Shown here piece by piece: positions 1 to 64,000 of a stretch of 64,000 nt of DNA. Both the position numbers and the translations under genes were made by a program. The stretch is taken from contig NZ_CM001484.1 in the NCBI RefSeq assembly GCF_000243395.2, positions 3,342,524 through 3,406,523 on the forward strand, read 5' to 3'. The stretch comes from Saccharomonospora glauca K62 (lineage in GTDB: Bacteria > Actinomycetota > Actinomycetes > Mycobacteriales > Pseudonocardiaceae). The notes below the pieces were generated by a model. It had not been told where the DNA came from and did no database searches. It saw only the letters and a program-made list of their open reading frames with translations. Numbering within the stretch: the stretch's first letter is position 1; each line of letters starts with the position of its first letter.

Positions 1-13
1 GGAGAACGCACGC

Positions 14-790
14 GTGTCACCCCGAACCACCGCCGGGACGCCCGGCCTGCACCTCACGGGCGAACGGACAGCCCCCGACGTGCCCGAGGAGAACTACTGG
101 TTCCGCAGGCACGAGGCCGCCTACCTGGCACTCGCACCGTTGTGCCGGGACGCGGTGGTGCTGGAGGCCGGGTGCGGCGAGGGGTACGGCGCGGCCCTGC
201 TGGCCGAGTACGCCCGGTCGGTGCTCGCGCTCGACTACGACGAGCCCACCACGACCCACGTGGCGCAACGGTACCCGAAGCTCGGTGTGGTGCGCGGCAA
301 CCTCGCGTTCCTGCCCGTGGCCACCGGCTCGATCGACGTGGTGGCCAACCTCCAGGTGATCGAGCATCTGTGGGACCAGGCCGGGTTCCTCGCCGAATGT
401 CGTCGGGTACTACGGCCCGGCGGTCGGCTGCTGGTCACCACCCCCAACCGCCTGACCTTCACCCCGGACTCCGGCACCCCGCTCAATCCCTACCACACCA
501 GGGAACTCTCACCGTCCGAATTGGATGAGCTGTTGCGTGAGGCGGGGTTCGCGGTGGAGCGTCTCGCCGGCGTCCACCACGGACCGGCGCTCACCGAACT
601 CGACCGCCGACACGGCGGGTCGATCATCGACGCCCAACTCGCCGTCGTCATGGGCAGTCTTCCGGGGCAGGCCACGTGGCCACGAGACCTGCTCGCCGAC
701 GTCGAGGCGATCACCGCCGACGACTTCGTGCTGCGGGACGACGACCTCGACTCCAGCCTCGACCTCCTCGCCGTGGCGGTGCGCCGATGA
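14..790 (+). CDS. SAM-dependent methyltransferase, MGLP-type locus (Rv3030-like)
   Basis: Class I SAM-dependent methyltransferase of 258 residues. The glycine-rich SAM loop VLEAGCGEGYG lies near residues 50-60, followed by the acidic motif LALDYDE and a post-II motif RPGGRLLVTTPNR. The start is GTG with GGAG at positions 1-4. Its stop overlaps the ATG of the GH57 gene (ATGA), so the two are translationally coupled. The order methyltransferase, GH57, GT4 matches Rv3030-Rv3031-Rv3032 of M. tuberculosis, which are linked to 6-O-methylglucose lipopolysaccharide synthesis. By that context it probably O-methylates glucose residues of a cytoplasmic alpha-glucan. The substrate is inferred from neighbours; the fold is clear. 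Confidence 0.85.
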   Translation: MSPRTTAGTPGLHLTGERTAPDVPEENYWFRRHEAAYLALAPLCRDAVVLEAGCGEGYGAALLAEYARSVLALDYDEPTTTHVAQRYPKLGVVRGNLAFLPVATGSIDVVANLQVIEHLWDQAGFLAECRRVLRPGGRLLVTTPNRLTFTPDSGTPLNPYHTRELSPSELDELLREAGFAVERLAGVHHGPALTELDRRHGGSIIDAQLAVVMGSLPGQATWPRDLLADVEAITADDFVLRDDDLDSSLDLLAVAVRR

Positions 791-2304
791 CCGACACCGA
801 GGGCACGTTCTGTCTCGTCCTCCACAGCCACCTTCCGTGGCTGGCACACCACGGCAACTGGCCCGTCGGTGAGGAATGGCTCTACCAGGCGTGGGCGCAC
901 TCCTACGTTCCCGTGGTCGACCTGCTGCGACGGTTCGCCGACGAGGGGCGTCGCGACGTTCTCACCCTGGGCGTCACGCCCGTCCTGGCGGCCCAGCTCG
1001 ACGACCCCTACACGCTGCGCGCGTTCCACGAGTGGGTGGGCCACTGGACCCTGCGGGCCAATCAGGCGGCGATGCTGTGGCGAGGTGACGAATTGCTGTC
1101 CGATCTCGCCGTCGCGGAACACCGCACCGCCCACCACGTCCTGGCCGAGGCCGAGAGCCACTGGCGCCACGGGTTCTCCCCCCTCCTGCGGTCACTCGTG
1201 GACGCCGAGGTGATCGAGCTCCTCGGCGGCCCGGCGACCCACCCGTTCCAGCCTCTGCTCGACCGCCGGGTACGAGCGTTCGCGCTGCGCACCGGCCTCA
1301 CGGACACGGCGCTGCGGATCGGCCATCGCCCCGAGGGCATCTGGGCGCCCGAATGCGGTTACGCGCCCGGCATGGAGCACGACTACGCCGAGGCGGGCGT
1401 GCGCCGGTTCCTCGTCGACGGCCCGTCCCTGCACGGCGACACCGCCGCGGCCCGCACCGTCGGCTCCTCCGATGTGGTGTGTTTCGGCCGCGACCTGGAG
1501 GTGACCTATCGGGTCTGGTCCCCGAAGGCCGGCTATCCGGGCCACAGCGCCTACCGAGACTTCCACACCTGGGCACACGAGGTCGGCATCAAGCCGGCGC
1601 GCGTGACCGGGAAACACATCGCGCCCGAGGACAAGGCCCCCTACGACCCGGCGCTCGCGGCCGACGCGCTGCGCCTGCACGTCAAGGACTTCGTCGAGAC
1701 CGTGGTGCGCAGGCTGCGCTCGCTGCGCGAGAAACACGGACGTCCGGCGCTCGTCGTGGCCGCCTACGACACCGAGCTGTTCGGCCACTGGTGGCACGAG
1801 GGCCCCCAGTGGCTGGAAGCTGTCCTGCGAGCCCTTCCCGAGGCCGGCGTTCGCGTCACCACGCTACGTGGGGCGTTGGAGGCGGGTCATCTCGGCGGAC
1901 CGGTGGAGCTGCCCGCCTCGTCGTGGGGCTCGGGCAAGGACTGGCGGGTGTGGGACGGGGAACAGGTCGCCGACCTGGTGCAGGCCAACGCCGCCCTCCA
2001 GCGACGACTCCTGGCGCTTCCGGCTCCCACCACCGCGCGCGACACCGTGGCCGACCAAGCCGTCACCGAAGCCCTGCTGGCGTTGTCGAGCGACTGGGCG
2101 TTCATGGTGACCAAGGACTCCGCGGCCGACTACGCGCGCAGACGGGCCCGCGAGCACACCGAGCGGTTCGACGCGCTCGCGGAGGCCCTGCGCACCGGGC
2201 GACCCGAGGGCCGGACACTCGCCGACCGTTATCGGGCCACGGCGCTGCCCTTCGGGCACCTCGACGCCCGAGACCTGCTCACTGCCCCGACCCCGCGGCG
2301 ATGA
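787..2304 (+). CDS. GH57 family 1,4-alpha-glucan branching enzyme (Rv3031-like)
   Basis: A 505-residue glycoside hydrolase family 57 protein of the branching-enzyme type, which introduces alpha-1,6 branches into alpha-1,4-glucans. The N-terminal HSHLPW motif starts the catalytic barrel. The expected nucleophile Glu is in WAPECGY (about residue 189) and the acid/base Asp in AAYDTELFGHWW (about residue 328). The C-terminal helical segment contains SSDWAFMVTKDSAADYA, typical of this subgroup. The start is the ATG overlapping the stop of the upstream methyltransferase; the longer upstream frame lies inside that gene. Its 3' end overlaps the convergent GH2 gene by 26 bp. It probably works with the GT4 enzyme at 4110. 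Confidence 0.88.
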   Translation: MTDTEGTFCLVLHSHLPWLAHHGNWPVGEEWLYQAWAHSYVPVVDLLRRFADEGRRDVLTLGVTPVLAAQLDDPYTLRAFHEWVGHWTLRANQAAMLWRGDELLSDLAVAEHRTAHHVLAEAESHWRHGFSPLLRSLVDAEVIELLGGPATHPFQPLLDRRVRAFALRTGLTDTALRIGHRPEGIWAPECGYAPGMEHDYAEAGVRRFLVDGPSLHGDTAAARTVGSSDVVCFGRDLEVTYRVWSPKAGYPGHSAYRDFHTWAHEVGIKPARVTGKHIAPEDKAPYDPALAADALRLHVKDFVETVVRRLRSLREKHGRPALVVAAYDTELFGHWWHEGPQWLEAVLRALPEAGVRVTTLRGALEAGHLGGPVELPASSWGSGKDWRVWDGEQVADLVQANAALQRRLLALPAPTTARDTVADQAVTEALLALSSDWAFMVTKDSAADYARRRAREHTERFDALAEALRTGRPEGRTLADRYRATALPFGHLDARDLLTAPTPRR

Positions 2305-4039
2305 CGGCGCGATTGCGCTCGGCCACCACGGGGACGGCCACCTTGACCACCCTGCGATCGTAGGTGAGCAGCCCGTTGACCTCGTTCTCCACGTCGGTGA
2401 GCTGGGTGTAGACGGCCCCGGAGAGCCGGTCGCGAGCCAACGCCTCCAGTTCGGTGCTCAGCTCCACGTATCGCTCGGTGAGCCGATCCCGGTCGGGCGC
2501 CATCTCGTAGGCGAGGGGCTCGCCGGGCCACATGTGGCCCTCCACGACCAACCCGATACCGCCGAACTCCCCGTCGACGATCGCCCTCGGGTCGGTGGCG
2601 GCGAGTTCCGGCCGTCCCGGTCCCACGTAGGTGTGGTCGTCGTACACGTCGCCCGCCCCGGAATCGGGGTGCGAGTGGCAACAGTTGACCCCGCTGGCGG
2701 CGACGACGAGACGACCGGGGTCGACGGACTTCACCTCCTCGGTGATGCGAGCGGTATCGTACTCGCCCCAGCCCTCGTTGAACACCACCCACACGACGAT
2801 CGACGGCACGTTGCGGAGCTGGTGCAGCATCGCCCGCAACTCCGTCTCGAACCGTCGTCGTGCCACGGCCACGGGCGGCGCCTGCGGACCGGGCGGGTTG
2901 TCGAGCACCACCGGCAGCGACGGCATGTCCTGCCACACCAGCAAGCCCAACCGGTCGGCCCAGTGGTACCAGCGCATCGGCTCCACCTTGACGTGCTTGC
3001 GCACGCTGTTGAACCCGAGCGCCTTGATGCGTTCGAGGTCGAACCGGAGCGCCTCGTCGGTGGGCGCGGTGTAGATCCCGTCGGGCCAGTAGCCCTGGTC
3101 GAGGGGCGCGTTGAGGAACACCGGCCGGTCGTTGAGCAGCACACGGGGCGGACCGTCGCCGTCGGGGGCCACCCGCACGGTGCGCAACGCCACGTAGCTC
3201 GCCACCTCGTCGAGCACGTCCCCGTCGTCGTTCACCACCCGCACGGTCACGTCGTAGAGGTGCGGATGGTCGGGACCCCACAACAAGGGGTCGGGGACAT
3301 CGAGGCGCAGCCGTTCCCCGGCGGCGCCCCGGACGGACGTCACCTGCTCGTCCCCGAGGGCGACCGACACGTCCACCGTCGGTGGCGAGGACGCCCCCGC
3401 CACGTGGGCGACGAGATCGAACCCGCGCAGATCGGGTGTCAGATCGAGGTCGGTGACGTGGATCTCCGGAACCGCTTCCAACCACACGCTCTGCCAGATC
3501 CCCGAACAGCCCGTGTAGAGGATGCCGCCCGGTTGGTTCGCCTGCTTGCCCACCGCGAACGTGCCCCGGTTGCCCTCGTCGTCGGCCCGGACCAGCACCT
3601 CCTGCTCGGCGTCGGGCCGCAGCACGTCGGTGATGTCCACGGTGAACGCCGTGTATCCGCCCTCGTGGCGGGCGAGCAACTGGTGGTTGACCCACACGGT
3701 GGCGATCTGGTCCACCGCCCCGAAATGCAGCAGCACTCGCCCGGTGCGCCATTCGGGCGGGACGTCGAAGGTCCGGCGGTACCACATCCGCTCGTCCCGA
3801 CGTCCGATACCGGACAGTCGCGACTCGGGCGGATAGGGGACGAGGATGCGCTCACCGCGGTGGACGACGCCGTCGGCGTCACGGCCCACGTACTCCCACA
3901 GGCCGTTCAACGTTCGCCAGGTCGGTCTCGTCAGTTGCGGGCGGGGATGCTCGGGATGGGCGTTGTCGGGGGTCACCTGGTAGGTCCACGGCGTGGACAT
4001 CGCCATCGCCGGACTCGTGGACGTCGCTGCTTCGCTCAT
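2279..4039 (-). CDS. Glycoside hydrolase family 2 protein (beta-galactosidase/glucuronidase type)
   Basis: A 586-residue GH2 enzyme. The N-terminal jelly-roll sugar-binding domain includes WYRRTFDVP and HFGAVDQIATVWVN, followed by an immunoglobulin-like domain and a TIM barrel. The acid/base Glu is in FNEGWGEYD (about residue 422) and the nucleophile Glu in DGEFGG (about residue 491). No signal peptide is seen, so it is probably cytoplasmic. The chosen ATG has GGAG just upstream; ATGs at 4006 and 4000 are alternatives. Anything longer would run into the divergent GT4 gene. The sugar specificity cannot be read from the sequence. Its position between GH57 and GT4 genes is unlike the mycobacterial locus. 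Confidence 0.88.
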   Translation of the reverse strand: MSEAATSTSPAMAMSTPWTYQVTPDNAHPEHPRPQLTRPTWRTLNGLWEYVGRDADGVVHRGERILVPYPPESRLSGIGRRDERMWYRRTFDVPPEWRTGRVLLHFGAVDQIATVWVNHQLLARHEGGYTAFTVDITDVLRPDAEQEVLVRADDEGNRGTFAVGKQANQPGGILYTGCSGIWQSVWLEAVPEIHVTDLDLTPDLRGFDLVAHVAGASSPPTVDVSVALGDEQVTSVRGAAGERLRLDVPDPLLWGPDHPHLYDVTVRVVNDDGDVLDEVASYVALRTVRVAPDGDGPPRVLLNDRPVFLNAPLDQGYWPDGIYTAPTDEALRFDLERIKALGFNSVRKHVKVEPMRWYHWADRLGLLVWQDMPSLPVVLDNPPGPQAPPVAVARRRFETELRAMLHQLRNVPSIVVWVVFNEGWGEYDTARITEEVKSVDPGRLVVAASGVNCCHSHPDSGAGDVYDDHTYVGPGRPELAATDPRAIVDGEFGGIGLVVEGHMWPGEPLAYEMAPDRDRLTERYVELSTELEALARDRLSGAVYTQLTDVENEVNGLLTYDRRVVKVAVPVVAERNRAVIAAGSGQ

Positions 4040-4097
4040 CGACTCCGATGCTGGCACAGAAGTGGGACTGGCCGCCGCCGCCGAAGCGACCGGTGAG

Positions 4098-4103
4098 TAA
4101 CCT
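4098..4103 (+). promoter_or_regulatory. -10 box TAACCT for a leaderless GT4 transcript
   Basis: TAACCT ends 6 nt before the ATG at 4110 and no Shine-Dalgarno is present, which fits a transcript starting at or next to the start codon. The same spacing recurs at other genes in this window. Confidence 0.45.
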
Positions 4104-4109
4104 CGGCTT

Positions 4110-5357
4110 ATGCGCGTGTTGATGCTGTCGTGGGAATACCCGCCGGTCGTGGTCGGGGGGCTCGCCCGACACGTCCACGCGCTGGCCAGGCATCTCGTGC
4201 GCGGCGGGCACGAGGTGGTGGTGCTGTGCAGGCACGCCGCGGGCACCGACGCCGAGACCCATCCCACGACCGACGAGGTCGTCGACGGGGTGCGCCTGAT
4301 CCGGGTGGCGGAGGACCCCGTCCACGTGACGTTCGAGCGCGATCTCGTGGCGTGGACGATGTCGATGGGCCACGCCATGATCCGCGCGGGGACGCAGCTG
4401 CTGCGCACCTGGCGACCGGAGGTCGTCCACGCCCACGACTGGCTCGTCACGCAGCCCGCGATCGCCCTGGCCGAGGCCGCCGAGGTGCCGTTGGTGGGCA
4501 CCATTCACGCCACGGAGGCGGGCCGCCACTCTGGTTGGCTGTCCCAGCCCCTCAACCAGCAGATCCACTCCGTGGAGTGGTGGCTGGCCAACCGGGTCGA
4601 CGCGCTCATCACCTGTTCCGAGGCGATGCGCCGCGAGGTGGCGCACTTGTTCGAGGTGCCGGACGAGGCGATCACAGTGATCCACAACGGCATCGAGGAA
4701 CGGAACTGGTACGTGAAGGGGGAGCACGTCGCCCGTGTACGTGCCGCCCACAGCCCCGACGGCCCCATGCTGTTGTTCTTCGGGCGCCTGGAGTGGGAGA
4801 AGGGAGTGCAGGACCTGCTCGACGCGCTGCCCGAGATTCGGCGCAGGCACCCCGGCACCCGACTCGTGGTGGCGGGTGCGGGCAGGCACCGGGACGAGCT
4901 CGTGGCCCAGACGGCGCGGTTGTCGTTGGACGACGCGGTGGAGTTCGTGGGGCATCTCCCCGACGCCGAACTGCGCGCGGTGCTGTCGGCCGCCGACGCG
5001 GTCGTGCTGCCGAGCCGCTACGAGCCGTTCGGCATCGTGGCACTCGAAGCCGCCGCGGCCCAGGCGCCTCTGGTGGCCTCCACGGCGGGTGGTCTCGGGG
5101 AACTCGTCGTCGACGGCGAGACGGGGCTCGCGTTCGCCCCCGGCGACGTCGACGGGATCGTGCGCGCGGTGGACACCGTGCTGGCCGACGGCGAGGCGGC
5201 GTCCCGGCGGGCGCACGCGGCCGCTTCCCGGCTGGCGACGGACTTCGACTGGTCGCGCATCGCCGAGGAGACCATTCGCGTCTACCGTCGGGCGAAAGTG
5301 TCCCCGCCGCAGTCCTTCGGCCGCCCCAAGATCGCCACGGGCAACGCGTTCGCGTGA
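4110..5357 (+). CDS. GT4 alpha-glucan glycosyltransferase (Rv3032-like)
   Basis: A GT-B fold glycosyltransferase of family GT4, 415 residues. The N-terminal half begins MRVLMLSWEYPPVVVGGLARH, the glycine-rich acceptor loop of glycogen-synthase-like enzymes. The C-terminal half has FFGRLEWEKGVQDLL and the EX7E-type segment PSRYEPFGIVALEAAA for nucleotide-sugar binding. The closest family known to me is Rv3032, an alpha-1,4-glucosyltransferase that elongates MGLP and contributes to glycogen in mycobacteria. With the GH57 and methyltransferase genes it completes an MGLP-like set. It is transcribed from its own promoter because the divergent GH2 gene separates it from the other two. Confidence 0.87.
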   Translation: MRVLMLSWEYPPVVVGGLARHVHALARHLVRGGHEVVVLCRHAAGTDAETHPTTDEVVDGVRLIRVAEDPVHVTFERDLVAWTMSMGHAMIRAGTQLLRTWRPEVVHAHDWLVTQPAIALAEAAEVPLVGTIHATEAGRHSGWLSQPLNQQIHSVEWWLANRVDALITCSEAMRREVAHLFEVPDEAITVIHNGIEERNWYVKGEHVARVRAAHSPDGPMLLFFGRLEWEKGVQDLLDALPEIRRRHPGTRLVVAGAGRHRDELVAQTARLSLDDAVEFVGHLPDAELRAVLSAADAVVLPSRYEPFGIVALEAAAAQAPLVASTAGGLGELVVDGETGLAFAPGDVDGIVRAVDTVLADGEAASRRAHAAASRLATDFDWSRIAEETIRVYRRAKVSPPQSFGRPKIATGNAFA

Positions 5358-5453
5358 CCGTCGGCCCGAAGGACGGGGACGTCATGCCGCCCCGGACGAC
5401 GAGCAACGTGTCCGATTAGGACGAAAATCACGGACCGCACCGTAGAGTGCGGC

Positions 5454-5507
5454 CGTGGAGGCCGCCGCCCCGGTGCCTTCGGGACGGTGACCTCCACGGC
5501 CTCCACG
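5454..5507. terminator. Possible bidirectional terminator between GT4 and aceB
   Basis: Inverted repeat CGTGGAGGCC (5454-5463) and GGCCTCCACG (5498-5507) with a GC-rich interior, in the gap between convergent genes. A smaller hairpin CCGCAC/GTGCGG lies at 5435-5452. There is no T-tract. I see no gene in 5358-5539. Confidence 0.35.
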
Positions 5508-5539
5508 ACGACCTCCGGCCTCGTCCGGCAGCCGGGCGG

Positions 5540-7144
<1,605 letters not shown>

Positions 7145-7179
7145 GTCTCGTCCCCTTCGAGCCGGTGACGCAGTTCGGT

Positions 7180-8466
<1,287 letters not shown>

Positions 8467-8482
8467 CGCTTTCACTCCAACT

Positions 8483-8604
8483 TTGCGAACGTTGCGATCA
8501 CTCGCCTGCTGGCGATGACAATGACATGGCCTGCACAAACGGCGCCAGAGATCCAAGTTGCGAAGTTGTGCGAATTTTCCTTAGGATCTTGTGAATGTTG
8601 CAAA
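8483..8604. promoter_or_regulatory. Cluster of RamB-like operator boxes between aceA and ramB
   Basis: Five related boxes in 122 bp: TTGCGAAC (8483-8490), GTTGCGA (8491-8497), GTTGCGAA (8557-8564), GTTGTGCGAA (8565-8574) and GTTGCAAA (8597-8604). RamB of Corynebacterium is known to bind a motif containing TTTGCAAA upstream of aceA and of its own gene. These boxes lie where a divergent autoregulator would bind. The assignment is an inference from motif and position. Confidence 0.6.
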
Positions 8605-8683
8605 TGACCGTGTTCACAATGCTGTGTAATTCGGGATCTTGACCGTTTCCGGACAGGAATTCCTTCACGAAGGATTCGATTCA

Positions 8684-10111
8684 GTGGACAAGACTTTCGC
8701 CGGAGCACGACTGCGGCACCTCCGTGAGAGCCGCTCGATGAGCCAGGCCGACCTGGCCCGCCTGCTCGAAATCTCCCCCAGCTACCTCAACCAGATCGAG
8801 CACAACACCCGACCGTTGACCGTGCCGGTGCTGCTACGCATCACGGAGGCGTTCGGCGTCGACGCCGAGTTCTTCGCCGACAACGACACCTCCCGGCTCG
8901 TGGCCGAGGTCAGGGAAGCCCTGCTGGACGAGTCGATCGGGGCCAACGTCTCCCCCGGAGAGATCAACGACCTCGCGAAGAACCTGCCGTCGGTGGCCGA
9001 GGCTCTGGTCAAGCTCCACCGGAGCTACCGCAACGCCATCGAGACCACGGCGGCGCTCGTCACCGAGGACGGCCGGGGCGTCCACGGCAGTCCCGCCGCA
9101 CCCCTGCCCCACGAGGAGGTGCGCGACTTCTTCTACGAACGCGAGAACTACGTGGCCGAACTCGACGAACGCGCCGAGAAGATGTACCACGAGCTGGGAC
9201 TTCGGCGCGACGAGATCCGTAACGGGCTGCGCGACCGACTGGCCGAGCACTACGGGGTCACCGTCACCACGGAGGGCCTCAACCTCGCCGCGGGCGAGCA
9301 ACACCGGTACGAACCGGAGACCCGCATCCTCCGGATGGCTCCGACGTTGCGCATCGGCCAGCAGGCCTTCCGCATGGCCTCACAGATCGCGCTGCTGGAG
9401 TACGACGACCTCATCACCGAGCTCGCCGACTCGTGGGCGTTCTCCGGCGCCCCCGCCCGCTCCCTGGCGCGCGTGGGCCTGGCGAACTACTTCGCGGGCG
9501 CGCTCATCCTGCCCTACCGGGACTTCCACGGCGCCGCCGAACGATTCCGCTACGACATCGAGCTGTTGTCCGAGCACTTCGGGGTCGGGTTCGAGACCGT
9601 GTGCCATCGGCTGTCGACGCTGCAGCGTCCCAAACTCCGGGGAATCCCGTTCTCGTTCGTCCGTGTCGACCGCGCGGGCAACATGTCCAAACGACAGTCG
9701 GCCGCCGGGTTCCACTTCTCCCGCGTCGGGGGCGCGTGTCCACTGTGGGTCATCTACGAGGCGTTCGCCCGCCCCGGCAAGGTGCTCACCCAGGTCGCGA
9801 CGTTGCCCGACGGCAAGAGCTACTTCTGGATCGCCCGCACGGTCTCCCGCAACATCGGCGGGTACGGCAGCCCCGGCAAGGTGTTCTCGGTGGGACTCGG
9901 CTGCGAGCTGCGACACGCACACCGGCTCGTGTACTCGTCGGGACTGAACCTCGACGACAAGACCGCCGCCACCCCCATCGGCATCGGATGCAAGGTGTGC
10001 GAACGCCCCGCCTGCCCTCAGCGGGCCTTCCCCACGATCGGCAAGCAGCTCACGGTGGACGAGAACACCAGCACCTTCGTCCCCTACCCGGCGGTGCCGA
10101 AGACCGACTGA
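8684..10111 (+). CDS. ramB: RamB-type regulator of acetate metabolism
   Basis: Helix-turn-helix regulator of the XRE/short-chain-fatty-acyl family, 475 residues. The N-terminal HTH reads MSQADLARLLEISPSYLNQIEHNTRPL; an ImmA/IrrE-type (DUF955) region and a C-terminal Cys-containing domain (CKVCERPACPQRAFP) follow. I chose GTG at 8684 because GAAGGA lies nine bases upstream and the resulting MDKTFAGARLRHLR matches the usual start of RamB/Rv0465c; TTG at 8639 is the alternative. In M. tuberculosis and C. glutamicum RamB controls isocitrate lyase, and the gene is divergent from aceA-aceB here, so it very likely represses or tunes that operon and itself. Confidence 0.9.
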   Translation: MDKTFAGARLRHLRESRSMSQADLARLLEISPSYLNQIEHNTRPLTVPVLLRITEAFGVDAEFFADNDTSRLVAEVREALLDESIGANVSPGEINDLAKNLPSVAEALVKLHRSYRNAIETTAALVTEDGRGVHGSPAAPLPHEEVRDFFYERENYVAELDERAEKMYHELGLRRDEIRNGLRDRLAEHYGVTVTTEGLNLAAGEQHRYEPETRILRMAPTLRIGQQAFRMASQIALLEYDDLITELADSWAFSGAPARSLARVGLANYFAGALILPYRDFHGAAERFRYDIELLSEHFGVGFETVCHRLSTLQRPKLRGIPFSFVRVDRAGNMSKRQSAAGFHFSRVGGACPLWVIYEAFARPGKVLTQVATLPDGKSYFWIARTVSRNIGGYGSPGKVFSVGLGCELRHAHRLVYSSGLNLDDKTAATPIGIGCKVCERPACPQRAFPTIGKQLTVDENTSTFVPYPAVPKTD

Positions 10112-10121
10112 GCCCCCGCCG

Positions 10122-10299
10122 GCGTGTCCGCACTTCCCGCACGCGTGTCCGCAGCTTTCGTACGCGTGTCCGCACTTCCCGTACGTCGCCGCGGTCCGGA
10201 AGCGAGACTCCTCGGGCCACCGACGGACGAGGACGGGTACGCAACCTGCGGACACCCGTGCACAACCTGCGGACACGCGTGCACAACCTGCGGACACGC
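10122..10299. repeat. Inverted array of 21-bp repeats (3 + 3 units)
   Basis: GCGTGTCCGCA occurs at 10122, 10143 and 10164, exactly 21 bp apart. After about 70 bp its reverse complement TGCGGACACGC (first copy ends CCC) occurs at 10247, 10268 and 10289, again 21 bp apart. The 10-bp spacers are CTTCCCGCAC-like on the left and GTGCACAACC on the right, so the two halves pair only in 11-bp blocks. It fills the gap between convergent ramB and the acyltransferase gene. It may act as a bidirectional terminator or as a protein-binding array. No gene is seen in 10112-10307. Confidence 0.9.
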
Positions 10300-10307
10300 C
10301 GGGGGGT

Positions 10308-11063
10308 TCAGGCCTCGCCGAGGGTCTTCTTCAACGCCTTGTTCGCCTTGCGGGCCATGTCCTTCACCGCTTCCCGGCGTTCGGCGTCGGCCTCGTAGGC
10401 CTCCCTGCGGTCACGGACCACACGGGCGGGCGAGCCGACCGCGATGCCGTAGTCGGCGATGTCGCCGCGCACCACGGCGTGTGCCCCCAGCACGCAGCCT
10501 CGACCCACACGGGTCCCCCGCAGCACCGACACCTTCGTGCCGATCCAGGTGTCCGGTCCGATCCGCACCGGCGACTTCACGATGCCCTGGTCCTTGATCG
10601 GCACCGTGATGTCGGTGGTGATGTGGTCGAAGTCGCAGATGTAGACCCAGTCGGCGATGAGCGTGGCGGCGCCGATCTCGATGTCGAGGTAGCCGTTCAC
10701 CACGTTCTGCCGACCGAACACGACCTTGTCGCCGATGCGCAGGGACCCCTCGTGGCAGCGGATGGCGTTGCCGTCACCGATGTGGACCCAGCGCCCGATC
10801 TCCATGCGGCCGTAGCCGGGGCGGCAGTGGATCTCAACGTTCCGGCCGAGGAACACCATCCCGCGCAACACGATGTGCGGGTTCGCCAGGCGGAACTTCA
10901 GCAGTCGCCAGTACCGCACCAGGTACCAGGGGGTGAAGGCCCGGTTGCGCCACACCCAGCGCAGCGACTCGGCCGTCAGGAACCGTGCCTGCCGGGGATC
11001 ACGTCGGCTCCGGCGCCACGCCCGGAACCGCGACAGCACGGGAGCACCCCACATCGACGTCAT
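10308..11063 (-). CDS. Left-handed beta-helix acyltransferase (Rv3034c-like)
   Basis: Hexapeptide-repeat acetyl/acyltransferase of 251 residues. Hexad repeats such as IGDGNAIRCHEGSLRIGDKVVFG and RIGPDTWIGTKVSVL span about residues 85-215, with the LbH active-site type segment CDFDHITTD. The N terminus is Arg/Trp-rich and the C terminus is a basic helix. It resembles Rv3034c, which sits beside Rv3030-Rv3032 in the mycobacterial MGLP locus. Here it is 5 kb away, separated by aceAB and ramB. A role in acylating a methylglucan is a hypothesis from that synteny only. It is convergent with ramB. Confidence 0.75.
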   Translation of the reverse strand: MTSMWGAPVLSRFRAWRRSRRDPRQARFLTAESLRWVWRNRAFTPWYLVRYWRLLKFRLANPHIVLRGMVFLGRNVEIHCRPGYGRMEIGRWVHIGDGNAIRCHEGSLRIGDKVVFGRQNVVNGYLDIEIGAATLIADWVYICDFDHITTDITVPIKDQGIVKSPVRIGPDTWIGTKVSVLRGTRVGRGCVLGAHAVVRGDIADYGIAVGSPARVVRDRREAYEADAERREAVKDMARKANKALKKTLGEA

Positions 11064-11113
11064 GAGGGTGACCGTAACGTGTGCCGCGTAGCCGGGAACG
11101 AGGGAGTGCGACT

Positions 11114-12076
11114 GTGGGGACGAAACTCATCATCGATACCGATCCGGGTGTGGACGACGCCTTCGCGATCGCACTGGCGGCCCTGAGCGAGGACGTCGAC
11201 CTGCTCGGCGTGACCACGGTCTTCGGCAACGTGGGCATCGAGGCCACCACGCGCAACGCGCAGCGTGTCCTCGCGCTGTGCAAACGCGGTGACGTGCCGG
11301 TGGCAAAGGGCGCCGCCCGCCCACTCGTCCACGTCCACCCGCACCAGGCGCGATACGTCCACGGGACGGACGGACTGTCGGGTCGCTCGGCGGCGCTGCC
11401 GGAGGCGGAGCGCCCCGTCGAACCCGGCGGTGCCGTGTGGCTGCTGTCGCGGCTGCTGGAGGCCTCCGACGAGCCGGTGACCATCGCACCCATCGGGCCG
11501 CTGACGAACATCGCGACGCTGCTGAGCGCCCGCCCCGACCTCCACCACAAGATCGCCAGGATCGTCGTCATGGGCGGCGCGCTGGGGCACGGCAACGCGA
11601 GCGCGGCGGCCGAATTCAACATCTGGAGCGACCCCGAGGCGGCACAGCGTGTGCTCGGCGGGGGCGAGGTGCCGTGCGTACTGGTGCCGATGGACCTCAC
11701 CTACCGCTGCGCGGTCGATCGCGAGTGGTTGGAAACGCTGGCGGCCTCGAATCCCATGGGAGCCGCGCTCACCGCCCTGACGCCCGACTATCTCGCGCAC
11801 TACCGCAAGGCGCTGGGCTGGGACGGGATGGTGCTCCACGATGCGGTGGCGGTCGCGGAGGCGATCCGACCCGGCATCCTGCGCACCGAGGCGGTCCCCG
11901 TGTCCGTGGAGACCTCGTTCGGCCCCGCGCGCGGCGCCACCATCGTGGACCAGCGACGTCCCGAGCTGCGGGAGGAGACGGAAGTGCCCGAGGGAGGGAA
12001 CACCGTGGACGTGGCGGTGGACACCGACCTGGACGGACTGCGGACGTTCCTCCTGGAACGCCTCACCCTGCGTTGA
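11114..12076 (+). CDS. Inosine-uridine preferring nucleoside hydrolase
   Basis: Hydrolyses the N-glycosidic bond of ribonucleosides to free base and ribose for salvage. The 320-residue protein starts with the calcium-binding motif IIDTDPGVDDAFAI, and contains TIAPIGPLTNIATLL, VVMGGALGHGNASAAAEFNIWSDPEAA and a C-terminal HDAVAVAEAI with the ligand Asp. GTG at 11114 was chosen because AGGGAG precedes it by 7 nt and the protein then begins right at the motif. Substrate range cannot be set from sequence. Confidence 0.92.
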   Translation: MGTKLIIDTDPGVDDAFAIALAALSEDVDLLGVTTVFGNVGIEATTRNAQRVLALCKRGDVPVAKGAARPLVHVHPHQARYVHGTDGLSGRSAALPEAERPVEPGGAVWLLSRLLEASDEPVTIAPIGPLTNIATLLSARPDLHHKIARIVVMGGALGHGNASAAAEFNIWSDPEAAQRVLGGGEVPCVLVPMDLTYRCAVDREWLETLAASNPMGAALTALTPDYLAHYRKALGWDGMVLHDAVAVAEAIRPGILRTEAVPVSVETSFGPARGATIVDQRRPELREETEVPEGGNTVDVAVDTDLDGLRTFLLERLTLR

Positions 12077-12153
12077 TCTCCACACTCGTCCGGGAGCGAG
12101 GTTTGCCTCCCTCTACTTGGGGACAACCTCACGCACCGTGGCCACTGGATGCC

Positions 12154-12159
12154 TATTCT
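12154..12159 (+). promoter_or_regulatory. -10 box TATTCT for leaderless NlpC/P60 gene
   Basis: TATTCT ends 7 nt before the ATG at 12167, with no Shine-Dalgarno before either candidate ATG. This favours a leaderless start at 12167 over the ATG at 12149, which lies upstream of the box. Confidence 0.5.
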
Positions 12160-12166
12160 GTGCTCC

Positions 12167-13306
12167 ATGAGCGCGGGCGAGGAGCCACGGAGCAGAAGGC
12201 TGCTGATCGCGGCGGTTTCGGCGGCAGTGGTACTGGTCGGAGTCCTCGTCGTGGGGTTGCCCTTCGCCTCGGACGACGCCGAGGAGCCGGCCGCCGCGCC
12301 TTCGCCGACCTCGGCGACGTCGGCGAAGGCACCGGAGCCGACGCCGAGCACCTCTCCGCCCGAGCCCTCCGTCCCCGCGGCCTCGGGACTGAAGTTCGAG
12401 GAGTGGGTCGACGACGTGGCCGACTGGCTCGACATCCCCCGCCGCGCGATGTACGCGTACGCGACCGCGACGGTGATCCTCACCGACGAGCAGCCGGAGT
12501 GTCACCTGTCGTGGGTCACCCTGGCGGGGATCGGTCGCACCGCCACCGACCACGGCCGGATCGAGGGCGGTGAGGTCACCGAGGACGGCGACATGTCCGA
12601 GCCCATCGGGACGATCGAGGTGCGGGACTTCGACGGCAACGTGATCTCCGAACCCGGTGCGGCGGGGCCGCTGCAGCTTTCCCCCGCCGTGTGGGAGGAG
12701 TTCAAGGAGAGTCCCACCGGCGAGGAGCCCGACATCCAGAACATCGACGACGCCGCGTTGACGGCGGCGAGGGCCATGTGCGACGGCGGTCGGGATCTCT
12801 CCGGTGGGGACAGTTGGCTGGACGGGGTCTCGGTGCTGCTGGACGAACCGTTGTTCCTGCACCGGGTGCTGGCCACGGCCAACGTCTACGGCACCGTGGG
12901 CGAGAGTCGCACCAAACCGGACACGGCGGCGTTGAAGGCGGTCACCTTCGCCATCGACAAGATCGGCCTGCCGTACGTGTGGGGCGGCAACGGCACCGAG
13001 CACGGCGACGCCGGGTTCGACTGCTCCGGGCTCACCACGGCCGCGTACGCCAGCGCGGGGATCTCCCTCATGCGCACCGCCCACACGCAGTACCACAGCG
13101 TGCCGTTGGTCGAGAAGGACGACGAGCTGCGGCTCGGCGACCTGGTCTTCTTCGGCGATCCCGACACCAAGATCCACCACGTGGGCATCTACATCGGCAA
13201 CGACCAGATGATCGACGCCCCGACGTTCGGCCAGGCCGTGCAGGTGCACAACTACCGCAAGCCCGGAGACGACTACGCGGGTGCGGGCAGGCCCACGGCG
13301 GCGTAG
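12167..13306 (+). CDS. NlpC/P60 peptidase fused to a transglycosylase-like domain lacking its catalytic Glu
   Basis: A 379-residue exported cell-wall protein. Residues 11-33 form a membrane anchor, followed by an Ala/Pro-rich linker to about 72. Residues 75-245 match the MltB/SLT-type lytic transglycosylase domain, including PGAAGPLQLSPAVW and IDDAALTAARAMCDGGRDL. The family motif GIGRxE-S-x-HG reads GIGRTATDHG here, so the catalytic Glu is Ala126. Residues 255-379 are an NlpC/P60 domain with Cys286 (FDCSGL) and His338 (HHVGIYIG), so the D,L-endopeptidase part looks active. The dead domain may act in glycan-strand binding. The start is set by the -10 box spacing. Confidence 0.88.
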   Translation: MSAGEEPRSRRLLIAAVSAAVVLVGVLVVGLPFASDDAEEPAAAPSPTSATSAKAPEPTPSTSPPEPSVPAASGLKFEEWVDDVADWLDIPRRAMYAYATATVILTDEQPECHLSWVTLAGIGRTATDHGRIEGGEVTEDGDMSEPIGTIEVRDFDGNVISEPGAAGPLQLSPAVWEEFKESPTGEEPDIQNIDDAALTAARAMCDGGRDLSGGDSWLDGVSVLLDEPLFLHRVLATANVYGTVGESRTKPDTAALKAVTFAIDKIGLPYVWGGNGTEHGDAGFDCSGLTTAAYASAGISLMRTAHTQYHSVPLVEKDDELRLGDLVFFGDPDTKIHHVGIYIGNDQMIDAPTFGQAVQVHNYRKPGDDYAGAGRPTAA

Positions 13307-13434
13307 GGCGAGTAGTTCCTCGACGCGGGAACTCTGCCGCACATCGTCGACGCCTACTGCGCAACGCGAACGCGGACGCCGAGGACCACGCCGAGGCGAC
13401 CACACCGCGGAAGGAGTCCGATGACGTCCGGCTC

Positions 13435-13845
13435 TCAGTCGGGATTCGGCACGAGTTCGGCGAGGAGATCCCGGACCCGGCGGTCGATCTCGTCCCGGAT
13501 GCGGCGGACGTCGTCGAGCGACTTGTCCGCGGGATCGTCGAGCTGCCAGTCGAGGTAACGCTTGCCGGGGAAGACGGGACAGGCGTCCCCGCAGCCCATA
13601 GTGACGACGACGTCCGCGCTCCGAACGTGATCGGTGGTGAGCAGTGTGGGGGACGCCGGGGACAGATCCAGTCCGATCTCACGCATGGCTCGGGCGACAG
13701 CGGGGTGGATGGTGTCGGCGGGAGCGGACCCCGCCGAGCGAACGACCACACGACCTCCCGCGTGGTGTTTGAGCAGGGCAGCCGCCATCTGCGACCGCCC
13801 GGCGTTGTGGACGCACACGAACAGGATCTCCGGCTTGGCGATCAC
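13435..13845 (-). CDS. arsC: Arsenate reductase of the low-molecular-weight phosphatase family
   Basis: Reduces arsenate to arsenite. The 136-residue protein has the P-loop CVHNAGRSQMA near the N terminus and the family segment VVTMGCGDACPVFPGKRYLDWQLDDPA with further Cys residues for thiol relay. Phosphatase-like ArsC proteins of actinobacteria use thioredoxin or mycothiol; which one applies cannot be told. GTG at 13845 follows GGAGG at short spacing. The gene lies 55 bp downstream of arsR on the same strand. No arsenite pump gene (arsB or acr3) is present in the window. Confidence 0.88.
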   Translation of the reverse strand: MIAKPEILFVCVHNAGRSQMAAALLKHHAGGRVVVRSAGSAPADTIHPAVARAMREIGLDLSPASPTLLTTDHVRSADVVVTMGCGDACPVFPGKRYLDWQLDDPADKSLDDVRRIRDEIDRRVRDLLAELVPNPD

Positions 13846-13900
13846 GACACCTCCGTGTCGAAAGTCGTGCGGTGGCAAGGGGCGGCCGTATCCGCGGTGC

Positions 13901-14254
13901 TCACGCGGTCTCCCCGGTCGTCAGTACCGCCGACAGCCGAGCGAGAACCTCCGGATGCACTCGGTAGTAGACCCAGGTCCCCCGCCGTTGCCCGGTGATC
14001 AACCCGGATTCCCGCAGCACCTTCAGGTGGTGGGAGATCGTGGGTCCGGTGAGGTCGAACGCATCGGTCAGGTCACACACGCACACCTCTCCGCCTACGT
14101 GAGAGGCGATCAGTGACAGCAGCCGCAGCCGCACGGGATCGGCCATCGCCTTGAACAGCCGCGACAACTGCACGGCCTGCTCCTCGGTCAGTGGTTCGCG
14201 AGCCAAAGGTGCGCAGCAGGCGTCCATCGCCGCCAGCGGCAATTGCTTCGACAT
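13901..14254 (-). CDS. arsR: ArsR-family metalloregulator
   Basis: Winged-helix repressor of 117 residues. The DNA-binding helix reads GPTISHHLKVLRESGLI, preceded by EVCVCDLTDAF, the CVC metal-sensor motif of ArsR proteins. A second Cys pair, DACCAP, lies near the N terminus, as in some actinobacterial arsenic or cadmium sensors. It is divergent from arsI/cadI and probably represses both directions from the boxes at 14264-14326, with release on As(III) or Cd(II). Confidence 0.9.
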   Translation of the reverse strand: MSKQLPLAAMDACCAPLAREPLTEEQAVQLSRLFKAMADPVRLRLLSLIASHVGGEVCVCDLTDAFDLTGPTISHHLKVLRESGLITGQRRGTWVYYRVHPEVLARLSAVLTTGETA

Positions 14255-14263
14255 GCTTCTATC

Positions 14264-14326
14264 TTGACATCTTTCTAATCAGAGGTCCAAGCTGAGCATG
14301 TCTCTGTTTCGATGAACATCTATTCA
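14264..14326. promoter_or_regulatory. Candidate ArsR operators in the arsR-arsI divergent promoter
   Basis: Two AT-rich boxes stand out from the GC-rich surroundings: TTGACATCTTTCTAATCA (14264-14281) and TGAACATCTATTCA (14313-14326), sharing the ACATCT core with imperfect dyad symmetry. ArsR operators are known to be AT-rich imperfect dyads of this kind. Confidence 0.5.
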
Positions 14327-14336
14327 AGGAGGAGTC

Positions 14337-14762
14337 GTGTCTCGTGTTCAGCTCGCGCTGCGAGTCGGTGACCTGCGGGAATCGGTGGAGTTCTACTCGA
14401 AACTGTTCGACACCTCGCCCGCGAAGCTTCGCCCCGGTTACGCGAACTTCGCCCTCACTGAGCCGCCCCTGAAGCTCGTCCTGCTCGAAGGAGAGCCCGG
14501 CCAGCCGACTGTCATGGACCACCTCGGTGTCGAGGTGGAGTCGACCGAGCAGGTCGAGCAGGCCACTCGGCGCCTGACCGACGAGGGAATGCGGACGCTG
14601 GTCGAGAACGGCACCACGTGCTGCTACGCACAGCAGGACAAGGTCTGGGTGCGTGGTCCCGGCGAGGAACCGTGGGAGATCTACACCGTCACGGGTGACT
14701 CGGCCACTTTCGGTCCCGACCACGGCACCGCCACGACTCCCCAGTCGAACTGCTGCGCCTGA
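14337..14762 (+). CDS. arsI: ArsI/CadI-type VOC dioxygenase (candidate C-As lyase)
   Basis: Glyoxalase-fold protein of 141 residues. The ArsI family cleaves the carbon-arsenic bond of trivalent methyl- and aryl-arsenicals; the near-identical CadI is named for cadmium induction. Visible family features are Gln5, His62 and Glu114 as metal ligands, RPGYANFAL, and the vicinal pair Cys95-Cys96 in GTTCCYAQQD, which binds the arsenical. A C-terminal NCCA adds another Cys pair. GTG is preceded by AAGGAGG. The ars context supports arsI, but cadI cannot be excluded from sequence. Confidence 0.85.
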   Translation: MSRVQLALRVGDLRESVEFYSKLFDTSPAKLRPGYANFALTEPPLKLVLLEGEPGQPTVMDHLGVEVESTEQVEQATRRLTDEGMRTLVENGTTCCYAQQDKVWVRGPGEEPWEIYTVTGDSATFGPDHGTATTPQSNCCA

Positions 14763-14962
14763 CTCGTGGCGACGGGGTCGTGCCGGGGCATGTCGACGCA
14801 AGCACCCGGCACGACCCCGTCACGCGCCGACGTACTCCGCGCGATATTGACCGGTGAGGACGATACGAACGAGGTCGGCAGGGGGCCTTCGAAAGACCAC
14901 CCGACGCCGTCGTAGCCCGCGCCGGGACCGAGAACGACGGACACCGCACCGACGTCCACGGG

Positions 14963-15097
14963 GATCGAGGAGTTCACGAGCGAGCCCTCACCGGAGCCGG
15001 AGACCCCGGTGAACACCGTCAGACGGCGCTTCGGGATCTCGACACTGATGCCGGCGGGATTGTTCACGCGCGCCCTGGGCGCGCGGATTCGATCACG
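14963..15097 (-). pseudogene. Relic of a uvrA-like ABC ATPase
   Basis: On the minus strand a short stretch reads RAPRARVNNPAGISVEIPK and continues RRLTVFTGVSGSGEGSLV. This matches the start of an ABC domain in UvrA and UvrA-like resistance proteins (VNNLKNxSVEIPKxxLTVFTGVSGSGKSSL). The Walker A Lys-Ser has become Glu-Gly, and similarity ends abruptly around 14963. No ATG with a ribosome-binding site and no further UvrA motif is present. It is the remains of a deleted gene in the 400-bp gap 14763-15166, which otherwise holds nothing I recognise. Confidence 0.6.
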
Positions 15098-15166
15098 ACT
15101 GTCGGCGCCGTGCGCCGCGGGTGACCCTGCTCGGTCGCGACGTGCGTTTCCCGGTCGCGGCCGGGC

Positions 15167-15586
15167 TCACCGCACCTCGAAGACGCGGATCATGTTGCCC
15201 GCCGGGTCGCGGAAGGCGCAGTCGCGAACGCCCCACGGCTGGTCGGTCGGCTCCTGGACGACCTCGGCGTCCCCGGACTGCAGTCGCTCGAAGGTGCGGT
15301 CGAGGTCTCTGGTGGCCAGGTTGATACCGGCGTAGGTGCCCTTGGCCATCATCTCGGCGATGGTGCGCCGCTCGTCGTCGGTGATACCGGGGTCCGCGGC
15401 GGGCGGGTGCAGCACGATGGACGTCTCGGGCTGCTCCGGAGGCCCCACCGTGATCCAGTGCAGGCCCTGGTACTCGACATCGTTGCGGACTTCGAACCCG
15501 AGCGTGTCGCGGTAGAAGGCCAGGGAGGCCTCCGGATCGGTGTGGGGCAGGAAGACCTGGTGAATGGTGAGGTCCGTGTCGCTCAT
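15167..15586 (-). CDS. VOC (glyoxalase/bleomycin-resistance) family protein
   Basis: A 139-residue vicinal-oxygen-chelate fold protein with two beta-alpha-beta modules: HQVFLPHTDPEASLAFYRDTLGFEV at the N terminus and YAGINLATRDLDRTFERLQ in the middle, closing with FRDPAGNMIRVFEVR. The metal-ligand pattern includes His10-type and terminal Glu residues, but the substrate is unknown. It begins one to eleven bases after the stop of the AraC-type gene, depending on the start used (GTG 15595 or ATG 15586), so the two are co-transcribed. AraC-VOC pairs are common in actinobacteria. Confidence 0.8.
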   Translation of the reverse strand: MSDTDLTIHQVFLPHTDPEASLAFYRDTLGFEVRNDVEYQGLHWITVGPPEQPETSIVLHPPAADPGITDDERRTIAEMMAKGTYAGINLATRDLDRTFERLQSGDAEVVQEPTDQPWGVRDCAFRDPAGNMIRVFEVR

Positions 15587-15596
15587 GACCGCCACG

Positions 15597-16070
15597 CTAT
15601 TGCGCCCCGGTGCTCGACGCTTCTCGATTCCTGATCGGTCTCATGACCCGCTTGGCCACGCACGGCGGCATCCCTTGCGCCTCCCGCGCCGACTCGCGCC
15701 GGTAGACGCTGGGTGGAACACCGACGAGCTCGGTGAAGCGGGTGCTGAAGGTGCCTAACGAGGAGCACCCGACCGCGAAGCAGACCTCGGTGACGCTGAG
15801 GTCGCCACGACGCAGCAACGCCATCGCGCGCTCGATGCGCCGCGTCATCAGGTACGAGTACGGCGACTCACCGTAGGCGCGTCGGAACTGACGGCTGAGA
15901 TGCCCTGCCGACATGTTGACGCCGCGGGCCAGTGCCTCGACGTTCAGCGGCCGCGCGTACTCCCGGTCGATCCGGTCGCGCACACGGCGCAGCAGTGCGA
16001 GGTCGCGCAGGTACTGCGGCGAAGGCTCGGCCGCTCGTGGTCGGGCGGCCGAGGAAGCGATGTCGGTCAC
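15597..16070 (-). CDS. AraC-family transcriptional regulator
   Basis: Two-helix-turn-helix regulator without a sensor domain, about 157 residues. The AraC domain runs from LRRVRDRIDREYARPLNVEALAR through MSAGHLSRQFRRAYGESPYSYL to CFAVGCSSLGTFSTRFTELVGVPPSVYR. The start is uncertain: GTG at 16070 gives MTDIASSAARP, while ATG at 16100 adds ten residues; neither has a clear ribosome-binding site. It immediately precedes the VOC gene and probably controls it. I see no gene in 16101-16272. Confidence 0.82.
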   Translation of the reverse strand: MTDIASSAARPRAAEPSPQYLRDLALLRRVRDRIDREYARPLNVEALARGVNMSAGHLSRQFRRAYGESPYSYLMTRRIERAMALLRRGDLSVTEVCFAVGCSSLGTFSTRFTELVGVPPSVYRRESAREAQGMPPCVAKRVMRPIRNREASSTGAQ

Positions 16071-16272
16071 GTCTGGGAGCGTACGGGGAGCCACCGACAT
16101 TCGGTGCCGAAGAATTGACGAAGACCGACGGCACGCCGGACTGGCGCGTGGTCCGTGGGGCCGCGGTCCGAGCCGAAGCCCACGGCGAGGACCGGGTCGC
16201 CGGAACCCGGAGAGCTTGCGCACGTACCGCAGCGTGGCCGCCCGGACGTCGGCGTCGGTGAGGTCGGCGGCG

Positions 16273-17463
16273 TCACCCCGTCGGTGTTTCCGGTATCCGT
16301 TCGGCACGGCAGAGGAACGCCACGGCGGTCCTGCCGATGCGCGTGATGACCACGCTGGCCTCGGTGGTACCGCGAGGCTTGAGCCGGCGTCGCAGCGCGT
16401 CCGGGTCGACGTCCACCCCGCGCACGAGGATCTCCAGCCGTCCGACGTCGTGGCGACGCAGCAGCGCCCGCAACGCCTTCTCGCTGTAGCGGCCGGAGTC
16501 CAGCACACGGAAGGCCCGCACGCCGGGAGGCGGGGTGTCGCCGGTCAGATAGGCGATGCGGGGATCGAGCTGCCGAAGTCCGTACCGGGCCGCGTAGTGC
16601 CGAACGAGCCCGGCCCGCACCACGGCCCCGTCGGGATCGACAAGCCATTCCCCGGCCTCTCCCACCGGCACGTCGTCGGGGTCGGCGTCGGTGATCGACC
16701 ACGCGCTGCCGTCCGACCGCAACACCGTCGCCCGGCGCGCGGCCGTGGCGAGCTCCTCGCTCAGCAGGCTCGCTTCCCGCACCCGCCCGTCGAGGGAGAT
16801 GACCTCGATCTCCCTCGCCCACGGCGCGGCCCGCGGATCGAGCCCCGGAGCGCACTTCACCATCAGCGGCTGCCCCGCGTACGCGGCGGCGAGGTCGTCG
16901 AGCGCGGGCACGAAGTCCTCCGGCCGCCAGCGCCGTCTCCCCGCCGCGTCCCGACGCGCGGGGTCGGCCACGACGACGGTCCCGCGGCTCACCGGACGCA
17001 GCGCGTCCGCGCGCACGAGTGCGGGAGCGACGTCGGAGACCGCGCAGTTGTGCGCCGCCATCGCCAACCGCACCTCGTCCACATCGGAGCCGATGCAGCG
17101 CCGCGCCGTCCGGGCCAGCGCGACGAGGTCGGCGCCCACCGAACACGTCACGTCGTGCACGTCCCGCCCCGCGAGCCGCTCCGCGCGGTAGGCGGCCACG
17201 GGCGACGCGCTCGCCTGTTGGAGCGCCTCGTCCGTGAACAACCAACGGCCACCGCCGTCCACTTTGGCCTCGGCTTTACGGCGCAGCAGCAAGGTCTCCA
17301 GCACCGCGGCGGCGTGCTCCGGGCCGACCAGCCGACGGGCCGCCGCCACGTCGGCCAGTCGGCTCGCCTCCGTCAGCCCGAGGGCGGAGCACGCCTTGAG
17401 AGCCTCTCCGCCCTCCCGCGAACGCAGGAACGCGACGTCGCCGAGTGAGAAGGCGTAGGCCAC
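16273..17463 (-). CDS. Class I SAM-dependent methyltransferase with THUMP-like C terminus
   Basis: A 396-residue protein of an actinobacterial family annotated as class I methyltransferase with a THUMP-like domain. The SAM-binding region is VHDVTCSVGADLVALAR with IGSDVDEVRLAMAAHN; a catalytic-type motif TVVVADPARRDAAGRRRW follows, resembling the DPxR motif of trimethylguanosine-synthase-like enzymes. The C-terminal part ends VVITRIGRTAVAFLCRAERI. A nucleic-acid substrate is likely from the DPARR motif, but none is established. It is 9 bp downstream of the next methyltransferase gene and may be in the same operon. Confidence 0.75.
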   Translation of the reverse strand: MAYAFSLGDVAFLRSREGGEALKACSALGLTEASRLADVAAARRLVGPEHAAAVLETLLLRRKAEAKVDGGGRWLFTDEALQQASASPVAAYRAERLAGRDVHDVTCSVGADLVALARTARRCIGSDVDEVRLAMAAHNCAVSDVAPALVRADALRPVSRGTVVVADPARRDAAGRRRWRPEDFVPALDDLAAAYAGQPLMVKCAPGLDPRAAPWAREIEVISLDGRVREASLLSEELATAARRATVLRSDGSAWSITDADPDDVPVGEAGEWLVDPDGAVVRAGLVRHYAARYGLRQLDPRIAYLTGDTPPPGVRAFRVLDSGRYSEKALRALLRRHDVGRLEILVRGVDVDPDALRRRLKPRGTTEASVVITRIGRTAVAFLCRAERIPETPTG

Positions 17464-17472
17464 CCGGACCCC

Positions 17473-18450
17473 TCAGAGCCGCGACGGCGCGGCCGGTTTG
17501 ATCCCGGTGATCATCACGTTGTAGAACAACTCCCGAGGCAGCACCTTGGACAGCACCTTGCGGTCCAGTGCCGACAGCCGCAGCCACGCGTGGTAGGCGA
17601 ACAGCCGCCACCGCAACGTCAGCTTCTCCTGCGGCACCGCCGCCTCGAACGTCCGGATCGGCCAGCCGAGCAACGCAGCGGTGAACTCGTCCGTCACCGC
17701 GCGCACGTCCACGGCCCCGGCGCCGAGGGCCATCCGTTCCAGCTCGGACGGGTCGAACGTGTGCAGGTCCACGACGGCCTCCAGTGCCGCGGCCCGCGAC
17801 GACTCGTCGAGCTCCTGCTGCGGCCTCCGCCACTCCCGCAACGGCGGCAGCTTGGTGATGTTGGTGGTCAACCACCAGGTGAGCCTGCCGAGCCTGCGGG
17901 CGTAGAAGTCGCCGATCTTCGTCGGCTCGCCCGCGAACACGAACCGGCCGCCCGGCTTGAGCACCCGCAGTACCTCGCGCAGCGCCGCCCGCACATCGGG
18001 AATGTGGTGCAGCACCGCGTGCCCCACCACGAGGTCGAAGCTGTTGTCGTCGTACGGGATGCGCTCCGCGTCGGCGACCCGGCCGTCCACGTCGAGCCCG
18101 AGGTTGGCCGCGTTGCGCAACGCCACCTGCACCATGCCGGGCGACAGGTCGGTGACCGAGCCCTTTTTGATCACCCCGCCCTGCATGAGGTTGAGCAGGA
18201 AGAACCCGGTGCCGCTGCCCAGCTCCATGGCGTGGCCGTAGGGCTGGCCCTGCGTGCCTGCGACGGCGTTGAACACGTCGGTGGCGTAGGAGATGCAGCG
18301 CTCGTCGTAGGAGATCGACCACTTCTCGTCGTACGTGCCCGCCTCCCAGTCGTGGTAGAGCACGTTGGCGAGCTTGGGGTCGCGGTAGGCGGCCTCGACC
18401 TCCTCGGCGGTGGCGTGGGGGTTCGGGGCCGGGTCCGACACGTTGGTCAC
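17473..18450 (-). CDS. SAM-dependent methyltransferase
   Basis: Class I methyltransferase of 325 residues. Motif I is AMELGSGTGFFLLNL, followed by VTDLSPGMVQVALRNA, then DLVVGHAVLHHIPDVRAALREVLRVLKPGGRFVFAGEPT, all typical of the UbiE/Coq5-like superfamily. The C-terminal third (TNITKLPPLREWRRP onward) is helical and unassigned. The start is GTG, one base after the stop of the enoyl-CoA hydratase gene, with AAGGGGAAG as ribosome-binding site inside that gene's end. Its substrate is unknown; coupling to the hydratase hints at a lipid or CoA-linked pathway. Confidence 0.82.
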   Translation of the reverse strand: MTNVSDPAPNPHATAEEVEAAYRDPKLANVLYHDWEAGTYDEKWSISYDERCISYATDVFNAVAGTQGQPYGHAMELGSGTGFFLLNLMQGGVIKKGSVTDLSPGMVQVALRNAANLGLDVDGRVADAERIPYDDNSFDLVVGHAVLHHIPDVRAALREVLRVLKPGGRFVFAGEPTKIGDFYARRLGRLTWWLTTNITKLPPLREWRRPQQELDESSRAAALEAVVDLHTFDPSELERMALGAGAVDVRAVTDEFTAALLGWPIRTFEAAVPQEKLTLRWRLFAYHAWLRLSALDRKVLSKVLPRELFYNVMITGIKPAAPSRL

Positions 18451-18451
18451 G

Positions 18452-19231
18452 TCACTTCCCCTCGAAGGTGGCCTTGCCGGGGCCGTTCTCGATGAAGGAC
18501 TGCATCCCGCGCTTCTGGTCCTCGGTCGCCCACAGCGCCGTGAACAGCTCGGTCTCCAGCTTCAGGCCGTTACGCAGGTCGGTGTCCAACCCTCCGTCGA
18601 TCGCGGCCTTCGCCGCCCGCAGCGCCACCGCCGGGCCGTTGACGAACTGCGACGCCCACCGACGAGCGGCGGCGTACACGTCGTCGGGAGCGACGACCTC
18701 GTCCACGAGCCCGATGGCGAGCGCCTCCTCGGCCCCCACGAAGCGGCCGGTGAACACGAGGTCCTTGGCGCGGCTCGGCCCGATGAGCCTGGCGAGCCGC
18801 TGCGTACCACCCGCACCGGGGATGATGCCGAGCTGGATCTCCGGCTGCCCCACCTTGACGTTGTCGCCGACGATCCGCCGGTCGGCGGTCAGGGCCAGTT
18901 CGAGTCCCCCGCCGAGCGCGTACCCGGTGACGGCGGCGACCGTGGGCTTGGGCAGCTCGGCGATCACGGTCAGGGAGGCCGACAGCGCCCCGCCGAACCG
19001 CTGCATCTCGACGTACGACTTCGCCGCCATCTCCTTGATGTCGGCACCGCCCGCGAACGTCTTCTCACCGCCGTAGAGGATGACCGCCCGCACGTCGTCG
19101 CGGTCGCCCGCCTCGATCGCGGCCTCCCGCAGCTCCGCCTGCACCTGGTTGTTCAGGGCGTTCACCGGCGGCCGGTCAAGCCGGATCGTGCCGATGCCCT
19201 CGTCGACCTCGAGACGGACGAACTCGCCCAC
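18452..19231 (-). CDS. Enoyl-CoA hydratase/isomerase
   Basis: Crotonase-fold enzyme of 259 residues that hydrates trans-2-enoyl-CoA in beta-oxidation. The oxyanion-hole segments are FAGGADIKEM and ALGGGLELALTADRR, and the two catalytic Glu positions fall in GGLELAL and GQPEIQLGIIPGAGGTQRL, so it is likely a true hydratase. GTG at 19231 is favoured because AAGGAGG lies upstream at proper spacing; the GTG at 19246 sits only one base after a GGAG. It leads a run of minus-strand genes with the methyltransferase at 17473. Confidence 0.9.
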   Translation of the reverse strand: MGEFVRLEVDEGIGTIRLDRPPVNALNNQVQAELREAAIEAGDRDDVRAVILYGGEKTFAGGADIKEMAAKSYVEMQRFGGALSASLTVIAELPKPTVAAVTGYALGGGLELALTADRRIVGDNVKVGQPEIQLGIIPGAGGTQRLARLIGPSRAKDLVFTGRFVGAEEALAIGLVDEVVAPDDVYAAARRWASQFVNGPAVALRAAKAAIDGGLDTDLRNGLKLETELFTALWATEDQKRGMQSFIENGPGKATFEGK

Positions 19232-19308
19232 GCCTTCCTCCTTCACACTCCGCGATCGGCGTCGATCGCGTTGACGCCTTCTCGCAGGCTACCCGTCGGT
19301 AGTACAAA

Positions 19309-20130
19309 TCAGCGACGTCGGGCGAAGAACCTGTCACCCGACCGCTGCAACAGCAGGTCCTGCCCGAAGGCCTTCGACAGGTTCTCGCTGGTCAGCACGT
19401 CGTCGATCAGGCCGGACGTCACTTCCCGTCCCTCCGACAGCAGCAGCGCGTGGGTGAACCCCGGCGGGATCTCCTCCACGTGGTGGGTGACCAGCACCAT
19501 GGCGGGCGCGTCGGGGTCGAGGGCGAGCTCCGACAGCCTGGCGACGAGGTCCTCCCGGCCGCCGAGGTCCAGTCCGGCGGCGGGCTCGTCCAGCAGCAGC
19601 ATCTCCGGGTCGGTCATCAACGACCTCGCGATGAGCGTTCGCTTGCGCTCGCCCTCGGAGAGCGTTCCGTAGCTGCGATCGGCGAGGTGGGCGATGCCCA
19701 GCGTCGTCAGCAGTTCCTCGGCGCGGTCGGTGTCCAGTTCGTCGTACGACTCGCGCCAGCGTCCGAGCACGGCGTACCCAGCGCTGATCACCACGTCACG
19801 CACCTTCTCCTCGGGTGGGATCCGGTTGTTGACCGCGGCCGAGGTGAAGCCGATCCGCGTGCGCAACTCGAACACGTCCACCCGGCCGAGCCGCTCACCC
19901 AGCACGTGCACCACGCCGGTGGTGGGATGCATCTCCGCCGCCGCGAGCTTGAGCAGCGTGGTCTTGCCCGCGCCGTTCGGCCCGAGCACCACCCACCGTT
20001 CGTCGAGCTCCACCGACCAGTTGATGTCGGCGAGAAGGTTGTTACGCCCCCTCCTGACCCCCACACCGGAGGCGTGGATCACGAGATCGGCAAGGTTCTC
20101 CGGGACCGCCACGTCATTCACGGGGCTCAT
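19309..20130 (-). CDS. ABC transporter ATP-binding protein
   Basis: Single ABC ATPase domain, 273 residues. Walker A is LGPNGAGKTTLLKL, the Q-loop region follows at FTSAAVNNRIPPEE, the signature is YGTLSEGERKRTLIARSLM, Walker B is MLLLDEPAAGLDLGG, and the switch His is in LVTHHVEEIP. The signature TLSEGE and the absence of a permease gene nearby suggest the ModF/PhrA-like soluble class or a partner encoded elsewhere. The ATG at 20130 has only a weak ribosome-binding site. Function beyond ATP hydrolysis is not assignable. Confidence 0.82.
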   Translation of the reverse strand: MSPVNDVAVPENLADLVIHASGVGVRRGRNNLLADINWSVELDERWVVLGPNGAGKTTLLKLAAAEMHPTTGVVHVLGERLGRVDVFELRTRIGFTSAAVNNRIPPEEKVRDVVISAGYAVLGRWRESYDELDTDRAEELLTTLGIAHLADRSYGTLSEGERKRTLIARSLMTDPEMLLLDEPAAGLDLGGREDLVARLSELALDPDAPAMVLVTHHVEEIPPGFTHALLLSEGREVTSGLIDDVLTSENLSKAFGQDLLLQRSGDRFFARRR

Positions 20131-20176
20131 TGTCACCGACCGGCCCACGAAGGCAAGAACGCACCCCGTGGGTCTT

Positions 20177-22732
20177 TTAGGCCAGCACGACCTTGCCCAG
20201 CTCGGCGGGACTCGCCAGCAACGGGTGCCTCGGCAGTACCCGCACCGTGTAACCGAGCGAGCCCGCGAACGGCAGTCGCAGCGTGCCCGCGAACTCCCCT
20301 CGGCCGCACGGCGACAGCGGCACGGTGACCACGTCGGCGAGGTCGTCGGTGTCCCCGACCCGGCCCACCACGGCCTGGACCTCCACATCGGACTCGTCCA
20401 GTTCGGCCAGGTCGACGCGGGCCGTGACGCGCACCGGCGACCCCACCACGAACGCGTCGCCACTGTCGACCGACAGGTCCGTGGACACCACGCGCACCAG
20501 CGGCCAGCACGCGTCCACGCGCGCCCGGTAGGCCGCCAGCGAGCGAGCCCCCGCGTAGCCGTCGGCCGTGGCCGCCGCCACCGTCGTGGCCGCCGGCCCG
20601 TAGTAGGACTCCACGTACTCCCGCACCATGCGCGACGCCTGCACCCTCGGCCCCAGCGTGCGAAGTGTGTGCCAGATCATGGAGATCCAGCCACGCGGCA
20701 CACCCGAGGCGTCCCGGTCGTAGAACAACGGAGCCACCTGTTGGCCCAGCAGGTCGTAGAGCGCCGCCGCCTCCAGGTCGTCGCGCAGCAGCGGGTCCGT
20801 CACCCCGTCGGCCGTGGGGATGGCCCAGCCGTTACTACCGTCGTAGTACTCGTCCCACCAGCCGTCGCGGATCGACAGGTTCAGGCACCCGTTGAGCGCC
20901 GCCTTCATCCCCGAGGTGCCGCACGCCTCCAACGGCCTCGTGGGGGTGTTGAGCCACACGTCGCAGCCCCGGTAGAGATAGCGGGCCATGGACATGCCGT
21001 AGTCGGGCAGAAACACCATCCGCTCCCGCACCGCGGGATCGTCCACGAACTTCACGATCTGCTGGATGAGCGCCTTGCCGCCCTCGTCGGCCGGATGCGA
21101 CTTGCCCGCCACCACGATCTGGATGGGACGGGAGTCGTCGAGCAGCAGGGCCCGCAACCGATCCGGGTCACGCAGCATCAGGGTGAGCCGCTTGTACGTG
21201 GGAACCCGCCGCGCGAACCCGACCGTGAGCACGTCGGGGTCGAAGATGCGCTCGGTCCAGCCGAGTTCCAGCGCCGACGCCCCCCGCTGCAACCACGCCT
21301 CGCGTGCCCGTCTCCGGACCTCCTCGACGAGGTTGCCGCGGAGTTCGCGGCGCAACGCCCACAACTGTTCGTCCGTGACGTTCGGGTCGATTCCGGACCC
21401 GTCGCCGTCGTGACCCCACTCCTCGTCCCTGCCGCCGAGCAACGCGCTCATCTCCCGCGCCACCCAGGTGGGACCGTGGACGCCGTTGGTCACCGACGAG
21501 ATCGGCACCTCCTCGGTGTCGAAACCCGGCCACAGCTTGGCGAACATGCGCCGCGACACCTTCCCGTGCAGGGCGGAGACGCCGTTGGCGCGTTGGGCGA
21601 GCCGCAAGCCCATGTACGCCACGTTGAACCGGCGGGGGTCGTCCTCGGCGCCGAGCGCGAGCACCCGCTCGACGTCCACCCCCGGAAGCAGCCTGCCGTC
21701 ACCGAAGTAGTGCCTGACGAGGTCCACCTCGAAGCGGTCGAGCCCGGCCGACACCGGGGTGTGCGTGGTGAACACCGTGCCCGCACGCACGGCCGACAAT
21801 GCCTCGTCGAACGTCAGCTCGCCCGCCGCCAGGACCTCCCTCACCCGTTCCAACCCGAGGAACCCGGCGTGGCCCTCGTTGGTGTGGAACACCTCCGGCT
21901 GCGGATGCCCGGTCAGCTCGCAGTAGCGACGCACCGCGCGCATCCCGCCGATCCCGGCGAGGATCTCCTGCCGGATGCGGTGATCGTCGTCGCCTCCGTA
22001 GAGGCGGTCGGTGACCCCGCGAAGGTCCTCGTCGTTCTCCTCGACGTCGGTGTCGAGCAACAACAACGGCACCCGCCCGACACGGGCCTGCCAGACCTGC
22101 GCCAGCAGGTCGCGACCACCGGGCATCGCCACGCGCACGTGGACCGGCTCGCCGGACGGCTCCGTGAGCAGTTCCAGCGGCAGTCCACTCGGGTCGATCA
22201 CCGGGTAGTGCTCGACCTGCCAGCCGTCCAGCGACAACGACTGCCGGAAGTAGCCCGCGCGGTACAGCGGTCCCACACCGATCATCGGGACACCGAGATC
22301 GGAGGCGGCCTTCAGATGGTCACCGGCCAGCACACCCAGGCCGCCGGAGTAGTTCGGCAGCGCCTCGTGCACCCCGAACTCCATGGAGAAGTACGCCACC
22401 GCGCCGGGGAACCGCTCCCCGTCGCCGGCTTGTTCGACCCGCCGTTGGAACCACCGCGGCTCGGTGAGATAGCGCCGCAGGTCTTCACTGGCCTCTCGGG
22501 TCCTGGCGAGGAACTCCGGGTCACGCGCGAGCTCGTCCAACCGGGAGGCGGGTACCTCGGCCAGCATGCGCAGGGGATCCCTGACCCTGCGGAACAACGC
22601 GTCGTCCATCGACGCGAACAGATCGCGTGTCGGAGGATGCCACGTCCACCGGAGATTGGTGGCCAGCTCGGTGAGTCCCGTCAACTCGTCGGGCACTCGC
22701 GCGTGCACGGTGAACCGGCGGACAGCTTTCAT
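20177..22732 (-). CDS. glgP: Alpha-glucan (glycogen) phosphorylase
   Basis: Releases glucose-1-phosphate from alpha-1,4-glucans. The 851-residue length and N-terminal DUF3417-type domain (LATNLRWTWHPPTRDLFASMD) mark the bacterial/archaeal GlgP2 class. The active-site loop HTNEGHAGFLGLERVRE, the PLP/phosphate region VAGKSHPADEGGKALIQQI and EACGTSGMKAALNGCLNLSIRDGWWDE are all intact. It starts at an ATG with no Shine-Dalgarno but a TATGGT box eight bases upstream. Together with the GH57 and GT4 genes it makes alpha-glucan turnover a theme of the window. Confidence 0.94.
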   Translation of the reverse strand: MKAVRRFTVHARVPDELTGLTELATNLRWTWHPPTRDLFASMDDALFRRVRDPLRMLAEVPASRLDELARDPEFLARTREASEDLRRYLTEPRWFQRRVEQAGDGERFPGAVAYFSMEFGVHEALPNYSGGLGVLAGDHLKAASDLGVPMIGVGPLYRAGYFRQSLSLDGWQVEHYPVIDPSGLPLELLTEPSGEPVHVRVAMPGGRDLLAQVWQARVGRVPLLLLDTDVEENDEDLRGVTDRLYGGDDDHRIRQEILAGIGGMRAVRRYCELTGHPQPEVFHTNEGHAGFLGLERVREVLAAGELTFDEALSAVRAGTVFTTHTPVSAGLDRFEVDLVRHYFGDGRLLPGVDVERVLALGAEDDPRRFNVAYMGLRLAQRANGVSALHGKVSRRMFAKLWPGFDTEEVPISSVTNGVHGPTWVAREMSALLGGRDEEWGHDGDGSGIDPNVTDEQLWALRRELRGNLVEEVRRRAREAWLQRGASALELGWTERIFDPDVLTVGFARRVPTYKRLTLMLRDPDRLRALLLDDSRPIQIVVAGKSHPADEGGKALIQQIVKFVDDPAVRERMVFLPDYGMSMARYLYRGCDVWLNTPTRPLEACGTSGMKAALNGCLNLSIRDGWWDEYYDGSNGWAIPTADGVTDPLLRDDLEAAALYDLLGQQVAPLFYDRDASGVPRGWISMIWHTLRTLGPRVQASRMVREYVESYYGPAATTVAAATADGYAGARSLAAYRARVDACWPLVRVVSTDLSVDSGDAFVVGSPVRVTARVDLAELDESDVEVQAVVGRVGDTDDLADVVTVPLSPCGRGEFAGTLRLPFAGSLGYTVRVLPRHPLLASPAELGKVVLA

Positions 22733-22740
22733 GATGATCG

Positions 22741-22746
22741 ACCATA
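22741..22746 (-). promoter_or_regulatory. -10 box TATGGT for leaderless glgP
   Basis: On the minus strand TATGGT ends 8 nt before the glgP ATG and no ribosome-binding site intervenes. Confidence 0.45.
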
Positions 22747-22852
22747 TCGCCGGGCCGGGAACGCCGCGCGTGGCCTCACACGGCCGGACGCGTGGTCGGT
22801 GCCCGTTACACCCGAGTTGCCCATAGCGCCTCTCTCGGGTTCCCGCGTCCGC

Positions 22853-22858
22853 TACTGT
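22853..22858 (+). promoter_or_regulatory. -10 box TACTGT for the zinc-peptidase lipoprotein gene
   Basis: TACTGT ends 7 nt before the ATG at 22866, again without a Shine-Dalgarno. Confidence 0.45.
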
Positions 22859-22865
22859 GCCCGCC

Positions 22866-24311
22866 ATGAAGCACACAGGGGGACGAGGGACGCGGCGCGC
22901 CCTGCTGGCCATCGGCGTCGCCGTGACCACACTGACAGCATCGTGCGCCAACGAGGTCGAAGGCGAGCTCCGCAGCGAGGGAGACATCGCGGGCCTGCCG
23001 ATCACCCACTTCGAAAGCGGTCTGAAGGCCTCCGCGCCGCAACCCCAGCTGAACGTCGAGAACCTGACGCAGTCGGAGGAGGACCGCCTCGCCGTCGCCT
23101 CCATCGCGGACGTCTCCGAGTTCTGGCAGGAGCAGTTCCCCAACCACTTCAACGCCGAGTTCCAGCCGGTATCGAAGCTGATGTCCTACGACCCCAACAC
23201 CGACAACTTCGAGGTGTGCGGGGCCACCGTCGAGGAAGTGGCCATGAACGCGTTCTACTGCCCTTCCGAGGACCTGGTGGCCTGGGACCGGGGCATACTG
23301 CTGCCGCTGCTGCGGGAGCGGTTCGGCCCGATGGCCGTGGTCACCGTGCTCGGCCACGAGTTCGGACACGCCGTGCAGTACCGGCTCGGCGAACAGTCCG
23401 GCATCGACGAGCAGACGCCCACGATCGTCAAGGAACAGCAGGCCGACTGCTTCACCGGGGCGTACTTCCGGTGGATCGCCGAGGGCCACAGCGAGTACTT
23501 CGAGGTCTCCACCTCCGAGGGTTTGAACCAGGTCCTCGCCTCGCTATTCTTCATCCGGGACGCCCCCGGCCACTCGGCCGCAGCCGACGGCGCGCACGGC
23601 ACGGCGTTCGACCGGACCTACGCGTTCCAGCTCGGTTTCGAGAACGACGCGACGAAGTGCGCGGCCATCGACCTGGCCGACATCGAGTCGCGCATCACGG
23701 AGCGTCCGTTCAGCCCCAACGACACGAACGAGGGCGACCTCTCCATCAACGCCGACACGCTGGGGCTGCTCCAGATGAGCCTCGACGACTCGTTCTCGGA
23801 GGCCGGGGTGCCGAGCCCGCAGATCGTCGCCGAGGGCGGTAGCTGCCCGAACGGTGCCGCCACCCCGCCCGTGTCCTACTGCCAGGACACCAACACCGTC
23901 ACCGTCGACATGACCGCCCTGGCGGAACTGGGGCAACCGATCGACCGGGAAGCCGAACTCACCGGCCAGGAGGGCGGCGGACTCGGTGACTTCGCCGCGT
24001 TCGCCGAGGTCGTTTCCCGGTACGTGCAGGGCATCCAGGTGGGTCTCGGGATCCCGGTGGACAACGCCAACGCCGGGCTGCGGACCGCCTGCCTCGTGGG
24101 CGCCTGGACCGCCGCCATCGACCAGGAAGGCGCGCTGCTGCGCCCGTCGCCGGGCGACCTGGACGAGGCGATCGCCGAGTTGCTGCTGCCCCGCAGTCTC
24201 ATCGCCGCCGACATCAACGGCCACCCGGCGGTGAACGGTTTCGCGCGGATCGGGGCGCTGCGGCAGGGCTACTTCAACGGCTCGGGAGCGTGCAGCTCGG
24301 AGTATCCGTAA
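22866..24311 (+). CDS. Putative neutral zinc metallopeptidase, lipoprotein
   Basis: A 481-residue exported lipoprotein. The signal peptide ends in a lipobox LTASC at about residues 25-29, so the mature protein is tethered to the outer face of the membrane. The zinc motif HEFGHAVQYRLG (HExxH) lies near residue 160 and a downstream EQQADCFTGAYFRW supplies the third ligand region, the pattern of the putative neutral zinc peptidase family (PF04228). The C-terminal 200 residues are unassigned. A perfect hairpin follows the stop. Its substrate is unknown. Confidence 0.82.
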   Translation: MKHTGGRGTRRALLAIGVAVTTLTASCANEVEGELRSEGDIAGLPITHFESGLKASAPQPQLNVENLTQSEEDRLAVASIADVSEFWQEQFPNHFNAEFQPVSKLMSYDPNTDNFEVCGATVEEVAMNAFYCPSEDLVAWDRGILLPLLRERFGPMAVVTVLGHEFGHAVQYRLGEQSGIDEQTPTIVKEQQADCFTGAYFRWIAEGHSEYFEVSTSEGLNQVLASLFFIRDAPGHSAAADGAHGTAFDRTYAFQLGFENDATKCAAIDLADIESRITERPFSPNDTNEGDLSINADTLGLLQMSLDDSFSEAGVPSPQIVAEGGSCPNGAATPPVSYCQDTNTVTVDMTALAELGQPIDREAELTGQEGGGLGDFAAFAEVVSRYVQGIQVGLGIPVDNANAGLRTACLVGAWTAAIDQEGALLRPSPGDLDEAIAELLLPRSLIAADINGHPAVNGFARIGALRQGYFNGSGACSSEYP

Positions 24312-24317
24312 TGCACT

Positions 24318-24349
24318 GAACGCCGGCCGCCTCGGGGCGGCCGGCGTTC
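24318..24349. terminator. Bidirectional hairpin terminator
   Basis: Perfect 14-bp stem GAACGCCGGCCGCC (24318-24331) and GGCGGCCGGCGTTC (24336-24349) with a TCGG tetraloop, placed between the convergent lipoprotein and thioredoxin-like genes. There is no T-tract on either side, as is usual for high-GC actinobacteria. Confidence 0.8.
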
Positions 24350-24370
24350 GGCATCGTGCGGGCGCGAACG

Positions 24371-25324
24371 TCAGAACAACGCGCTGGCCAGCTCGCGCCG
24401 TGCCTTGGCGACCCGCTCGTCGGCGGGGTCGAACAACTCAAACAAGCCCACGAGGTGTTCGCGCACCCGATTACGGTCGTCGCCCGCCGTGCGGCGGATG
24501 ACCGCGATCAGCCTGGCGAAGCCGTCCTCGATCTTGCCCGCGGCCACCTCCGCGTCGGAGGCGGCCAGTTGCGCGTCGAGGTCGTCCGGGTTCGCGTCCG
24601 CCTTGGCGATGGACGACGGGTCGGTCTTCGCGGCACGGGCGGCGAACCGCACCTGCACGAGCGCGGCCTTGGCCTGCTCGTTGCCGGGCTCGCTGTCGAG
24701 GATTCGCTTGTAGGCGGCCTCCGCCGCGGCGAAGTCACCACGTTCGAAGGCGTCCTCGGCCTCGGTGAACCGCGGGTCCTGCGGCGGCTCGGGCTGCCCC
24801 TGCATGGCCGCCCGCACACCGGGCAGCTTGTCGCGCAGGGCCTCCAGCAACTGCGTCAACCACTGCCTGATCTGCGGCTCGGGCAGCGCACCCGAGAACG
24901 CGTCCACGGGCTGGCCACCCGCGATGGCGACGACCGTGGGAATCGACTGCACCCCGAACACCTGGGAGATGCGCGGGTTGGCGTCCACATCGACCTTGGC
25001 CAGTACCCAGGCACCGCCACTCTCGCCCGCGAGCCGCTCCAGCACCGGGCTGAGCTGCTTGCACGGACCGCACCAGTCGGCCCACAGATCCACGACGACC
25101 AACTGCTGCAGCGACCGCTCCAGAACCTCGGCCCGGAAAGTGGCCTCGGTCACGTCTATGACGGACGCGCTCGCCGCCCCGTTCGCCAGGCCGTCGGCAC
25201 CGGCCTGCTTCGCCTGCCGTGCCGCCGCCTCGGCTCGCGCCTTTACCGCCGACAGGTCGACGGCCCCCGAAAGCGCGGCGGACACGGCGGGTGGGTTGTT
25301 TCCTGATCCGCGTGGCTGTGTCAC
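24371..25324 (-). CDS. Thioredoxin/TPR co-chaperone-like protein (YbbN/Rv1324 type)
   Basis: A 317-residue protein. The thioredoxin domain spans about residues 50-155 with the active site [20 protein letters not shown] and the cis-Pro in QSIPTVVAI. The rest is TPR-like helices ([33 protein letters not shown]). This architecture matches YbbN/CnoX-type holdases and Rv1324. GTG at 25324 gives the common MTQPR start with GGAG upstream; ATG at 25333 is the alternative. It is probably a cytoplasmic chaperone-linked thiol protein. Confidence 0.88.
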
Positions 25325-25400
25325 GGTCTCCATCCTGGCATGGACCGTCAGCGCCGTCATCGCTGGCGCAGGGCTCGCCCCACGCCCTCGATCGAGTGAT

Positions 25401-25703
25401 TCAGGAATCCGCGAGACGCTCCTCCACCCGCTTCACCTTCGCCGCCAACTGGCCCGTGTGTCCGGGACGGATGTCGGCCTTGAGCACGAGGCTCACCCTC
25501 GGCGCCCCTTCACCGGCGGCCTCCACGGCCCGCTTGACCACGTCCATGACCTCGTCCCACTCGCCCTCGATGTTGGTGAACATCGCGTTGGTCTCGTTGG
25601 GCAGACCGGACTCGCGCACCACCCGGACCGCGCGGGCCACCGCCTCACTCACGCCGCCGTCGTCGTCCCCACCCGCCGGACTGACACTGAACGCCACGAT
25701 CAT
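25401..25703 (-). CDS. MTH1187-family thiamine-binding protein
   Basis: A 100-residue single-domain protein of the MTH1187/YkoF-like ferredoxin fold (PF01910). Recognisable are the start [52 protein letters not shown] and [13 protein letters not shown]. Members bind thiamine or related small molecules. The ATG is preceded by GGAGG at ideal spacing; the longer frame is intergenic. No thiamine gene or TPP riboswitch is seen nearby, so its partner process is unknown. Confidence 0.8.
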
Positions 25704-25788
25704 CGTCGCCTCCTCACCGTCGCTCCCGTCGGCACCGACGGGTTCCACACCTTGTCGTACCCGCCCCCAGCCTGGCCGGGATCGCTGC

Positions 25789-25794
25789 TAACTT
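25789..25794 (+). promoter_or_regulatory. -10 box TAACTT for leaderless marR-type gene
   Basis: TAACTT ends 8 nt before the ATG at 25803; no ribosome-binding site lies between. Confidence 0.4.
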
Positions 25795-25802
25795 CGACCC
25801 CC

Positions 25803-26303
25803 ATGAAAGGTCCGTTGCCGTTCGACCCGATCGCCCGCGCGGCGCAGCTGTGGGAGGAGCGCATCGGGCCCTCCACGACGATGGCCGCCGTCACCGGCCT
25901 GATGCGTGTCCAGCAGATCATCCAGTCGGCCGTCGACACGGCGCTCAAGCCGCACGGCCTGACGTTCGCGCGTTTCGAGGCGTTGACGCTGCTGAGTTTC
26001 TCCCGGCACTCGCGGCTGCCGATGCGGGTCATGGGAGAACGGCTGCAACTGCACCCGACGAGCGTGACGAACATCGTGGATCGTCTGGAGAAGGACGGCC
26101 TGGTCAAGCGCCTACCGCACCCGACCGACCGCCGGACCACGCTCGTCGAGATCACCAAGGAGGGCACGGCGCGGCGGGAAAGGGCCACCAAGGCGGTGAC
26201 CGACATCGATTTCGGCCTCACCGGACTCACTCAACGGCAGACCGAACAACTCACCGAACTGCTGACGAAAGTGCGTAAGGCCGCGGGCGACTTCACGGAC
26301 TGA
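25803..26303 (+). CDS. MarR-family transcriptional regulator
   Basis: Winged-helix dimeric regulator of 166 residues. The recognition region reads LPMRVMGERLQLHPTSVTNIVDRLEKDGLVKRLPHPTDRRTTLVEIT, with the typical wing DRR motif. N- and C-terminal helices form the dimer interface. It is convergent with the DUF3817 gene, and its target is not evident from position. The start follows the -10 box at leaderless spacing. Confidence 0.88.
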   Translation: MKGPLPFDPIARAAQLWEERIGPSTTMAAVTGLMRVQQIIQSAVDTALKPHGLTFARFEALTLLSFSRHSRLPMRVMGERLQLHPTSVTNIVDRLEKDGLVKRLPHPTDRRTTLVEITKEGTARRERATKAVTDIDFGLTGLTQRQTEQLTELLTKVRKAAGDFTD

Positions 26304-26349
26304 CGTCCTTCGTCGCCCACGGCCTCCTGAGGAAGAACGCCGAAGCGCT

Positions 26350-26721
26350 TCAGGCACCGGCCACCGCGTCACCACCGCGGCGCACGTAGAGACCGGTGCC
26401 GCCGTAGCGCAGCTGCTCGGGGCTGTCGAGCTTGCCCCGCCGCAGCGCCCACTTCTCGAACAACCAGGTGAACAGGGGCGGGATCGCGGCCAGCAACGCC
26501 GTCACCACGGTGCCGAACTTCCATCCGAGCGGGCGAGCCACGCCCAGCGTCGTGACGACGTAGAGAACGAACAGCACACCGTGCACCATGCCCAGCACCG
26601 GGACGCCGCCCTCGCCGAGTTCCACGACGTACTTCAGGAACATGCCGATCAGCAATCCCGTCCACGAAAAGGCTTCGGCGATCGCGACGACACGGAACAA
26701 GACGGCAGCCTTGTTCGACAA
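26350..26721 (-). CDS. DUF3817 membrane protein (Rv1342c-like)
   Basis: Small integral membrane protein of 123 residues with three hydrophobic helices: LFRVVAIAEAFSWTGLLIGMFLKYVV, GMVHGVLFVLYVVTTLGVA and FGTVVTALLAAIPPLFTWLFEKW. Helix content and the His in MVHGVLF fit the DUF3817 family. The start is TTG at 26721, preceded by GGAGGAACC; the longer frame to 26793 lacks a ribosome-binding site. Function is unknown. Confidence 0.82.
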   Translation of the reverse strand: MSNKAAVLFRVVAIAEAFSWTGLLIGMFLKYVVELGEGGVPVLGMVHGVLFVLYVVTTLGVARPLGWKFGTVVTALLAAIPPLFTWLFEKWALRRGKLDSPEQLRYGGTGLYVRRGGDAVAGA

Positions 26722-26874
26722 GGTTCCTCCTCGGATAGCGGACCACCACGCACCGGGCGGTCGCACAGCACTCTCCACGCCCGCCAACCACATTGTCGAA
26801 CGTCGTGACTTCCAGTGTGAGCCGTGACGTCCGTCACCGGCCTACCGGGGCCTCACCCGTCGCCGACGGCCACG

Positions 26875-27966
26875 TCACGGCTCCCAGCGGAACACCTTCG
26901 CGGCGAGCGCACCGATCACGACGGTGAAGCCGATCAGCACCAGCGCGGGCACCAGCAGCGCCTCCACACCGTGTCCGCGCACCATGACGTCGAGCATCCC
27001 CTGGTTCAGATGCCGCATCGGCAGTACCCACGAGACCTGCTGCAGCCAGGCGGGAGCACTCTCGACGGGGAAGAACGCACCGGACAGGAAGGCCATGGGC
27101 AAGGTGATCAGGTTGGCCACCGTGCTCGCCGACTCCTCGGTGCGGCACCAGGCCCCGACGAGCATGCCGACGGCGAAGAACGCCAGCGTCCCGAGCAGTA
27201 GCAGGGGCAACGCCAGCCACCACTGCCCGGTCAGTTTCAGCCCGAACACGGGCAGCATCGCCACGGACACGAAGAGCACGAACTGGGCGGCCGAGATGCC
27301 GAGGGTCACGAGCAACCGCGACGTGAGCACGGTGCTCGGCCGCACGGGCGCGAGCCGCAACCTGCGCAGCACCTGGTTACGACGCCAGTTCACGAGCGTG
27401 ATGGCCGCCCCGAACACCGCGCCCATCGCCACGGCCCACCCGAGGATGCCGGGCGTCATGTACTGGATGGCTTCGAGGGAGGAATCCTCCACCTGTTCGA
27501 CGTCGAGGGAGTACGTCGGGGGCTGTCCCGTCGCGGCCACGTTGGCGCGGTTCACCACGCCGTCGACGATGCCGAGCACCACGTTCGCCGTGGTCTGGGC
27601 GCTGGCCGCGAACCGCACGCGCACGGCGTCGCCGTCCTGCGTCACGTAGGCGGGCAGGTCCCCGTCCCGGACCTGCTGTTCCGCTTCCTCGGTGGTGTCG
27701 ACGCGTTGGAGGTCGAGGGCCTCCGTTTGTTCCAGCGCGGTGATGACGGGCCCCTCGCCCACCACCGCGACCGTCACCCGGTCGTCCCCTCCCTTGTACA
27801 GCAACCCGAAGATCACCAAGAACATCAGCGGGAACAGGAAGGTGAAGAACAGGGTCGTCTTCTCCCGCGTGATGCCCTTGAACATCGCGACCGACAGCGC
27901 GCGGAACGGCGTGGGTGCCGTCGTGTCGCGTCGCGGGGTCGTGTTTTCCCCTCCGGTGGTTCTCAC
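26875..27966 (-). CDS. ABC-2 type transporter permease
   Basis: A 363-residue membrane protein. An N-terminal helix (TTLFFTFLFPLMFLVIFGLLY) and an extracytoplasmic loop of about 130 residues precede five helices including GWAVAMGAVFGAAITLVNW, LLVTLGISAAQFVLFVSVAML, LALPLLLLGTLAFFAVGMLVG and VPALVLIGFTVVIGALAAKVF. This is the layout of ABC-2 drug or lipid exporters. It overlaps the ATPase gene by 4 bp and forms a two-gene operon with it. The substrate is unknown. Confidence 0.9.
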   Translation of the reverse strand: MRTTGGENTTPRRDTTAPTPFRALSVAMFKGITREKTTLFFTFLFPLMFLVIFGLLYKGGDDRVTVAVVGEGPVITALEQTEALDLQRVDTTEEAEQQVRDGDLPAYVTQDGDAVRVRFAASAQTTANVVLGIVDGVVNRANVAATGQPPTYSLDVEQVEDSSLEAIQYMTPGILGWAVAMGAVFGAAITLVNWRRNQVLRRLRLAPVRPSTVLTSRLLVTLGISAAQFVLFVSVAMLPVFGLKLTGQWWLALPLLLLGTLAFFAVGMLVGAWCRTEESASTVANLITLPMAFLSGAFFPVESAPAWLQQVSWVLPMRHLNQGMLDVMVRGHGVEALLVPALVLIGFTVVIGALAAKVFRWEP

Positions 27967-28892
27967 GCTCGGTACTCCCTGCCGGTCAGGTGGAGGAAGA
28001 CGTCCTCCAGCGTCGCCGTACGCACGGTCAGCCCGTCCACGGTGCCGCGCTCGGCCAGGGCGGCGAGCAGTGGAGCGGGGGTGCGCGTCGTGATCGTCAC
28101 CGTGACGTCGTCGGTGCTGACGCTGCCGACACCGGGCAGCTCCCGTGCGGCGTCCGGGGAGAGAACCGTGGTGTCGAGGGTGACGTGAGTGGGTGCGTCG
28201 AGATCACGCACGAGCCGGGCGGGCGCGTCCATCGCGAGGATCTTTCCGCGGTCCATGATCGCCACCCGGTCGCACAGCACCTCGGCCTCGTCGAGGTAGT
28301 GCGTGGTGTACACGATGGTGCTCCCCCGAGCCTTGATCTCCCGGAGCACGTCCCACAGGTTGCGGCGGGCCTGGGGGTCCAACGCGGCCGTGGGCTCGTC
28401 GAGGAACACGAGCTCGGGGTCGTGCACGAGGGCGCAGGCGATGGACAGCCGCTGCCGCTGCCCACCCGAGAGCTTCTTCTCCGGGGTGTCGGCCTTGTCG
28501 GCGAGACCGACGAGTTCGAGCATCTCGTCCGCCCTGGCGGGTCCGACCCCGTAGAGCGCGGCGAAAGTCGTCAGTTGCTCCCGCGCCGTCAGCCGCTCGA
28601 AGAACGACGACGCCTGGAGCTGGACACCGATTCGGGGCAACAACGTCTCGTCGCGGGGCCACGGCGACCGTCCGAGCAGACGGACCGTACCGGAGTCGGG
28701 AGCGACCAGTCCCTCCGCGATCTCCAGCGTCGTGGTCTTCCCCGCCCCGTTGGGCCCGAGGATGCCGAAGAACTCACCTTCGACGACCTCGAAAGTCACC
28801 CCGTCGACCGCGCGCACGTCACCGTAGTGCTTGCGGATGTCGGACACCGCCAGGGCGACGGGTCTCGCGGGAGTCGTGGAGGAAGCAGACAT
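27963..28892 (-). CDS. ABC-2 exporter ATP-binding protein
   Basis: ABC ATPase of 309 residues paired with the permease. Walker A is LGPNGAGKTTTLEI, signature KLSGGQRQRLSIACALV, Walker B LVFLDEPTAALDPQ, and the switch His is in VYTTHYLDEAE. The C-terminal extension (VTLDTTVLSPDAA onward) is the DUF4162-like tail of daunorubicin-type exporters (DrrA class). The ATG has a TAGGGT box six bases upstream and no Shine-Dalgarno. Drug or lipid export is the family role; the real substrate is open. Confidence 0.9.
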   Translation of the reverse strand: MSASSTTPARPVALAVSDIRKHYGDVRAVDGVTFEVVEGEFFGILGPNGAGKTTTLEIAEGLVAPDSGTVRLLGRSPWPRDETLLPRIGVQLQASSFFERLTAREQLTTFAALYGVGPARADEMLELVGLADKADTPEKKLSGGQRQRLSIACALVHDPELVFLDEPTAALDPQARRNLWDVLREIKARGSTIVYTTHYLDEAEVLCDRVAIMDRGKILAMDAPARLVRDLDAPTHVTLDTTVLSPDAARELPGVGSVSTDDVTVTITTRTPAPLLAALAERGTVDGLTVRTATLEDVFLHLTGREYRA

Positions 28893-28898
28893 GGCGCA

Positions 28899-28904
28899 AC
28901 CCTA
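28899..28904 (-). promoter_or_regulatory. -10 box TAGGGT for the ABC exporter operon
   Basis: TAGGGT on the minus strand ends 6 nt before the ATG at 28892. It lies back to back with the promoter of the divergent isomerase gene. Confidence 0.45.
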
Positions 28905-28974
28905 TTGATCAAGACTGCTACCGAGATCACCACCACGGTGATTTCGATCCCAATCGTTGCCGACCCGTACCCGG

Positions 28975-28980
28975 TATGTT
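28975..28980 (+). promoter_or_regulatory. -10 box TATGTT for leaderless manA
   Basis: TATGTT ends 8 nt before the ATG at 28989, with no ribosome-binding site. Confidence 0.5.
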
Positions 28981-28988
28981 CTCCGGCC

Positions 28989-30035
28989 ATGAGTGCACCG
29001 CTCGCGCCGATCCGGCTTCCCGCGAACCAACCCACCCAGTTCTACCGGGGAGGCGCGGCCATCGCCGCGCTCCGCTCGGCGTCGTCGGGCGACACCACGG
29101 ACCTCGCCCGCGAGTTCGGCCCGGAGGACTGGGTGGCGTCCACGACCACGTTGTTCGGCCGCGACACCGAGGGCCTCACCCGGCTGCCCGACGGGCGGTG
29201 GCTGCGCGACGCGGTGGAGGCCGACCCGGTCGGCTGGCTGGGCCGCGACCACGTCGAGGCGTTCGGCTCCTCCACCGCCCTGTTGGTGAAGCTGCTCGAC
29301 GCCGGTCAACGGCTGCCCGTCCACTTCCACCCCGACGACGAGTTCGCCCGTCGACACTTCGACTCGCACTTCGGCAAGACGGAGGCGTGGATCGTCGTGG
29401 GAACGCAAGGTCCCTCCCCCACCGTGTACGCGGGCTTCCGCGAAGCACTCGACCCACGCACCGTCGCAGACTGGGTGGCCGACCAGGACGCGCCGTCCAT
29501 GCTGAACGCGTTGAACGCGGTCCCGGTCGAACCCGGCGACACCGTCCACGTCCCGGCGGGGCTGCCGCACGCGATCGGCGAGGGGGTGTTCGTCGTCGAA
29601 CTCCAGCAGCCCACCGACTTCTCGCTGACGCTGGAGTGGCGCGACTTCCTCGGTGACGAGGCGAAGGGCCATCTCGGACTCGGCTTCGACACGGCCCTGA
29701 AGGCGCTCGACACCTCCGCGTGGGACGAGCAGCGCCTGGCGGGCCTCATCCGCCGCACCGCGACCGTGGACACCGCCGTGGTCGACCTGCTCGTCCCCGG
29801 TTCGCGCCCGTTCTTCCGGGCCGACCGGCTACGGCCGACGACCCCGCTCGCCCTCGACCCGTCGTTCACCGTCCTCGTCGTGAGCGGAGGTCACGGCCGG
29901 TTGAAGACCGCACGCGGGGACAGCTACGACGTGTCCACGGGCGACACCTGGGTGGTGCCCCACGCGGCGGGCGAACTCGAACTCGACGGCGACGTGACCG
30001 TCATCCGCTGCCGTCCGCCCGCCGTGCGGGGCTGA
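28989..30035 (+). CDS. Mannose-6-phosphate isomerase-like cupin (class I)
   Basis: A 348-residue type I phosphomannose isomerase-like protein. The zinc-site cupin motif is PVHFHPDDEFARRHFDSHFGKTEAW, with a further ligand His in HVPAGLPHAIGEGVFVVELQQPTDF. A second, C-terminal cupin-like domain follows (FTVLVVSGGHGRL). It interconverts mannose-6-phosphate and fructose-6-phosphate if a true ManA, supplying GDP-mannose for envelope glycans. The sequence is more compact than classical ManA, so another ketose/aldose substrate is possible. It is monocistronic, with a hairpin at the stop codon. Confidence 0.8.
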   Translation: MSAPLAPIRLPANQPTQFYRGGAAIAALRSASSGDTTDLAREFGPEDWVASTTTLFGRDTEGLTRLPDGRWLRDAVEADPVGWLGRDHVEAFGSSTALLVKLLDAGQRLPVHFHPDDEFARRHFDSHFGKTEAWIVVGTQGPSPTVYAGFREALDPRTVADWVADQDAPSMLNALNAVPVEPGDTVHVPAGLPHAIGEGVFVVELQQPTDFSLTLEWRDFLGDEAKGHLGLGFDTALKALDTSAWDEQRLAGLIRRTATVDTAVVDLLVPGSRPFFRADRLRPTTPLALDPSFTVLVVSGGHGRLKTARGDSYDVSTGDTWVVPHAAGELELDGDVTVIRCRPPAVRG

Positions 30036-30060
30036 CCCCGGCCTCACGCCCGGCCGGGTC
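30034..30060 (+). terminator. Hairpin after the isomerase gene
   Basis: GACCCCGGCC (30034-30043) pairs with GGCCGGGTC (30052-30060) with one bulged C, directly at the stop codon. Confidence 0.5.
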
Positions 30061-30405
30061 ATCAGGGAACCGTGTGACGGCCTCCCGCGCCACCGCGGGG
30101 ACCACCGCCCGGCGAACCCCGGCCACCCCCAGTGCGGCCAGTGCGGTGAGGTCCGGCCCGTCCGGCAACAGGGTCACGTTCCCCAAGCGCCGGGGCGAGT
30201 TCTGTGGTGATCGTGCGGATCCTCCCGCATTCCGCACGTGGCTGGGACAGGCCATGTCGGCGCCCGCCGCGAGGTGACGCCGTGCGCGGCGAGCACCTCG
30301 GCACCAGCGCGCGTTCGTCCACGGCGCCCTCACCGCTTCCGGGGAAGGAGCCGATCCGCGCGTCGATCACCAGCCGGTCTGCCCGAGCGACGCCGGCAAC
30401 TCCAC
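30058..30405 (-). pseudogene. Relic of an isocitrate lyase/PEP mutase-family gene
   Basis: The minus strand first reads AGVARADRLVIDARIGSF (in the frame of 30370) and then, after a frameshift near 30300, RARRHLAAGADMACPSHV and LPDGPDLTALAALGVAGV in another frame. These match in order the family pattern LVINART, RARxYxAAGAD and NVLLLPDGPDLAALAALGV of PEP mutase-like proteins. The N-terminal half of such a protein is missing. So the 445-bp gap 30036-30479 holds the C-terminal half of a decayed gene. Confidence 0.65.
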
Positions 30406-30479
30406 CTCGTGGCGGGCACCCGCGCGGTGGTCGGCATCCCCCGCGGGCAACACCGGAGGCCCGCCGGGACGGGTGGCGG

Positions 30480-30938
30480 TCAGGTCCGGGGCAGGGGCTT
30501 ACGGCTGGTCACCCCGAGGCGGTTGAAGGCGTTGATCACCGCGGCGGCCCACGCCACCGCCGTGTACTGCTCCTCGGTGAACACCTCCAGCGCCTGCCGG
30601 TACACGTCGTCCGGGACGTCCCGTGTGGAGGGCAGAGTCGTCATCGCCTCGGTGAGTGCCAGCGCGGCACGTTCGGCGTCGGTGTAGAGGTCGGTCTCCC
30701 GCCAGGCGTCGAGCAGATAGATCCGCCGCTCGTCCTCCCCCAGCTTGCGAGCCTCGCGAGCGTGCATGTCCAGGCAGAACGCGCAGCCGTTGAGCTGGGA
30801 AGCCCGGATCTTGACCAGTTCGATCAGCCGTGGGTCCAGACCCGCGTCGGCGGCCGCCTTCTCGACCGTGGTGTGCAGGGCGAGGATGTCCCGATATGCC
30901 TGGGGCAGTGCGTTGGCGAGCTGAATGCGTTGACTCAC
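30480..30938 (-). CDS. AhpD-like carboxymuconolactone decarboxylase family protein
   Basis: A 152-residue protein of the CMD/AhpD fold. The motif ELVKIRASQLNGCAFCLDMHAREARKLGED contains the CxxC and His of the AhpD peroxidase/disulfide-reductase active site. The C-terminal helix EEQYTAVAWAAAVINAFNRLGV is typical. GTG at 30938 was chosen because it gives the usual MSQRIQLANALP start; the longer frame crosses the divergent promoter. It is divergent from a MocR gene, a pairing often seen in actinobacteria, so MocR probably controls it. Confidence 0.87.
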   Translation of the reverse strand: MSQRIQLANALPQAYRDILALHTTVEKAAADAGLDPRLIELVKIRASQLNGCAFCLDMHAREARKLGEDERRIYLLDAWRETDLYTDAERAALALTEAMTTLPSTRDVPDDVYRQALEVFTEEQYTAVAWAAAVINAFNRLGVTSRKPLPRT

Positions 30939-30961
30939 ACCAACGAACCTAGCGAGCAAGC

Positions 30962-30979
30962 GGACCACAGGTATGGTCC
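30962..30979. promoter_or_regulatory. MocR operator over the divergent promoter
   Basis: Inverted repeat GGACCA (30962-30967) and TGGTCC (30974-30979). The right arm overlaps a TATGGT -10 box (30972-30977) that lies 8 nt before the GTG of the mocR gene. MocR proteins commonly bind paired TGGTCC-like sites in divergent regions. Confidence 0.6.
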
Positions 30980-30985
30980 AGTTTC

Positions 30986-32401
30986 GTGGCGAAATCGTGG
31001 TCCACTTCAGTTGACGACCTTCATCTCGACTGGGACCCGACCAGCGGCCGGGCGGGGCTCGCCGACGCCCTCCGACGTGCGATCCGGTCCGGCAGACTCC
31101 CTCGCGGCACGGCGTTGCCTTCCACGAGGGCACTCGCGGCCGACCTCGGGATCGCCAGAGGCACGGTCACCAGGGTCTACACCGATCTCGCCGACGAGGG
31201 CTACGTCCGCACCCGGCAAGGAGCCCCCACGGTGGTCACGGCGGGGGAAGGAGCCGACAGCACTCCCCCGGTGGCCCCACCGCCGGTCGAGCGACCACGG
31301 TGGAGCCTGTTCCCCGGACGCCCCGACCTCTCGGCGTTTCCCCGGAACGCGTGGGCGTCCGCGACCCGCAAGGTCCCGGCCCGCTCCCCCGTCTCGGCGT
31401 TCGACCTGCCCGATCCCCTCGGCGTCCCCGAGCTGCGGGAGGCGTTGGCCCACCACCTGAGCCGCACCCGCGGCGTGGTGGCCGACCCCGACCGGATCGT
31501 CGTCTGCGCCGGGTACTCGCACGGCCTGTCGCTGCTCACCACCGCACTGCGCGCGCAGGGGCTGCCTCGGCTAGCGTTCGAGAACCCGTCGTTGTGGGTG
31601 CATCGCGACATCGCCACCGCGGCGGGCCTCGCCGTCACCGGGGTGAACGTCGACGACGACGGCCTTCGAGTGTCGGACCTCACCGACCCGGCCGTGGTCG
31701 TCACCCCCGCCCACCAGTACCCGACGGGAGTGACACTGGCACCGCACCGCCGCACCGAACTCGCGCGAGCGGCCCAGCAGGGGCTCCTCGTGATCGAGGA
31801 CGACTACGACGGGGAGTTCCGTTTCGACCGCGCACCCGTCGGCGCGGTGCAGGCTCTCGCTCCCGAACGCATCGTGTACGCGGGCACGACCAGCAAGACC
31901 CTCGCCCCCGGACTGCGGCTGGGGTGGCTCGTACTGCCCCGCTTCCTCGTCCACCAGGTGCGGTCGGTGCTGGAGACCGGAACCAGGGGAGTGGTCGGCG
32001 TGCTGGAGCAACTCGTGTTCGCCGAACTGCTGAACTCGGGTGCCTACGGCAGGCACCTCCGCCGGTCCCGGACGAAGTACCGGCACCGGCGGGACCGGAT
32101 CGTGGCGGCCCTGCCCGAGGGCCTCACGCCCCGTGGCATCTCGGCCGGCCCGCACGTTCTCGTGCCGCTCCCCGAGGACGGCCCCGGCGAGGCCGACGTG
32201 CTGCGTGCGGCCCGCCGCAACTCCCTCGAACTGCTCCCGCTGGGACCGCACTGGATCACACGGGCCGGGCAAACCCCGCTCCGGGGCGTGGTCGTGGGAT
32301 ACGCCGCCCCGTCCGACCACGCCTTCGAACCCACCGTGCGAGCGCTCACTCGCACCTTCGCGGACGCGAGTGAGCGCTCCGGCCGTCCGATCAGACCTTG
32401 A
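30986..32401 (+). CDS. MocR-type GntR/aminotransferase regulator
   Basis: A 471-residue fusion of a GntR winged helix (about residues 18-80, [31 protein letters not shown]) with a fold-type I aminotransferase-like domain. The PLP region includes [26 protein letters not shown] and the lysine site [16 protein letters not shown]. Such proteins sense PLP or a PLP adduct. It is divergent from the AhpD-like gene across an operator-like repeat. Its last 11 bp overlap the convergent thiolase gene, and a strong hairpin lies within its final codons. Confidence 0.9.
32340..32379. terminator. Terminator hairpin inside the 3' end of the mocR gene
   Basis: A perfect 14-bp stem, GAGCGCTCACTCGC (32340-32353) and GCGAGTGAGCGCTC (32366-32379), with a 12-nt loop. 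It starts 12 bp beyond the thiolase stop codon, so it probably ends that transcript while encoding the [14 protein letters not shown] tail of MocR on the other strand. Confidence 0.7.
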
Positions 32402-33569
32402 GCAGCAGCGCGTCGCCCTGGCCGCCGCCACCGCACAGCGCGGCCGCGCCGAGCCCGCCGCCCCGACGCCGCAGCTCGTGGACCAGGTGCACGACCAACC
32501 GGGCCCCGGAAGCCCCGATGGGGTGGCCGAGCGCGATGGCGCCGCCGTTGACGTTGACCTTCTCCTCGTCGAGGCCCAGCTTGCGGGCCGAGACCAGGCT
32601 CACCGCCGCGAACGCCTCGTTGATCTCCACCAGGTCGAGCGCGTCGACGTCCAGCTTCGCCTTGGCGAGCGCCGCCTTGATGGCGTTGGAGGGCTGCTCG
32701 TGGAGGCTGGCGTCGGGACCCGCCACGACACCGTGCGCGCCGATCTCGGCCAGCGGCGTGATACCGAGTTCCTCCGCCTTGGCCCGGCTCGCCACGACGA
32801 CCGCGGCGGCACCGTCGGAGATCTGCGACGACGACCCCGCCGTGATGGTGCCGTCGGCGGCGAAGGCGGGCCGCAGCCGCGCCAGCCCCTCGACGGTCGT
32901 GTCGGCACGCACACCCTCGTCCGCGGAGAACACCACCGGGTCGCCCTTGCGCTGAGGGATCTCGACGGGAACGATCTCGTCGTCGAACACCCCGTTGGCG
33001 GCGGCCTTGGCGGCCCGCTGGTGCGAGCGCGCGGAGAAGGCGTCCTGCTCCTCGCGGGTCAGGCCGTAGCGGGCGTTGTACCGCTCGGTGGACTCACCCA
33101 TCGCCACCTGGTCGAACGCGCAGAACAGGCCGTCGTGGGCCATGTGGTCCACCAGCGTGGTGTTGCCGTACTTGACCCCGGTGCGGGACTTCGGCAGCAG
33201 GTGCGGCGCCTGCGACATGGACTCCTGACCACCCGCGACCACGAGGTCGAACTCGCCCGCGCGGATCAGCTGGTCGGCCAGCGCGATGGCGTCGAGGCCC
33301 GACAGACACACCTTGTTGATGGTCAGCGCGGGAACCTCCATGGGAATCCCCGCGGCCACGGCGGCCTGACGCGCCGGAATCTGACCGGCACCGGCGGTGA
33401 GCACCTGACCCATGATCGTGTACTGCACGGCGTCGGCGGGAACACCGGCCCGCTCCAGGGCCGCCTTGATGGCGATACCACCCAACTGCGCACCGGAGAA
33501 GTCCTTCAACGAGCCGAGAAGCCGGCCGATGGGGGTACGGGCGGCACCCAGGATCACGGAACCGGACAC
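32391..33569 (-). CDS. Acetyl-CoA acetyltransferase (thiolase)
   Basis: Thiolase of 392 residues that condenses or cleaves acetyl/acyl-CoA. The nucleophile Cys88 is in [15 protein letters not shown], the His site in [13 protein letters not shown] and the second Cys in [17 protein letters not shown] at 33569 is preferred over the ATG at 33590 because AGGAGG lies six bases before it and the protein then has the usual length. It is divergent from methylmalonyl-CoA epimerase. A biosynthetic (AtoB/PhaA-like) or FadA-like role is possible. Confidence 0.92.
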
Positions 33570-33705
33570 AACATGCCTCCTGCGAGTCATCGACGTCGAC
33601 GCTGCACAGCGCATCAGCGTTGAATCGACGATACCGCCTCCGGCACCGCCCACGGTCGATCGCGATCGACATCACTGCCGTACGGCCACACCGGCTCGCG
33701 CGGTT

Positions 33706-33711
33706 TATCCT
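33706..33711 (+). promoter_or_regulatory. -10 box TATCCT for leaderless methylmalonyl-CoA epimerase
   Basis: TATCCT ends 7 nt before the ATG at 33719 with no ribosome-binding site in between. Confidence 0.5.
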
Positions 33712-33718
33712 CCGGACC

Positions 33719-34183
33719 ATGAGCAAGGCCCTGCAGCCGCTGTCGTCCTTCGTCACCGCTGTCGACCACGTCGGCATCGCCGTGCGCGAGCTCGACGCCG
33801 CCATCGCGTTCCACACGGAGCACTTCGGGCTCGAGGTCACCCACGTTGAGGTGAACGAGGACCAAGGCGTCCGCGAGGCAATGCTGCGCGCCCCCGGTGA
33901 CACCACGGGCGCGGCCGTGCAACTGCTGGCTCCGGCCGACAACGACTCCACCATCGCCAAGTTCCTCGACCGCAACGGCCCAGGTCTGCAACAGCTCGCC
34001 TACCGCGTCACCGACGTGGAGGCCGCCGCCGAGGCACTGCGATCGGCGGGCCTTCGCGTGCTGTACCCGCGGGCCCGTCGCGGCACCGCCGGAAGCAAGG
34101 TCAACTTCGTGCACCCGAAGGACGCGGGCGGCGTTCTGGTGGAGCTCGTCGAGCCCGCCGCGACGAACACCGACACGCACTGA
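33719..34183 (+). CDS. mce: Methylmalonyl-CoA epimerase
   Basis: VOC-fold enzyme of 154 residues that interconverts (2S)- and (2R)-methylmalonyl-CoA on the route from propionyl-CoA to succinyl-CoA. Family motifs are VDHVGIAVRELDAAIAFH, GPGLQQLAYRVTDVEAAAEAL and GSKVNFVHPKDAGGVLVELVE, supplying the His and Glu metal ligands. It is divergent from thiolase; co-regulation in odd-chain or branched fatty-acid use is plausible. A small hairpin follows. Confidence 0.92.
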   Translation: MSKALQPLSSFVTAVDHVGIAVRELDAAIAFHTEHFGLEVTHVEVNEDQGVREAMLRAPGDTTGAAVQLLAPADNDSTIAKFLDRNGPGLQQLAYRVTDVEAAAEALRSAGLRVLYPRARRGTAGSKVNFVHPKDAGGVLVELVEPAATNTDTH

Positions 34184-34209
34184 CGAACGAGCTTGCGCGC
34201 CCCGTTCGT
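34183..34209 (+). terminator. Small hairpin after mce
   Basis: ACGAACG (34183-34189) pairs with CGTTCGT (34203-34209) across a 13-nt loop at the stop codon. Confidence 0.4.
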
Positions 34210-34352
34210 GCCGACGGCGCGGAGGACGACCGGTGCGTTTTCGCTCCGGAACGAACCGTTTGGGCGGTCCGCTTTCCCGAACCACTCCGTCCTCTCGCTC
34301 CATCGGACTCTCCGAAGCGTGCTCGCCGAGCACGCCCGCTAGGGTGGAGACC

Positions 34353-35489
34353 ATGAGCCTTGGCGAGGAACGGGAGCTCGTGCCACTGGGAGCCGGTTTC
34401 GACTTCGAGAAGCGCGGTTACAACCGCGCGCAGGTCGACGAGCACTTGGAACGGCTCGACGCCGACATCAAGATGCTCATGTCCGACCGCGACGCGGCCA
34501 TCTCTCAGGCGGACGACCTGGCGAGGCAGCTGGAGTCCGCTCGCATCGAGATCGACGACCTACGCGGACAGGTCGAGCGACTCGCCCAACCTCCCACGAC
34601 CATCGAGGGGTTGTCCGAACGACTCCAACGGATGTTGCGCCTCGCCCAGGAGGAGGCGAGCGACACCAAGGCCCGCGCCGAGGCCGAGGCGAGCCACATC
34701 AGGGCCAAGGCCGAGTCCGACGCGAGCGCCATGCGGGCTCGCTACGAGCAGTTGCTCACCGAACTGGCCGAGCGACGCAAGCAGATGGAGGCCGAGCACG
34801 CCAAGGTGCTCGAAGACGCCCGCGCCGAGGCCGCCCGCATCACCTCCGAGGCCGAGCAGGAACGCGACCGACTCGACCGTGAGGCGCAGCAGCGTCGCGC
34901 GCAGATCGAGGAGGACTTCGAGATCGCGATGTCCCAGCGGCGCACCGAGGCGATGCGCGTGCTGGCCGAGCAGGAGGCCGCCAGTAAGGCCGAGGCCGAA
35001 CGTCGCGTGCGGGAGGCCACCGAGGAAGCCGCGGCCATCCGGGCGCAGGTCGCCGACGAGCGCGCGAAGGCCGAGGCGGAGATCGAACGCAGGCGCCGCG
35101 AGTCCATCGAGGACGCCAACCGCCGCAAGCAGGACTCGATCAGCGAAGCCAACGCGCGGGTGGCCGAAGCCACCGACGAGGCCAAGCGTCGGGTCCGCGA
35201 GGCCACCGAGGAAGCCAACCGTCGCATCGCGGAGGCCACGGCCAGGGTCGAGGAACTGCGTACCCTGCGCGCCCGGATCGCCGAGCAGGTCAAGGCCGCC
35301 AGGGCGATGCTCGCCGAGGCGGAGTCGGCCCTCGGCGCCGCGGAGAGCCAGGGCTCCAACGGCCAGTCGGGCAACGGCAAGCAGACCGGGAACGGCGACA
35401 AGCGGACCAATGCCGTCCACAACGACGACGCGTCGGCCCCGACCGTCCGGGTCAAGGCGGTCACGGCACCAAAACCGACTCGCGAGTAG
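34353..35489 (+). CDS. DivIVA-like long coiled-coil protein
   Basis: A 378-residue protein. An N-terminal DivIVA-like membrane-binding segment (FDFEKRGYNRAQVDEHLERLDADIKML) is followed by a nearly continuous Ala/Glu/Arg-rich coiled coil from about residue 40 to 320 with heptad-like repeats such as REATEEAA and ANRRIAEATARV. The tail is Gly/Asn/Ser-rich and disordered. DivIVA relatives organise polar growth or septation in actinobacteria; this is a paralogue-type protein rather than Wag31 itself, since no dcw genes are near. A TAGGGT box and a GGAG both precede the ATG. Confidence 0.82.
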   Translation: MSLGEERELVPLGAGFDFEKRGYNRAQVDEHLERLDADIKMLMSDRDAAISQADDLARQLESARIEIDDLRGQVERLAQPPTTIEGLSERLQRMLRLAQEEASDTKARAEAEASHIRAKAESDASAMRARYEQLLTELAERRKQMEAEHAKVLEDARAEAARITSEAEQERDRLDREAQQRRAQIEEDFEIAMSQRRTEAMRVLAEQEAASKAEAERRVREATEEAAAIRAQVADERAKAEAEIERRRRESIEDANRRKQDSISEANARVAEATDEAKRRVREATEEANRRIAEATARVEELRTLRARIAEQVKAARAMLAEAESALGAAESQGSNGQSGNGKQTGNGDKRTNAVHNDDASAPTVRVKAVTAPKPTRE

Positions 35490-35564
35490 GTAATAGCTGC
35501 GTGGCGGTCATCAACCCGCTACTGTTCACCCTCCAGACCCGGTACGACCCCACTGGAGGACCGG

Positions 35565-36014
35565 ATGGCCGCTTACACCACCGTCGTCGTCGGTACCGAT
35601 GGCTCGGACTCGTCCCTGGCCGCCGTCGAGCGCGCGGCGAAGGTCGCAGCCGACTCCGCTGCCACCCTCGTCATAGCGTGCGCGTACTACCCGGCGGGCA
35701 AGGAACGGATTGACAAGGCCCAGGACGTACTCGGTGACGAGGCGTACCAAGTGGTCGGCTCCGCTCCCGCCGAGGAGACACTTCGCACCGCGCGGGAGCG
35801 GGCGATAGGAGCCGGAGCCACGTCCGTGAAGACCACGGCCGTGGTCGGCGACCCGGTGAGTTCCCTGCGCAAGGTCGTGAAGGACCACGACGCGGACCTG
35901 CTCGTGGTCGGCAATCGGGGACTCAACACCCTCGCGGGCCGCATCCTCGGTTCGGTGCCCTCCGAGGTGGCCCGCAAGTCGGGGGTGGACGTGCTCATCG
36001 TCCACACCACCTGA
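35565..36014 (+). CDS. Universal stress protein (UspA family)
   Basis: A 149-residue single Usp domain. It starts TTVVVGTDGSDSSLAAVERA and ends with the ATP-binding loop VVGNRGLNTLAGRILGSVPSEV, the G-2X-G-9X-G(S/T) pattern, so it is of the nucleotide-binding class. GGAGG precedes the ATG by eight bases. It stands alone between the coiled-coil gene and the convergent helicase gene. Confidence 0.93.
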   Translation: MAAYTTVVVGTDGSDSSLAAVERAAKVAADSAATLVIACAYYPAGKERIDKAQDVLGDEAYQVVGSAPAEETLRTARERAIGAGATSVKTTAVVGDPVSSLRKVVKDHDADLLVVGNRGLNTLAGRILGSVPSEVARKSGVDVLIVHTT

Positions 36015-36086
36015 GCGACCGGGCGGACGCGACGACCTTCACCGTGGCCACCGGCGAGCCACCCACGACGGCACCTGCCGCGAGGA

Positions 36087-37820
36087 CTATCGGGCGGCTC
36101 GCCGTTCGCGTCGCACGATGACCTTGCGGCCCTTGATGCTGCTGTCCCGCAGCGCCGTGATCACGTCGTCCGCGGCGGCGTCGGGCACGTCCACGAGCGA
36201 GAACTTATCGGCAATCTCGATGGCACCGACGTCCTTGCCCCGCAACCGCGACTCGCCCGCAATGGCACCGACGAGATCCTGCGGTCGCACTCCGGCCCTC
36301 CGGCCGAGGCTCACGAACAGTCGCGTCATCCCACCGTCGGGGCGTTTCCCGCGCCGGGTGTCCCTGGGGCCGCGGTCCTTGGGGCCGCGCCGCGCCCGGC
36401 CCTCGCCCCTCGGACGTAGTTCCACGTCCGGGATCTCGTTCTCGTCGGTGCCGCCCGCGGCCTCGTGGGCGAGTTTGACGGCCGCGAGTGCGATCTCCAC
36501 GACGTCGAACTCCTCGGTCAGCGGTTCCACCACCGCGCGGTAACCGTCGAGGTCCTCGGCCTTCACCAGCGCCTCGCGCAGCGCGGTACGGGTGAGTTCC
36601 AGCCGCCTGGCTCGCAGGTCGGCCACGGTGGGCAGCTTGCGCACCGGAATGGTGTGGCCCGTGACCCGCTCGATCGTCTTGATCATGCGATGTTCGCGCG
36701 GCTCCACGAGCGTGATCGCGCTGCCTTCCCGTCCGGCGCGTCCGACCCGCCCAATGCGATGCACGTAGACCTCGGGCGCGCTCGGCACGTCGTAGTTCAC
36801 GACGTGGGTGAGCTGGTCGATGTCGAGTCCACGCGCGGCGACGTCGGTGGCGACCACGAGATCGGCGGTCCCGGCGCGCAGCCGCCCGACCACGCGGTTG
36901 CGCTGGTTCTGATCCATGCCACCGTGCAGGGCCTCCGCGCGATACCCGCGACCGTTCATGGTCTCGGTGAGGCGGTCGACCTCCTCGCGGGTCCGGCAGA
37001 ACACGACCGTGGCCTCGGGAGCCTCGATGTCGAGAATCCGGCCGAGCGCCGCCGGCTTGTGGCCACGGGGCACGAGGTAGGCCGTCTGCGTGATCGAGGC
37101 GGAGTGGCCGTTCGTCGACTCGGCTCGCGACAGTTCGATGCGACGCGGTTCGCGCAGGTATCGCCGCACCATGCCCGCGATGCGCGGCGGCATGGTGGCC
37201 GAGAACAGCATCGTCTGCCGGTCGTCGGGGGTTCGGTCCAGGATCGCGTCGATGTCCTCGGCGAACCCCATGTCGAGCATCTCGTCGGCCTCGTCCAGGA
37301 CCACCATGCGCAGTTTCGACAAATCCAGCGAGCCACGCGATAGGTGGTCGAGCGCCCGGCCGGGCGTGGCCACGACCACGTCGACACCGGACTCCAGACT
37401 GCGGAGCTGCCTGCCCATCGGCTGCCCGCCGTACACGGGCACCACCCGGACACCGAGGTGATGGCCGTAGCGGTACATCGCCTCGCACACCTGCGCGGCG
37501 AGTTCCCGCGTGGGGACCAGCACCAGGGCACTCGGCTCGGTACCCCGGTCGAGATCGGCGATCCGGTGCAGGACCGGCAGCGAGAACGCCGCCGTCTTGC
37601 CGGTGCCGGTGGCGGCCTGCCCGACGACGTCGGCCCCCTCCAGCAACGGCGGGATCGCGGCCCGCTGGATGGGGGTCGGTTCCTCGTAACCGAGGTCCGA
37701 CAGGGCTTTCAGCAACTCCGGCCGTAGCCCCAGGTCGCCGAAGGCGACCGCCGTGCCGAGATCGGCCGTGTCAATGGCGCCCTCGGGGGCGTCGTGTGAT
37801 TCCGCCGTGATGGCGACCAT
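36087..37820 (-). CDS. deaD: DEAD-box RNA helicase (DeaD/CsdA type)
   Basis: ATP-dependent RNA helicase of 577 residues. In order: Q motif YEEPTPIQ, Walker A ATGTGKTAAF, PTRELA, LDEADEMLDMG, SAT, and the C-terminal domain ending HRIGRVGRAG. Residues from about 495 form a DbpA-type RNA-binding domain (LFVSLGRRAGVRPQDLVGAI) after an Arg/Gly-rich linker. The family acts in ribosome assembly and RNA decay, often at low temperature. The ATG has AGGAG upstream. A 110-bp leader and a 16-bp palindrome lie upstream. Confidence 0.94.
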   Translation of the reverse strand: MVAITAESHDAPEGAIDTADLGTAVAFGDLGLRPELLKALSDLGYEEPTPIQRAAIPPLLEGADVVGQAATGTGKTAAFSLPVLHRIADLDRGTEPSALVLVPTRELAAQVCEAMYRYGHHLGVRVVPVYGGQPMGRQLRSLESGVDVVVATPGRALDHLSRGSLDLSKLRMVVLDEADEMLDMGFAEDIDAILDRTPDDRQTMLFSATMPPRIAGMVRRYLREPRRIELSRAESTNGHSASITQTAYLVPRGHKPAALGRILDIEAPEATVVFCRTREEVDRLTETMNGRGYRAEALHGGMDQNQRNRVVGRLRAGTADLVVATDVAARGLDIDQLTHVVNYDVPSAPEVYVHRIGRVGRAGREGSAITLVEPREHRMIKTIERVTGHTIPVRKLPTVADLRARRLELTRTALREALVKAEDLDGYRAVVEPLTEEFDVVEIALAAVKLAHEAAGGTDENEIPDVELRPRGEGRARRGPKDRGPRDTRRGKRPDGGMTRLFVSLGRRAGVRPQDLVGAIAGESRLRGKDVGAIEIADKFSLVDVPDAAADDVITALRDSSIKGRKVIVRRERRAAR

Positions 37821-37914
37821 GGAAAGCTCCTGCTTCTGGGGGTTGGTCTTCTCGGTGACGCCACAGCCGTGGCACCACCCAGGCAGGGGCGGCGACCCAC
37901 GGTACTCTTCGAAC

Positions 37915-37930
37915 AGGTGATCGATCACCT
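37915..37930. promoter_or_regulatory. 16-bp perfect palindrome upstream of deaD
   Basis: AGGTGATCGATCACCT is fully symmetric and sits 95 bp before the deaD ATG, where an operator would lie. The binding protein is unknown. Confidence 0.5.
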
Positions 37931-38002
37931 CGGCGATGCTCGCTTCGCGCCATCACCACACGGGGACGACGTTCGCGGGGCACCGCGCATTCCCGTACGG
38001 GC

Positions 38003-39244
38003 TCATCGCCCCTCGGGGAGCACCGCGTACTGGCGCACGTACAGGTCGGTGTAGGTGACCGGACCTCGGGGGCCGGGCACCTTGTCCAGGTTGATGCCCG
38101 TCTCCGGCACACCCAGCAGCTTGAACCCGTCCAGCAGCCGCGTGGGCGCGTTCCAGAACACCCCGGTGCCCTGGTAGCCGTCGAAGAACGCCTCGGCCGC
38201 GGCGGCGTCCTCGGTGGCGATCCCCGCGGCCAGACCGGAGGTCTCCTCGTTGGCGATGCGGACCGCCTCGGCCACTCCGCCGACCCGCGCCACCGTCACC
38301 GTGGCCTCCCGGTCCGAGTCGAGGGCCCACTCGTAGCCGAGGGGATGGTCGTACGGCGGCAGCGACGGCGACACACCGAGCTCGGCGAGGGCCGAGGACA
38401 CGACGGGCCAGATCTCGTCGTACACCGCCTCGTGGATTAGCAGCAGGTTCAGGCGGTTGCACACGCCCAACCGGTCGAGGCTGTGCACGACCAACGAGCG
38501 CACCGTGTCGACATCCGCCCGCTCGTCGACGTACAGCACTCCCCCGCCGTCGGCATGGGCGAGGGTTCGCACGCCGTGCTGCGCGGCCGTGAGGGCCAGC
38601 GAGCGCGTGCTCTCCCCACTGCCCCGCAGAATCACGAGCGGCACGAGATCGGGCAACTTCACCAGCTCGGCGGCGGCTTCCCGCTCCGGGCGAGGCACGA
38701 GCTGGACGACGTGCTCGTCGATGCCGGCCTCGGCGAGCGCGGGACGAATCACCACGTCGAGCAGGCGGGTGGCGGAGCCGAGGGCCGCCGAGCCCGTACG
38801 CAGCACCCCCGCGTTGCGGGACTTCACCAACTGCGACGCGACGTCCACGGTCACGTTGGGCCGGGCCTCGTAGTTGGCTCCGATCACGCCGACCGGACGA
38901 CGCCGTTCCACGAGTCGCAGTCCACCGTCGAGCGTGGACACGGGCACGGAGCGTTCGGGATGGGGAGCTTCCGCCAGCAGGCGGAGCTGGTCGGCCATCC
39001 CCGTCAACCGCGCCTCGGTGATGGTCAACCGGTCGAGCAGGCCCGCGCTCATCCCGGACGACTTCGCCGCCGTGACGTCCTGCCGGTTGGCCTCCAGGAC
39101 CTCGTCACGGTGCGCGAGCAACCGCTCGGCCATCCCCCTCAGGGCGGCGTCGACGGCCTCGTCCGTGGCACCGGCCAGCGACGGAGCCGCGCCCTTCGCC
39201 GCCCGAGCGCACTCCTTGACAGCCTTCGCCACTTCGTCCGTCAC
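38003..39244 (-). CDS. Gamma-glutamyl phosphate reductase (ProA) or ProA-like paralogue
   Basis: An aldehyde dehydrogenase-superfamily protein of 413 residues resembling ProA, which reduces glutamyl-5-phosphate to the semialdehyde in proline synthesis. ProA-like parts are VGVIGANYEARPNVTVDVASQLVKSRNAGVLR and the catalytic Cys262 in RLGVCNRLNLLL. The usual ProA motif IETGTGNCHVYVD is replaced by LAHADGGGVLYVD, and the usual C terminus is altered too. No proB lies beside it. GTG at 39244 has GGGAGG upstream. It could be the sole ProA of a divergent type or a paralogue with another substrate. Confidence 0.72.
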   Translation of the reverse strand: MTDEVAKAVKECARAAKGAAPSLAGATDEAVDAALRGMAERLLAHRDEVLEANRQDVTAAKSSGMSAGLLDRLTITEARLTGMADQLRLLAEAPHPERSVPVSTLDGGLRLVERRRPVGVIGANYEARPNVTVDVASQLVKSRNAGVLRTGSAALGSATRLLDVVIRPALAEAGIDEHVVQLVPRPEREAAAELVKLPDLVPLVILRGSGESTRSLALTAAQHGVRTLAHADGGGVLYVDERADVDTVRSLVVHSLDRLGVCNRLNLLLIHEAVYDEIWPVVSSALAELGVSPSLPPYDHPLGYEWALDSDREATVTVARVGGVAEAVRIANEETSGLAAGIATEDAAAAEAFFDGYQGTGVFWNAPTRLLDGFKLLGVPETGINLDKVPGPRGPVTYTDLYVRQYAVLPEGR

Positions 39245-39345
39245 CGCACCGTCCTCCCGACGACAGCACGCCGTTTCCGGCTACTCACATCGATTTCCTG
39301 CCTACGTCAAGTGTGCCGCACCGCCGAATCGGCGCCGGTGCCCGG

Positions 39346-40110
39346 TCAGGTCTCCTCGGAGGCGAAGAGCTCCGGCGTCACGGCCGGGTCGATCAGCAAC
39401 ATGCCACCCACGATCACGCACGTGGCCGCGAGCACACCGAGCACGAACAGCCAGAGGAGCGCGGGCAGGGACGTCAACCTCGCCAACTGGTCGAGGTCCG
39501 AGTCGCGGGCCGCGCCCCTGCGACGTTTCGCCTGGAGCTCGAACAACGGCCGAACACCGCCGAAGAGCAAAAACCACGTGATCAGGTAGACGAAGGCCGC
39601 CTGCACTCCCGGGCCGGCAAACAGCGCGATTCCTCCGAGCACCAGCGCGGAGAGCACCACCGAGAAGATCCCGTAGGCGTTGCGCACCATCACCAGCACA
39701 CCCAGCAGCAACACCGCGGCGATACCCAGTACGGCACTGAGCTTCTCGGCCGAGACCAACCACGCGAACACGAGGCCGAGCACGGCAGGGGCCGGATACC
39801 CGGCCAAGGTCGTGAGCACCATGCCCGGTCCGGTGGGCTTGCCCCTCGACACCGTGACGCCGGAGGTGTCCGAATGCAGGGTGATGCCCTGCAGTCTGCG
39901 GCCCGCGAGCAACGCGCACAACGCGTGCCCCGCCTCGTGCACGATGGTCACCACGTGGCGCGCGAACCACCACGGCCTGTTCACGACGACGATCGCCAAC
40001 GCGAGCACGCCGGTGACCACGGCGATCACACTCGCCGCGTCGACATCCAGGCCGAAAGACTCCGCGGCGAGATCGATTCCGGCCACCCCATACACGTCCA
40101 CCCCGTTCAC
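39346..40110 (-). CDS. M50-type membrane metallopeptidase family protein
   Basis: A 254-residue integral membrane protein with about six helices. The zinc motif HEAGH is in VVTIVHEAGHALCALLAGRRLQGITLH, inside the second hydrophobic segment, and GYPAPAVLGLVFAWL lies in the following helix, as in M50B-like peptidases. A substrate and a PDZ domain are both lacking. The start is uncertain: GTG at 40110, with GTG codons at 40101 and 40095 as alternatives. The gene is 101 bp upstream of the ProA-like gene on the same strand. Confidence 0.8.
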   Translation of the reverse strand: MNGVDVYGVAGIDLAAESFGLDVDAASVIAVVTGVLALAIVVVNRPWWFARHVVTIVHEAGHALCALLAGRRLQGITLHSDTSGVTVSRGKPTGPGMVLTTLAGYPAPAVLGLVFAWLVSAEKLSAVLGIAAVLLLGVLVMVRNAYGIFSVVLSALVLGGIALFAGPGVQAAFVYLITWFLLFGGVRPLFELQAKRRRGAARDSDLDQLARLTSLPALLWLFVLGVLAATCVIVGGMLLIDPAVTPELFASEET

Positions 40111-40181
40111 GAGGTCAGCTCACCACAGCCGTCCGGCCGAGCCGCCGGACCCCACCGTGCTCACGCGCGGGACTCGGCGCG

Positions 40182-41084
40182 CTACTGTTCGTCGATTGGC
40201 ACCTCCCGGAAGAAGAACGACGCCCACCCGCGGTACGGCCGCCATCGCTCCGCCGCCGCCAGCACTCCCGCGTCGTCGGTGTCGTAGTACCGCCGTAACG
40301 CCGCCACGAGGTGGGACTCGGCCTCCGGGAAGAGATCGGGATGTCCCGCGCCGCGGCCCACCACGAGTTCGGCGGAGGACAGCCCGATGCCGGAGAGCTC
40401 CCGCACCCGCTCCACTGCCTCGTCGGCGGGCAGCTCCCGCAGCCGACTCGCATCGAGTTCGCCCACAAGGGCCGCTTCGGCGACAGCCTCCAGCCGACGC
40501 CGCTTCACGCCGGACAGCCCGTACGAGGAGTCGAGCCCACGCAGATCCCGGGGAGCCGGAAAACACACCACCTCACGGCCGCCGACACGCAGCGTGCGGC
40601 CTCGCCGCTCCGCGATACGACGCACCAAGGCGTCGGTCTGCGTCAAGCGCAGCCGGTGACACACGACGGCCCAGCAGGCCGCCTCGTACGGCGAGCAGAA
40701 CAGCGCCGGCCGCAGACCCGGTCCGGCCCGCACTCGACGGGCGAGCACCGGATCACCGGCCACCACCATGGGGAACCCGCTGCCGTCCACGTCGAGCGAC
40801 AGGATCCGGCACACCTGGTCGGCCACCGCCCGCACGTCCTTCGAAGCGGCGGTCACCTCGATGCGCAGACGTCCCGGAGCAGGCAGACCGACGAGCGCGG
40901 ACACGTAGCGCCACGTGCGTTCCTCGGCGAAGGCGAGCGCCACGGTGTCCGGCGCGGTTCCGCTCGCGACGCCACAGCGAAGGGGCGTCCGCGAGAGATG
41001 CTCGGCGTAGTCCGCGAGGTCGACCCCGCCGCGCACCTCGACGTCGACGACGGAGTTCCGACACGAGGATTCCAAGGAAGTCAT
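40182..41084 (-). CDS. HhH-GPD DNA glycosylase (3-methyladenine glycosylase 2-like)
   Basis: A 300-residue AlkA-like protein. It has an N-terminal AlkA_N-type domain, then the helix-hairpin-helix region ERVRELSGIGLSSAELVVGRGAGHPDLFP and a C-terminal WRPYRGWASFFF segment. Family members excise alkylated bases. The position of the AlkA catalytic Asp reads PEAES here, so the catalytic residue may differ; several actinobacterial relatives have Glu there. The ATG follows AAAGGAAA, which is buried in a hairpin (41089-41109). Confidence 0.78.
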   Translation of the reverse strand: MTSLESSCRNSVVDVEVRGGVDLADYAEHLSRTPLRCGVASGTAPDTVALAFAEERTWRYVSALVGLPAPGRLRIEVTAASKDVRAVADQVCRILSLDVDGSGFPMVVAGDPVLARRVRAGPGLRPALFCSPYEAACWAVVCHRLRLTQTDALVRRIAERRGRTLRVGGREVVCFPAPRDLRGLDSSYGLSGVKRRRLEAVAEAALVGELDASRLRELPADEAVERVRELSGIGLSSAELVVGRGAGHPDLFPEAESHLVAALRRYYDTDDAGVLAAAERWRPYRGWASFFFREVPIDEQ

Positions 41085-41088
41085 CGAA

Positions 41089-41109
41089 TTTCCTTTCCAG
41101 TAAAGGAAA
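41089..41109 (-). promoter_or_regulatory. Hairpin masking the ribosome-binding site of the glycosylase gene
   Basis: On the minus-strand RNA, UUUCCUUU pairs perfectly with AAAGGAAA across a 5-nt loop (ACUGG). The right arm is the Shine-Dalgarno of the gene starting at 41084. The stem is A/U-rich in a GC-rich genome, as expected of an RNA thermometer or a translational switch. Confidence 0.6.
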
Positions 41110-41268
41110 AAGGCTGAACATTGTGGACTCGGAAGAACTTTCGACCCGACGCCTCCGACGTTACGGCCATCCGAACCGCGGCGGAAGCACGACCGGAAGC
41201 GAACGGTTCCACCCGCCCACGAAGTTGCCCCGGTGGAGTGACGGCAAAAAAACATTTGCCCCGACGGC

Positions 41269-41274
41269 TACGGT
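41269..41274 (+). promoter_or_regulatory. -10 box TACGGT for the erm leader transcript
   Basis: TACGGT ends 6 nt before the ATG at 41281, the same leaderless spacing as other genes here. A C-A7-C-A-TTT stretch just upstream (41245-41257) is strikingly AT-rich for this genome. Confidence 0.45.
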
Positions 41275-41280
41275 GGTCGC

Positions 41281-41322
41281 ATGAGTTGCCACGCGATCTA
41301 CATCCGGCCGCGGCTGTCCTGA
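41281..41322 (+). CDS. Candidate leader peptide of the erm gene (13 aa)
   Basis: A short ORF, MSCHAIYIRPRLS followed by TGA, starts at leaderless spacing from a TACGGT box and lies 160 nt upstream of the erm-like gene. Two hairpins follow it. Inducible erm genes are known to carry short leader peptides on which the drug-bound ribosome stalls. The peptide contains an IYI run and a basic RPR motif. Function is inferred from position and architecture only. Confidence 0.45.
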   Translation: MSCHAIYIRPRLS

Positions 41323-41323
41323 C

Positions 41324-41417
41324 GGCAGCGGCTGCGATCGTGTTGTTCCCACGCGGTTTTCCCCACCGCGTCCTTCGCTGATTCCGGCGTCCCTTCACGC
41401 TGCCCGTGACGGGGCAG
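41324..41417 (+). promoter_or_regulatory. Candidate attenuator hairpins between leader and erm
   Basis: ACGCGGT (41351-41357) pairs with ACCGCGT (41365-41371) over a 7-nt loop. CTGCCC (41400-41405) can pair with GGGCAG (41412-41417) or, as part of CGCTGCC (41398-41404), with GGCAGCG (41324-41330) just after the leader stop. The two pairings exclude each other, as in attenuation systems. Confidence 0.45.
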
Positions 41418-41484
41418 GCAGTCGCTGCGCCATGAAGTCCTCGCGCGCGTTCTCGCGCATTCCCTCCTTCATGACGGAGTCGAC

Positions 41485-42276
41485 ATGTCCCGTAACAGGC
41501 GTATCCCACGCCACGGCCTTCGGCCCAACCCCTCCGGAGTCCACTTCCTCGTCGCCGAGGACGTGGTACGCACCTTGGTGCGAACCTGCGAACCCGGCCC
41601 GCACGAGCTCGTCGTCGACTTCGGCGCCGGCCCCGGTGTGATGACGGCCGCCGTGGCCCGCACGGGCGCCCGCGTCCTCGCGGTCGAACGCGATCCCGAG
41701 TTCGTGGCGACCCTGGAAAGACGTTTCCGCCATACCGACCGGGTCCGCGTGATACACGGCGATCTGCGCACCGTCGCCCTGCCACGCAAGGACTTCCTCG
41801 TCGTGTCCAACCCGCCCTACTCGACCTCCACGGCGCTGTTACGTCGCCTCCTCGGCCCCCGTCGTCCCTCCCTGACACGGGCGGCCCTGACCGTGGAGTG
41901 GGGGTTCGCCCGACGACTCGTCACGGCGACGTCCGCCTCCCGCGAACTCGCGTGGTGGACCGGACGGTTCGACGTCGAACTCATTCGCCGCGTGCGCCCC
42001 GACTGCTTCCGACCACAGCCCACTGTGGACTCCGCGGTGATCGCCATCCGACGGCGACGACTGTCACCGGCCGCCGAGAGACTGCTGATCGACCTGCTCG
42101 ACGCCGCGAGCCGGGAACCCTCCCGCTCGGCCCGAGCACTGGTGCGCCACACCGGCATCCCGGCCGCGCATCGCCTGCTGTCGCGCTGCGGACTCGAACC
42201 CGGCTTTCGTGCGGGAGCCGTCACACCTCGTGTCTGGGCGACGTTCGCCGAGGTCGCGACGGCACGTCGGGAATGA
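41485..42276 (+). CDS. Erm-family 23S rRNA adenine N6-methyltransferase
   Basis: A 263-residue rRNA adenine dimethylase family protein. It begins with a basic N terminus and HFLVAEDVVRTLV, followed by the SAM site VVDFGAGPGVMTAAVARTGARVLAVERDP, HGDLRTVAL and the catalytic-type motif VVSNPPYSTSTALLRRLL. The C-terminal helical domain (VRPDCFRPQPTVDSAVIAIRRR) matches Erm proteins; KsgA begins differently. Erm methylates A2058 of 23S rRNA and confers macrolide-lincosamide-streptogramin resistance. GGAG precedes the ATG. The 400-bp upstream region appears to be regulatory. Confidence 0.87.
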   Translation: MSRNRRIPRHGLRPNPSGVHFLVAEDVVRTLVRTCEPGPHELVVDFGAGPGVMTAAVARTGARVLAVERDPEFVATLERRFRHTDRVRVIHGDLRTVALPRKDFLVVSNPPYSTSTALLRRLLGPRRPSLTRAALTVEWGFARRLVTATSASRELAWWTGRFDVELIRRVRPDCFRPQPTVDSAVIAIRRRRLSPAAERLLIDLLDAASREPSRSARALVRHTGIPAAHRLLSRCGLEPGFRAGAVTPRVWATFAEVATARRE

Positions 42277-42341
42277 CCACCGAGTGCGATATGACAGCAT
42301 GAAGGGCGGAGTGTGCCAAGGGACACGAACACTGCACGCGT

Positions 42342-42347
42342 TAGGGT
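42342..42347 (+). promoter_or_regulatory. -10 box TAGGGT for leaderless orn
   Basis: TAGGGT ends 6 nt before the GTG at 42354; no Shine-Dalgarno is present. Confidence 0.5.
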
Positions 42348-42353
42348 TTGCCG

Positions 42354-42962
42354 GTGACTGACCGTCTTGTCTGGATCGACTGCGAGATGACGGGCCTTGA
42401 CCTCGCCAAGGACGCCCTCATCGAGATCGCCGTGCTCGTCACGGACGCGGAGCTGAACGTCCTCGGCGAGGGCGTGGACCTCGTCATCCACGCCGACGAC
42501 GAAGCACTGGCGAACATGCCCGACGTCGTTCGCGACATGCATGCGCGCTCGGGGCTCACCGAGGAGGTCCGGCGTTCGACCATGACGCTGGAGGAGGCCG
42601 AGCGGCGAGCCCTCGCCTACATCCGCGAGTACGTCCCCGACCCGCAGACCGCTCCCCTGGCCGGTAACTCAATCGCCACCGACCGTGGGTTCATCGCGAG
42701 GGACATGCCGGCCCTGGACGCCCACCTGCATTACCGCATGGTGGACGTGTCCTCGATCAAGGAGCTGGTGCGCCGCTGGTACCCGCGCGTCTACTACGCC
42801 AAGCCGGAGAAGGGCCTCGCGCACCGGGCTCTGGCCGACATCAAGGAGTCGATCGGGGAGCTGAAGTACTACCGGCGGACGGCCTTCGTGCCGCTGCCGG
42901 GACCGAGCAGCGAGGAGGCCCGTGCCGCCGCCGAGGAGGTGCTCCGTAGCAACGAGGGGTGA
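42354..42962 (+). CDS. orn: Oligoribonuclease
   Basis: DEDDh 3'-5' exonuclease of 202 residues that degrades 2-5 nt RNA fragments, including pGpG from cyclic-di-GMP breakdown. Exo I is [11 protein letters not shown], Exo II is [34 protein letters not shown], and Exo III is [17 protein letters not shown] with the catalytic His and Asp. GTG at 42354 fits the leaderless promoter. A diguanylate cyclase gene lies in the same window at 58191, but no direct link is implied. It is followed by tRNA-His. Confidence 0.96.
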
Positions 42963-43030
42963 CCCCGTGTGGCGGCCCGGCGCGGGCACGCTATGATGAT
43001 CGGGCCGAGGTGCTCAAGGCACCTCACACG

Positions 43031-43106
43031 GTGGGTGTAGCTCAGCTGGTAGAGCACCTGGTTGTGGTCCAGGGGGCCGCGGGTTCAAGTCCCGTCACTC
43101 ACCCCA
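43031..43106 (+). tRNA. tRNA-His (GTG anticodon), CCA encoded
   Basis: Cloverleaf folds fully: acceptor GTGGGTG with CACTCAC (one G-T pair), D arm GCTC/GAGC, anticodon stem CCTGG/CCAGG with loop TTGTGGT, T arm GCGGG TTCAAGT CCCGT, discriminator C and CCA. A G at 43030 provides the extra 5' residue (G-1) typical of tRNA-His. Confidence 0.97.
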
Positions 43107-43118
43107 AGAAAACCGCAG

Positions 43119-43187
43119 GTCAGGGACGCGGAGATCGGGGAACATCCCCTCAAGCCCCGAAAACGGGCTAATCTCCGCGTCCATGAC
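43119..43187. repeat. Long inverted repeat just downstream of tRNA-His
   Basis: The arms GTCAGGGACGCGGAGAT (43119-43135) and ATCTCCGCGTCCATGAC (43171-43187) pair over 17 positions with one mismatch. The 35-nt loop contains further GGGG/CCCC pairing. It may terminate the tRNA transcript, or mark an old integration boundary at the tRNA 3' end. Confidence 0.7.
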
Positions 43188-43567
43188 CCGGTGATCCCCC
43201 TTTCATTCATCCCCTCCAACGTCAGCATGGCATCTCAGGCGAACATGGGGTTCTGCATCGAGCCCGAATCAGCTCTGCCGTTCCAGTTCGGGAAGAACCA
43301 GAAGTACTAGGGGGAAGATCGAAGTCGTCGCGCCCCGAGTCGTCGGGCACGCTGATCCTCGACCACTTAGGTGAACGCCGCTGGGAATGGACCTACCCCA
43401 CCGAGTGAGCGCGCGTGCCCACTGTTCGCGGCTTGCCCGACCCCAAGTCCGACCCGCCGGGCCCACCCGTTCCCACCTGGCCATTTCGCCCTGCGGGGTG
43501 GTTTCGTCGTCGCCATCGCGTACGGCACCGTCGTGAGAGCAGGATCGCATCGGAGGCCGTGGGAAAC
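43188..43567. other. Gene-poor stretch after tRNA-His
   Basis: No recognisable gene. The plus strand contains two short tails that look like protein C termini: MASQANMGFCIEPESALPF...KNQKY ending at 43310, and SGTLILDHLGERRWEWTYP ending near 43408. Codon use looks less GC-biased than the neighbours. They may be remnants of an element once inserted beside the tRNA, but I cannot assign a family. Confidence 0.35.
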
Positions 43568-43583
43568 AGTAGGACGCCCTACT
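43568..43583. promoter_or_regulatory. Operator-like dyad before the 3-hydroxyacyl-CoA dehydrogenase gene
   Basis: AGTAGG (43568-43573) and CCTACT (43578-43583) form an inverted repeat that abuts TAAACT, a possible -10 box, about 40 bp before the ATG. TetR-type fatty-acid regulators bind dyads of this size; the protein is not identified. Confidence 0.45.
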
Positions 43584-43622
43584 AAACTCGCCGGTAACGC
43601 GAGACCAGCAGGAAGGATAGTC

Positions 43623-44489
43623 ATGGGTGACATCACGCGGGTCGGCGTGATCGGTGCGGGCCTGATGGGCTCGGGCATCGCTGAGGTGACGGCAAGAGCG
43701 GGTCTCGACGTGGTCGTCGTCGAGGCCGACGCCGCCGCGGCCGAAGCGGGCCGGGGACGAATCGAAAAGTCCCTCGGCCGGGGCGTCGACAAGGGCAAGC
43801 TGTCCGCGGAGGAACGGGACGCCGCACTCGCCCGGCTGACGTTCTCCACGGACCTGGAAGCCTGCGCCGACCGGCAACTGGTGATCGAGGCCGTCGCCGA
43901 GAACGAGGCCCTCAAGCTCGACGTGTTCGGCAGGCTCGACAAGATCACCGAACCCGAGGCTATCTTGGCGTCCAACACGTCGTCGCTGCCGATCACGCGG
44001 CTGGCGATGGCGACCGAACACCCCGAGCGCGTCCTCGGACTGCACTTCTTCAACCCCGTTCCGGTGCAGAAGCTCGTCGAGTTGATCCCGAGCCTGCTCA
44101 CCGGGGACGACGTCGCCGAGAAGGCGTCCGCGTTCGCCTCCGAGGTGCTGGGCAAGACCGTGGTCAAGGCACCGGACCGCGCCGGCTTCGTGGTCAACGC
44201 GCTGCTCATCCCCTATCTGTTGTCGGCTATCCGCATGGTGGAGGCCGGGCACGCGACTCCCGAGGACATCGACAACGGCATGGTGCTCGGATGCGCCCAC
44301 CCGATGGGTCCGCTGCGTCTGGCCGACCTCGTCGGGCTCGACACCACCAAGGCCGTCGCCGAGTCGATGTACGAGGAGTACAAGGAACCCCTCTACGCCC
44401 CGCCGCCGCTGCTGCAACGCATGGTCGAGGCCGGGCTCTACGGCCGGAAATCGGGTCGTGGCTTCTACGACTACACACGGGGAGAGTGA
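43623..44489 (+). CDS. 3-hydroxybutyryl-CoA dehydrogenase (FadB2-like)
   Basis: NAD-dependent dehydrogenase of 288 residues that oxidises 3-hydroxyacyl-CoA. The Rossmann motif is VGVIGAGLMGSGIAEV, the catalytic His in LGLHFFNPVPVQKLVELI, with DRAGFVVNALLIPYL and NGMVLGCAHPMGPLRLADLVGLD completing the C-terminal domain. The ATG has GGAAGGA upstream; the open frame further upstream is not coding. It forms an operon with the acyl-CoA dehydrogenase gene two bases downstream. Confidence 0.95.
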   Translation: MGDITRVGVIGAGLMGSGIAEVTARAGLDVVVVEADAAAAEAGRGRIEKSLGRGVDKGKLSAEERDAALARLTFSTDLEACADRQLVIEAVAENEALKLDVFGRLDKITEPEAILASNTSSLPITRLAMATEHPERVLGLHFFNPVPVQKLVELIPSLLTGDDVAEKASAFASEVLGKTVVKAPDRAGFVVNALLIPYLLSAIRMVEAGHATPEDIDNGMVLGCAHPMGPLRLADLVGLDTTKAVAESMYEEYKEPLYAPPPLLQRMVEAGLYGRKSGRGFYDYTRGE

Positions 44490-44491
44490 AG

Positions 44492-45637
44492 ATGTACCAG
44501 TTGCCGGAGGAACACGAGGAACTCCGCGCCGCCGTCCGGGCTCTGGCGGAGAAGGAGATCGCCCCGTACGCGGCGGAGGTCGACGAGCAGGAGCGCTACC
44601 CGGTGGAGGCCGCGCGTGCGTTGACCGAGGCCGGGTTCAACGCCGTGCACATTCCCGAGCAGTACTCGGGCCAGGGCGCGGACGCCGTGGCGGCCTGCAT
44701 CGTCATCGAGGAGGTCGCGCGGGTCGACGCCTCGGCGTCGCTCATCCCCGCCGTGAACAAGCTCGGTACGCAGCCGATCCTGCTCTCGGCGTCAGAGGAG
44801 CTGAAGAAGCTGGTCCTGCCGTCCATCGCCACCGGTGAGGCGTCGGCGTCGTACGCGTTGTCCGAACGCGAGGCGGGCTCCGACACCGCGTCGATGCGCA
44901 CGCGGGCACACCTCGACGGCGACCACTGGGTGCTCAACGGCACCAAGTGCTGGATCACCAACGCCGGCGAGTCGACCTGGTACACGGTCATGGCCGTCAC
45001 CGACCCGAACGCGGAGAAGAAGGCCCACGGCATCTCGGCGTTCGTGGTCCACAAGGACGACCCCGGCTTCTCGGTGGGGCCGAAGGAGCGCAAGCTCGGC
45101 ATCAAGGGCTCTCCCACCCGCGAGATCTACTTCGAGAACTGCACGATCCCGGAGAACCGCATCATCGGTGAGCCGGGCACGGGCCTGAAGACAGCTCTGG
45201 CGACGCTCGACCACACCCGCCCCACCATCGGCGCGCAGGCGCTGGGCATCGCCCAGGGTGCTCTCGACGCCGCCGTGGAATACGTCAAGGAGCGCAAGCA
45301 GTTCGGGCAGTCCATCAGCCAGTTCCAGGGCGTGCAGTTCATGCTCGCCGACATGGCGATGAAGATCGAGGCGGCCCGGCACCTGGTGTACACGTCGGCG
45401 GCGGCCACCGAGCGGGGTGACGCGCGGGCGACCTTCCTCGCCAGCGCGGCCAAGGCCTACGCCTCGGACGTGGCCATGGAGGTCACCACCGACGCCGTGC
45501 AGTTGTTCGGCGGCGCGGGCTACACCCGCGACTTCCCCGTGGAACGCATGATGCGTGACGCCAAGATCACGCAGATCTACGAGGGCACCAACCAGATCCA
45601 GCGCATGGTGATGGCCCGGCAGCTGCTGAAGAAGTGA
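44492..45637 (+). CDS. Acyl-CoA dehydrogenase (FadE25-like)
   Basis: FAD-dependent dehydrogenase of 381 residues that introduces the alpha-beta double bond into acyl-CoA. Visible are the substrate/FAD segments YALSEREAGSDTASM and KCWITNAGEST, RKQFGQSISQFQGVQFMLADM, and VQLFGGAGYTRDFPVERMMRDAKITQIYEGTNQIQR with the catalytic Glu in YEGT. It is translationally linked to the upstream dehydrogenase (2-bp gap, GGGGAG as ribosome-binding site), and a strong terminator follows. The pair carries out two steps of beta-oxidation. Confidence 0.95.
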   Translation: MYQLPEEHEELRAAVRALAEKEIAPYAAEVDEQERYPVEAARALTEAGFNAVHIPEQYSGQGADAVAACIVIEEVARVDASASLIPAVNKLGTQPILLSASEELKKLVLPSIATGEASASYALSEREAGSDTASMRTRAHLDGDHWVLNGTKCWITNAGESTWYTVMAVTDPNAEKKAHGISAFVVHKDDPGFSVGPKERKLGIKGSPTREIYFENCTIPENRIIGEPGTGLKTALATLDHTRPTIGAQALGIAQGALDAAVEYVKERKQFGQSISQFQGVQFMLADMAMKIEAARHLVYTSAAATERGDARATFLASAAKAYASDVAMEVTTDAVQLFGGAGYTRDFPVERMMRDAKITQIYEGTNQIQRMVMARQLLKK

Positions 45638-45643
45638 CCCGTC

Positions 45644-45684
45644 GGTCGTGGCGGATTTCCGGCTTCGGGAAATCCGCCACGACC
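45644..45684. terminator. Strong bidirectional terminator hairpin
   Basis: Perfect 17-bp stem between 45644-45660 and 45668-45684 (arms begin GGTCGTGGCGG and GGAAATCCGCC) with loop GGCTTCG. It separates the acyl-CoA dehydrogenase from a convergent membrane-protein gene. Confidence 0.85.
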
Positions 45685-45712
45685 AGGTCTCTTCGAAAGC
45701 TACCGGCCGCCC

Positions 45713-46114
45713 CTACCGGATCGGTACGTCCCGCACGCGACGAACCCCGGCGGCCAACAGCCCCGCGATCAGCCCCCACAGCGCGTTCACCCCCAGGACC
45801 CCGACGATGGCCGCCGGGTGGGCCAGGGGACCTTGGAGTTCCCCGTCGAGGATCGGGGAGAGAATCGCGCTGACGACGATGGTCAGGACTCCGTAGGTGA
45901 GCCCGGCGAACACCAGCGTGAGTACCGGTTCGGGAACACGGGTGAACCCCACCGCCGCGATCCAGATCAGCGTGATCACCACGGTCGCCAGGATCGGCGT
46001 CAGCGGTTTACCGAGATCGTCGGCGACACCGGTGATATTCAGGACCGGACGGACGAGCCCGAACGCGCCCAGGCCGACCACGACAGGCCATTTCACACTC
46101 CTGACACCACTCAT
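45713..46114 (-). CDS. Conserved four-helix membrane protein
   Basis: A 133-residue protein with four hydrophobic segments: WPVVVGLGAFGLVRPVLNITG, LTPILATVVITLIWIAAVGF, VLTLVFAGLTYGVLTIVVSAILSPI and HPAAIVGVLGVNALWGLIAGLLAAG. It ends in a basic tail RRVRDVPIR. I do not recognise a family. The start is uncertain (ATG 46114 or ATG 46151), as neither has a good ribosome-binding site. It lies downstream of the L,D-transpeptidase gene on the same strand. Confidence 0.65.
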   Translation of the reverse strand: MSGVRSVKWPVVVGLGAFGLVRPVLNITGVADDLGKPLTPILATVVITLIWIAAVGFTRVPEPVLTLVFAGLTYGVLTIVVSAILSPILDGELQGPLAHPAAIVGVLGVNALWGLIAGLLAAGVRRVRDVPIR

Positions 46115-46206
46115 CCGTCGATCGTCGCCGCGCGACCACGGACCACGCATCAGGGCGTGTCCCCGAAACTCCCCGGAGATCGCTCCCGGAGGGGCCCCGA
46201 CCTCCC

Positions 46207-47406
46207 CTAGCTCTGCCACTCCTCCCACGACAGCTGCCACACGCTCCAGCCGTCCTCGGGCTCCAGCTTCGGTCCGCCGCTGCGCTTGACCGTGAAGACG
46301 TCCCCGCGCTTCGACTTGTCCATCAACCACGCCGCGTTCTCCGTGGAGAGATTGATGCACCCGTGGCTGACGTTGGCGTTGCCCTGGTCGGCGACCGACC
46401 ACGGAGCGGAGTGGTAGAAGATGCCGCTGTTGGACAGTCGCGCCGCGTACTCGACGTACAGGCGGTAGCCGGCCGCGCTGTCCACCGGGACACCGTAGGT
46501 GCTGGAGTCCATGGTGTAGCCGTTGTGCTCACTCATGACGGTGTAGGTGCCCTCCGGCGTCGGGCTGCTCGGCTTGCCCATCGAGATGGGCATGGTCTTC
46601 ACGGTCTTGTCGTTGACCGACACCGTCATCGTGTGCTTCTGCCCGTCGGCCACCGCCACCAACTTGTCACCCACCGTGAAGTCCACGGCCTTGTCCTCGG
46701 CCCCGTAGATGCCGTCGCCGAAATCCCGCCCGTAGATCCTCGCGTCGACCGTGACCTCCGTGCCGGGTTCCCAGTACTCCTTCGGCCGCCAGATCACCCT
46801 GGTGTCACCGAACCAGCGGAAGTCGCCCTCCGTCTCCGGCTCGGCCTTGATGTTCAACGCCTTCTCGGCGGCGTCCCGGTCGGGCACCGGGCCGGTGAAG
46901 TCGAAGATGATCGGCATACCGACGCCGACGGTCTCGTCGTCCCACACGTTGATCGACACGGCGACGGTGCCGGCCGGAGTGGCGGTGGTGAACGTGGACT
47001 CCTCCGTCACCGTCTTGCCGTCCTCCCCCTTCGCCTCGACGGTGAGGGTGTAGGTCTTGCCGTAGCCGAGGGGCTCGGCGGTCGTCCAGAGCGTGCCCTC
47101 CTCCCGCAGGTCGTCCTTGACGTGGGTGCCGTGCTTGCCGATCAGCGAGGCTTTCGTGATGGTGCCGTGTTCCGCGCTCACCGTGATGGGTTTGCCGGGT
47201 TCGACGCCCTCGTCCCCGTCGGACACCGAGAGCGCGAGCAACACCGGCTTGGGAGCCTCGGTGGAGGTCGCCTCGGGCGGCGTGGGCGATTGCTCGCCCT
47301 CCGAGGGCGACGCGCATCCCGCCACGACGGTCGCCGCCAGCAGGAGCGAGATCCACCTGCCGCCCGTCCGTGCCGAGAGACCACGCGTTCGCGTCACACC
47401 TACCAC
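46207..47406 (-). CDS. L,D-transpeptidase lipoprotein (LdtMt2-like)
   Basis: A 399-residue lipoprotein with lipobox VVAGC near residue 31. Two Ig-like domains (about residues 55-145 and 145-250) precede the YkuD catalytic domain, which has YHSAPWSVADQGNANVSHGCINLS with His and nucleophile Cys350. A C-terminal Trp-rich tail (DGWSVWQLSWEEW) caps the domain as in LdtMt2. It forms 3-3 cross-links in peptidoglycan and is the target of carbapenems. GTG at 47406 was used; GTG at 47397 is possible. Confidence 0.94.
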   Translation of the reverse strand: MVGVTRTRGLSARTGGRWISLLLAATVVAGCASPSEGEQSPTPPEATSTEAPKPVLLALSVSDGDEGVEPGKPITVSAEHGTITKASLIGKHGTHVKDDLREEGTLWTTAEPLGYGKTYTLTVEAKGEDGKTVTEESTFTTATPAGTVAVSINVWDDETVGVGMPIIFDFTGPVPDRDAAEKALNIKAEPETEGDFRWFGDTRVIWRPKEYWEPGTEVTVDARIYGRDFGDGIYGAEDKAVDFTVGDKLVAVADGQKHTMTVSVNDKTVKTMPISMGKPSSPTPEGTYTVMSEHNGYTMDSSTYGVPVDSAAGYRLYVEYAARLSNSGIFYHSAPWSVADQGNANVSHGCINLSTENAAWLMDKSKRGDVFTVKRSGGPKLEPEDGWSVWQLSWEEWQS

Positions 47407-47620
47407 CCATTTCCGTTACCGCATAACTCGAACGTGTGGCGAGTGTGCCGCACCCGTCGCGGAGCGTGGGCAGTACTTCACCAACTTGTGTCCAAGTGTC
47501 CAAGCGAGAACAAAGGGGGGGTCGTGTGAGAGGCCTTCGCGGGGCGTGCTAATGTTTCTCCCGTCGCCGAGAGGAGCCGGGAAGACCGGAAGCCGAGGGC
47601 GGCGGAGAAAAAAAGAACAA

Positions 47621-47693
<73 letters not shown>

Positions 47694-47699
47694 CAGAAA

Positions 47700-47732
47700 C
47701 CCCAGGTCGGCAGGCCTGGGGATTTTTGTTTT
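47700..47732 (+). terminator. Rho-independent terminator of tRNA-Lys
   Basis: CCCCAGG (47700-47706) pairs with CCTGGGG (47715-47721), followed by ATTTTTGTTTT. It is the only canonical T-tract terminator I see in the window. Confidence 0.9.
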
Positions 47733-47851
47733 CCGGCAAGCCAACCGCGACCCCACCGTTTGGACGCCGGCTTCGACCCAGCTTTCCGGAGAGCCCGTCG
47801 CGATTTCTCGCGCGACAATGTCCGCGAGACGACCGAGGATGTGGTGAGACC

Positions 47852-48646
47852 GTGCGGCGGTTACGTGCCGACTGCTCGCGATGCGCGGGTCTGTGTTGTG
47901 TGGCGCTGCCGTTCTCGGCGTCGGCCGGGTTTCCCTCCGACAAGCACGCGGGGGAGCCCTGCCGTCACCTCGACCGGTCCTTCCGCTGCCGGGTCCACGC
48001 CGAACTCCGCCCGCGGGGGTTCACCGGATGCACCGTGTTCGACTGTTTCGGCGCCGGGCAGCGGATCACTCAAGAGGTGTTCGACGACGGGAACTGGCGG
48101 GCCGACCCCGCTCTCGCCGCGCCGATGTTCGCGGCCTTCGCCGTGGCCCGGCACCTGCACGAGGTGCTGTGGTATCTCGCCGAGGCGGCGGAGTTCCCCC
48201 TACCCGCGCGGCTCGCCGAGGAGGTACGTCGCGAGTTCGAGCGCGTCGACGCGCTCGTCGGCACCGACCCGGACACCCTCGCCGCCACCGACGTGGACGC
48301 GGTGCGTCGGGAGGTCGGTCCTCTGCTGTCGCGGGTCAGCGACACCGTGCGCGCGCTGGTACCGGAACCACGCCCGGACCGTCGCGGGGCCGACCTCGCC
48401 GGGCACCGAATGCGCGGAGCCGCGTTGCGGGGCGCTACGTTCAGAGGGGCCGTCCTCATCGCCGCCGACCTGCGGGAAGCCGATCTGCGCACCGTCGACT
48501 TCCTCGGCGCCGACCTGCGGGACACGGATCTGCGGGGCGCCGACCTCTCGGGCTGCTTCTTCCTCACCCAGCCACAGGTGAACGCCGCGCGTGGTGACTC
48601 GGCGATACGGCTCCCGGACAGGCTCGTGCGCCCAGCTCACTGGTGA
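47852..48646 (+). CDS. Cys-rich pentapeptide-repeat protein
   Basis: A 264-residue protein. The N terminus holds a cysteine cluster, ADCSRCAGLCCVALPF, with further Cys in EPCRHLDRSFRC and GCTVFDCFG, resembling a CxxCxxxCC metal-binding module. A helical middle region follows, and residues about 185-245 are pentapeptide repeats A(D/N)LxX (ADLAGHRMRGAALRGATFRGAVLIAADLREADL). GTG at 47852 fits GGTGAG upstream and starts just before the first Cys. Pentapeptide proteins can mimic DNA (gyrase protection) or act as scaffolds; function here is unknown. Confidence 0.8.
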   Translation: MRRLRADCSRCAGLCCVALPFSASAGFPSDKHAGEPCRHLDRSFRCRVHAELRPRGFTGCTVFDCFGAGQRITQEVFDDGNWRADPALAAPMFAAFAVARHLHEVLWYLAEAAEFPLPARLAEEVRREFERVDALVGTDPDTLAATDVDAVRREVGPLLSRVSDTVRALVPEPRPDRRGADLAGHRMRGAALRGATFRGAVLIAADLREADLRTVDFLGADLRDTDLRGADLSGCFFLTQPQVNAARGDSAIRLPDRLVRPAHW

Positions 48647-48653
48647 GCGTCCC

Positions 48654-48842
48654 TCACTCCGAGGGAATCACCAGCCACAGCGCCAGATACAGCAGGAACT
48701 GCGGTCCCGGAAGCAGGCACGACACGAGGAACGCCAGCCGCACGCGACCGGGCTTCCACCCGTAGTGGCGCGCGAGGCCCGCGCACACCCCGGCGATCAT
48801 GCGATCGTCGCTGGGGCGGGTCAGAGCGGTAATGGTTGCCAT
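48654..48842 (-). CDS. PspC-domain small membrane protein
   Basis: A 62-residue protein consisting almost wholly of a PspC domain: RMIAGVCAGLARHYGWKPGRVRLAFLVSCLLPGPQFLLYLALWLVIPSE. One or two membrane helices are present. PspC domains occur in envelope-stress sensing. The ATG has GGGGG immediately upstream. It is convergent with the pentapeptide gene, with only 7 bp between stops. Confidence 0.88.
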   Translation of the reverse strand: MATITALTRPSDDRMIAGVCAGLARHYGWKPGRVRLAFLVSCLLPGPQFLLYLALWLVIPSE

Positions 48843-48976
48843 ACCCCCAGCCTGGGGCCGCGGGGGCGAGGCCGCATCGGGGATGACCCCGAACCCACCC
48901 TGAGCCCCACCCCGAGATCCCCCGAGACCCGCTAGCGTGACGATCGCCTCACCACGGTTGGAGACGGGAGACCATC

Positions 48977-49741
48977 GTGCACATCGGCAAAGTGGGGAAC
49001 GACACTCGGGTGGCACTTGTGACCGGCGGCTCGCGGGGACTCGGCGCCGCGATCAGTGCCGCGCTGGCCCGCGAGGGATTCGCCGTGGCCGTCAACTTCG
49101 CCCGCGACAAGGCCGCCGCCAACCGACTGCGGGAGCGGATCACCACCTCCGGCGGCCGGGCGGAGATCTTCCGTGCGGACGTGACCGACGAGGGCGAGGT
49201 CGACGCGCTGTATCAGGCGGTGCTCGCGCAGTTCGGACGCGTCGACGTCCTGGTGCTCAACGCGACGGGTCCCCAGCCATTGCTGGCCCTGGAGGAGTTG
49301 AGCTGGCGCGACATGCTCGACCAGCTGGAGTTCTTCGTGAAGAGCCCGCTGCTGCTGACGCGCAAGGTGGTGCCCGAGATGCGGCGTCGGGGCTGGGGCC
49401 GAATCATCAACATCGGCTCCGAGGTGGTGGAACTGGGTGTGCCGTCGTCGAGCGCCTACGTGGCGGCCAAGGGCGCGCAACTGGGTTTGACCCGCTCGTG
49501 GGCGCGTGAGCTGGGCCCCCACGGCATCACGGTGAACCTCGTGGCGCCGGGCTGGATTCCGACGGACCGCCACGTCGACTCGACCGACGACGAGAAGGCC
49601 GCGTACGCCAGTGGTGTCCCGCTGGGGCGTCTCGGGAGCCCGGAGGACGTCGCTGAAGCGGTCGCCTACCTCGCCTCCGATCGCGCTCGCTTCGTCACCG
49701 GACAACGCATTGCCGTGAACGGCGGCAACACGCTGACGTGA
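48977..49741 (+). CDS. Short-chain dehydrogenase/reductase
   Basis: Classical-size SDR, 254 residues. The cofactor loop is VTGGSRGLGAAI, the structural motif reads LVLNATGPQPL where NNAG is usual, and the catalytic Ser/Tyr/Lys are in INIGSEVVELG and SAYVAAKGAQLGL. The C-terminal end RFVTGQRIAVNGGNTLT is typical of FabG-like enzymes. GTG has GGGAG upstream. Absence of the normal NNAG hints at a specialised SDR; substrate unknown. Confidence 0.9.
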   Translation: MHIGKVGNDTRVALVTGGSRGLGAAISAALAREGFAVAVNFARDKAAANRLRERITTSGGRAEIFRADVTDEGEVDALYQAVLAQFGRVDVLVLNATGPQPLLALEELSWRDMLDQLEFFVKSPLLLTRKVVPEMRRRGWGRIINIGSEVVELGVPSSSAYVAAKGAQLGLTRSWARELGPHGITVNLVAPGWIPTDRHVDSTDDEKAAYASGVPLGRLGSPEDVAEAVAYLASDRARFVTGQRIAVNGGNTLT

Positions 49742-49745
49742 CGAC

Positions 49746-50327
49746 TCACTCGCGGGCCGCGCGCGCCAGGAGCCGACAGGTCTCGTGCCGTCGCGGCCCG
49801 TGATCGTCGCCGTCGTCCTCCCTCAGCACTTCCCAACGCGCACCCAAGGAGGCGGACAGTTCTCCCGGAGAGACCCGGAACCGCCTCGACTCGGCGTCAC
49901 CGTTCCCGGTAAGTGCCTCCCAGCCCAGCAGTCCGCCCGGTGCCACGGCGTCACGGGCGGCCCGGAACACCGCGGGGTCCCAGAACAACGTCGCCAGCAC
50001 GAAGCCGAACGCCTCGGGCGGAAGCGCGAAGGTGCGCAGGTCCGCCCGCACACACCACACCCTGTCCGCGAGTCCACGTCGGCGGGCCTCGCCGTGAAGT
50101 TGGCGCAACGCCACGTCGGAGACGTCCACCGCGAGAACCCGCCGTCCCCGCTCGGCCAGCGCCAACGCGCTACCCGACCGACCGCACGCCAGCTCCAGCA
50201 CCGGTCCCTCCGGAAAGCCCGCCGCGAACGCCTCGGCCACGAACGGATGCGGTTCGAACGTCGGGGCCCCCTCCGCGTACCGGGCGTTCCACCGCGCCGC
50301 GTCGTCACGCCACGACTCCCGCGTCAC
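49746..50327 (-). CDS. Small SAM-dependent methyltransferase
   Basis: A 193-residue class I methyltransferase of the TehB/thiopurine-like small type. Motif I is PVLELACGRSGSALALAERG, then VLAVDVSDVALRQLHGEARRRG and FVLATLFWDPAVFRAARDAVAPGGLLGWEALTG. GTG at 50327 (or 50330) follows AGGAG. It begins 4-7 bp after the stop of the upstream membrane-protein gene, so the two are co-transcribed. Substrate unknown. Confidence 0.8.
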   Translation of the reverse strand: MTRESWRDDAARWNARYAEGAPTFEPHPFVAEAFAAGFPEGPVLELACGRSGSALALAERGRRVLAVDVSDVALRQLHGEARRRGLADRVWCVRADLRTFALPPEAFGFVLATLFWDPAVFRAARDAVAPGGLLGWEALTGNGDAESRRFRVSPGELSASLGARWEVLREDDGDDHGPRRHETCRLLARAARE

Positions 50328-50334
50328 CACGCCC

Positions 50335-51468
50335 TCACTCCTCCTCCTCGCGCGTCTCGCGCGAACGCCGACGCCGCTCCCGCTCGCGCCTGCTGTAGGC
50401 GGCGCGATACACCGCGTCCTCACTCTCCAAACTGGACCCCAGCGCGCCCGCGAACGTGCCCATGGAACTGGCCAGCCACGCCAGCGTGAGATAGTCGCCC
50501 AGGTCCGCGGGGTGTCCCAGGGAGCTCGCCAGGTACTGACTCTCGATCACCGTGAACGCGCCCGCGAACGTCACCAGGAACAGCAGCAGGTACCACGACG
50601 CGACTCCGATGGTCAACGACAGCACCGAGGCGGCGTTGTAGAGGACGGCCCGGAGCCTCCCCGGTCCGGTGGGTTCCCACAGGCGGTTGTAGGCGATCAA
50701 CCACGTCACCATCGCGGCGACCGCGAGCAGACTGATGAGGAGGAGCCGCCTGTTGCTCAACGCGTCGGCGAGTGTCCAGATGCTGCTGTAGAAGATGCCG
50801 AACGCCGCGGCGGCCACCCCGGCCGCCAGCGCGGTGGACAGCTCGGGCACCAGCCGCCACGGCTTGTTGTCCCGCACCATGCCGCCCAGCAGCCGCAGCT
50901 TCCCCCGCCATCCCACGAGCGCGAGACTCACCTCGATCTCGGCGTCCGGGTTGTCGAGCCAGGTGACCGGTGTGAACCTCCCGCCCGCGCGCTGGCGTTC
51001 CCGACCGGCCCGGCCACCCACCATGCCCCGGCCGAGTTCCCCGGCGAGATAGAGCAGTGTGTCCCGAAGTCGGCGGCGCACCCCCACCACACCGAGCGCG
51101 GGCAACGACGCGAGCGCGACGCCGTGGCGGACACTGATGTCGGCCACCACCGGGGTGCCGTCCAGTTGCCGGGGTAGATCGGTGACACACACCACGAGGT
51201 CCCACTCGTACCGGGGCCGCACGACTCGCGCGAGGTTCAGCAGGGGCACCCTGCCCTCCTCGTCGAGTCGCAGGAACTCGGTGTGCGTGCGCACCTCCCA
51301 CACGACCTTGTCGCTGACGTACTTCGTCAGCTCGTCCTCGAACTCGTCGACGAGCGCGTTCACCGCGTCACTCGGGGCGCCCGGATCGCACAGCAGACCG
51401 AGCACCACCCTGGGGAACTCCTCGTCGTCCAGTGCCGCGGGATGTGTGTCCTTTCCGGTCTCACTCAC
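50335..51468 (-). CDS. Conserved membrane protein, unknown function
   Basis: A 377-residue protein that I cannot place in a named family. The first 200 residues are soluble and mixed (ALVDEFEDELTKYVSDKVVWEVRTHTEFLRL, a DLVVCVTDLP strand). Four or five hydrophobic helices follow (VPELSTALAAGVAAAAFGIFYSS, RLLLISLLAVAAMVTWLIAYNRLW, ASVLSLTIGVASWYLLLFLVTFAGAF, YLTLAWLASSMGTFAGALGS). The tail is a strongly basic/acidic RRERERRRRSRETREEEE. It leads a two-gene unit with the small methyltransferase. Confidence 0.75.
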   Translation of the reverse strand: MSETGKDTHPAALDDEEFPRVVLGLLCDPGAPSDAVNALVDEFEDELTKYVSDKVVWEVRTHTEFLRLDEEGRVPLLNLARVVRPRYEWDLVVCVTDLPRQLDGTPVVADISVRHGVALASLPALGVVGVRRRLRDTLLYLAGELGRGMVGGRAGRERQRAGGRFTPVTWLDNPDAEIEVSLALVGWRGKLRLLGGMVRDNKPWRLVPELSTALAAGVAAAAFGIFYSSIWTLADALSNRRLLLISLLAVAAMVTWLIAYNRLWEPTGPGRLRAVLYNAASVLSLTIGVASWYLLLFLVTFAGAFTVIESQYLASSLGHPADLGDYLTLAWLASSMGTFAGALGSSLESEDAVYRAAYSRRERERRRRSRETREEEE

Positions 51469-51497
51469 CCGCGGGGGCTACCCACGCCGCTCACCGG

Positions 51498-51605
51498 TTA
51501 CGCGAGCGAGCGGGGTAGCAGCAGGGCGCAGAACGCGGTGGAGACCGGCAACATCGCCATGATCCGGAAGGCGCGCCCGTACCCGTCGGCGAAAGCCGTG
51601 GTCCC
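51498..51605 (-). pseudogene. 3' remnant of an MFS drug-transporter gene
   Basis: The minus strand reads TAFADGYGRAFRIMAMLPVS then TAFCALLLPRSLA and TAA. This matches the last loop and helix of EmrB/QacA-type MFS exporters (AFxDGFRxAxWVAA...ALLLPR). No upstream part exists; similarity breaks off near 51605, where an unrelated relic begins. Confidence 0.5.
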
Positions 51606-51615
51606 CGCCGTCCGG

Positions 51616-51800
51616 AACGGGACCCACCGCTACGCCGACACACTCGTGGCCATGAAGGACGGCCGGGTGATGGCGCGGGGCCCTTACACCGAACTGCTCA
51701 CCGAGGAACCGCTGTCCGAGGTATTCGGATTGGATGCCACGATCGGTGGCGGGACCCCGCTCGTGGGGCCGATCAGCGCTTACCCGCGGTCACCGGGCGC
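51616..51800 (+). pseudogene. 3' remnant of a siderophore ABC-transporter ATPase gene
   Basis: The plus strand encodes HRYADTLVAMKDGRVMARGP followed by YTELLTEEPLSEVFGLDATI and GTPLVGPIS. This is the C-terminal end of FecE/FepC-type ATPases (ADxLVxMKDGRIVAxG...EVFGL). Walker and signature motifs are absent and there is no start codon with a ribosome-binding site. It abuts the MFS remnant, so 51469-51815 is a deletion scar joining two lost genes. Confidence 0.65.
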
Positions 51801-51815
51801 TGAGCGCGGCTTCCG

Positions 51816-52346
51816 TCACCGGTTCCCGGGATCGGACCGCCCGACGAAGTAGGCGATGAGCGCGATGACGGACTGGAGCACGCAGAGCACCATGATCATG
51901 ATCCAGCCGACCGCGGCTTCCTGTTCCGCGGGCATTGTGAAGGTGCTGAACATCGCCTCCAGGGTCACCCCGACACTGAGGGCGGGCACGATCGGACCGG
52001 GCACCGTTCGTTCCCTGCCTCCCGGCAGCGCACCGAGCAGAGCCACGAACCCCGCAGTGAACAACAGTGCCGGGGTCAGCCCCGCACCGCCCTCGTAGAT
52101 CGACACGGAGTAGACGGCACCGAAGTAGTCCTCACCGAGATCGGCTGCGGCCTCCACCGCCGGAGCGAAACCGAGGAAAAGCGCGACCAGTCCGATGGCG
52201 AACGTGGCGAGGTGCAACCAGTGCGTGACCCCGAGCCCGGACCGTGCCGGCACGAGCCGGTATCCGGGCGGCACCGGGTAACCCGGCGGCGTGGACGGTG
52301 GTGGCGGTGGTGGTGACGGCGGTGGGAAGTATCCGGAGTCGCTCAC
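51816..52346 (-). CDS. Pro-rich four-helix membrane protein (DUF5336-like)
   Basis: A 176-residue protein. The N terminus is a proline-rich tail (YFPPPSPPPPPPSTPPGYPVPPGY) followed by four hydrophobic helices: WLHLATFAIGLVALFLGF, ALLFTAGFVALLGALP, VPALSVGVTLEAMFSTF and GWIMIMVLCVLQSVIALIAYFV. The layout resembles mycobacterial 34-kDa-antigen/DUF5336 proteins. GTG at 52346 gives MSDSGYFPPP; no clear ribosome-binding site. Role unknown. Confidence 0.68.
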   Translation of the reverse strand: MSDSGYFPPPSPPPPPPSTPPGYPVPPGYRLVPARSGLGVTHWLHLATFAIGLVALFLGFAPAVEAAADLGEDYFGAVYSVSIYEGGAGLTPALLFTAGFVALLGALPGGRERTVPGPIVPALSVGVTLEAMFSTFTMPAEQEAAVGWIMIMVLCVLQSVIALIAYFVGRSDPGNR

Positions 52347-52385
52347 AACTAGTGGACGGGGCAAACATCTCCACGGTTCCAGTGG

Positions 52386-53033
52386 TCAACCGGTGACCTC
52401 CTTCGCCAGCGCCGCGTCGAGGCGCACCCGGACGAGTGCCGCCGCGAGCCGAGCGAGCTCGGCGTCCTTCACCAACGCGGCGAGGGCATCGATGTCGGTG
52501 GGCAGGCCGACGCGTTCGGCACCTTCACGCGCCTTCCGGTCGAGATACGGGCGCACCCACGGCCACACGGCCTGCACCTCCCGGCAGAAGATGTCGGCGC
52601 CCACGGGCCCGATGCCGGGGACCTGACACAGCAGTCTCCGCAGGACGGCGACGTCGCCGTCCGCGCATCTCGCCATGCGACGGAGGTCGGAGCGGTACTC
52701 CTCCACGAGGAACTCCGCACCCTTGCCCAGGGTCGTGGCGGTGCTCTCGTCGTAGCGCACGTAGCGTCCCCGCCCCAGCGCCTCCACCCGCTCCCGCCAC
52801 GACGCGGCGAGCGTGCCCCGAGGTGTTCGGCAGCCCGCCGAGAAGAGCTCACCGGCCGCGGCCACGGCGATGTCGGCCTTGATCCGCGCCGACAACAGCA
52901 CCGCCAGCACCAGCAGCTGGTAGAGCGGCGACGGGGTGTCGGCGAGCGTGATCCCGGCCTCGTCGGCGTAGGTCCTTCCCGCCACCCGCAAAAGCCGTTT
53001 CGCCGTACGAGCCGGGTCCGGCGTTCCGCTCAT
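52386..53033 (-). CDS. HhH-GPD endonuclease III-like protein without Fe-S cluster
   Basis: A 215-residue protein of the HhH-GPD fold. Recognisable are PLYQLLVLAVLLSARIKADIA near the N terminus and the helix-hairpin-helix VLRRLLCQVPGIGPVGADIFCREVQAVWPWVRPYLD. The Cys cluster that binds 4Fe-4S in Nth is absent, and the catalytic Asp position (PYLD) is plausible but not certain. The ATG directly follows GGAGG. Probably a DNA-repair-type protein; activity unproven. Confidence 0.72.
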   Translation of the reverse strand: MSGTPDPARTAKRLLRVAGRTYADEAGITLADTPSPLYQLLVLAVLLSARIKADIAVAAAGELFSAGCRTPRGTLAASWRERVEALGRGRYVRYDESTATTLGKGAEFLVEEYRSDLRRMARCADGDVAVLRRLLCQVPGIGPVGADIFCREVQAVWPWVRPYLDRKAREGAERVGLPTDIDALAALVKDAELARLAAALVRVRLDAALAKEVTG

Positions 53034-53155
53034 CCTCCAGCGGTACCCCGCCGATCACCGTTCGTCACCCGCTACTCCGATCCGTCGAGCGGCACTCCCA
53101 AAAGTGATCCAAGTTACATAGGGTGTGGAGCCCGCGGAGACCGAGGAGGACAACG

Positions 53156-54985
53156 GTGACCACTCAGCAATCCGTCGCGGCCCGAGCGGAGGGCCAGACC
53201 ATCGCCCGGCTTCTTCGTCGCAACGCCACCGAGTTCGGCGACCTTCCCGCTCTGACCTCACTCGACGAACCCGACAGCCCCACCCTGAGCTGGGCACAGG
53301 TGCGCGACCACGTCGCCGCCGTGGCCCGAGGCCTGGACGACCTCGGACTCCGTGCCGGCCAACGAATGATGATCATGTCCCCGAATCGGCCGGAACACCT
53401 CATCGTCGATCTGGCCGCCGCCAACCTCGGCGCCATCCCGTGCACGGCGTACTTGACGTTGAGCAGCGAGCAAATCCGCTACGTGGTCAACCACAGCTCC
53501 GCGCCGATCGCCGTGCTCGCCGGAGCCGACGAACTCGCTCGCTGGCAACCGGTCCTCGACGAGCTTCCGGCGCTGCGGCACATCATCGTGTTCGACGCCG
53601 ACGCGACACCGGACGACCGGCGCTTCCTCACGTACGCGGACCTCCGGGAGCGCGGCGCGGCCCTCCACGCGGAGTCGCCCCACACGTTCGAACGGCTCAC
53701 CGACGCCATCGAACCGGACGACCCGTTGGCGATGATCTACACCTCGGGCACCACGGGCACCCCCAAGGGAGTCGTCCTCTCCCACCACAACGCCATCTAC
53801 GAGTCGGTCGCCGTGGAGGCCCTGCACGGCGCACCCCCACACCTGTCCAACATCTCCTACCTCCCCTTGGCACACATCGCCGAGCGGGTGTTGTCGATCT
53901 ACCTGCCCATCGTCCGTGCCGGACACGTCCACACGCTCGCCGATCCGTCCGGGGTCGCCGCGGCGCTCCCGCGAGTCCGCCCGGAGATGTTCTTCGGCGT
54001 CCCGAGAGTGTGGGAGAAGCTGGCCACCGGGCTGAAGGCCATGCTCGCGGGCATGCCCGAGGAGCGCAGCAAGCCTCTCCTCGACGCGAACGCCCTCCTG
54101 CGCAAGGGGTACGAACTCCGCAACGCGGGCAAGGAGGTGCCGCCCGAGCTGGCCGACCGCATCGCCGAGACCGACCGCGCCGTGCTCGCCCCCGTCCGCG
54201 AGCTGCTCGGTCTCGACAAACTCGTGATCGCCTCCAGCGGCGCGGCGGCGCTGCCGGGGGAAGTCCTGCACTTCCTCGCCGGCTTCGGAGTGGAGATCCA
54301 CGAGTTGTGGGGGCTTTCGGAGACCACCGGCGCGGTCACGAGCAACCACGCGGGGGCGTTTCGGGCCGGCAGCGTCGGCAAGCCGATCGCCGGCGTGGAG
54401 GTCACGACGGCCGACGACGGCGAACTGCTCGTCCGGGGGCCGGTGGTGTTTCTCGGCTATCTCCGGGAGGACGGCTCGATCGAGTCGGCGACCGACGCCG
54501 ACGGCTGGTTCGCCACCGGGGACATCGGGTCGATCGACGAGGACGGCTTCGTCACCATCACCGACCGCAAGAAGGAGCTCATCATCACCTCGGGCGGCAA
54601 GAACATCGCGCCCACGAGGATCGAGGGGCTGCTCAAGGAACACCCACTCATCGGAGCCGCCGCCGCGATCGGCGACAACCGCCCCTACGTCACCGCCCTG
54701 CTCGTGCTCGACGAGGAGATGGCCCCCGCTTGGGCCGCCGCCAGGGGAATCGAGGCCGACGACCTGGCGACGTTGGCCGAGCACCCCGACGTGCGAGCCG
54801 AGATCCAACGCGCCGTCGACACGGCCAACGAGCGACTCGCCAGGGTGGAGCAGGTGAAGCGCTACCACGTGCTCGCTCGGGCGTGGACCCCCGAGAGCGG
54901 GGAACTGACGCCGACGTTGAAGCTCAAGCGTCGCATCATCACCAGCCGCTACCGCTCGGACATCGAGGCGCTCTACGCCGGCTGA
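53156..54985 (+). CDS. Long-chain fatty-acid CoA ligase (FadD15-like)
   Basis: ANL-superfamily adenylating enzyme of 609 residues that activates fatty acids with ATP and CoA. The P-loop is MIYTSGTTGTPKGVVLSH, with IHELWGLSETTGAVTSN, GWFATGDIGSIDEDGFVTITDRKKELIITSGGKNIAP and a C-terminal GELTPTLKLKRRII containing the catalytic Lys. This is the long-chain AMP-binding type. GTG at 53156 is preceded by GAGGAGG at ideal spacing. A very strong hairpin starts at its stop codon. Confidence 0.93.
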   Translation: MTTQQSVAARAEGQTIARLLRRNATEFGDLPALTSLDEPDSPTLSWAQVRDHVAAVARGLDDLGLRAGQRMMIMSPNRPEHLIVDLAAANLGAIPCTAYLTLSSEQIRYVVNHSSAPIAVLAGADELARWQPVLDELPALRHIIVFDADATPDDRRFLTYADLRERGAALHAESPHTFERLTDAIEPDDPLAMIYTSGTTGTPKGVVLSHHNAIYESVAVEALHGAPPHLSNISYLPLAHIAERVLSIYLPIVRAGHVHTLADPSGVAAALPRVRPEMFFGVPRVWEKLATGLKAMLAGMPEERSKPLLDANALLRKGYELRNAGKEVPPELADRIAETDRAVLAPVRELLGLDKLVIASSGAAALPGEVLHFLAGFGVEIHELWGLSETTGAVTSNHAGAFRAGSVGKPIAGVEVTTADDGELLVRGPVVFLGYLREDGSIESATDADGWFATGDIGSIDEDGFVTITDRKKELIITSGGKNIAPTRIEGLLKEHPLIGAAAAIGDNRPYVTALLVLDEEMAPAWAAARGIEADDLATLAEHPDVRAEIQRAVDTANERLARVEQVKRYHVLARAWTPESGELTPTLKLKRRIITSRYRSDIEALYAG

Positions 54986-55037
54986 CCACCTCGGCGGGAC
55001 GGCCGACGAGTCGCGTGGCCGTCCCGCCGAGGTGGTC
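54984..55037. terminator. 21-bp perfect terminator hairpin
   Basis: The arms 54984-55004 and 55017-55037 are perfect reverse complements over 21 bp (left arm begins GACCACCTCGGCGGG) with a 12-nt loop. The left arm begins inside the stop of the CoA ligase gene; the convergent SDR gene ends 14 bp beyond the right arm, so it serves both. Confidence 0.88.
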
Positions 55038-55050
55038 CGGGGCGATTCGC

Positions 55051-55974
55051 TCAGGCACTGCGCCGGGGCCAGGACGCCGCCCCACCCGCCGGAGCGACGG
55101 CGGTCCATTCCCGCAACGTCGGCGGCACCCGCTTCTCCAGACCGTACGGTTCGAGGTGCGCGGCGAACACCTCGGAGAAGGCCCGCCGCACGCTCTGGCT
55201 GTCCCACACGTCCCTGCGCAGCACGGGTTCCTTCACGTACGGCTGTCCCATGATGTGCAGGTCCGAACCGTTGCACCGGATCAACTGCCCGGTGATGCCT
55301 CGCGAGTCGTCACCGAGGAGGAACAACACCAGCGGCGCGATCCGTGAGGGCGTCCGCTCCGGTGGGCAGTTCCGCAAGGACCGCTCCGAGTTCCACACCA
55401 TCCGGGTGTGCGCGAGAGGGCACACGGCGTTGACCCGGATACCGACCTCCTCCATGTCCAGCGCCCACGAGTAGGTCAGCGACGCCACCGCCCCCTTGCT
55501 CGCCGAGTACGTGGCTAGTTTCCGCTGCCCCAGTGACGCGCCCGACGAGATGTTGACGATGGAACCACCGCGGCCGTCCGCCACCATGGCACGAGCCGCG
55601 GCCGTGCCCACGTAGATGACGCCGAGGACGTTGGTCTCGATGAGCCTGCGAACGTCGTCGGGATCGTCCTCCCAGGAAACGGCCTCGTAGTTGAGGCCCG
55701 CGTTGTTGACCAACCCGTCGATACCACCGAACTCGGCCACGCACAGTTCGATGAGCGCGGCCGCCTGGGAGGGGTCCGCGACGTCGTGGCCACTGGCCAC
55801 CGCCCGGCCACCGTGGGTGGTGATGTTCGCGGCCGTCCGTTCCGCCAGGTCCGCGTCGACGTCGTTGACCACCACGTGAGCACCGGCCTGGGCGGCATGT
55901 GTCGCGAACGCCTCCCCCAGGCCCCTGCCCGCTCCCGTCACCACCACGGCCTTGCCGTCGAGTTGTCCGTTCAT
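55051..55974 (-). CDS. Short-chain dehydrogenase/reductase with C-terminal extension
   Basis: SDR of 307 residues. Cofactor loop VTGAGRGLGEAF, NNAG in GLVNNAGLNY, catalytic Ser in VNISSGASLG and YxxxK in TYSASKGAVASLTYSWALDM. Beyond the usual SDR end (GQLIRCNGSDLHIMGQP) it has about 60 extra residues (VLRRDVWDSQSVRRAFSEVFAAHLEPYGLEKRVPPTLREW), typical of HSD17B4-like actinobacterial SDRs acting on steroid- or acyl-CoA-type substrates. GGGGAG precedes the ATG. The substrate is not known. Confidence 0.87.
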   Translation of the reverse strand: MNGQLDGKAVVVTGAGRGLGEAFATHAAQAGAHVVVNDVDADLAERTAANITTHGGRAVASGHDVADPSQAAALIELCVAEFGGIDGLVNNAGLNYEAVSWEDDPDDVRRLIETNVLGVIYVGTAAARAMVADGRGGSIVNISSGASLGQRKLATYSASKGAVASLTYSWALDMEEVGIRVNAVCPLAHTRMVWNSERSLRNCPPERTPSRIAPLVLFLLGDDSRGITGQLIRCNGSDLHIMGQPYVKEPVLRRDVWDSQSVRRAFSEVFAAHLEPYGLEKRVPPTLREWTAVAPAGGAASWPRRSA

Positions 55975-56307
55975 CCGTTTCGTCTCCCCACCGCGAGCGC
56001 GGGTTCGTTCTCGGTTCCGGCACGGTTGGCGGCCGGTCACCGTCAGTCTCGACCCGGTTCGCGGGGGCGAGGAGGCGTCCACGACGAACGGTGTTCGCAC
56101 TGCGCCGAACGAGTGGTGGCCGATCGGCTCCCGGATACGTCCCACAGTTCAGGGGGACTCATCACGAAACCGTGGCCTCCACGACCACCGGCGTTCGCGT
56201 TAGTCCGTTCCGGGTAACGTCCCACGATCAGCTCCACACCTGGTAGATCAAAACTAACGTGGGCGCCGACGTCGCAATAAGTAACCGATTCGGCACAGGT
56301 GACCAGT
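55975..56307. other. Divergent promoter region, no gene seen
   Basis: A 330-bp space between the SDR and MFS genes. It holds a CGTTAGT (56198-56204) and ACTAACG (56253-56259) inverted pair but no ORF I can support. Confidence 0.4.
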
Positions 56308-56319
56308 TGGTAGCTACCA
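56308..56319. promoter_or_regulatory. 12-bp palindrome upstream of the MFS gene
   Basis: TGGTAGCTACCA is fully symmetric and ends 14 bp before the ATG at 56334, where a repressor could block transcription or translation start. Confidence 0.45.
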
Positions 56320-56333
56320 CGACAGCGGCGCGG

Positions 56334-57521
56334 ATGAGTGACGCAGTCCGCAACCGCGAATTCCGGGCCATATGGATCGCGGAGGCGCAGTCGATCCTCG
56401 GCGATCACCTGACCACGGTGGCACTGTCCATCGTCGTGTACGGCCGTACGGGCTCGCCCCTCTGGGCCGCCACGGTGTACGCGCTCACCTTCCTCCCGGC
56501 GCTCGCGGGTGGTCTGGGACTCTCCCAACTCGCCGACCGATTCCCCCGCAAGACGGTCCTCGTCGTCTCGGCCGTCGTCCAGGCCGTGTTGGTGGGGGCC
56601 ATGGCCGTGCCGGGAATGCCACTGGCACCGCTGTGCGTCCTCGTCGTCCTCGCCCGACTCGCGGGCGCCCCGGCCAACGCCGCGCAGAACGCCCTGACCC
56701 GCGAGGTGTTCACCGACGACGAGCTGTACCTGCGCAGCCAGGACCTCAGGGGCATCACGAGCAACATCGCCATGCTCATCGGGCTCGCCGGGGGCGGGTT
56801 CCTGGTCACGTCGTTCGGAGCGTCGTGGGCGCTGGCGATCGACGCCCTGACCTTCCTCGTCGCGGCGCTGCTCGTGCAGCTCTGGGTCCGGCAACGCCCC
56901 GCCGCCGGCAACCCGGACGACGGGTGGTTCACCGCGGTGCGTTGGGTGTGGGGACAACGCCGACTGCGGGTGTTGCTCGCGTTGTCCTGGTTGGTGGGAC
57001 TCGCGGTGATCCCCGAGGGGCTCGCCGCTCCGCTGGCCGACCAGATCGGCGCCCCCGAACAAGCCGTGGGCTGGTTGCTGGCCGCCGACCCGGTGGGCTT
57101 CATCCTCGGCACGTTCGTCTTGTCGCGGTTCGTCTCCGCGGAGAACCGCAAGCGTGTGATGGGAGTGCTGGCCACGCTCGCGGCCGCGATCCTCATCGGT
57201 TTCGCGGCGACCCCGAACCTGCCCTTCGCGCTGTTGTTGCTGATGCTCGCGGGAGCAGCGGGCTCCTACATCATCACCGTCGGGGCCACGTTCATCACGT
57301 GGGTGCCCAACGACAAACGAGGTGGCGCGGGAGGCGTCTACCGCACCGGTCTGCGGGTCGCGCAGGGTATCGGGGTCGCTCTGGGCGGCGTCGTCGCGGA
57401 CCTCGTGGGGTCCGCGACGACCGCGATCGCACTCGCGGGAGCCGCCGGAGTCGTTCTCACGATCCCGGTCGCGCTCTCCTGGGCGCGTGTGCGGAAGGCC
57501 GACTCATCCGAGAAGGACTGA
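56334..57521 (+). CDS. MFS transporter (EntS-like exporter type)
   Basis: A 395-residue major facilitator with about 11-12 helices. The N-terminal half starts NREFRAIWIAEAQSILGDHLTTVALSIVVY and has the loop 2-3 motif SQLADRFPRKTVLVVS; the central loop includes RQRPAAGNPDDGW. The layout fits the MFS_3/EntS-like group, which exports siderophores or drugs. ATG at 56334 gives the usual start; GTG at 56259 is possible. Substrate unknown. Confidence 0.86.
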   Translation: MSDAVRNREFRAIWIAEAQSILGDHLTTVALSIVVYGRTGSPLWAATVYALTFLPALAGGLGLSQLADRFPRKTVLVVSAVVQAVLVGAMAVPGMPLAPLCVLVVLARLAGAPANAAQNALTREVFTDDELYLRSQDLRGITSNIAMLIGLAGGGFLVTSFGASWALAIDALTFLVAALLVQLWVRQRPAAGNPDDGWFTAVRWVWGQRRLRVLLALSWLVGLAVIPEGLAAPLADQIGAPEQAVGWLLAADPVGFILGTFVLSRFVSAENRKRVMGVLATLAAAILIGFAATPNLPFALLLLMLAGAAGSYIITVGATFITWVPNDKRGGAGGVYRTGLRVAQGIGVALGGVVADLVGSATTAIALAGAAGVVLTIPVALSWARVRKADSSEKD

Positions 57522-57720
57522 GCACACGGAAAGCGAACGTGACAGCCGGAAGCGTCACGACGACCACCTGATTGTGCTGGGGTCCTCACGGCGTGAAGCC
57601 GGCGAAAAAGGTTACTTAACAAGGAGAAACGACAGCCTTCGAAAACGATCTCGCCATCGCGGACAGAACGGAATGCCAGATGCACGGACCATGACTTGCC
57701 GGTGAACGGCACTCGGGCGT

Positions 57721-57741
57721 TCACACCCCGTCACGGTTCAC
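57721..57741 (-). CDS. Micro-ORF D (MNRDGV)
   Basis: Seven codons, GTG AAC CGT GAC GGG GTG TGA, preceded by GGAGG four bases upstream. It has the same length as three related micro-ORFs upstream and keeps the RD pair. Its stop overlaps a further GTG on the same strand (GTGA), whose reading frame I do not regard as a proven gene. Confidence 0.4.
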   Translation of the reverse strand: MNRDGV

Positions 57742-57775
57742 GTTCCTCCGTCGACCGACGACGAGCCGCCGGCTC

Positions 57776-57796
57776 TCAGAAGTCGCGGTCAGTCAT
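57776..57796 (-). CDS. Micro-ORF C (MTDRDF)
   Basis: Seven codons, ATG ACT GAC CGC GAC TTC TGA, with GGAGG nine bases before the ATG. It encodes almost the same peptide as copies A and B. Differences between copies fall at the start codon, the Ser/Thr codon and the wobble base of Arg, the pattern expected of selection on the peptide. Confidence 0.6.
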   Translation of the reverse strand: MTDRDF

Positions 57797-57859
57797 GGTG
57801 AACACACCTCCTCGTCGGTGGAACCAATCCCGAGGACGGAACGTCGACAAGAATGAGAA

Positions 57860-57880
57860 TCAGAAGTCACGGTCGGACAC
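57860..57880 (-). CDS. Micro-ORF B (MSDRDF)
   Basis: Seven codons, GTG TCC GAC CGT GAC TTC TGA, preceded by GGGGAGG five bases before the GTG. Second of the tandem copies; surrounding bases are not conserved except for the ribosome-binding site. Confidence 0.6.
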   Translation of the reverse strand: MSDRDF

Positions 57881-57926
57881 GAGAGCCTCCCCAGGGTGTC
57901 TAGTCGTGCGATGTGTCAGTTCTAGG

Positions 57927-57947
57927 TCAGAAGTCGCGGTCAGACAA
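57927..57947 (-). CDS. Micro-ORF A (MSDRDF)
   Basis: Seven codons, TTG TCT GAC CGC GAC TTC TGA, preceded by GGAGG at nine bases. First of the tandem copies on the minus strand. Upstream, TAGTGT near 58027 could be a -10 box. The region 57522-58190 holds no other gene that I can support. Confidence 0.55.
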   Translation of the reverse strand: MSDRDF

Positions 57948-58070
57948 GAGAGAACACCTCCACTCGCGTCCGAGTTCGTGTGGACGTCGAAAACGGGTAC
58001 AGAACAACACATCCCCACCACCGACACTACAGTCCGGTGGCCTCGCCTACACGAATTTCCGGTGCAGTGC

Positions 58071-58086
58071 GATGATACCGATCATC
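58071..58086. promoter_or_regulatory. Dyad between micro-ORFs and diguanylate cyclase gene
   Basis: GATGAT (58071-58076) and ATCATC (58081-58086) flank ACCG. The minus strand reads TATCAT across the left arm, a possible -10 box. Confidence 0.35.
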
Positions 58087-58190
58087 GAGGACGCCTTGTC
58101 CCGTAGCGGACGGAATCGGCCCGGCCCCCATTACGGGGACTTCCCGAGACCGACCGTCCACCTGACCGACACACGCGAGAGGATTGGCGA

Positions 58191-59576
58191 GTGCCGCTCA
58201 TTCCACAGGATCGGCCGTCGCCAGAAATCGTTACGTTCGACTCGGGCCGAAAGGCCGTGAACCGGCCACCCCTGCCTCGGCAACCCCTCGGCGACCGCGA
58301 GGGCACGGGCGACCGCCGCGCGAAGTTGTTGCCGCGCAACTGGGCGCTGTGGACTAGACCACGACGCTTCGTCGTGTTCCTGTTGACCATGGAGGCGTTG
58401 TCGGTCGCCGGTTTCGCGGTGGCGTTCGTCCACTCACCGGTGCCCGGCGGGGAGGACTGGCTCAGATTCGTCATCCTCGGGCTGGGCGCCACCGCGCACA
58501 TCCAGCTCACGCGCCGCCAGGAGGAGCGACGACGCAACCGCACGAAGACCGTGCTCATCGACCTCACGGCGGTGTGGGTCTTCCCCGCGACGCTGGTCCT
58601 GCCCGCCACGCTCGCGGTCCTGTTGGTCGCGCTCATCCGGCTCCAACGCTGGTTCACCGCCCGCCGTCCCACGCACAACTTCGTGTACTCGTCCGTCGCC
58701 CACGGACTCGCGGCCGCCCTGGCCAACCTCAGCTACCGGGCGATGTCGCCACAGGACTGGAGCACACTGACCGCCACGGGATCGCTTCGCGAGTTCGGAC
58801 TCGTGCTCGCCACGGCGGCGGTGTACGAGGCGGTGCAGATCGTCTACGTGGGCGGCATCCTGGCCCTGGGCTCGCCCAACCCGACCGTCCGCACCGTCCT
58901 CGGCAGCAAGGCCGACAACCTCCTGGAGGCCATCACCACCGGACTCGGGGCCGTCACCGCCGTGCTGCTGGTCACCATGCCTCCGGCGGTGGCGATCATG
59001 GCCGTGGTCACCGTCGTCTTCAACCGGCTCGCGGAGATCGACCAGTTGCAGAACGCGGTGGTGACCGACCCCAAGACCGGACTGCTCAACATGCGCGGGT
59101 GGACGGAGTCCGCCGACCGCGCGCTCAACCGCGTGCGACGCGCGGGGAGCACGCTGTCCGTCCTGATGGTGGACCTGGACCATTTCAAGTGGGTCAACGA
59201 CACCTACGGACACCCGGCCGGCGACGACGTGCTGGCGGCGGTGGCGAGCGCGTTATCCAGCGTGACCAGGCCCGCCGACGTCGTGGGCCGCTTCGGCGGC
59301 GAGGAGTTCCTCCTGCTGCTGCCCGACGCCGACACCTCGGCCGCGGAGCTCGCGGCCGAACGAATCCGCACGACCATCGCGGGCCTGCGGATCTCCACCA
59401 CCGACAAACGAGGGGCCAGGGCCACCATCAGCGGCCGCACGGCCTCCATCGGGGTCGCCGTGTTCCCCCGTCACGCCGACGACCTCGACGGGCTGCTCCA
59501 GGCCGCCGACACTGCCGTGTACGAGGCGAAGGAAGCGGGCCGCAACCGCGTCCGCTTCGCGCCGGTCCCGACGTGA
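58191..59576 (+). CDS. Membrane-bound diguanylate cyclase (GGDEF)
   Basis: A 461-residue protein making cyclic-di-GMP. About six hydrophobic helices (residues 60-290, from FVVFLLTMEALSVAGFAVAF to VTAVLLVTMPPAVAIMAVVTVVF) form a membrane sensor resembling MASE-type modules. The GGDEF domain runs from about 300 with LMVDLDHFKWVNDTYGHPAGDDVL, and the active site GGEEF lies at residues 369-373. The inhibitory RxxD (RPAD) stands five residues before it, so product inhibition is expected. GTG has AGAGGA upstream. Confidence 0.93.
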   Translation: MPLIPQDRPSPEIVTFDSGRKAVNRPPLPRQPLGDREGTGDRRAKLLPRNWALWTRPRRFVVFLLTMEALSVAGFAVAFVHSPVPGGEDWLRFVILGLGATAHIQLTRRQEERRRNRTKTVLIDLTAVWVFPATLVLPATLAVLLVALIRLQRWFTARRPTHNFVYSSVAHGLAAALANLSYRAMSPQDWSTLTATGSLREFGLVLATAAVYEAVQIVYVGGILALGSPNPTVRTVLGSKADNLLEAITTGLGAVTAVLLVTMPPAVAIMAVVTVVFNRLAEIDQLQNAVVTDPKTGLLNMRGWTESADRALNRVRRAGSTLSVLMVDLDHFKWVNDTYGHPAGDDVLAAVASALSSVTRPADVVGRFGGEEFLLLLPDADTSAAELAAERIRTTIAGLRISTTDKRGARATISGRTASIGVAVFPRHADDLDGLLQAADTAVYEAKEAGRNRVRFAPVPT

Positions 59577-59676
59577 CATGTGACGCCCGATGAACACACC
59601 GTGGTCGGGACCAACGAGGAAGCCGTTTTTCGGGGTTCCGCTGACACGGCGACCCTCGTGCTGCCACCCTGTGGAC

Positions 59677-61854
59677 ATGCCCGTCCGCCAAACCCCGAAC
59701 GCGCGTCGACGGACACCGGGCGGTCTCACTCGTCTCCTGCTGCTGGTCCTCCTGGTAGGGGGCTTCGCGTTCGTGGCCTCCCGACCGGAAGCCACCTCGC
59801 CCCCCGCGGGCGACGAGCCCGTCGACGAGAGCGTGGCCGACGCCGAACGCGCCGTCGAGGCGTTGCTCGACCCCGAACGCTCCGCTCAGGCGCTGGCCAT
59901 GCTGCCCGCCGACTTCAAGGCCGTGACCGGAGTCGAGGTCGCCACGCAACGCGCGCTCGACGGCACGGTGAGGGCGATACACGTCGGCGGCGGGTGTTCC
60001 GCACCGTGGGGTGACGACAGCACCCGGTGGGACTTCGGGACGCCCTGTCGCTCCCACGATCTCGGCTACGACCTGCTGCGCTACGCGGAGAAGAAGGGCA
60101 GCCCCCTCGGGACCGACCTCAGGGAGGCGCTCGACGACCGGCTGTCCGAGGACATGTACGCCACCTGCGACGTCAACCCGAGGGGCACCCCCGAGCTGTG
60201 CCGCAGCGTCGCCGGGCTCTACACGGCGGGGCTCGTGGTGAACTCCTGGCACCAGAGGTGGGGACCTCCGGTGAACGAGCCCCTGCCACCACTGCTGGCC
60301 GGGGCGGTGGTCATCGGGGTCCTGCTCTGGCACCGATGGCGCGACCGGCTGGGGGGCCTCTCCTCGTCACCGAGCCCGAAGCCTCGACCGCGCCGGGACG
60401 CGCGCATCGTGCCCGCCACACCGTGGACGTTGCTCGGCGTCGGCGGGGTGGGACTGCTCATCCTCGGCGAATCGACGGTGGCGCTGGCTCGCTGGGCCGG
60501 GCTGGCCACGGAGTGGCTGTGGCCTCTCACCTGGTTGACCCAGACGGCGGTGGTGTTCTTCCTCGCCGCGGGATATAGCAACGCCGTGGCGTGGGAGGCC
60601 AGCTCCCGCTCCGGCGGGGTGCGGGCCTACCTGGCGCATCGGGGCAGCTGGCTGTTGCGGTTCGCACTCGTGTTCGCCGTCGTGGCCTTCGCCACCCCCC
60701 TCGCCCTGGAGCTGCTGCGCGTACCACCGACGACCGCCGAGGGGATCATGCGAGTGGCGCTGCACCCGCTGTGGTTGATCGGTTTGTACCTGCTCACGGT
60801 CATCCTCACGCCACTGATGCAGGCACTGCACCGACGCGCGCCGCGTGCGGTGCCGCTGGGCCTGGCTCTCGCGCTCGCGGGCGCGGAATGGGCCACCACA
60901 CTCACCACATCGTCGTGGCCCCACCACCTGGGCACGATGACCCTCGCGCTGCTGGCGCAACAGGCCGCCTTCGCCCACCGGGACGGCTTCACCCCCACCC
61001 GGCGTCAGTTCCTGCTCGCGGCCGGGGCCGGACTCGCAGCGTTGGCGATCGGCGCCACCACGGGGGCCCTCCCACTCGTGCTGGGAGTCCCCGACGCCCC
61101 CTCGACGCTGGCGGGGCCCACGACCGCCGTGCTGCTGATCGGCGTGGTTCAGGTCTCGGTGCTCGGCCTGCTCCGGGACCGCCTCGGCCGCCTGGTGTGC
61201 CGACCACCGGTCCTGCGCGCGGCGGGACTGGCCTCACGCGCGCCGATGAGTCTCTACCTGCTCTTCCTCGCCGCGGTGATGCTGTTGGTGAGCGCCGTGT
61301 ACCTGCCGAGGCGCCTCGGCTCCGAGTTCGACGTGCTGGCCGTGCAATCCCGCACCCTGCTCGCCACCGCTCTCCTGGTGGCCCCCGCGGCGTTCGTTTT
61401 CGTCCGGATCGAACGCCACGTGTGGCATCGACCACTTCCCTCTCCGGTGTGGCGTCCCACACGGAGCGGACTGGACCGGTGGCTCTCCTACGGAGCGACG
61501 GTCGCGGGCTTCGGTTTCGCCGTCCTCGGCGTGTTCGGGTTCGCGTTGACGACGCTGAACGCCACGCCGGAAGCGCTGTCGGGAGTGCTGCTCGACCCGG
61601 TGCAGAGTCTGGTGAAACTGCTGCTGGGGATGTCGCTGTTGCACAGCGTACGCAGCGGAACCACCGGCAACCCCGGAACTTGGCTGCTCATGGCGGCGGC
61701 CTGTGTCCCGCCCCTACTGTCGGTGACGGCGACGCCGTTGCCCGACTCCGTCGGCATGGTGGTGCACGTGACGGCCTGCCTGGCCGCCGTCGCCGTGGCG
61801 ATCATGACGACGGTGAGGGCCCTGGTCTCCCCCGCGCGGGGGTGGCGAACCTGA
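59677..61854 (+). CDS. Phospholipase A2 domain fused to a multipass acyltransferase-like membrane protein
   Basis: A 725-residue protein. A signal or anchor helix (LTRLLLLVLLVGGFAFVA) precedes a bacterial secreted phospholipase A2-type domain at about residues 80-195, with the catalytic pair His127-Asp128 in TPCRSHDLGYDLLRYA and further Cys in YATCDV and PELCRS. A helix at about 205 follows. The remaining 480 residues contain some ten hydrophobic helices with GYSNAVAWEASSRS and YLAHRGSWLLRFA, resembling acyltransferase-3 family membrane proteins. It may remodel envelope lipids outside the cell. No Shine-Dalgarno; a weak CACCCT lies six bases before the ATG. Confidence 0.75.
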   Translation: MPVRQTPNARRRTPGGLTRLLLLVLLVGGFAFVASRPEATSPPAGDEPVDESVADAERAVEALLDPERSAQALAMLPADFKAVTGVEVATQRALDGTVRAIHVGGGCSAPWGDDSTRWDFGTPCRSHDLGYDLLRYAEKKGSPLGTDLREALDDRLSEDMYATCDVNPRGTPELCRSVAGLYTAGLVVNSWHQRWGPPVNEPLPPLLAGAVVIGVLLWHRWRDRLGGLSSSPSPKPRPRRDARIVPATPWTLLGVGGVGLLILGESTVALARWAGLATEWLWPLTWLTQTAVVFFLAAGYSNAVAWEASSRSGGVRAYLAHRGSWLLRFALVFAVVAFATPLALELLRVPPTTAEGIMRVALHPLWLIGLYLLTVILTPLMQALHRRAPRAVPLGLALALAGAEWATTLTTSSWPHHLGTMTLALLAQQAAFAHRDGFTPTRRQFLLAAGAGLAALAIGATTGALPLVLGVPDAPSTLAGPTTAVLLIGVVQVSVLGLLRDRLGRLVCRPPVLRAAGLASRAPMSLYLLFLAAVMLLVSAVYLPRRLGSEFDVLAVQSRTLLATALLVAPAAFVFVRIERHVWHRPLPSPVWRPTRSGLDRWLSYGATVAGFGFAVLGVFGFALTTLNATPEALSGVLLDPVQSLVKLLLGMSLLHSVRSGTTGNPGTWLLMAAACVPPLLSVTATPLPDSVGMVVHVTACLAAVAVAIMTTVRALVSPARGWRT

Positions 61855-61997
61855 ATGACGGCTTGAGCGGGGTGCTGTCCGTGTCGACGGTTCCCCGTGT
61901 GGCACCCTACGACAACCGCAGCCCGTACCCATGCGTCTGAACTCGTGGGGAGGCCGACAGGCCCGACGGAGAAGCAGCGACGGAAAGGAGCCCTGGC

Positions 61998-63734
61998 GTG
62001 AACCGATCGCCGGGAGACGAACCGCGTCGCCCTCGCACCCCGCGCCGCGGGCCGGAGCGAGCCGTCGACGACTCTCCGGGGGGATCGCGACGGGGTGGTG
62101 CGGACCGCGATCGTCGACAGGCACGCAGACAACCGCCGCCGGGTCGCGATCCTCGGCGTGCCTCGGCATCGCGTGAGCGCGCCAAGTCCCCCGTCGGATC
62201 GGGCGGTGCCAGCGGTCGACGTCCTCCCGCACGGCAGCCGAGCGCACGCACCGCGACCTCGGTGCGCGGTGCCCCGCCACGTCGCCGCGGGAAGAACGTC
62301 GGTGCCAAGGTGGCCCTGACCCTGGTGTCCGTGTTGGTACTCACCGTCACCGGCTACGCCTGGGCCGCCATGCAGGGGCTCGTTAACGGTCTGACGACGG
62401 CCGACGTCATCGAGGGAGACGAAGGCGAGCTCCCCGCCGACGGGGCCCGCGACATCCTGCTGGTCGGCATGGACAGCCGGGTCGACGCGCAGGGCAATCC
62501 GCTGCCGGAGGAGATGCTCGCCAAACTCAACGCCGGGGTGGCCGACGGCGAGCTGAACACCGACACGTTGATCCTCGTCCACATTCCCAACGACGGGAAG
62601 AGCGCCGTGGCGCTGTCCCTGCCCAGGGACTCCTACGTGACGATCCCCGGCTTCGGCCAACACAAGATCAACTCCGCGTACGCGCGCGGGAAGATGGCCG
62701 CGAAGCGGGAGCTGGAAGCACAGGGCGTCACCGACGAGAAGGAACTGGAGCTGCGCAGCAACCAGGAGGGCGCCAAGACGCTCATCGCCACCGTCGAGGC
62801 GTTGACGGGCCAGACCATCGACAACTTCGCCTCGGTGAACCTGCTCGGCTTCTACGAGATCACCAATGCCATCGGCGGCGTGGAGGTGTGTCTGAACCAG
62901 GCCACGAAGGACCCGTACTCGGGGGCGAACTTCAAGGCGGGCAAGCAGACCATCTCCGGTACGAAGGCCCTCGCGTTCGTGCGGCAGCGACACGGCCTGC
63001 TGCGGGGTGACCTGGACCGGGTCGTGCGGCAGCAGGTGTTCCTCGCCGGGTTGGCGAACAAGGTGCTCTCGGCGGGCACGCTGACGGACCCGGCCAAGCT
63101 AAGCGACCTCGTCGACGCGATTCAGAAGTCCGTCGTCGTGAACAGCGGCTGGGACATCCTCTCCTTCGCCCAGCAGATGAAGGGTCTCACCGGCGGGCAG
63201 ATCAAGTTCCACACCATCCCCGTGAAGAACCCGGAGTACGACACCCCCGACGGGCTGGCCATCCAGATCGACCCGGTGGAGGTCCGTAACTTCGTCGCCA
63301 AGCTCTCGGGCAAGAAGCCGAGCGAGCAGTCCGCGCCGGCTCCGGGGGAGATCACCGTCGACGTCTATAACACCTCCAACATCGAAGGGCTCGCGGGCAC
63401 GGTGTCCGAGACGCTCACGGCCCAGGGATACGTGGCGGGCGAGGTGGCCAACGACACGCCCAGGCAGGCGAGCGTGGTCCAGGCGGCACAGGGAGAACTC
63501 GCCTCCGCGCAGGCCGTCGCCGACGCGCTGGGCGGCGGGATCGCCGTGGAGGAGAACGCGGAGGTGACGTCGGGGCACGTGCGCGTGCTGCTGGCCCCGG
63601 ACTACCAGCAGAACGGCAGTTCGGCGGCGGGTGCGCCGGCCGGCGGTGGGAACGCGCCCGGAACGGCCCCACGGCAGGGCGGCGACGCGGACGAGCAGCC
63701 GATCACCGCGGACGGTGTCACCTGCGTCAACTAG
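61998..63734 (+). CDS. LytR-CpsA-Psr (LCP) family protein
   Basis: A 578-residue cell-envelope protein that attaches glycopolymers such as arabinogalactan to peptidoglycan. The first 100 residues are a basic, Arg/Pro-rich cytoplasmic tail. One membrane helix follows (VALTLVSVLVLTVTGYAWA, about 104-122). The LCP domain (about 150-330) has LLVGMDSRVD, NTDTLILVHIP, SLPRDSYVTIPG and ALAFVRQRHGLLRGDLDRVVRQQ with the conserved Arg and Asp residues. A LytR_C domain (VDVYNTSNIEGLAGTVSETL) lies near residues 455-545. GTG is preceded by AAAGGAG. Confidence 0.94.
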   Translation: MNRSPGDEPRRPRTPRRGPERAVDDSPGGSRRGGADRDRRQARRQPPPGRDPRRASASRERAKSPVGSGGASGRRPPARQPSARTATSVRGAPPRRRGKNVGAKVALTLVSVLVLTVTGYAWAAMQGLVNGLTTADVIEGDEGELPADGARDILLVGMDSRVDAQGNPLPEEMLAKLNAGVADGELNTDTLILVHIPNDGKSAVALSLPRDSYVTIPGFGQHKINSAYARGKMAAKRELEAQGVTDEKELELRSNQEGAKTLIATVEALTGQTIDNFASVNLLGFYEITNAIGGVEVCLNQATKDPYSGANFKAGKQTISGTKALAFVRQRHGLLRGDLDRVVRQQVFLAGLANKVLSAGTLTDPAKLSDLVDAIQKSVVVNSGWDILSFAQQMKGLTGGQIKFHTIPVKNPEYDTPDGLAIQIDPVEVRNFVAKLSGKKPSEQSAPAPGEITVDVYNTSNIEGLAGTVSETLTAQGYVAGEVANDTPRQASVVQAAQGELASAQAVADALGGGIAVEENAEVTSGHVRVLLAPDYQQNGSSAAGAPAGGGNAPGTAPRQGGDADEQPITADGVTCVN

Positions 63735-63959
63735 GCGTGTCGGGCCCTCGCGTAACGGTCTGCGGCCGGGGCACGGGGGCCACCACGAGGTCTTCACCCT
63801 CGGCAAAAACCGCTGACCCGAACAGCGCAGTGGACTCCTCCATTCGAGGGAACCACATCGGATCGGTTGGTTTTCTTCCTGTCGCCGCGTAAGCGAGGAG
63901 CCCTTCGCCCATTCACATGGGTAGAACAACCGGCCACATGGCACGAGCAGGGGGCCCCA

Positions 63960-64000
63960 GTGTTGATCGACACCGACGCTTACCAGCGAGTCCTGGGCGA
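63960..64000 (+). CDS. Start of a gene cut by the window end (unidentified)
   Basis: GTG opens a frame reading MLIDTDAYQRVLG to the last base, with a possible GGGGG upstream. Too little is visible to name a family. I see nothing supported in 63735-63959. Confidence 0.3.
   Translation, partial: MLIDTDAYQRVLG

Follow-up and report, generated by a model that had tools for sequence, protein, structure and literature searches.

Rows of micro-ORFs beside a membrane diguanylate cyclase gene suggest a peptide signalling system in actinobacteria

Rows of very short ORFs, which recur with other peptides in other actinobacteria, suggest an undescribed peptide signalling system. The array considered here lies in the window (the whole stretch of DNA analysed, 64 kb of the Saccharomonospora glauca K62 genome), between a convergent MFS transporter gene and a divergent GGDEF gene. 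The features of this region are:

56259-57521, plus strand: convergent MFS transporter gene (Pfam), weakly EntS-like; probable exporter from its linkage
57538-57559, minus strand: terminator-like stem 3ʹ of the array, close to where the MFS gene ends; consensus match only
57721-57741, minus strand: fourth ORF, MNRDGV (GTG AAC CGT GAC GGG GTG TGA); judged not to be a unit
57776-57796, minus strand: micro-ORF unit 3, ATG start, MTDRDF (ATG ACT GAC CGC GAC TTC TGA)
57807-57811, minus strand: GGAGG of unit 3, ending 10 nt before the start
57860-57880, minus strand: micro-ORF unit 2, GTG start, (M)SDRDF (GTG TCC GAC CGT GAC TTC TGA)
57886-57890, minus strand: GGAGG of unit 2, ending 5 nt before the start
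57927-57947, minus strand: micro-ORF unit 1, TTG start, (M)SDRDF (TTG TCT GAC CGC GAC TTC TGA)
57957-57961, minus strand: GGAGG of unit 1, ending 9 nt before the start; identity between units is raised at this Shine-Dalgarno sequence (SD)
58072-58079, minus strand: conserved GGTATCAT box; possible -10 element of a promoter of the array's own, or an operator
58191-59576, plus strand: divergent gene for a membrane-anchored GGDEF diguanylate cyclase (Pfam) with intact GGEEF; probable receptor from its linkage

The three units are present as the preliminary description had reported them, as minus-strand 21-nt ORFs for (S/T)DRDF peptides, each with its own SD, and we verified their coordinates and the spacing of each GGAGG. 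With up to three mismatches allowed, the unit pattern has three matches in the 64-kb window, a number reached in none of 100 shuffles (mean 0.17), and the only exact matches in the whole 4.56-Mb genome are these three units. At other loci of the genus, the counterpart of unit 1 has a TTG start and a similar SD context. The same description had placed a fourth ORF of equal length after the three, and had itself named non-synonymous drift or loss of the ribosome-binding site in homologous regions as evidence against translation. This is what sister genomes reveal for the fourth ORF: the site reads MRRDRS (G332) or MHREGP (G331), each with a degraded SD, or has lost the start (G338). It is thereby ruled out as a member of the array; in the window, its GGAGG ends only 3 nt before the start. 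GGTAYCAT, shared upstream of arrays by many genera, stands 72-186 nt ahead of the first unit detected in 20 of 29 loci picked by hand; a generic sigma-70 scan found no promoter for the array. Terminator-like stems number three in the array region, against 0.7 expected.

Copies of the unit differ from each other almost only by synonymous changes. In 462 units from 130 arrays that were found by peptide similarity, codon pairs from position 3 onward (whose counts are mutually dependent) show 681 synonymous and 32 non-synonymous differences, with a detector that demands similar peptides and is thus biased against non-synonymous changes; the synonymous share expected of random single-base changes is 18%. 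At position 2, the detector passed 262 non-synonymous differences (168 synonymous). Identity between units from codon 3 onward is 96-99% at codon positions 1 and 2, and 61-88% at the wobble position; it is raised at the SD, and is 21-39% just outside the SD and ORF, so that conservation is confined to the ribosome-binding site and the codons, as had been claimed. Starts are ATG (215), GTG (207) or TTG (40), stops are TGA (453), TAG (5) or TAA (4), and the serine codon switches between TCN and AGY in eight arrays. The arginine codon is CGC or CGT in 550 of 555 unit cases (CGG makes up 35% in the GGDEF ORFs), a bias that strong translation would lead one to expect. The divergent strand has repeated units in 130 of 213 regions, the other strand in none of the 213, and none of 1065 Markov-shuffled regions has them. 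Comparison of the copies shows that the units are under selection on the encoded peptide, and hence indicates that they are translated. The changes at wobble, start, stop and serine codon box, in units that share only the SD and the codons, rule out a DNA-binding repeat and bear out the earlier argument for translated peptides. Because the copies differ almost only synonymously, their flanks are unlike, and relatives carry multi-core ORFs, we take the peptide to be the product of the array. At two loci an extra first copy reads MSGRNF (L108) or MSGCDF (L036), and the other units keep DRDF; these are probably decaying copies.

The search for pattern arrays and their synteny that the preliminary description had proposed found the strict unit pattern in 26 of 390 genomes of the window's family (8 of 46 genera). 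The strict pattern together with GGAGG matches 12 stretches of a named genome collection, eleven of them from Pseudonocardiaceae genera and one from an Actinomycetes MAG. Order-wide, 18 of 397 genomes match; four matches outside the window's family were rejected as single matches, three of which end in TGG and not in a stop. A second match in G180 (L011, with an AGC serine) has different neighbours and was likewise set aside as an array.

A survey anchored on the MFS gene comprised 145 loci: 140 (of 386 genomes; E <= 1e-125) and five more (in G121, G185, G060, G382 and G070), the last four of which have weaker anchors, at 46-54% identity. The region beyond the MFS stop was read in 144 usable loci, that of G107 being cut by a contig end. 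A divergent membrane GGDEF gene is present there in 129 of the 144 (128 in view, and that of G089 by membrane-domain search), and all 129 carry units, 1-11 each; the units of G060 and G382, MRDKIW, were read from the unfiltered list. The 15 loci with no GGDEF gene beyond the MFS stop (twelve of genus g4, and G070, G143 and G157) have zero units there. Units adjoin a GGDEF gene elsewhere in G006, G007, G070 and G143, and in G006 and G007, both of genus g4, GGDEF gene and array are both elsewhere near the MFS gene. On these comparisons, the window array belongs to a large array family. Its peptides change from genome to genome and hardly at all inside a genome: MFS-anchored loci encode MxDRDF, MxGRDF, MxNRDF, MSSRDW, MxARDF, MxGRDY, MxNRDL, MRDREA and MSDRAW, and copy numbers reach 11 for MSDREA and 10 for MSSRDF. 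The linkage to a divergent membrane GGDEF gene, often together with a convergent MFS gene, and the peptides of other genera and families were missed by the preliminary description.

The membrane domain of the GGDEF protein was matched in 60 of 80 family genomes. Among 40 loci that we chose from the membrane-domain places, mostly high-scoring, and in which units were called by reading, 35 have a unit, a leader form or a multi-core ORF; one more is unclear, and in the other four, one of which adjoins a run of Ns, nothing of the kind was seen. Loci with a single unit are common, and the peptides include MRDKIW, MRNREW, MRNRDM, MxVRDW (9 copies), M(x)SRDW (13) and MRNKNW. Paralogous GGDEF genes, including those of other families, have their own peptides (MRDKIW, MRNREW, MRGNSWD, MRDNTWT), in up to 13 copies. 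In a class sample, 28 of 246 genomes (the window's own included) match the membrane domain; by reading, a unit is present in 25 of 29 class loci, and absent or unclear in 4. For family f34, whose loci overlap with the class loci, 30 of 31 places were read, from 18 of 22 genomes: a clear M-R-x-x-x-W unit lies nearby in 28 of the 30, with at least two units in 26 and up to 13, the exceptions being one locus without a unit and one with a distant unit only. L329, L338 and L342 have no units, and in a phylum sample of 149 genomes the membrane domain was matched in the window's own genome only. As a control we considered all GGDEF genes of four genomes, taking 30 of 42 places. Repeated units accompany 7 of the 11 genes with the membrane domain, and a multi-core ORF an eighth, whereas none of the 19 genes without the domain has repeated units, the frame opening in view in 17 of these and at least 350 nt upstream being seen in 13. 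A convergent MFS gene lies in 19 of 40 GGDEF-anchored, 20 of 29 class and 24 of 30 f34 loci, and is out of view in 21, 9 and 6, respectively; in many of the GGDEF-anchored and class loci its product is 30-53% identical to the window's. Comparison of these loci shows linkage of the array to the membrane GGDEF family, and frequently to the MFS gene. At the matching place upstream of the cyclase, L264 and L267 (family f31) have MGDYFR with a weak SD, which may be another peptide type. L260 and L265 (family f46) carry one unit each, MRDVHWG or MRDTTWI, next to a gene that is SpoU-methyltransferase-like by eye, with the MFS gene out of view.

The GGDEF protein of the window matches PF00990 at 5.5e-45 and has the GGDEF domain with intact motif by which a diguanylate cyclase is recognized. 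The GG(D/E)EF motif is intact in 113 of 220 loci (several per gene), the other loci being cut short, and in all complete GGDEF-gene ORFs of >400 aa. The N-terminal domain of the cyclase is a polytopic membrane domain; a model of it resembles ECF S-components, a match within the chance range for helical models, and a PDB sequence search gave a single meaningless match at E 0.9 (for the MFS protein, none at 0.001). Receptors with the 5TMR/S-component fold, some fused to GGDEF, have been described (PMC11109136, seen in part). The array's cyclase differs from them in that its N-terminal domain has no Pfam match, and the available part of that paper mentions no peptide-gene partner.

Different cassettes within one genome encode different peptides. 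This is the case in G060, G382, G070, G072, G207, G386, G202 and G389, and cassette-specific peptides are also found in G850, G868, G922, G832, G823, G884, G803, G876 and G725, a partial census of genomes with at least two cassettes read. A quick tree of the cyclases, built with 107 of 168 labelled loci, groups those that go with MRDKIW in G060, G382 and G070 into a single clade and places those that go with MRNRxx in these genomes in another; MRNRxx cyclases overall occupy more than one clade. Since the MRDKIW and MRNRxx cyclases of shared genomes are in separate clades, the peptide follows the cyclase and not the genome, an agreement that is partly descent, as linked genes are inherited together. 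Some relatives have several cores in one ORF: RDTNW twice per ORF (G914), REIRWT twice (G777), GSEWH four times, upstream of a GGDEF paralog (G387, L237), and PTDW six times in a single ORF divergent from a GGDEF paralog (G389, L335), which has the look of a multi-core precursor. DRDF or DRDL closes a longer ORF in G202 and G385.

What is the function of these arrays? In our best reading, the array most resembles in function a peptide signal that is exported and has a sensor of its own. The array would be a peptide-production gene, its short transcript of tandem SDs and six-codon ORFs yielding many copies of fM-x-D-R-D-F or, elsewhere, of other peptides 6-7 residues long, whose core is charged or polar and which usually carry F or W close to the end. 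By analogy with the 7-codon mccA mRNA, for which the available part of one report describes reiterative translation in vitro (PMC6495379), an ORF of 6-7 codons may favour such translation. The convergent MFS protein would export the peptide, whole or trimmed, and the divergent membrane GGDEF protein would sense it through its polytopic N-terminal domain and alter its c-di-GMP output, giving an autocrine or density signal. We lean, by a little, towards this model, in which an autocrine peptide leaves the cell through the MFS protein and is perceived by the membrane domain. We give even chances to the wider proposal of an actinobacterial autocrine peptide-to-c-di-GMP family, possibly reiteratively translated and with MFS export, in which paralogous peptides would be private channels. 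Against a signal we count the cyclases of the group that have no units, the loci with the MFS gene out of view, a last residue that can be G, C or A, and the region beyond the MFS stop in genus g4, which has neither a GGDEF gene nor an array. In RRNPP and Agr quorum sensing, a peptide gene accompanies a TPR regulator or an AgrC-type kinase. The arrays resemble these in linking a short peptide to a candidate sensor and in a peptide that varies between species and paralogs, but in their usual form have no long precursor, and the linked candidate belongs to the GGDEF enzymes and not to the histidine kinases or TPR regulators.

An alternative, which we consider unlikely, is a RiPP-like product: the core from a micro-ORF or multi-core ORF would be modified by an enzyme encoded elsewhere, the MFS protein would export it, and the GGDEF protein would regulate or sense. 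The multi-core and leader-plus-core ORFs of relatives are consistent with this, as is the frequent aromatic residue. Biarylitide precursors, five residues long and modified by a P450, are described in the available part of one source as products of 18-bp genes (PMC13417212), minimal genes that are, like these, missed by annotation. However, the last residue of the array peptides varies widely and, as had been noted, no maturase gene was recognized adjoining the array, in the window by Pfam or in relatives by reading ORFs, for linked genes only. The array further differs from the biarylitides in its motif, in its multiple copies and in that no adjacent P450 was found among the window neighbours by Pfam or recognized in relatives by reading. 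The window neighbours are, by Pfam, AMP-binding, short-chain dehydrogenase, MFS, GGDEF, phospholipase A2-like and LytR-CpsA-Psr proteins, and reading of the class loci and of twelve named loci (about 8 kb) shows GGDEF and MFS genes as the ones that recur directly beside the array. The ORF at 59590-61854 (plus strand, 754 aa) matches prokaryotic phospholipase A2 and then continues into a long hydrophobic region.

It is improbable that the peptide stays in the cell and binds the GGDEF or another protein there, so that array expression sets cyclase activity. A six-residue peptide without a secretion signal, the GGDEF linkage, and units at loci with the MFS gene out of view would fit such a ligand, but related MFS genes are convergently linked in many loci and the N-terminal domain of the cyclase is polytopic.

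The microcin C precursor requires a C-terminal Asn. A peptide antibiotic of this kind, from a 7-codon gene with an exporter, has very little to recommend it. The array has in common with microcin C a precursor gene of that size accompanied by an exporter (mccA and the pump encoded by mccC) and a length suited to reiterative translation, as far as the available part of the source goes (PMC6495379), and MRDNNWN resembles MRTGNAN in length and at both ends. However, the last residues of 72 peptides are F, W, A, L, T, D, S, N, G, C, Y and E, with C-terminal N in MRDNNWN and few others only; the arrays are tandem copies linked to a diguanylate cyclase; and no MccB (ThiF-like) gene was found beside them, by Pfam in the window neighbours or by reading ORF starts in the 12 named and the class loci.

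A translation or RNA device (stalling ORFs, a ribosome trap or a structured RNA), in which the peptide would matter only inside the ribosome, is scarcely credible despite the strong SDs, the tandem units (median spacing 73 nt) and an inverted repeat around unit 3 of the window that covers most of its SD: the units share nothing beyond SD and codons, Rfam gave nothing at gathering for nine array loci (in the window stretch, one match far below it), repetition of cores as separate micro-ORFs or in frame in one precursor is unneeded by such a device, and paralogous cassettes differ in their peptides. The serial leader peptides suggested earlier are ruled out, as are attenuation leaders, by the next gene after the array (MFS) being on the opposite strand; the window and the named loci alike have a convergent MFS and a divergent GGDEF gene.

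Judged by these comparisons, the array falls outside microcin C, the biarylitides, attenuator leaders and the RRNPP and Agr pheromone families. Searches with peptide strings and concepts in a limited set of papers found no description of such arrays, in agreement with the earlier statement that no described system is known to have this sequence.

Genes of 21-24 bp escape ordinary gene callers. If the proposed signalling is correct, a family of conserved micro-peptides, each paired with a neighbouring membrane diguanylate cyclase, would give actinobacteria, several carriers among them being antibiotic-producing genera, a new way to signal to themselves or from cell to cell, and the peptides would be candidate ligands for c-di-GMP sensors. 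The repeated, cassette-specific peptides provide ready-made tests of specificity.
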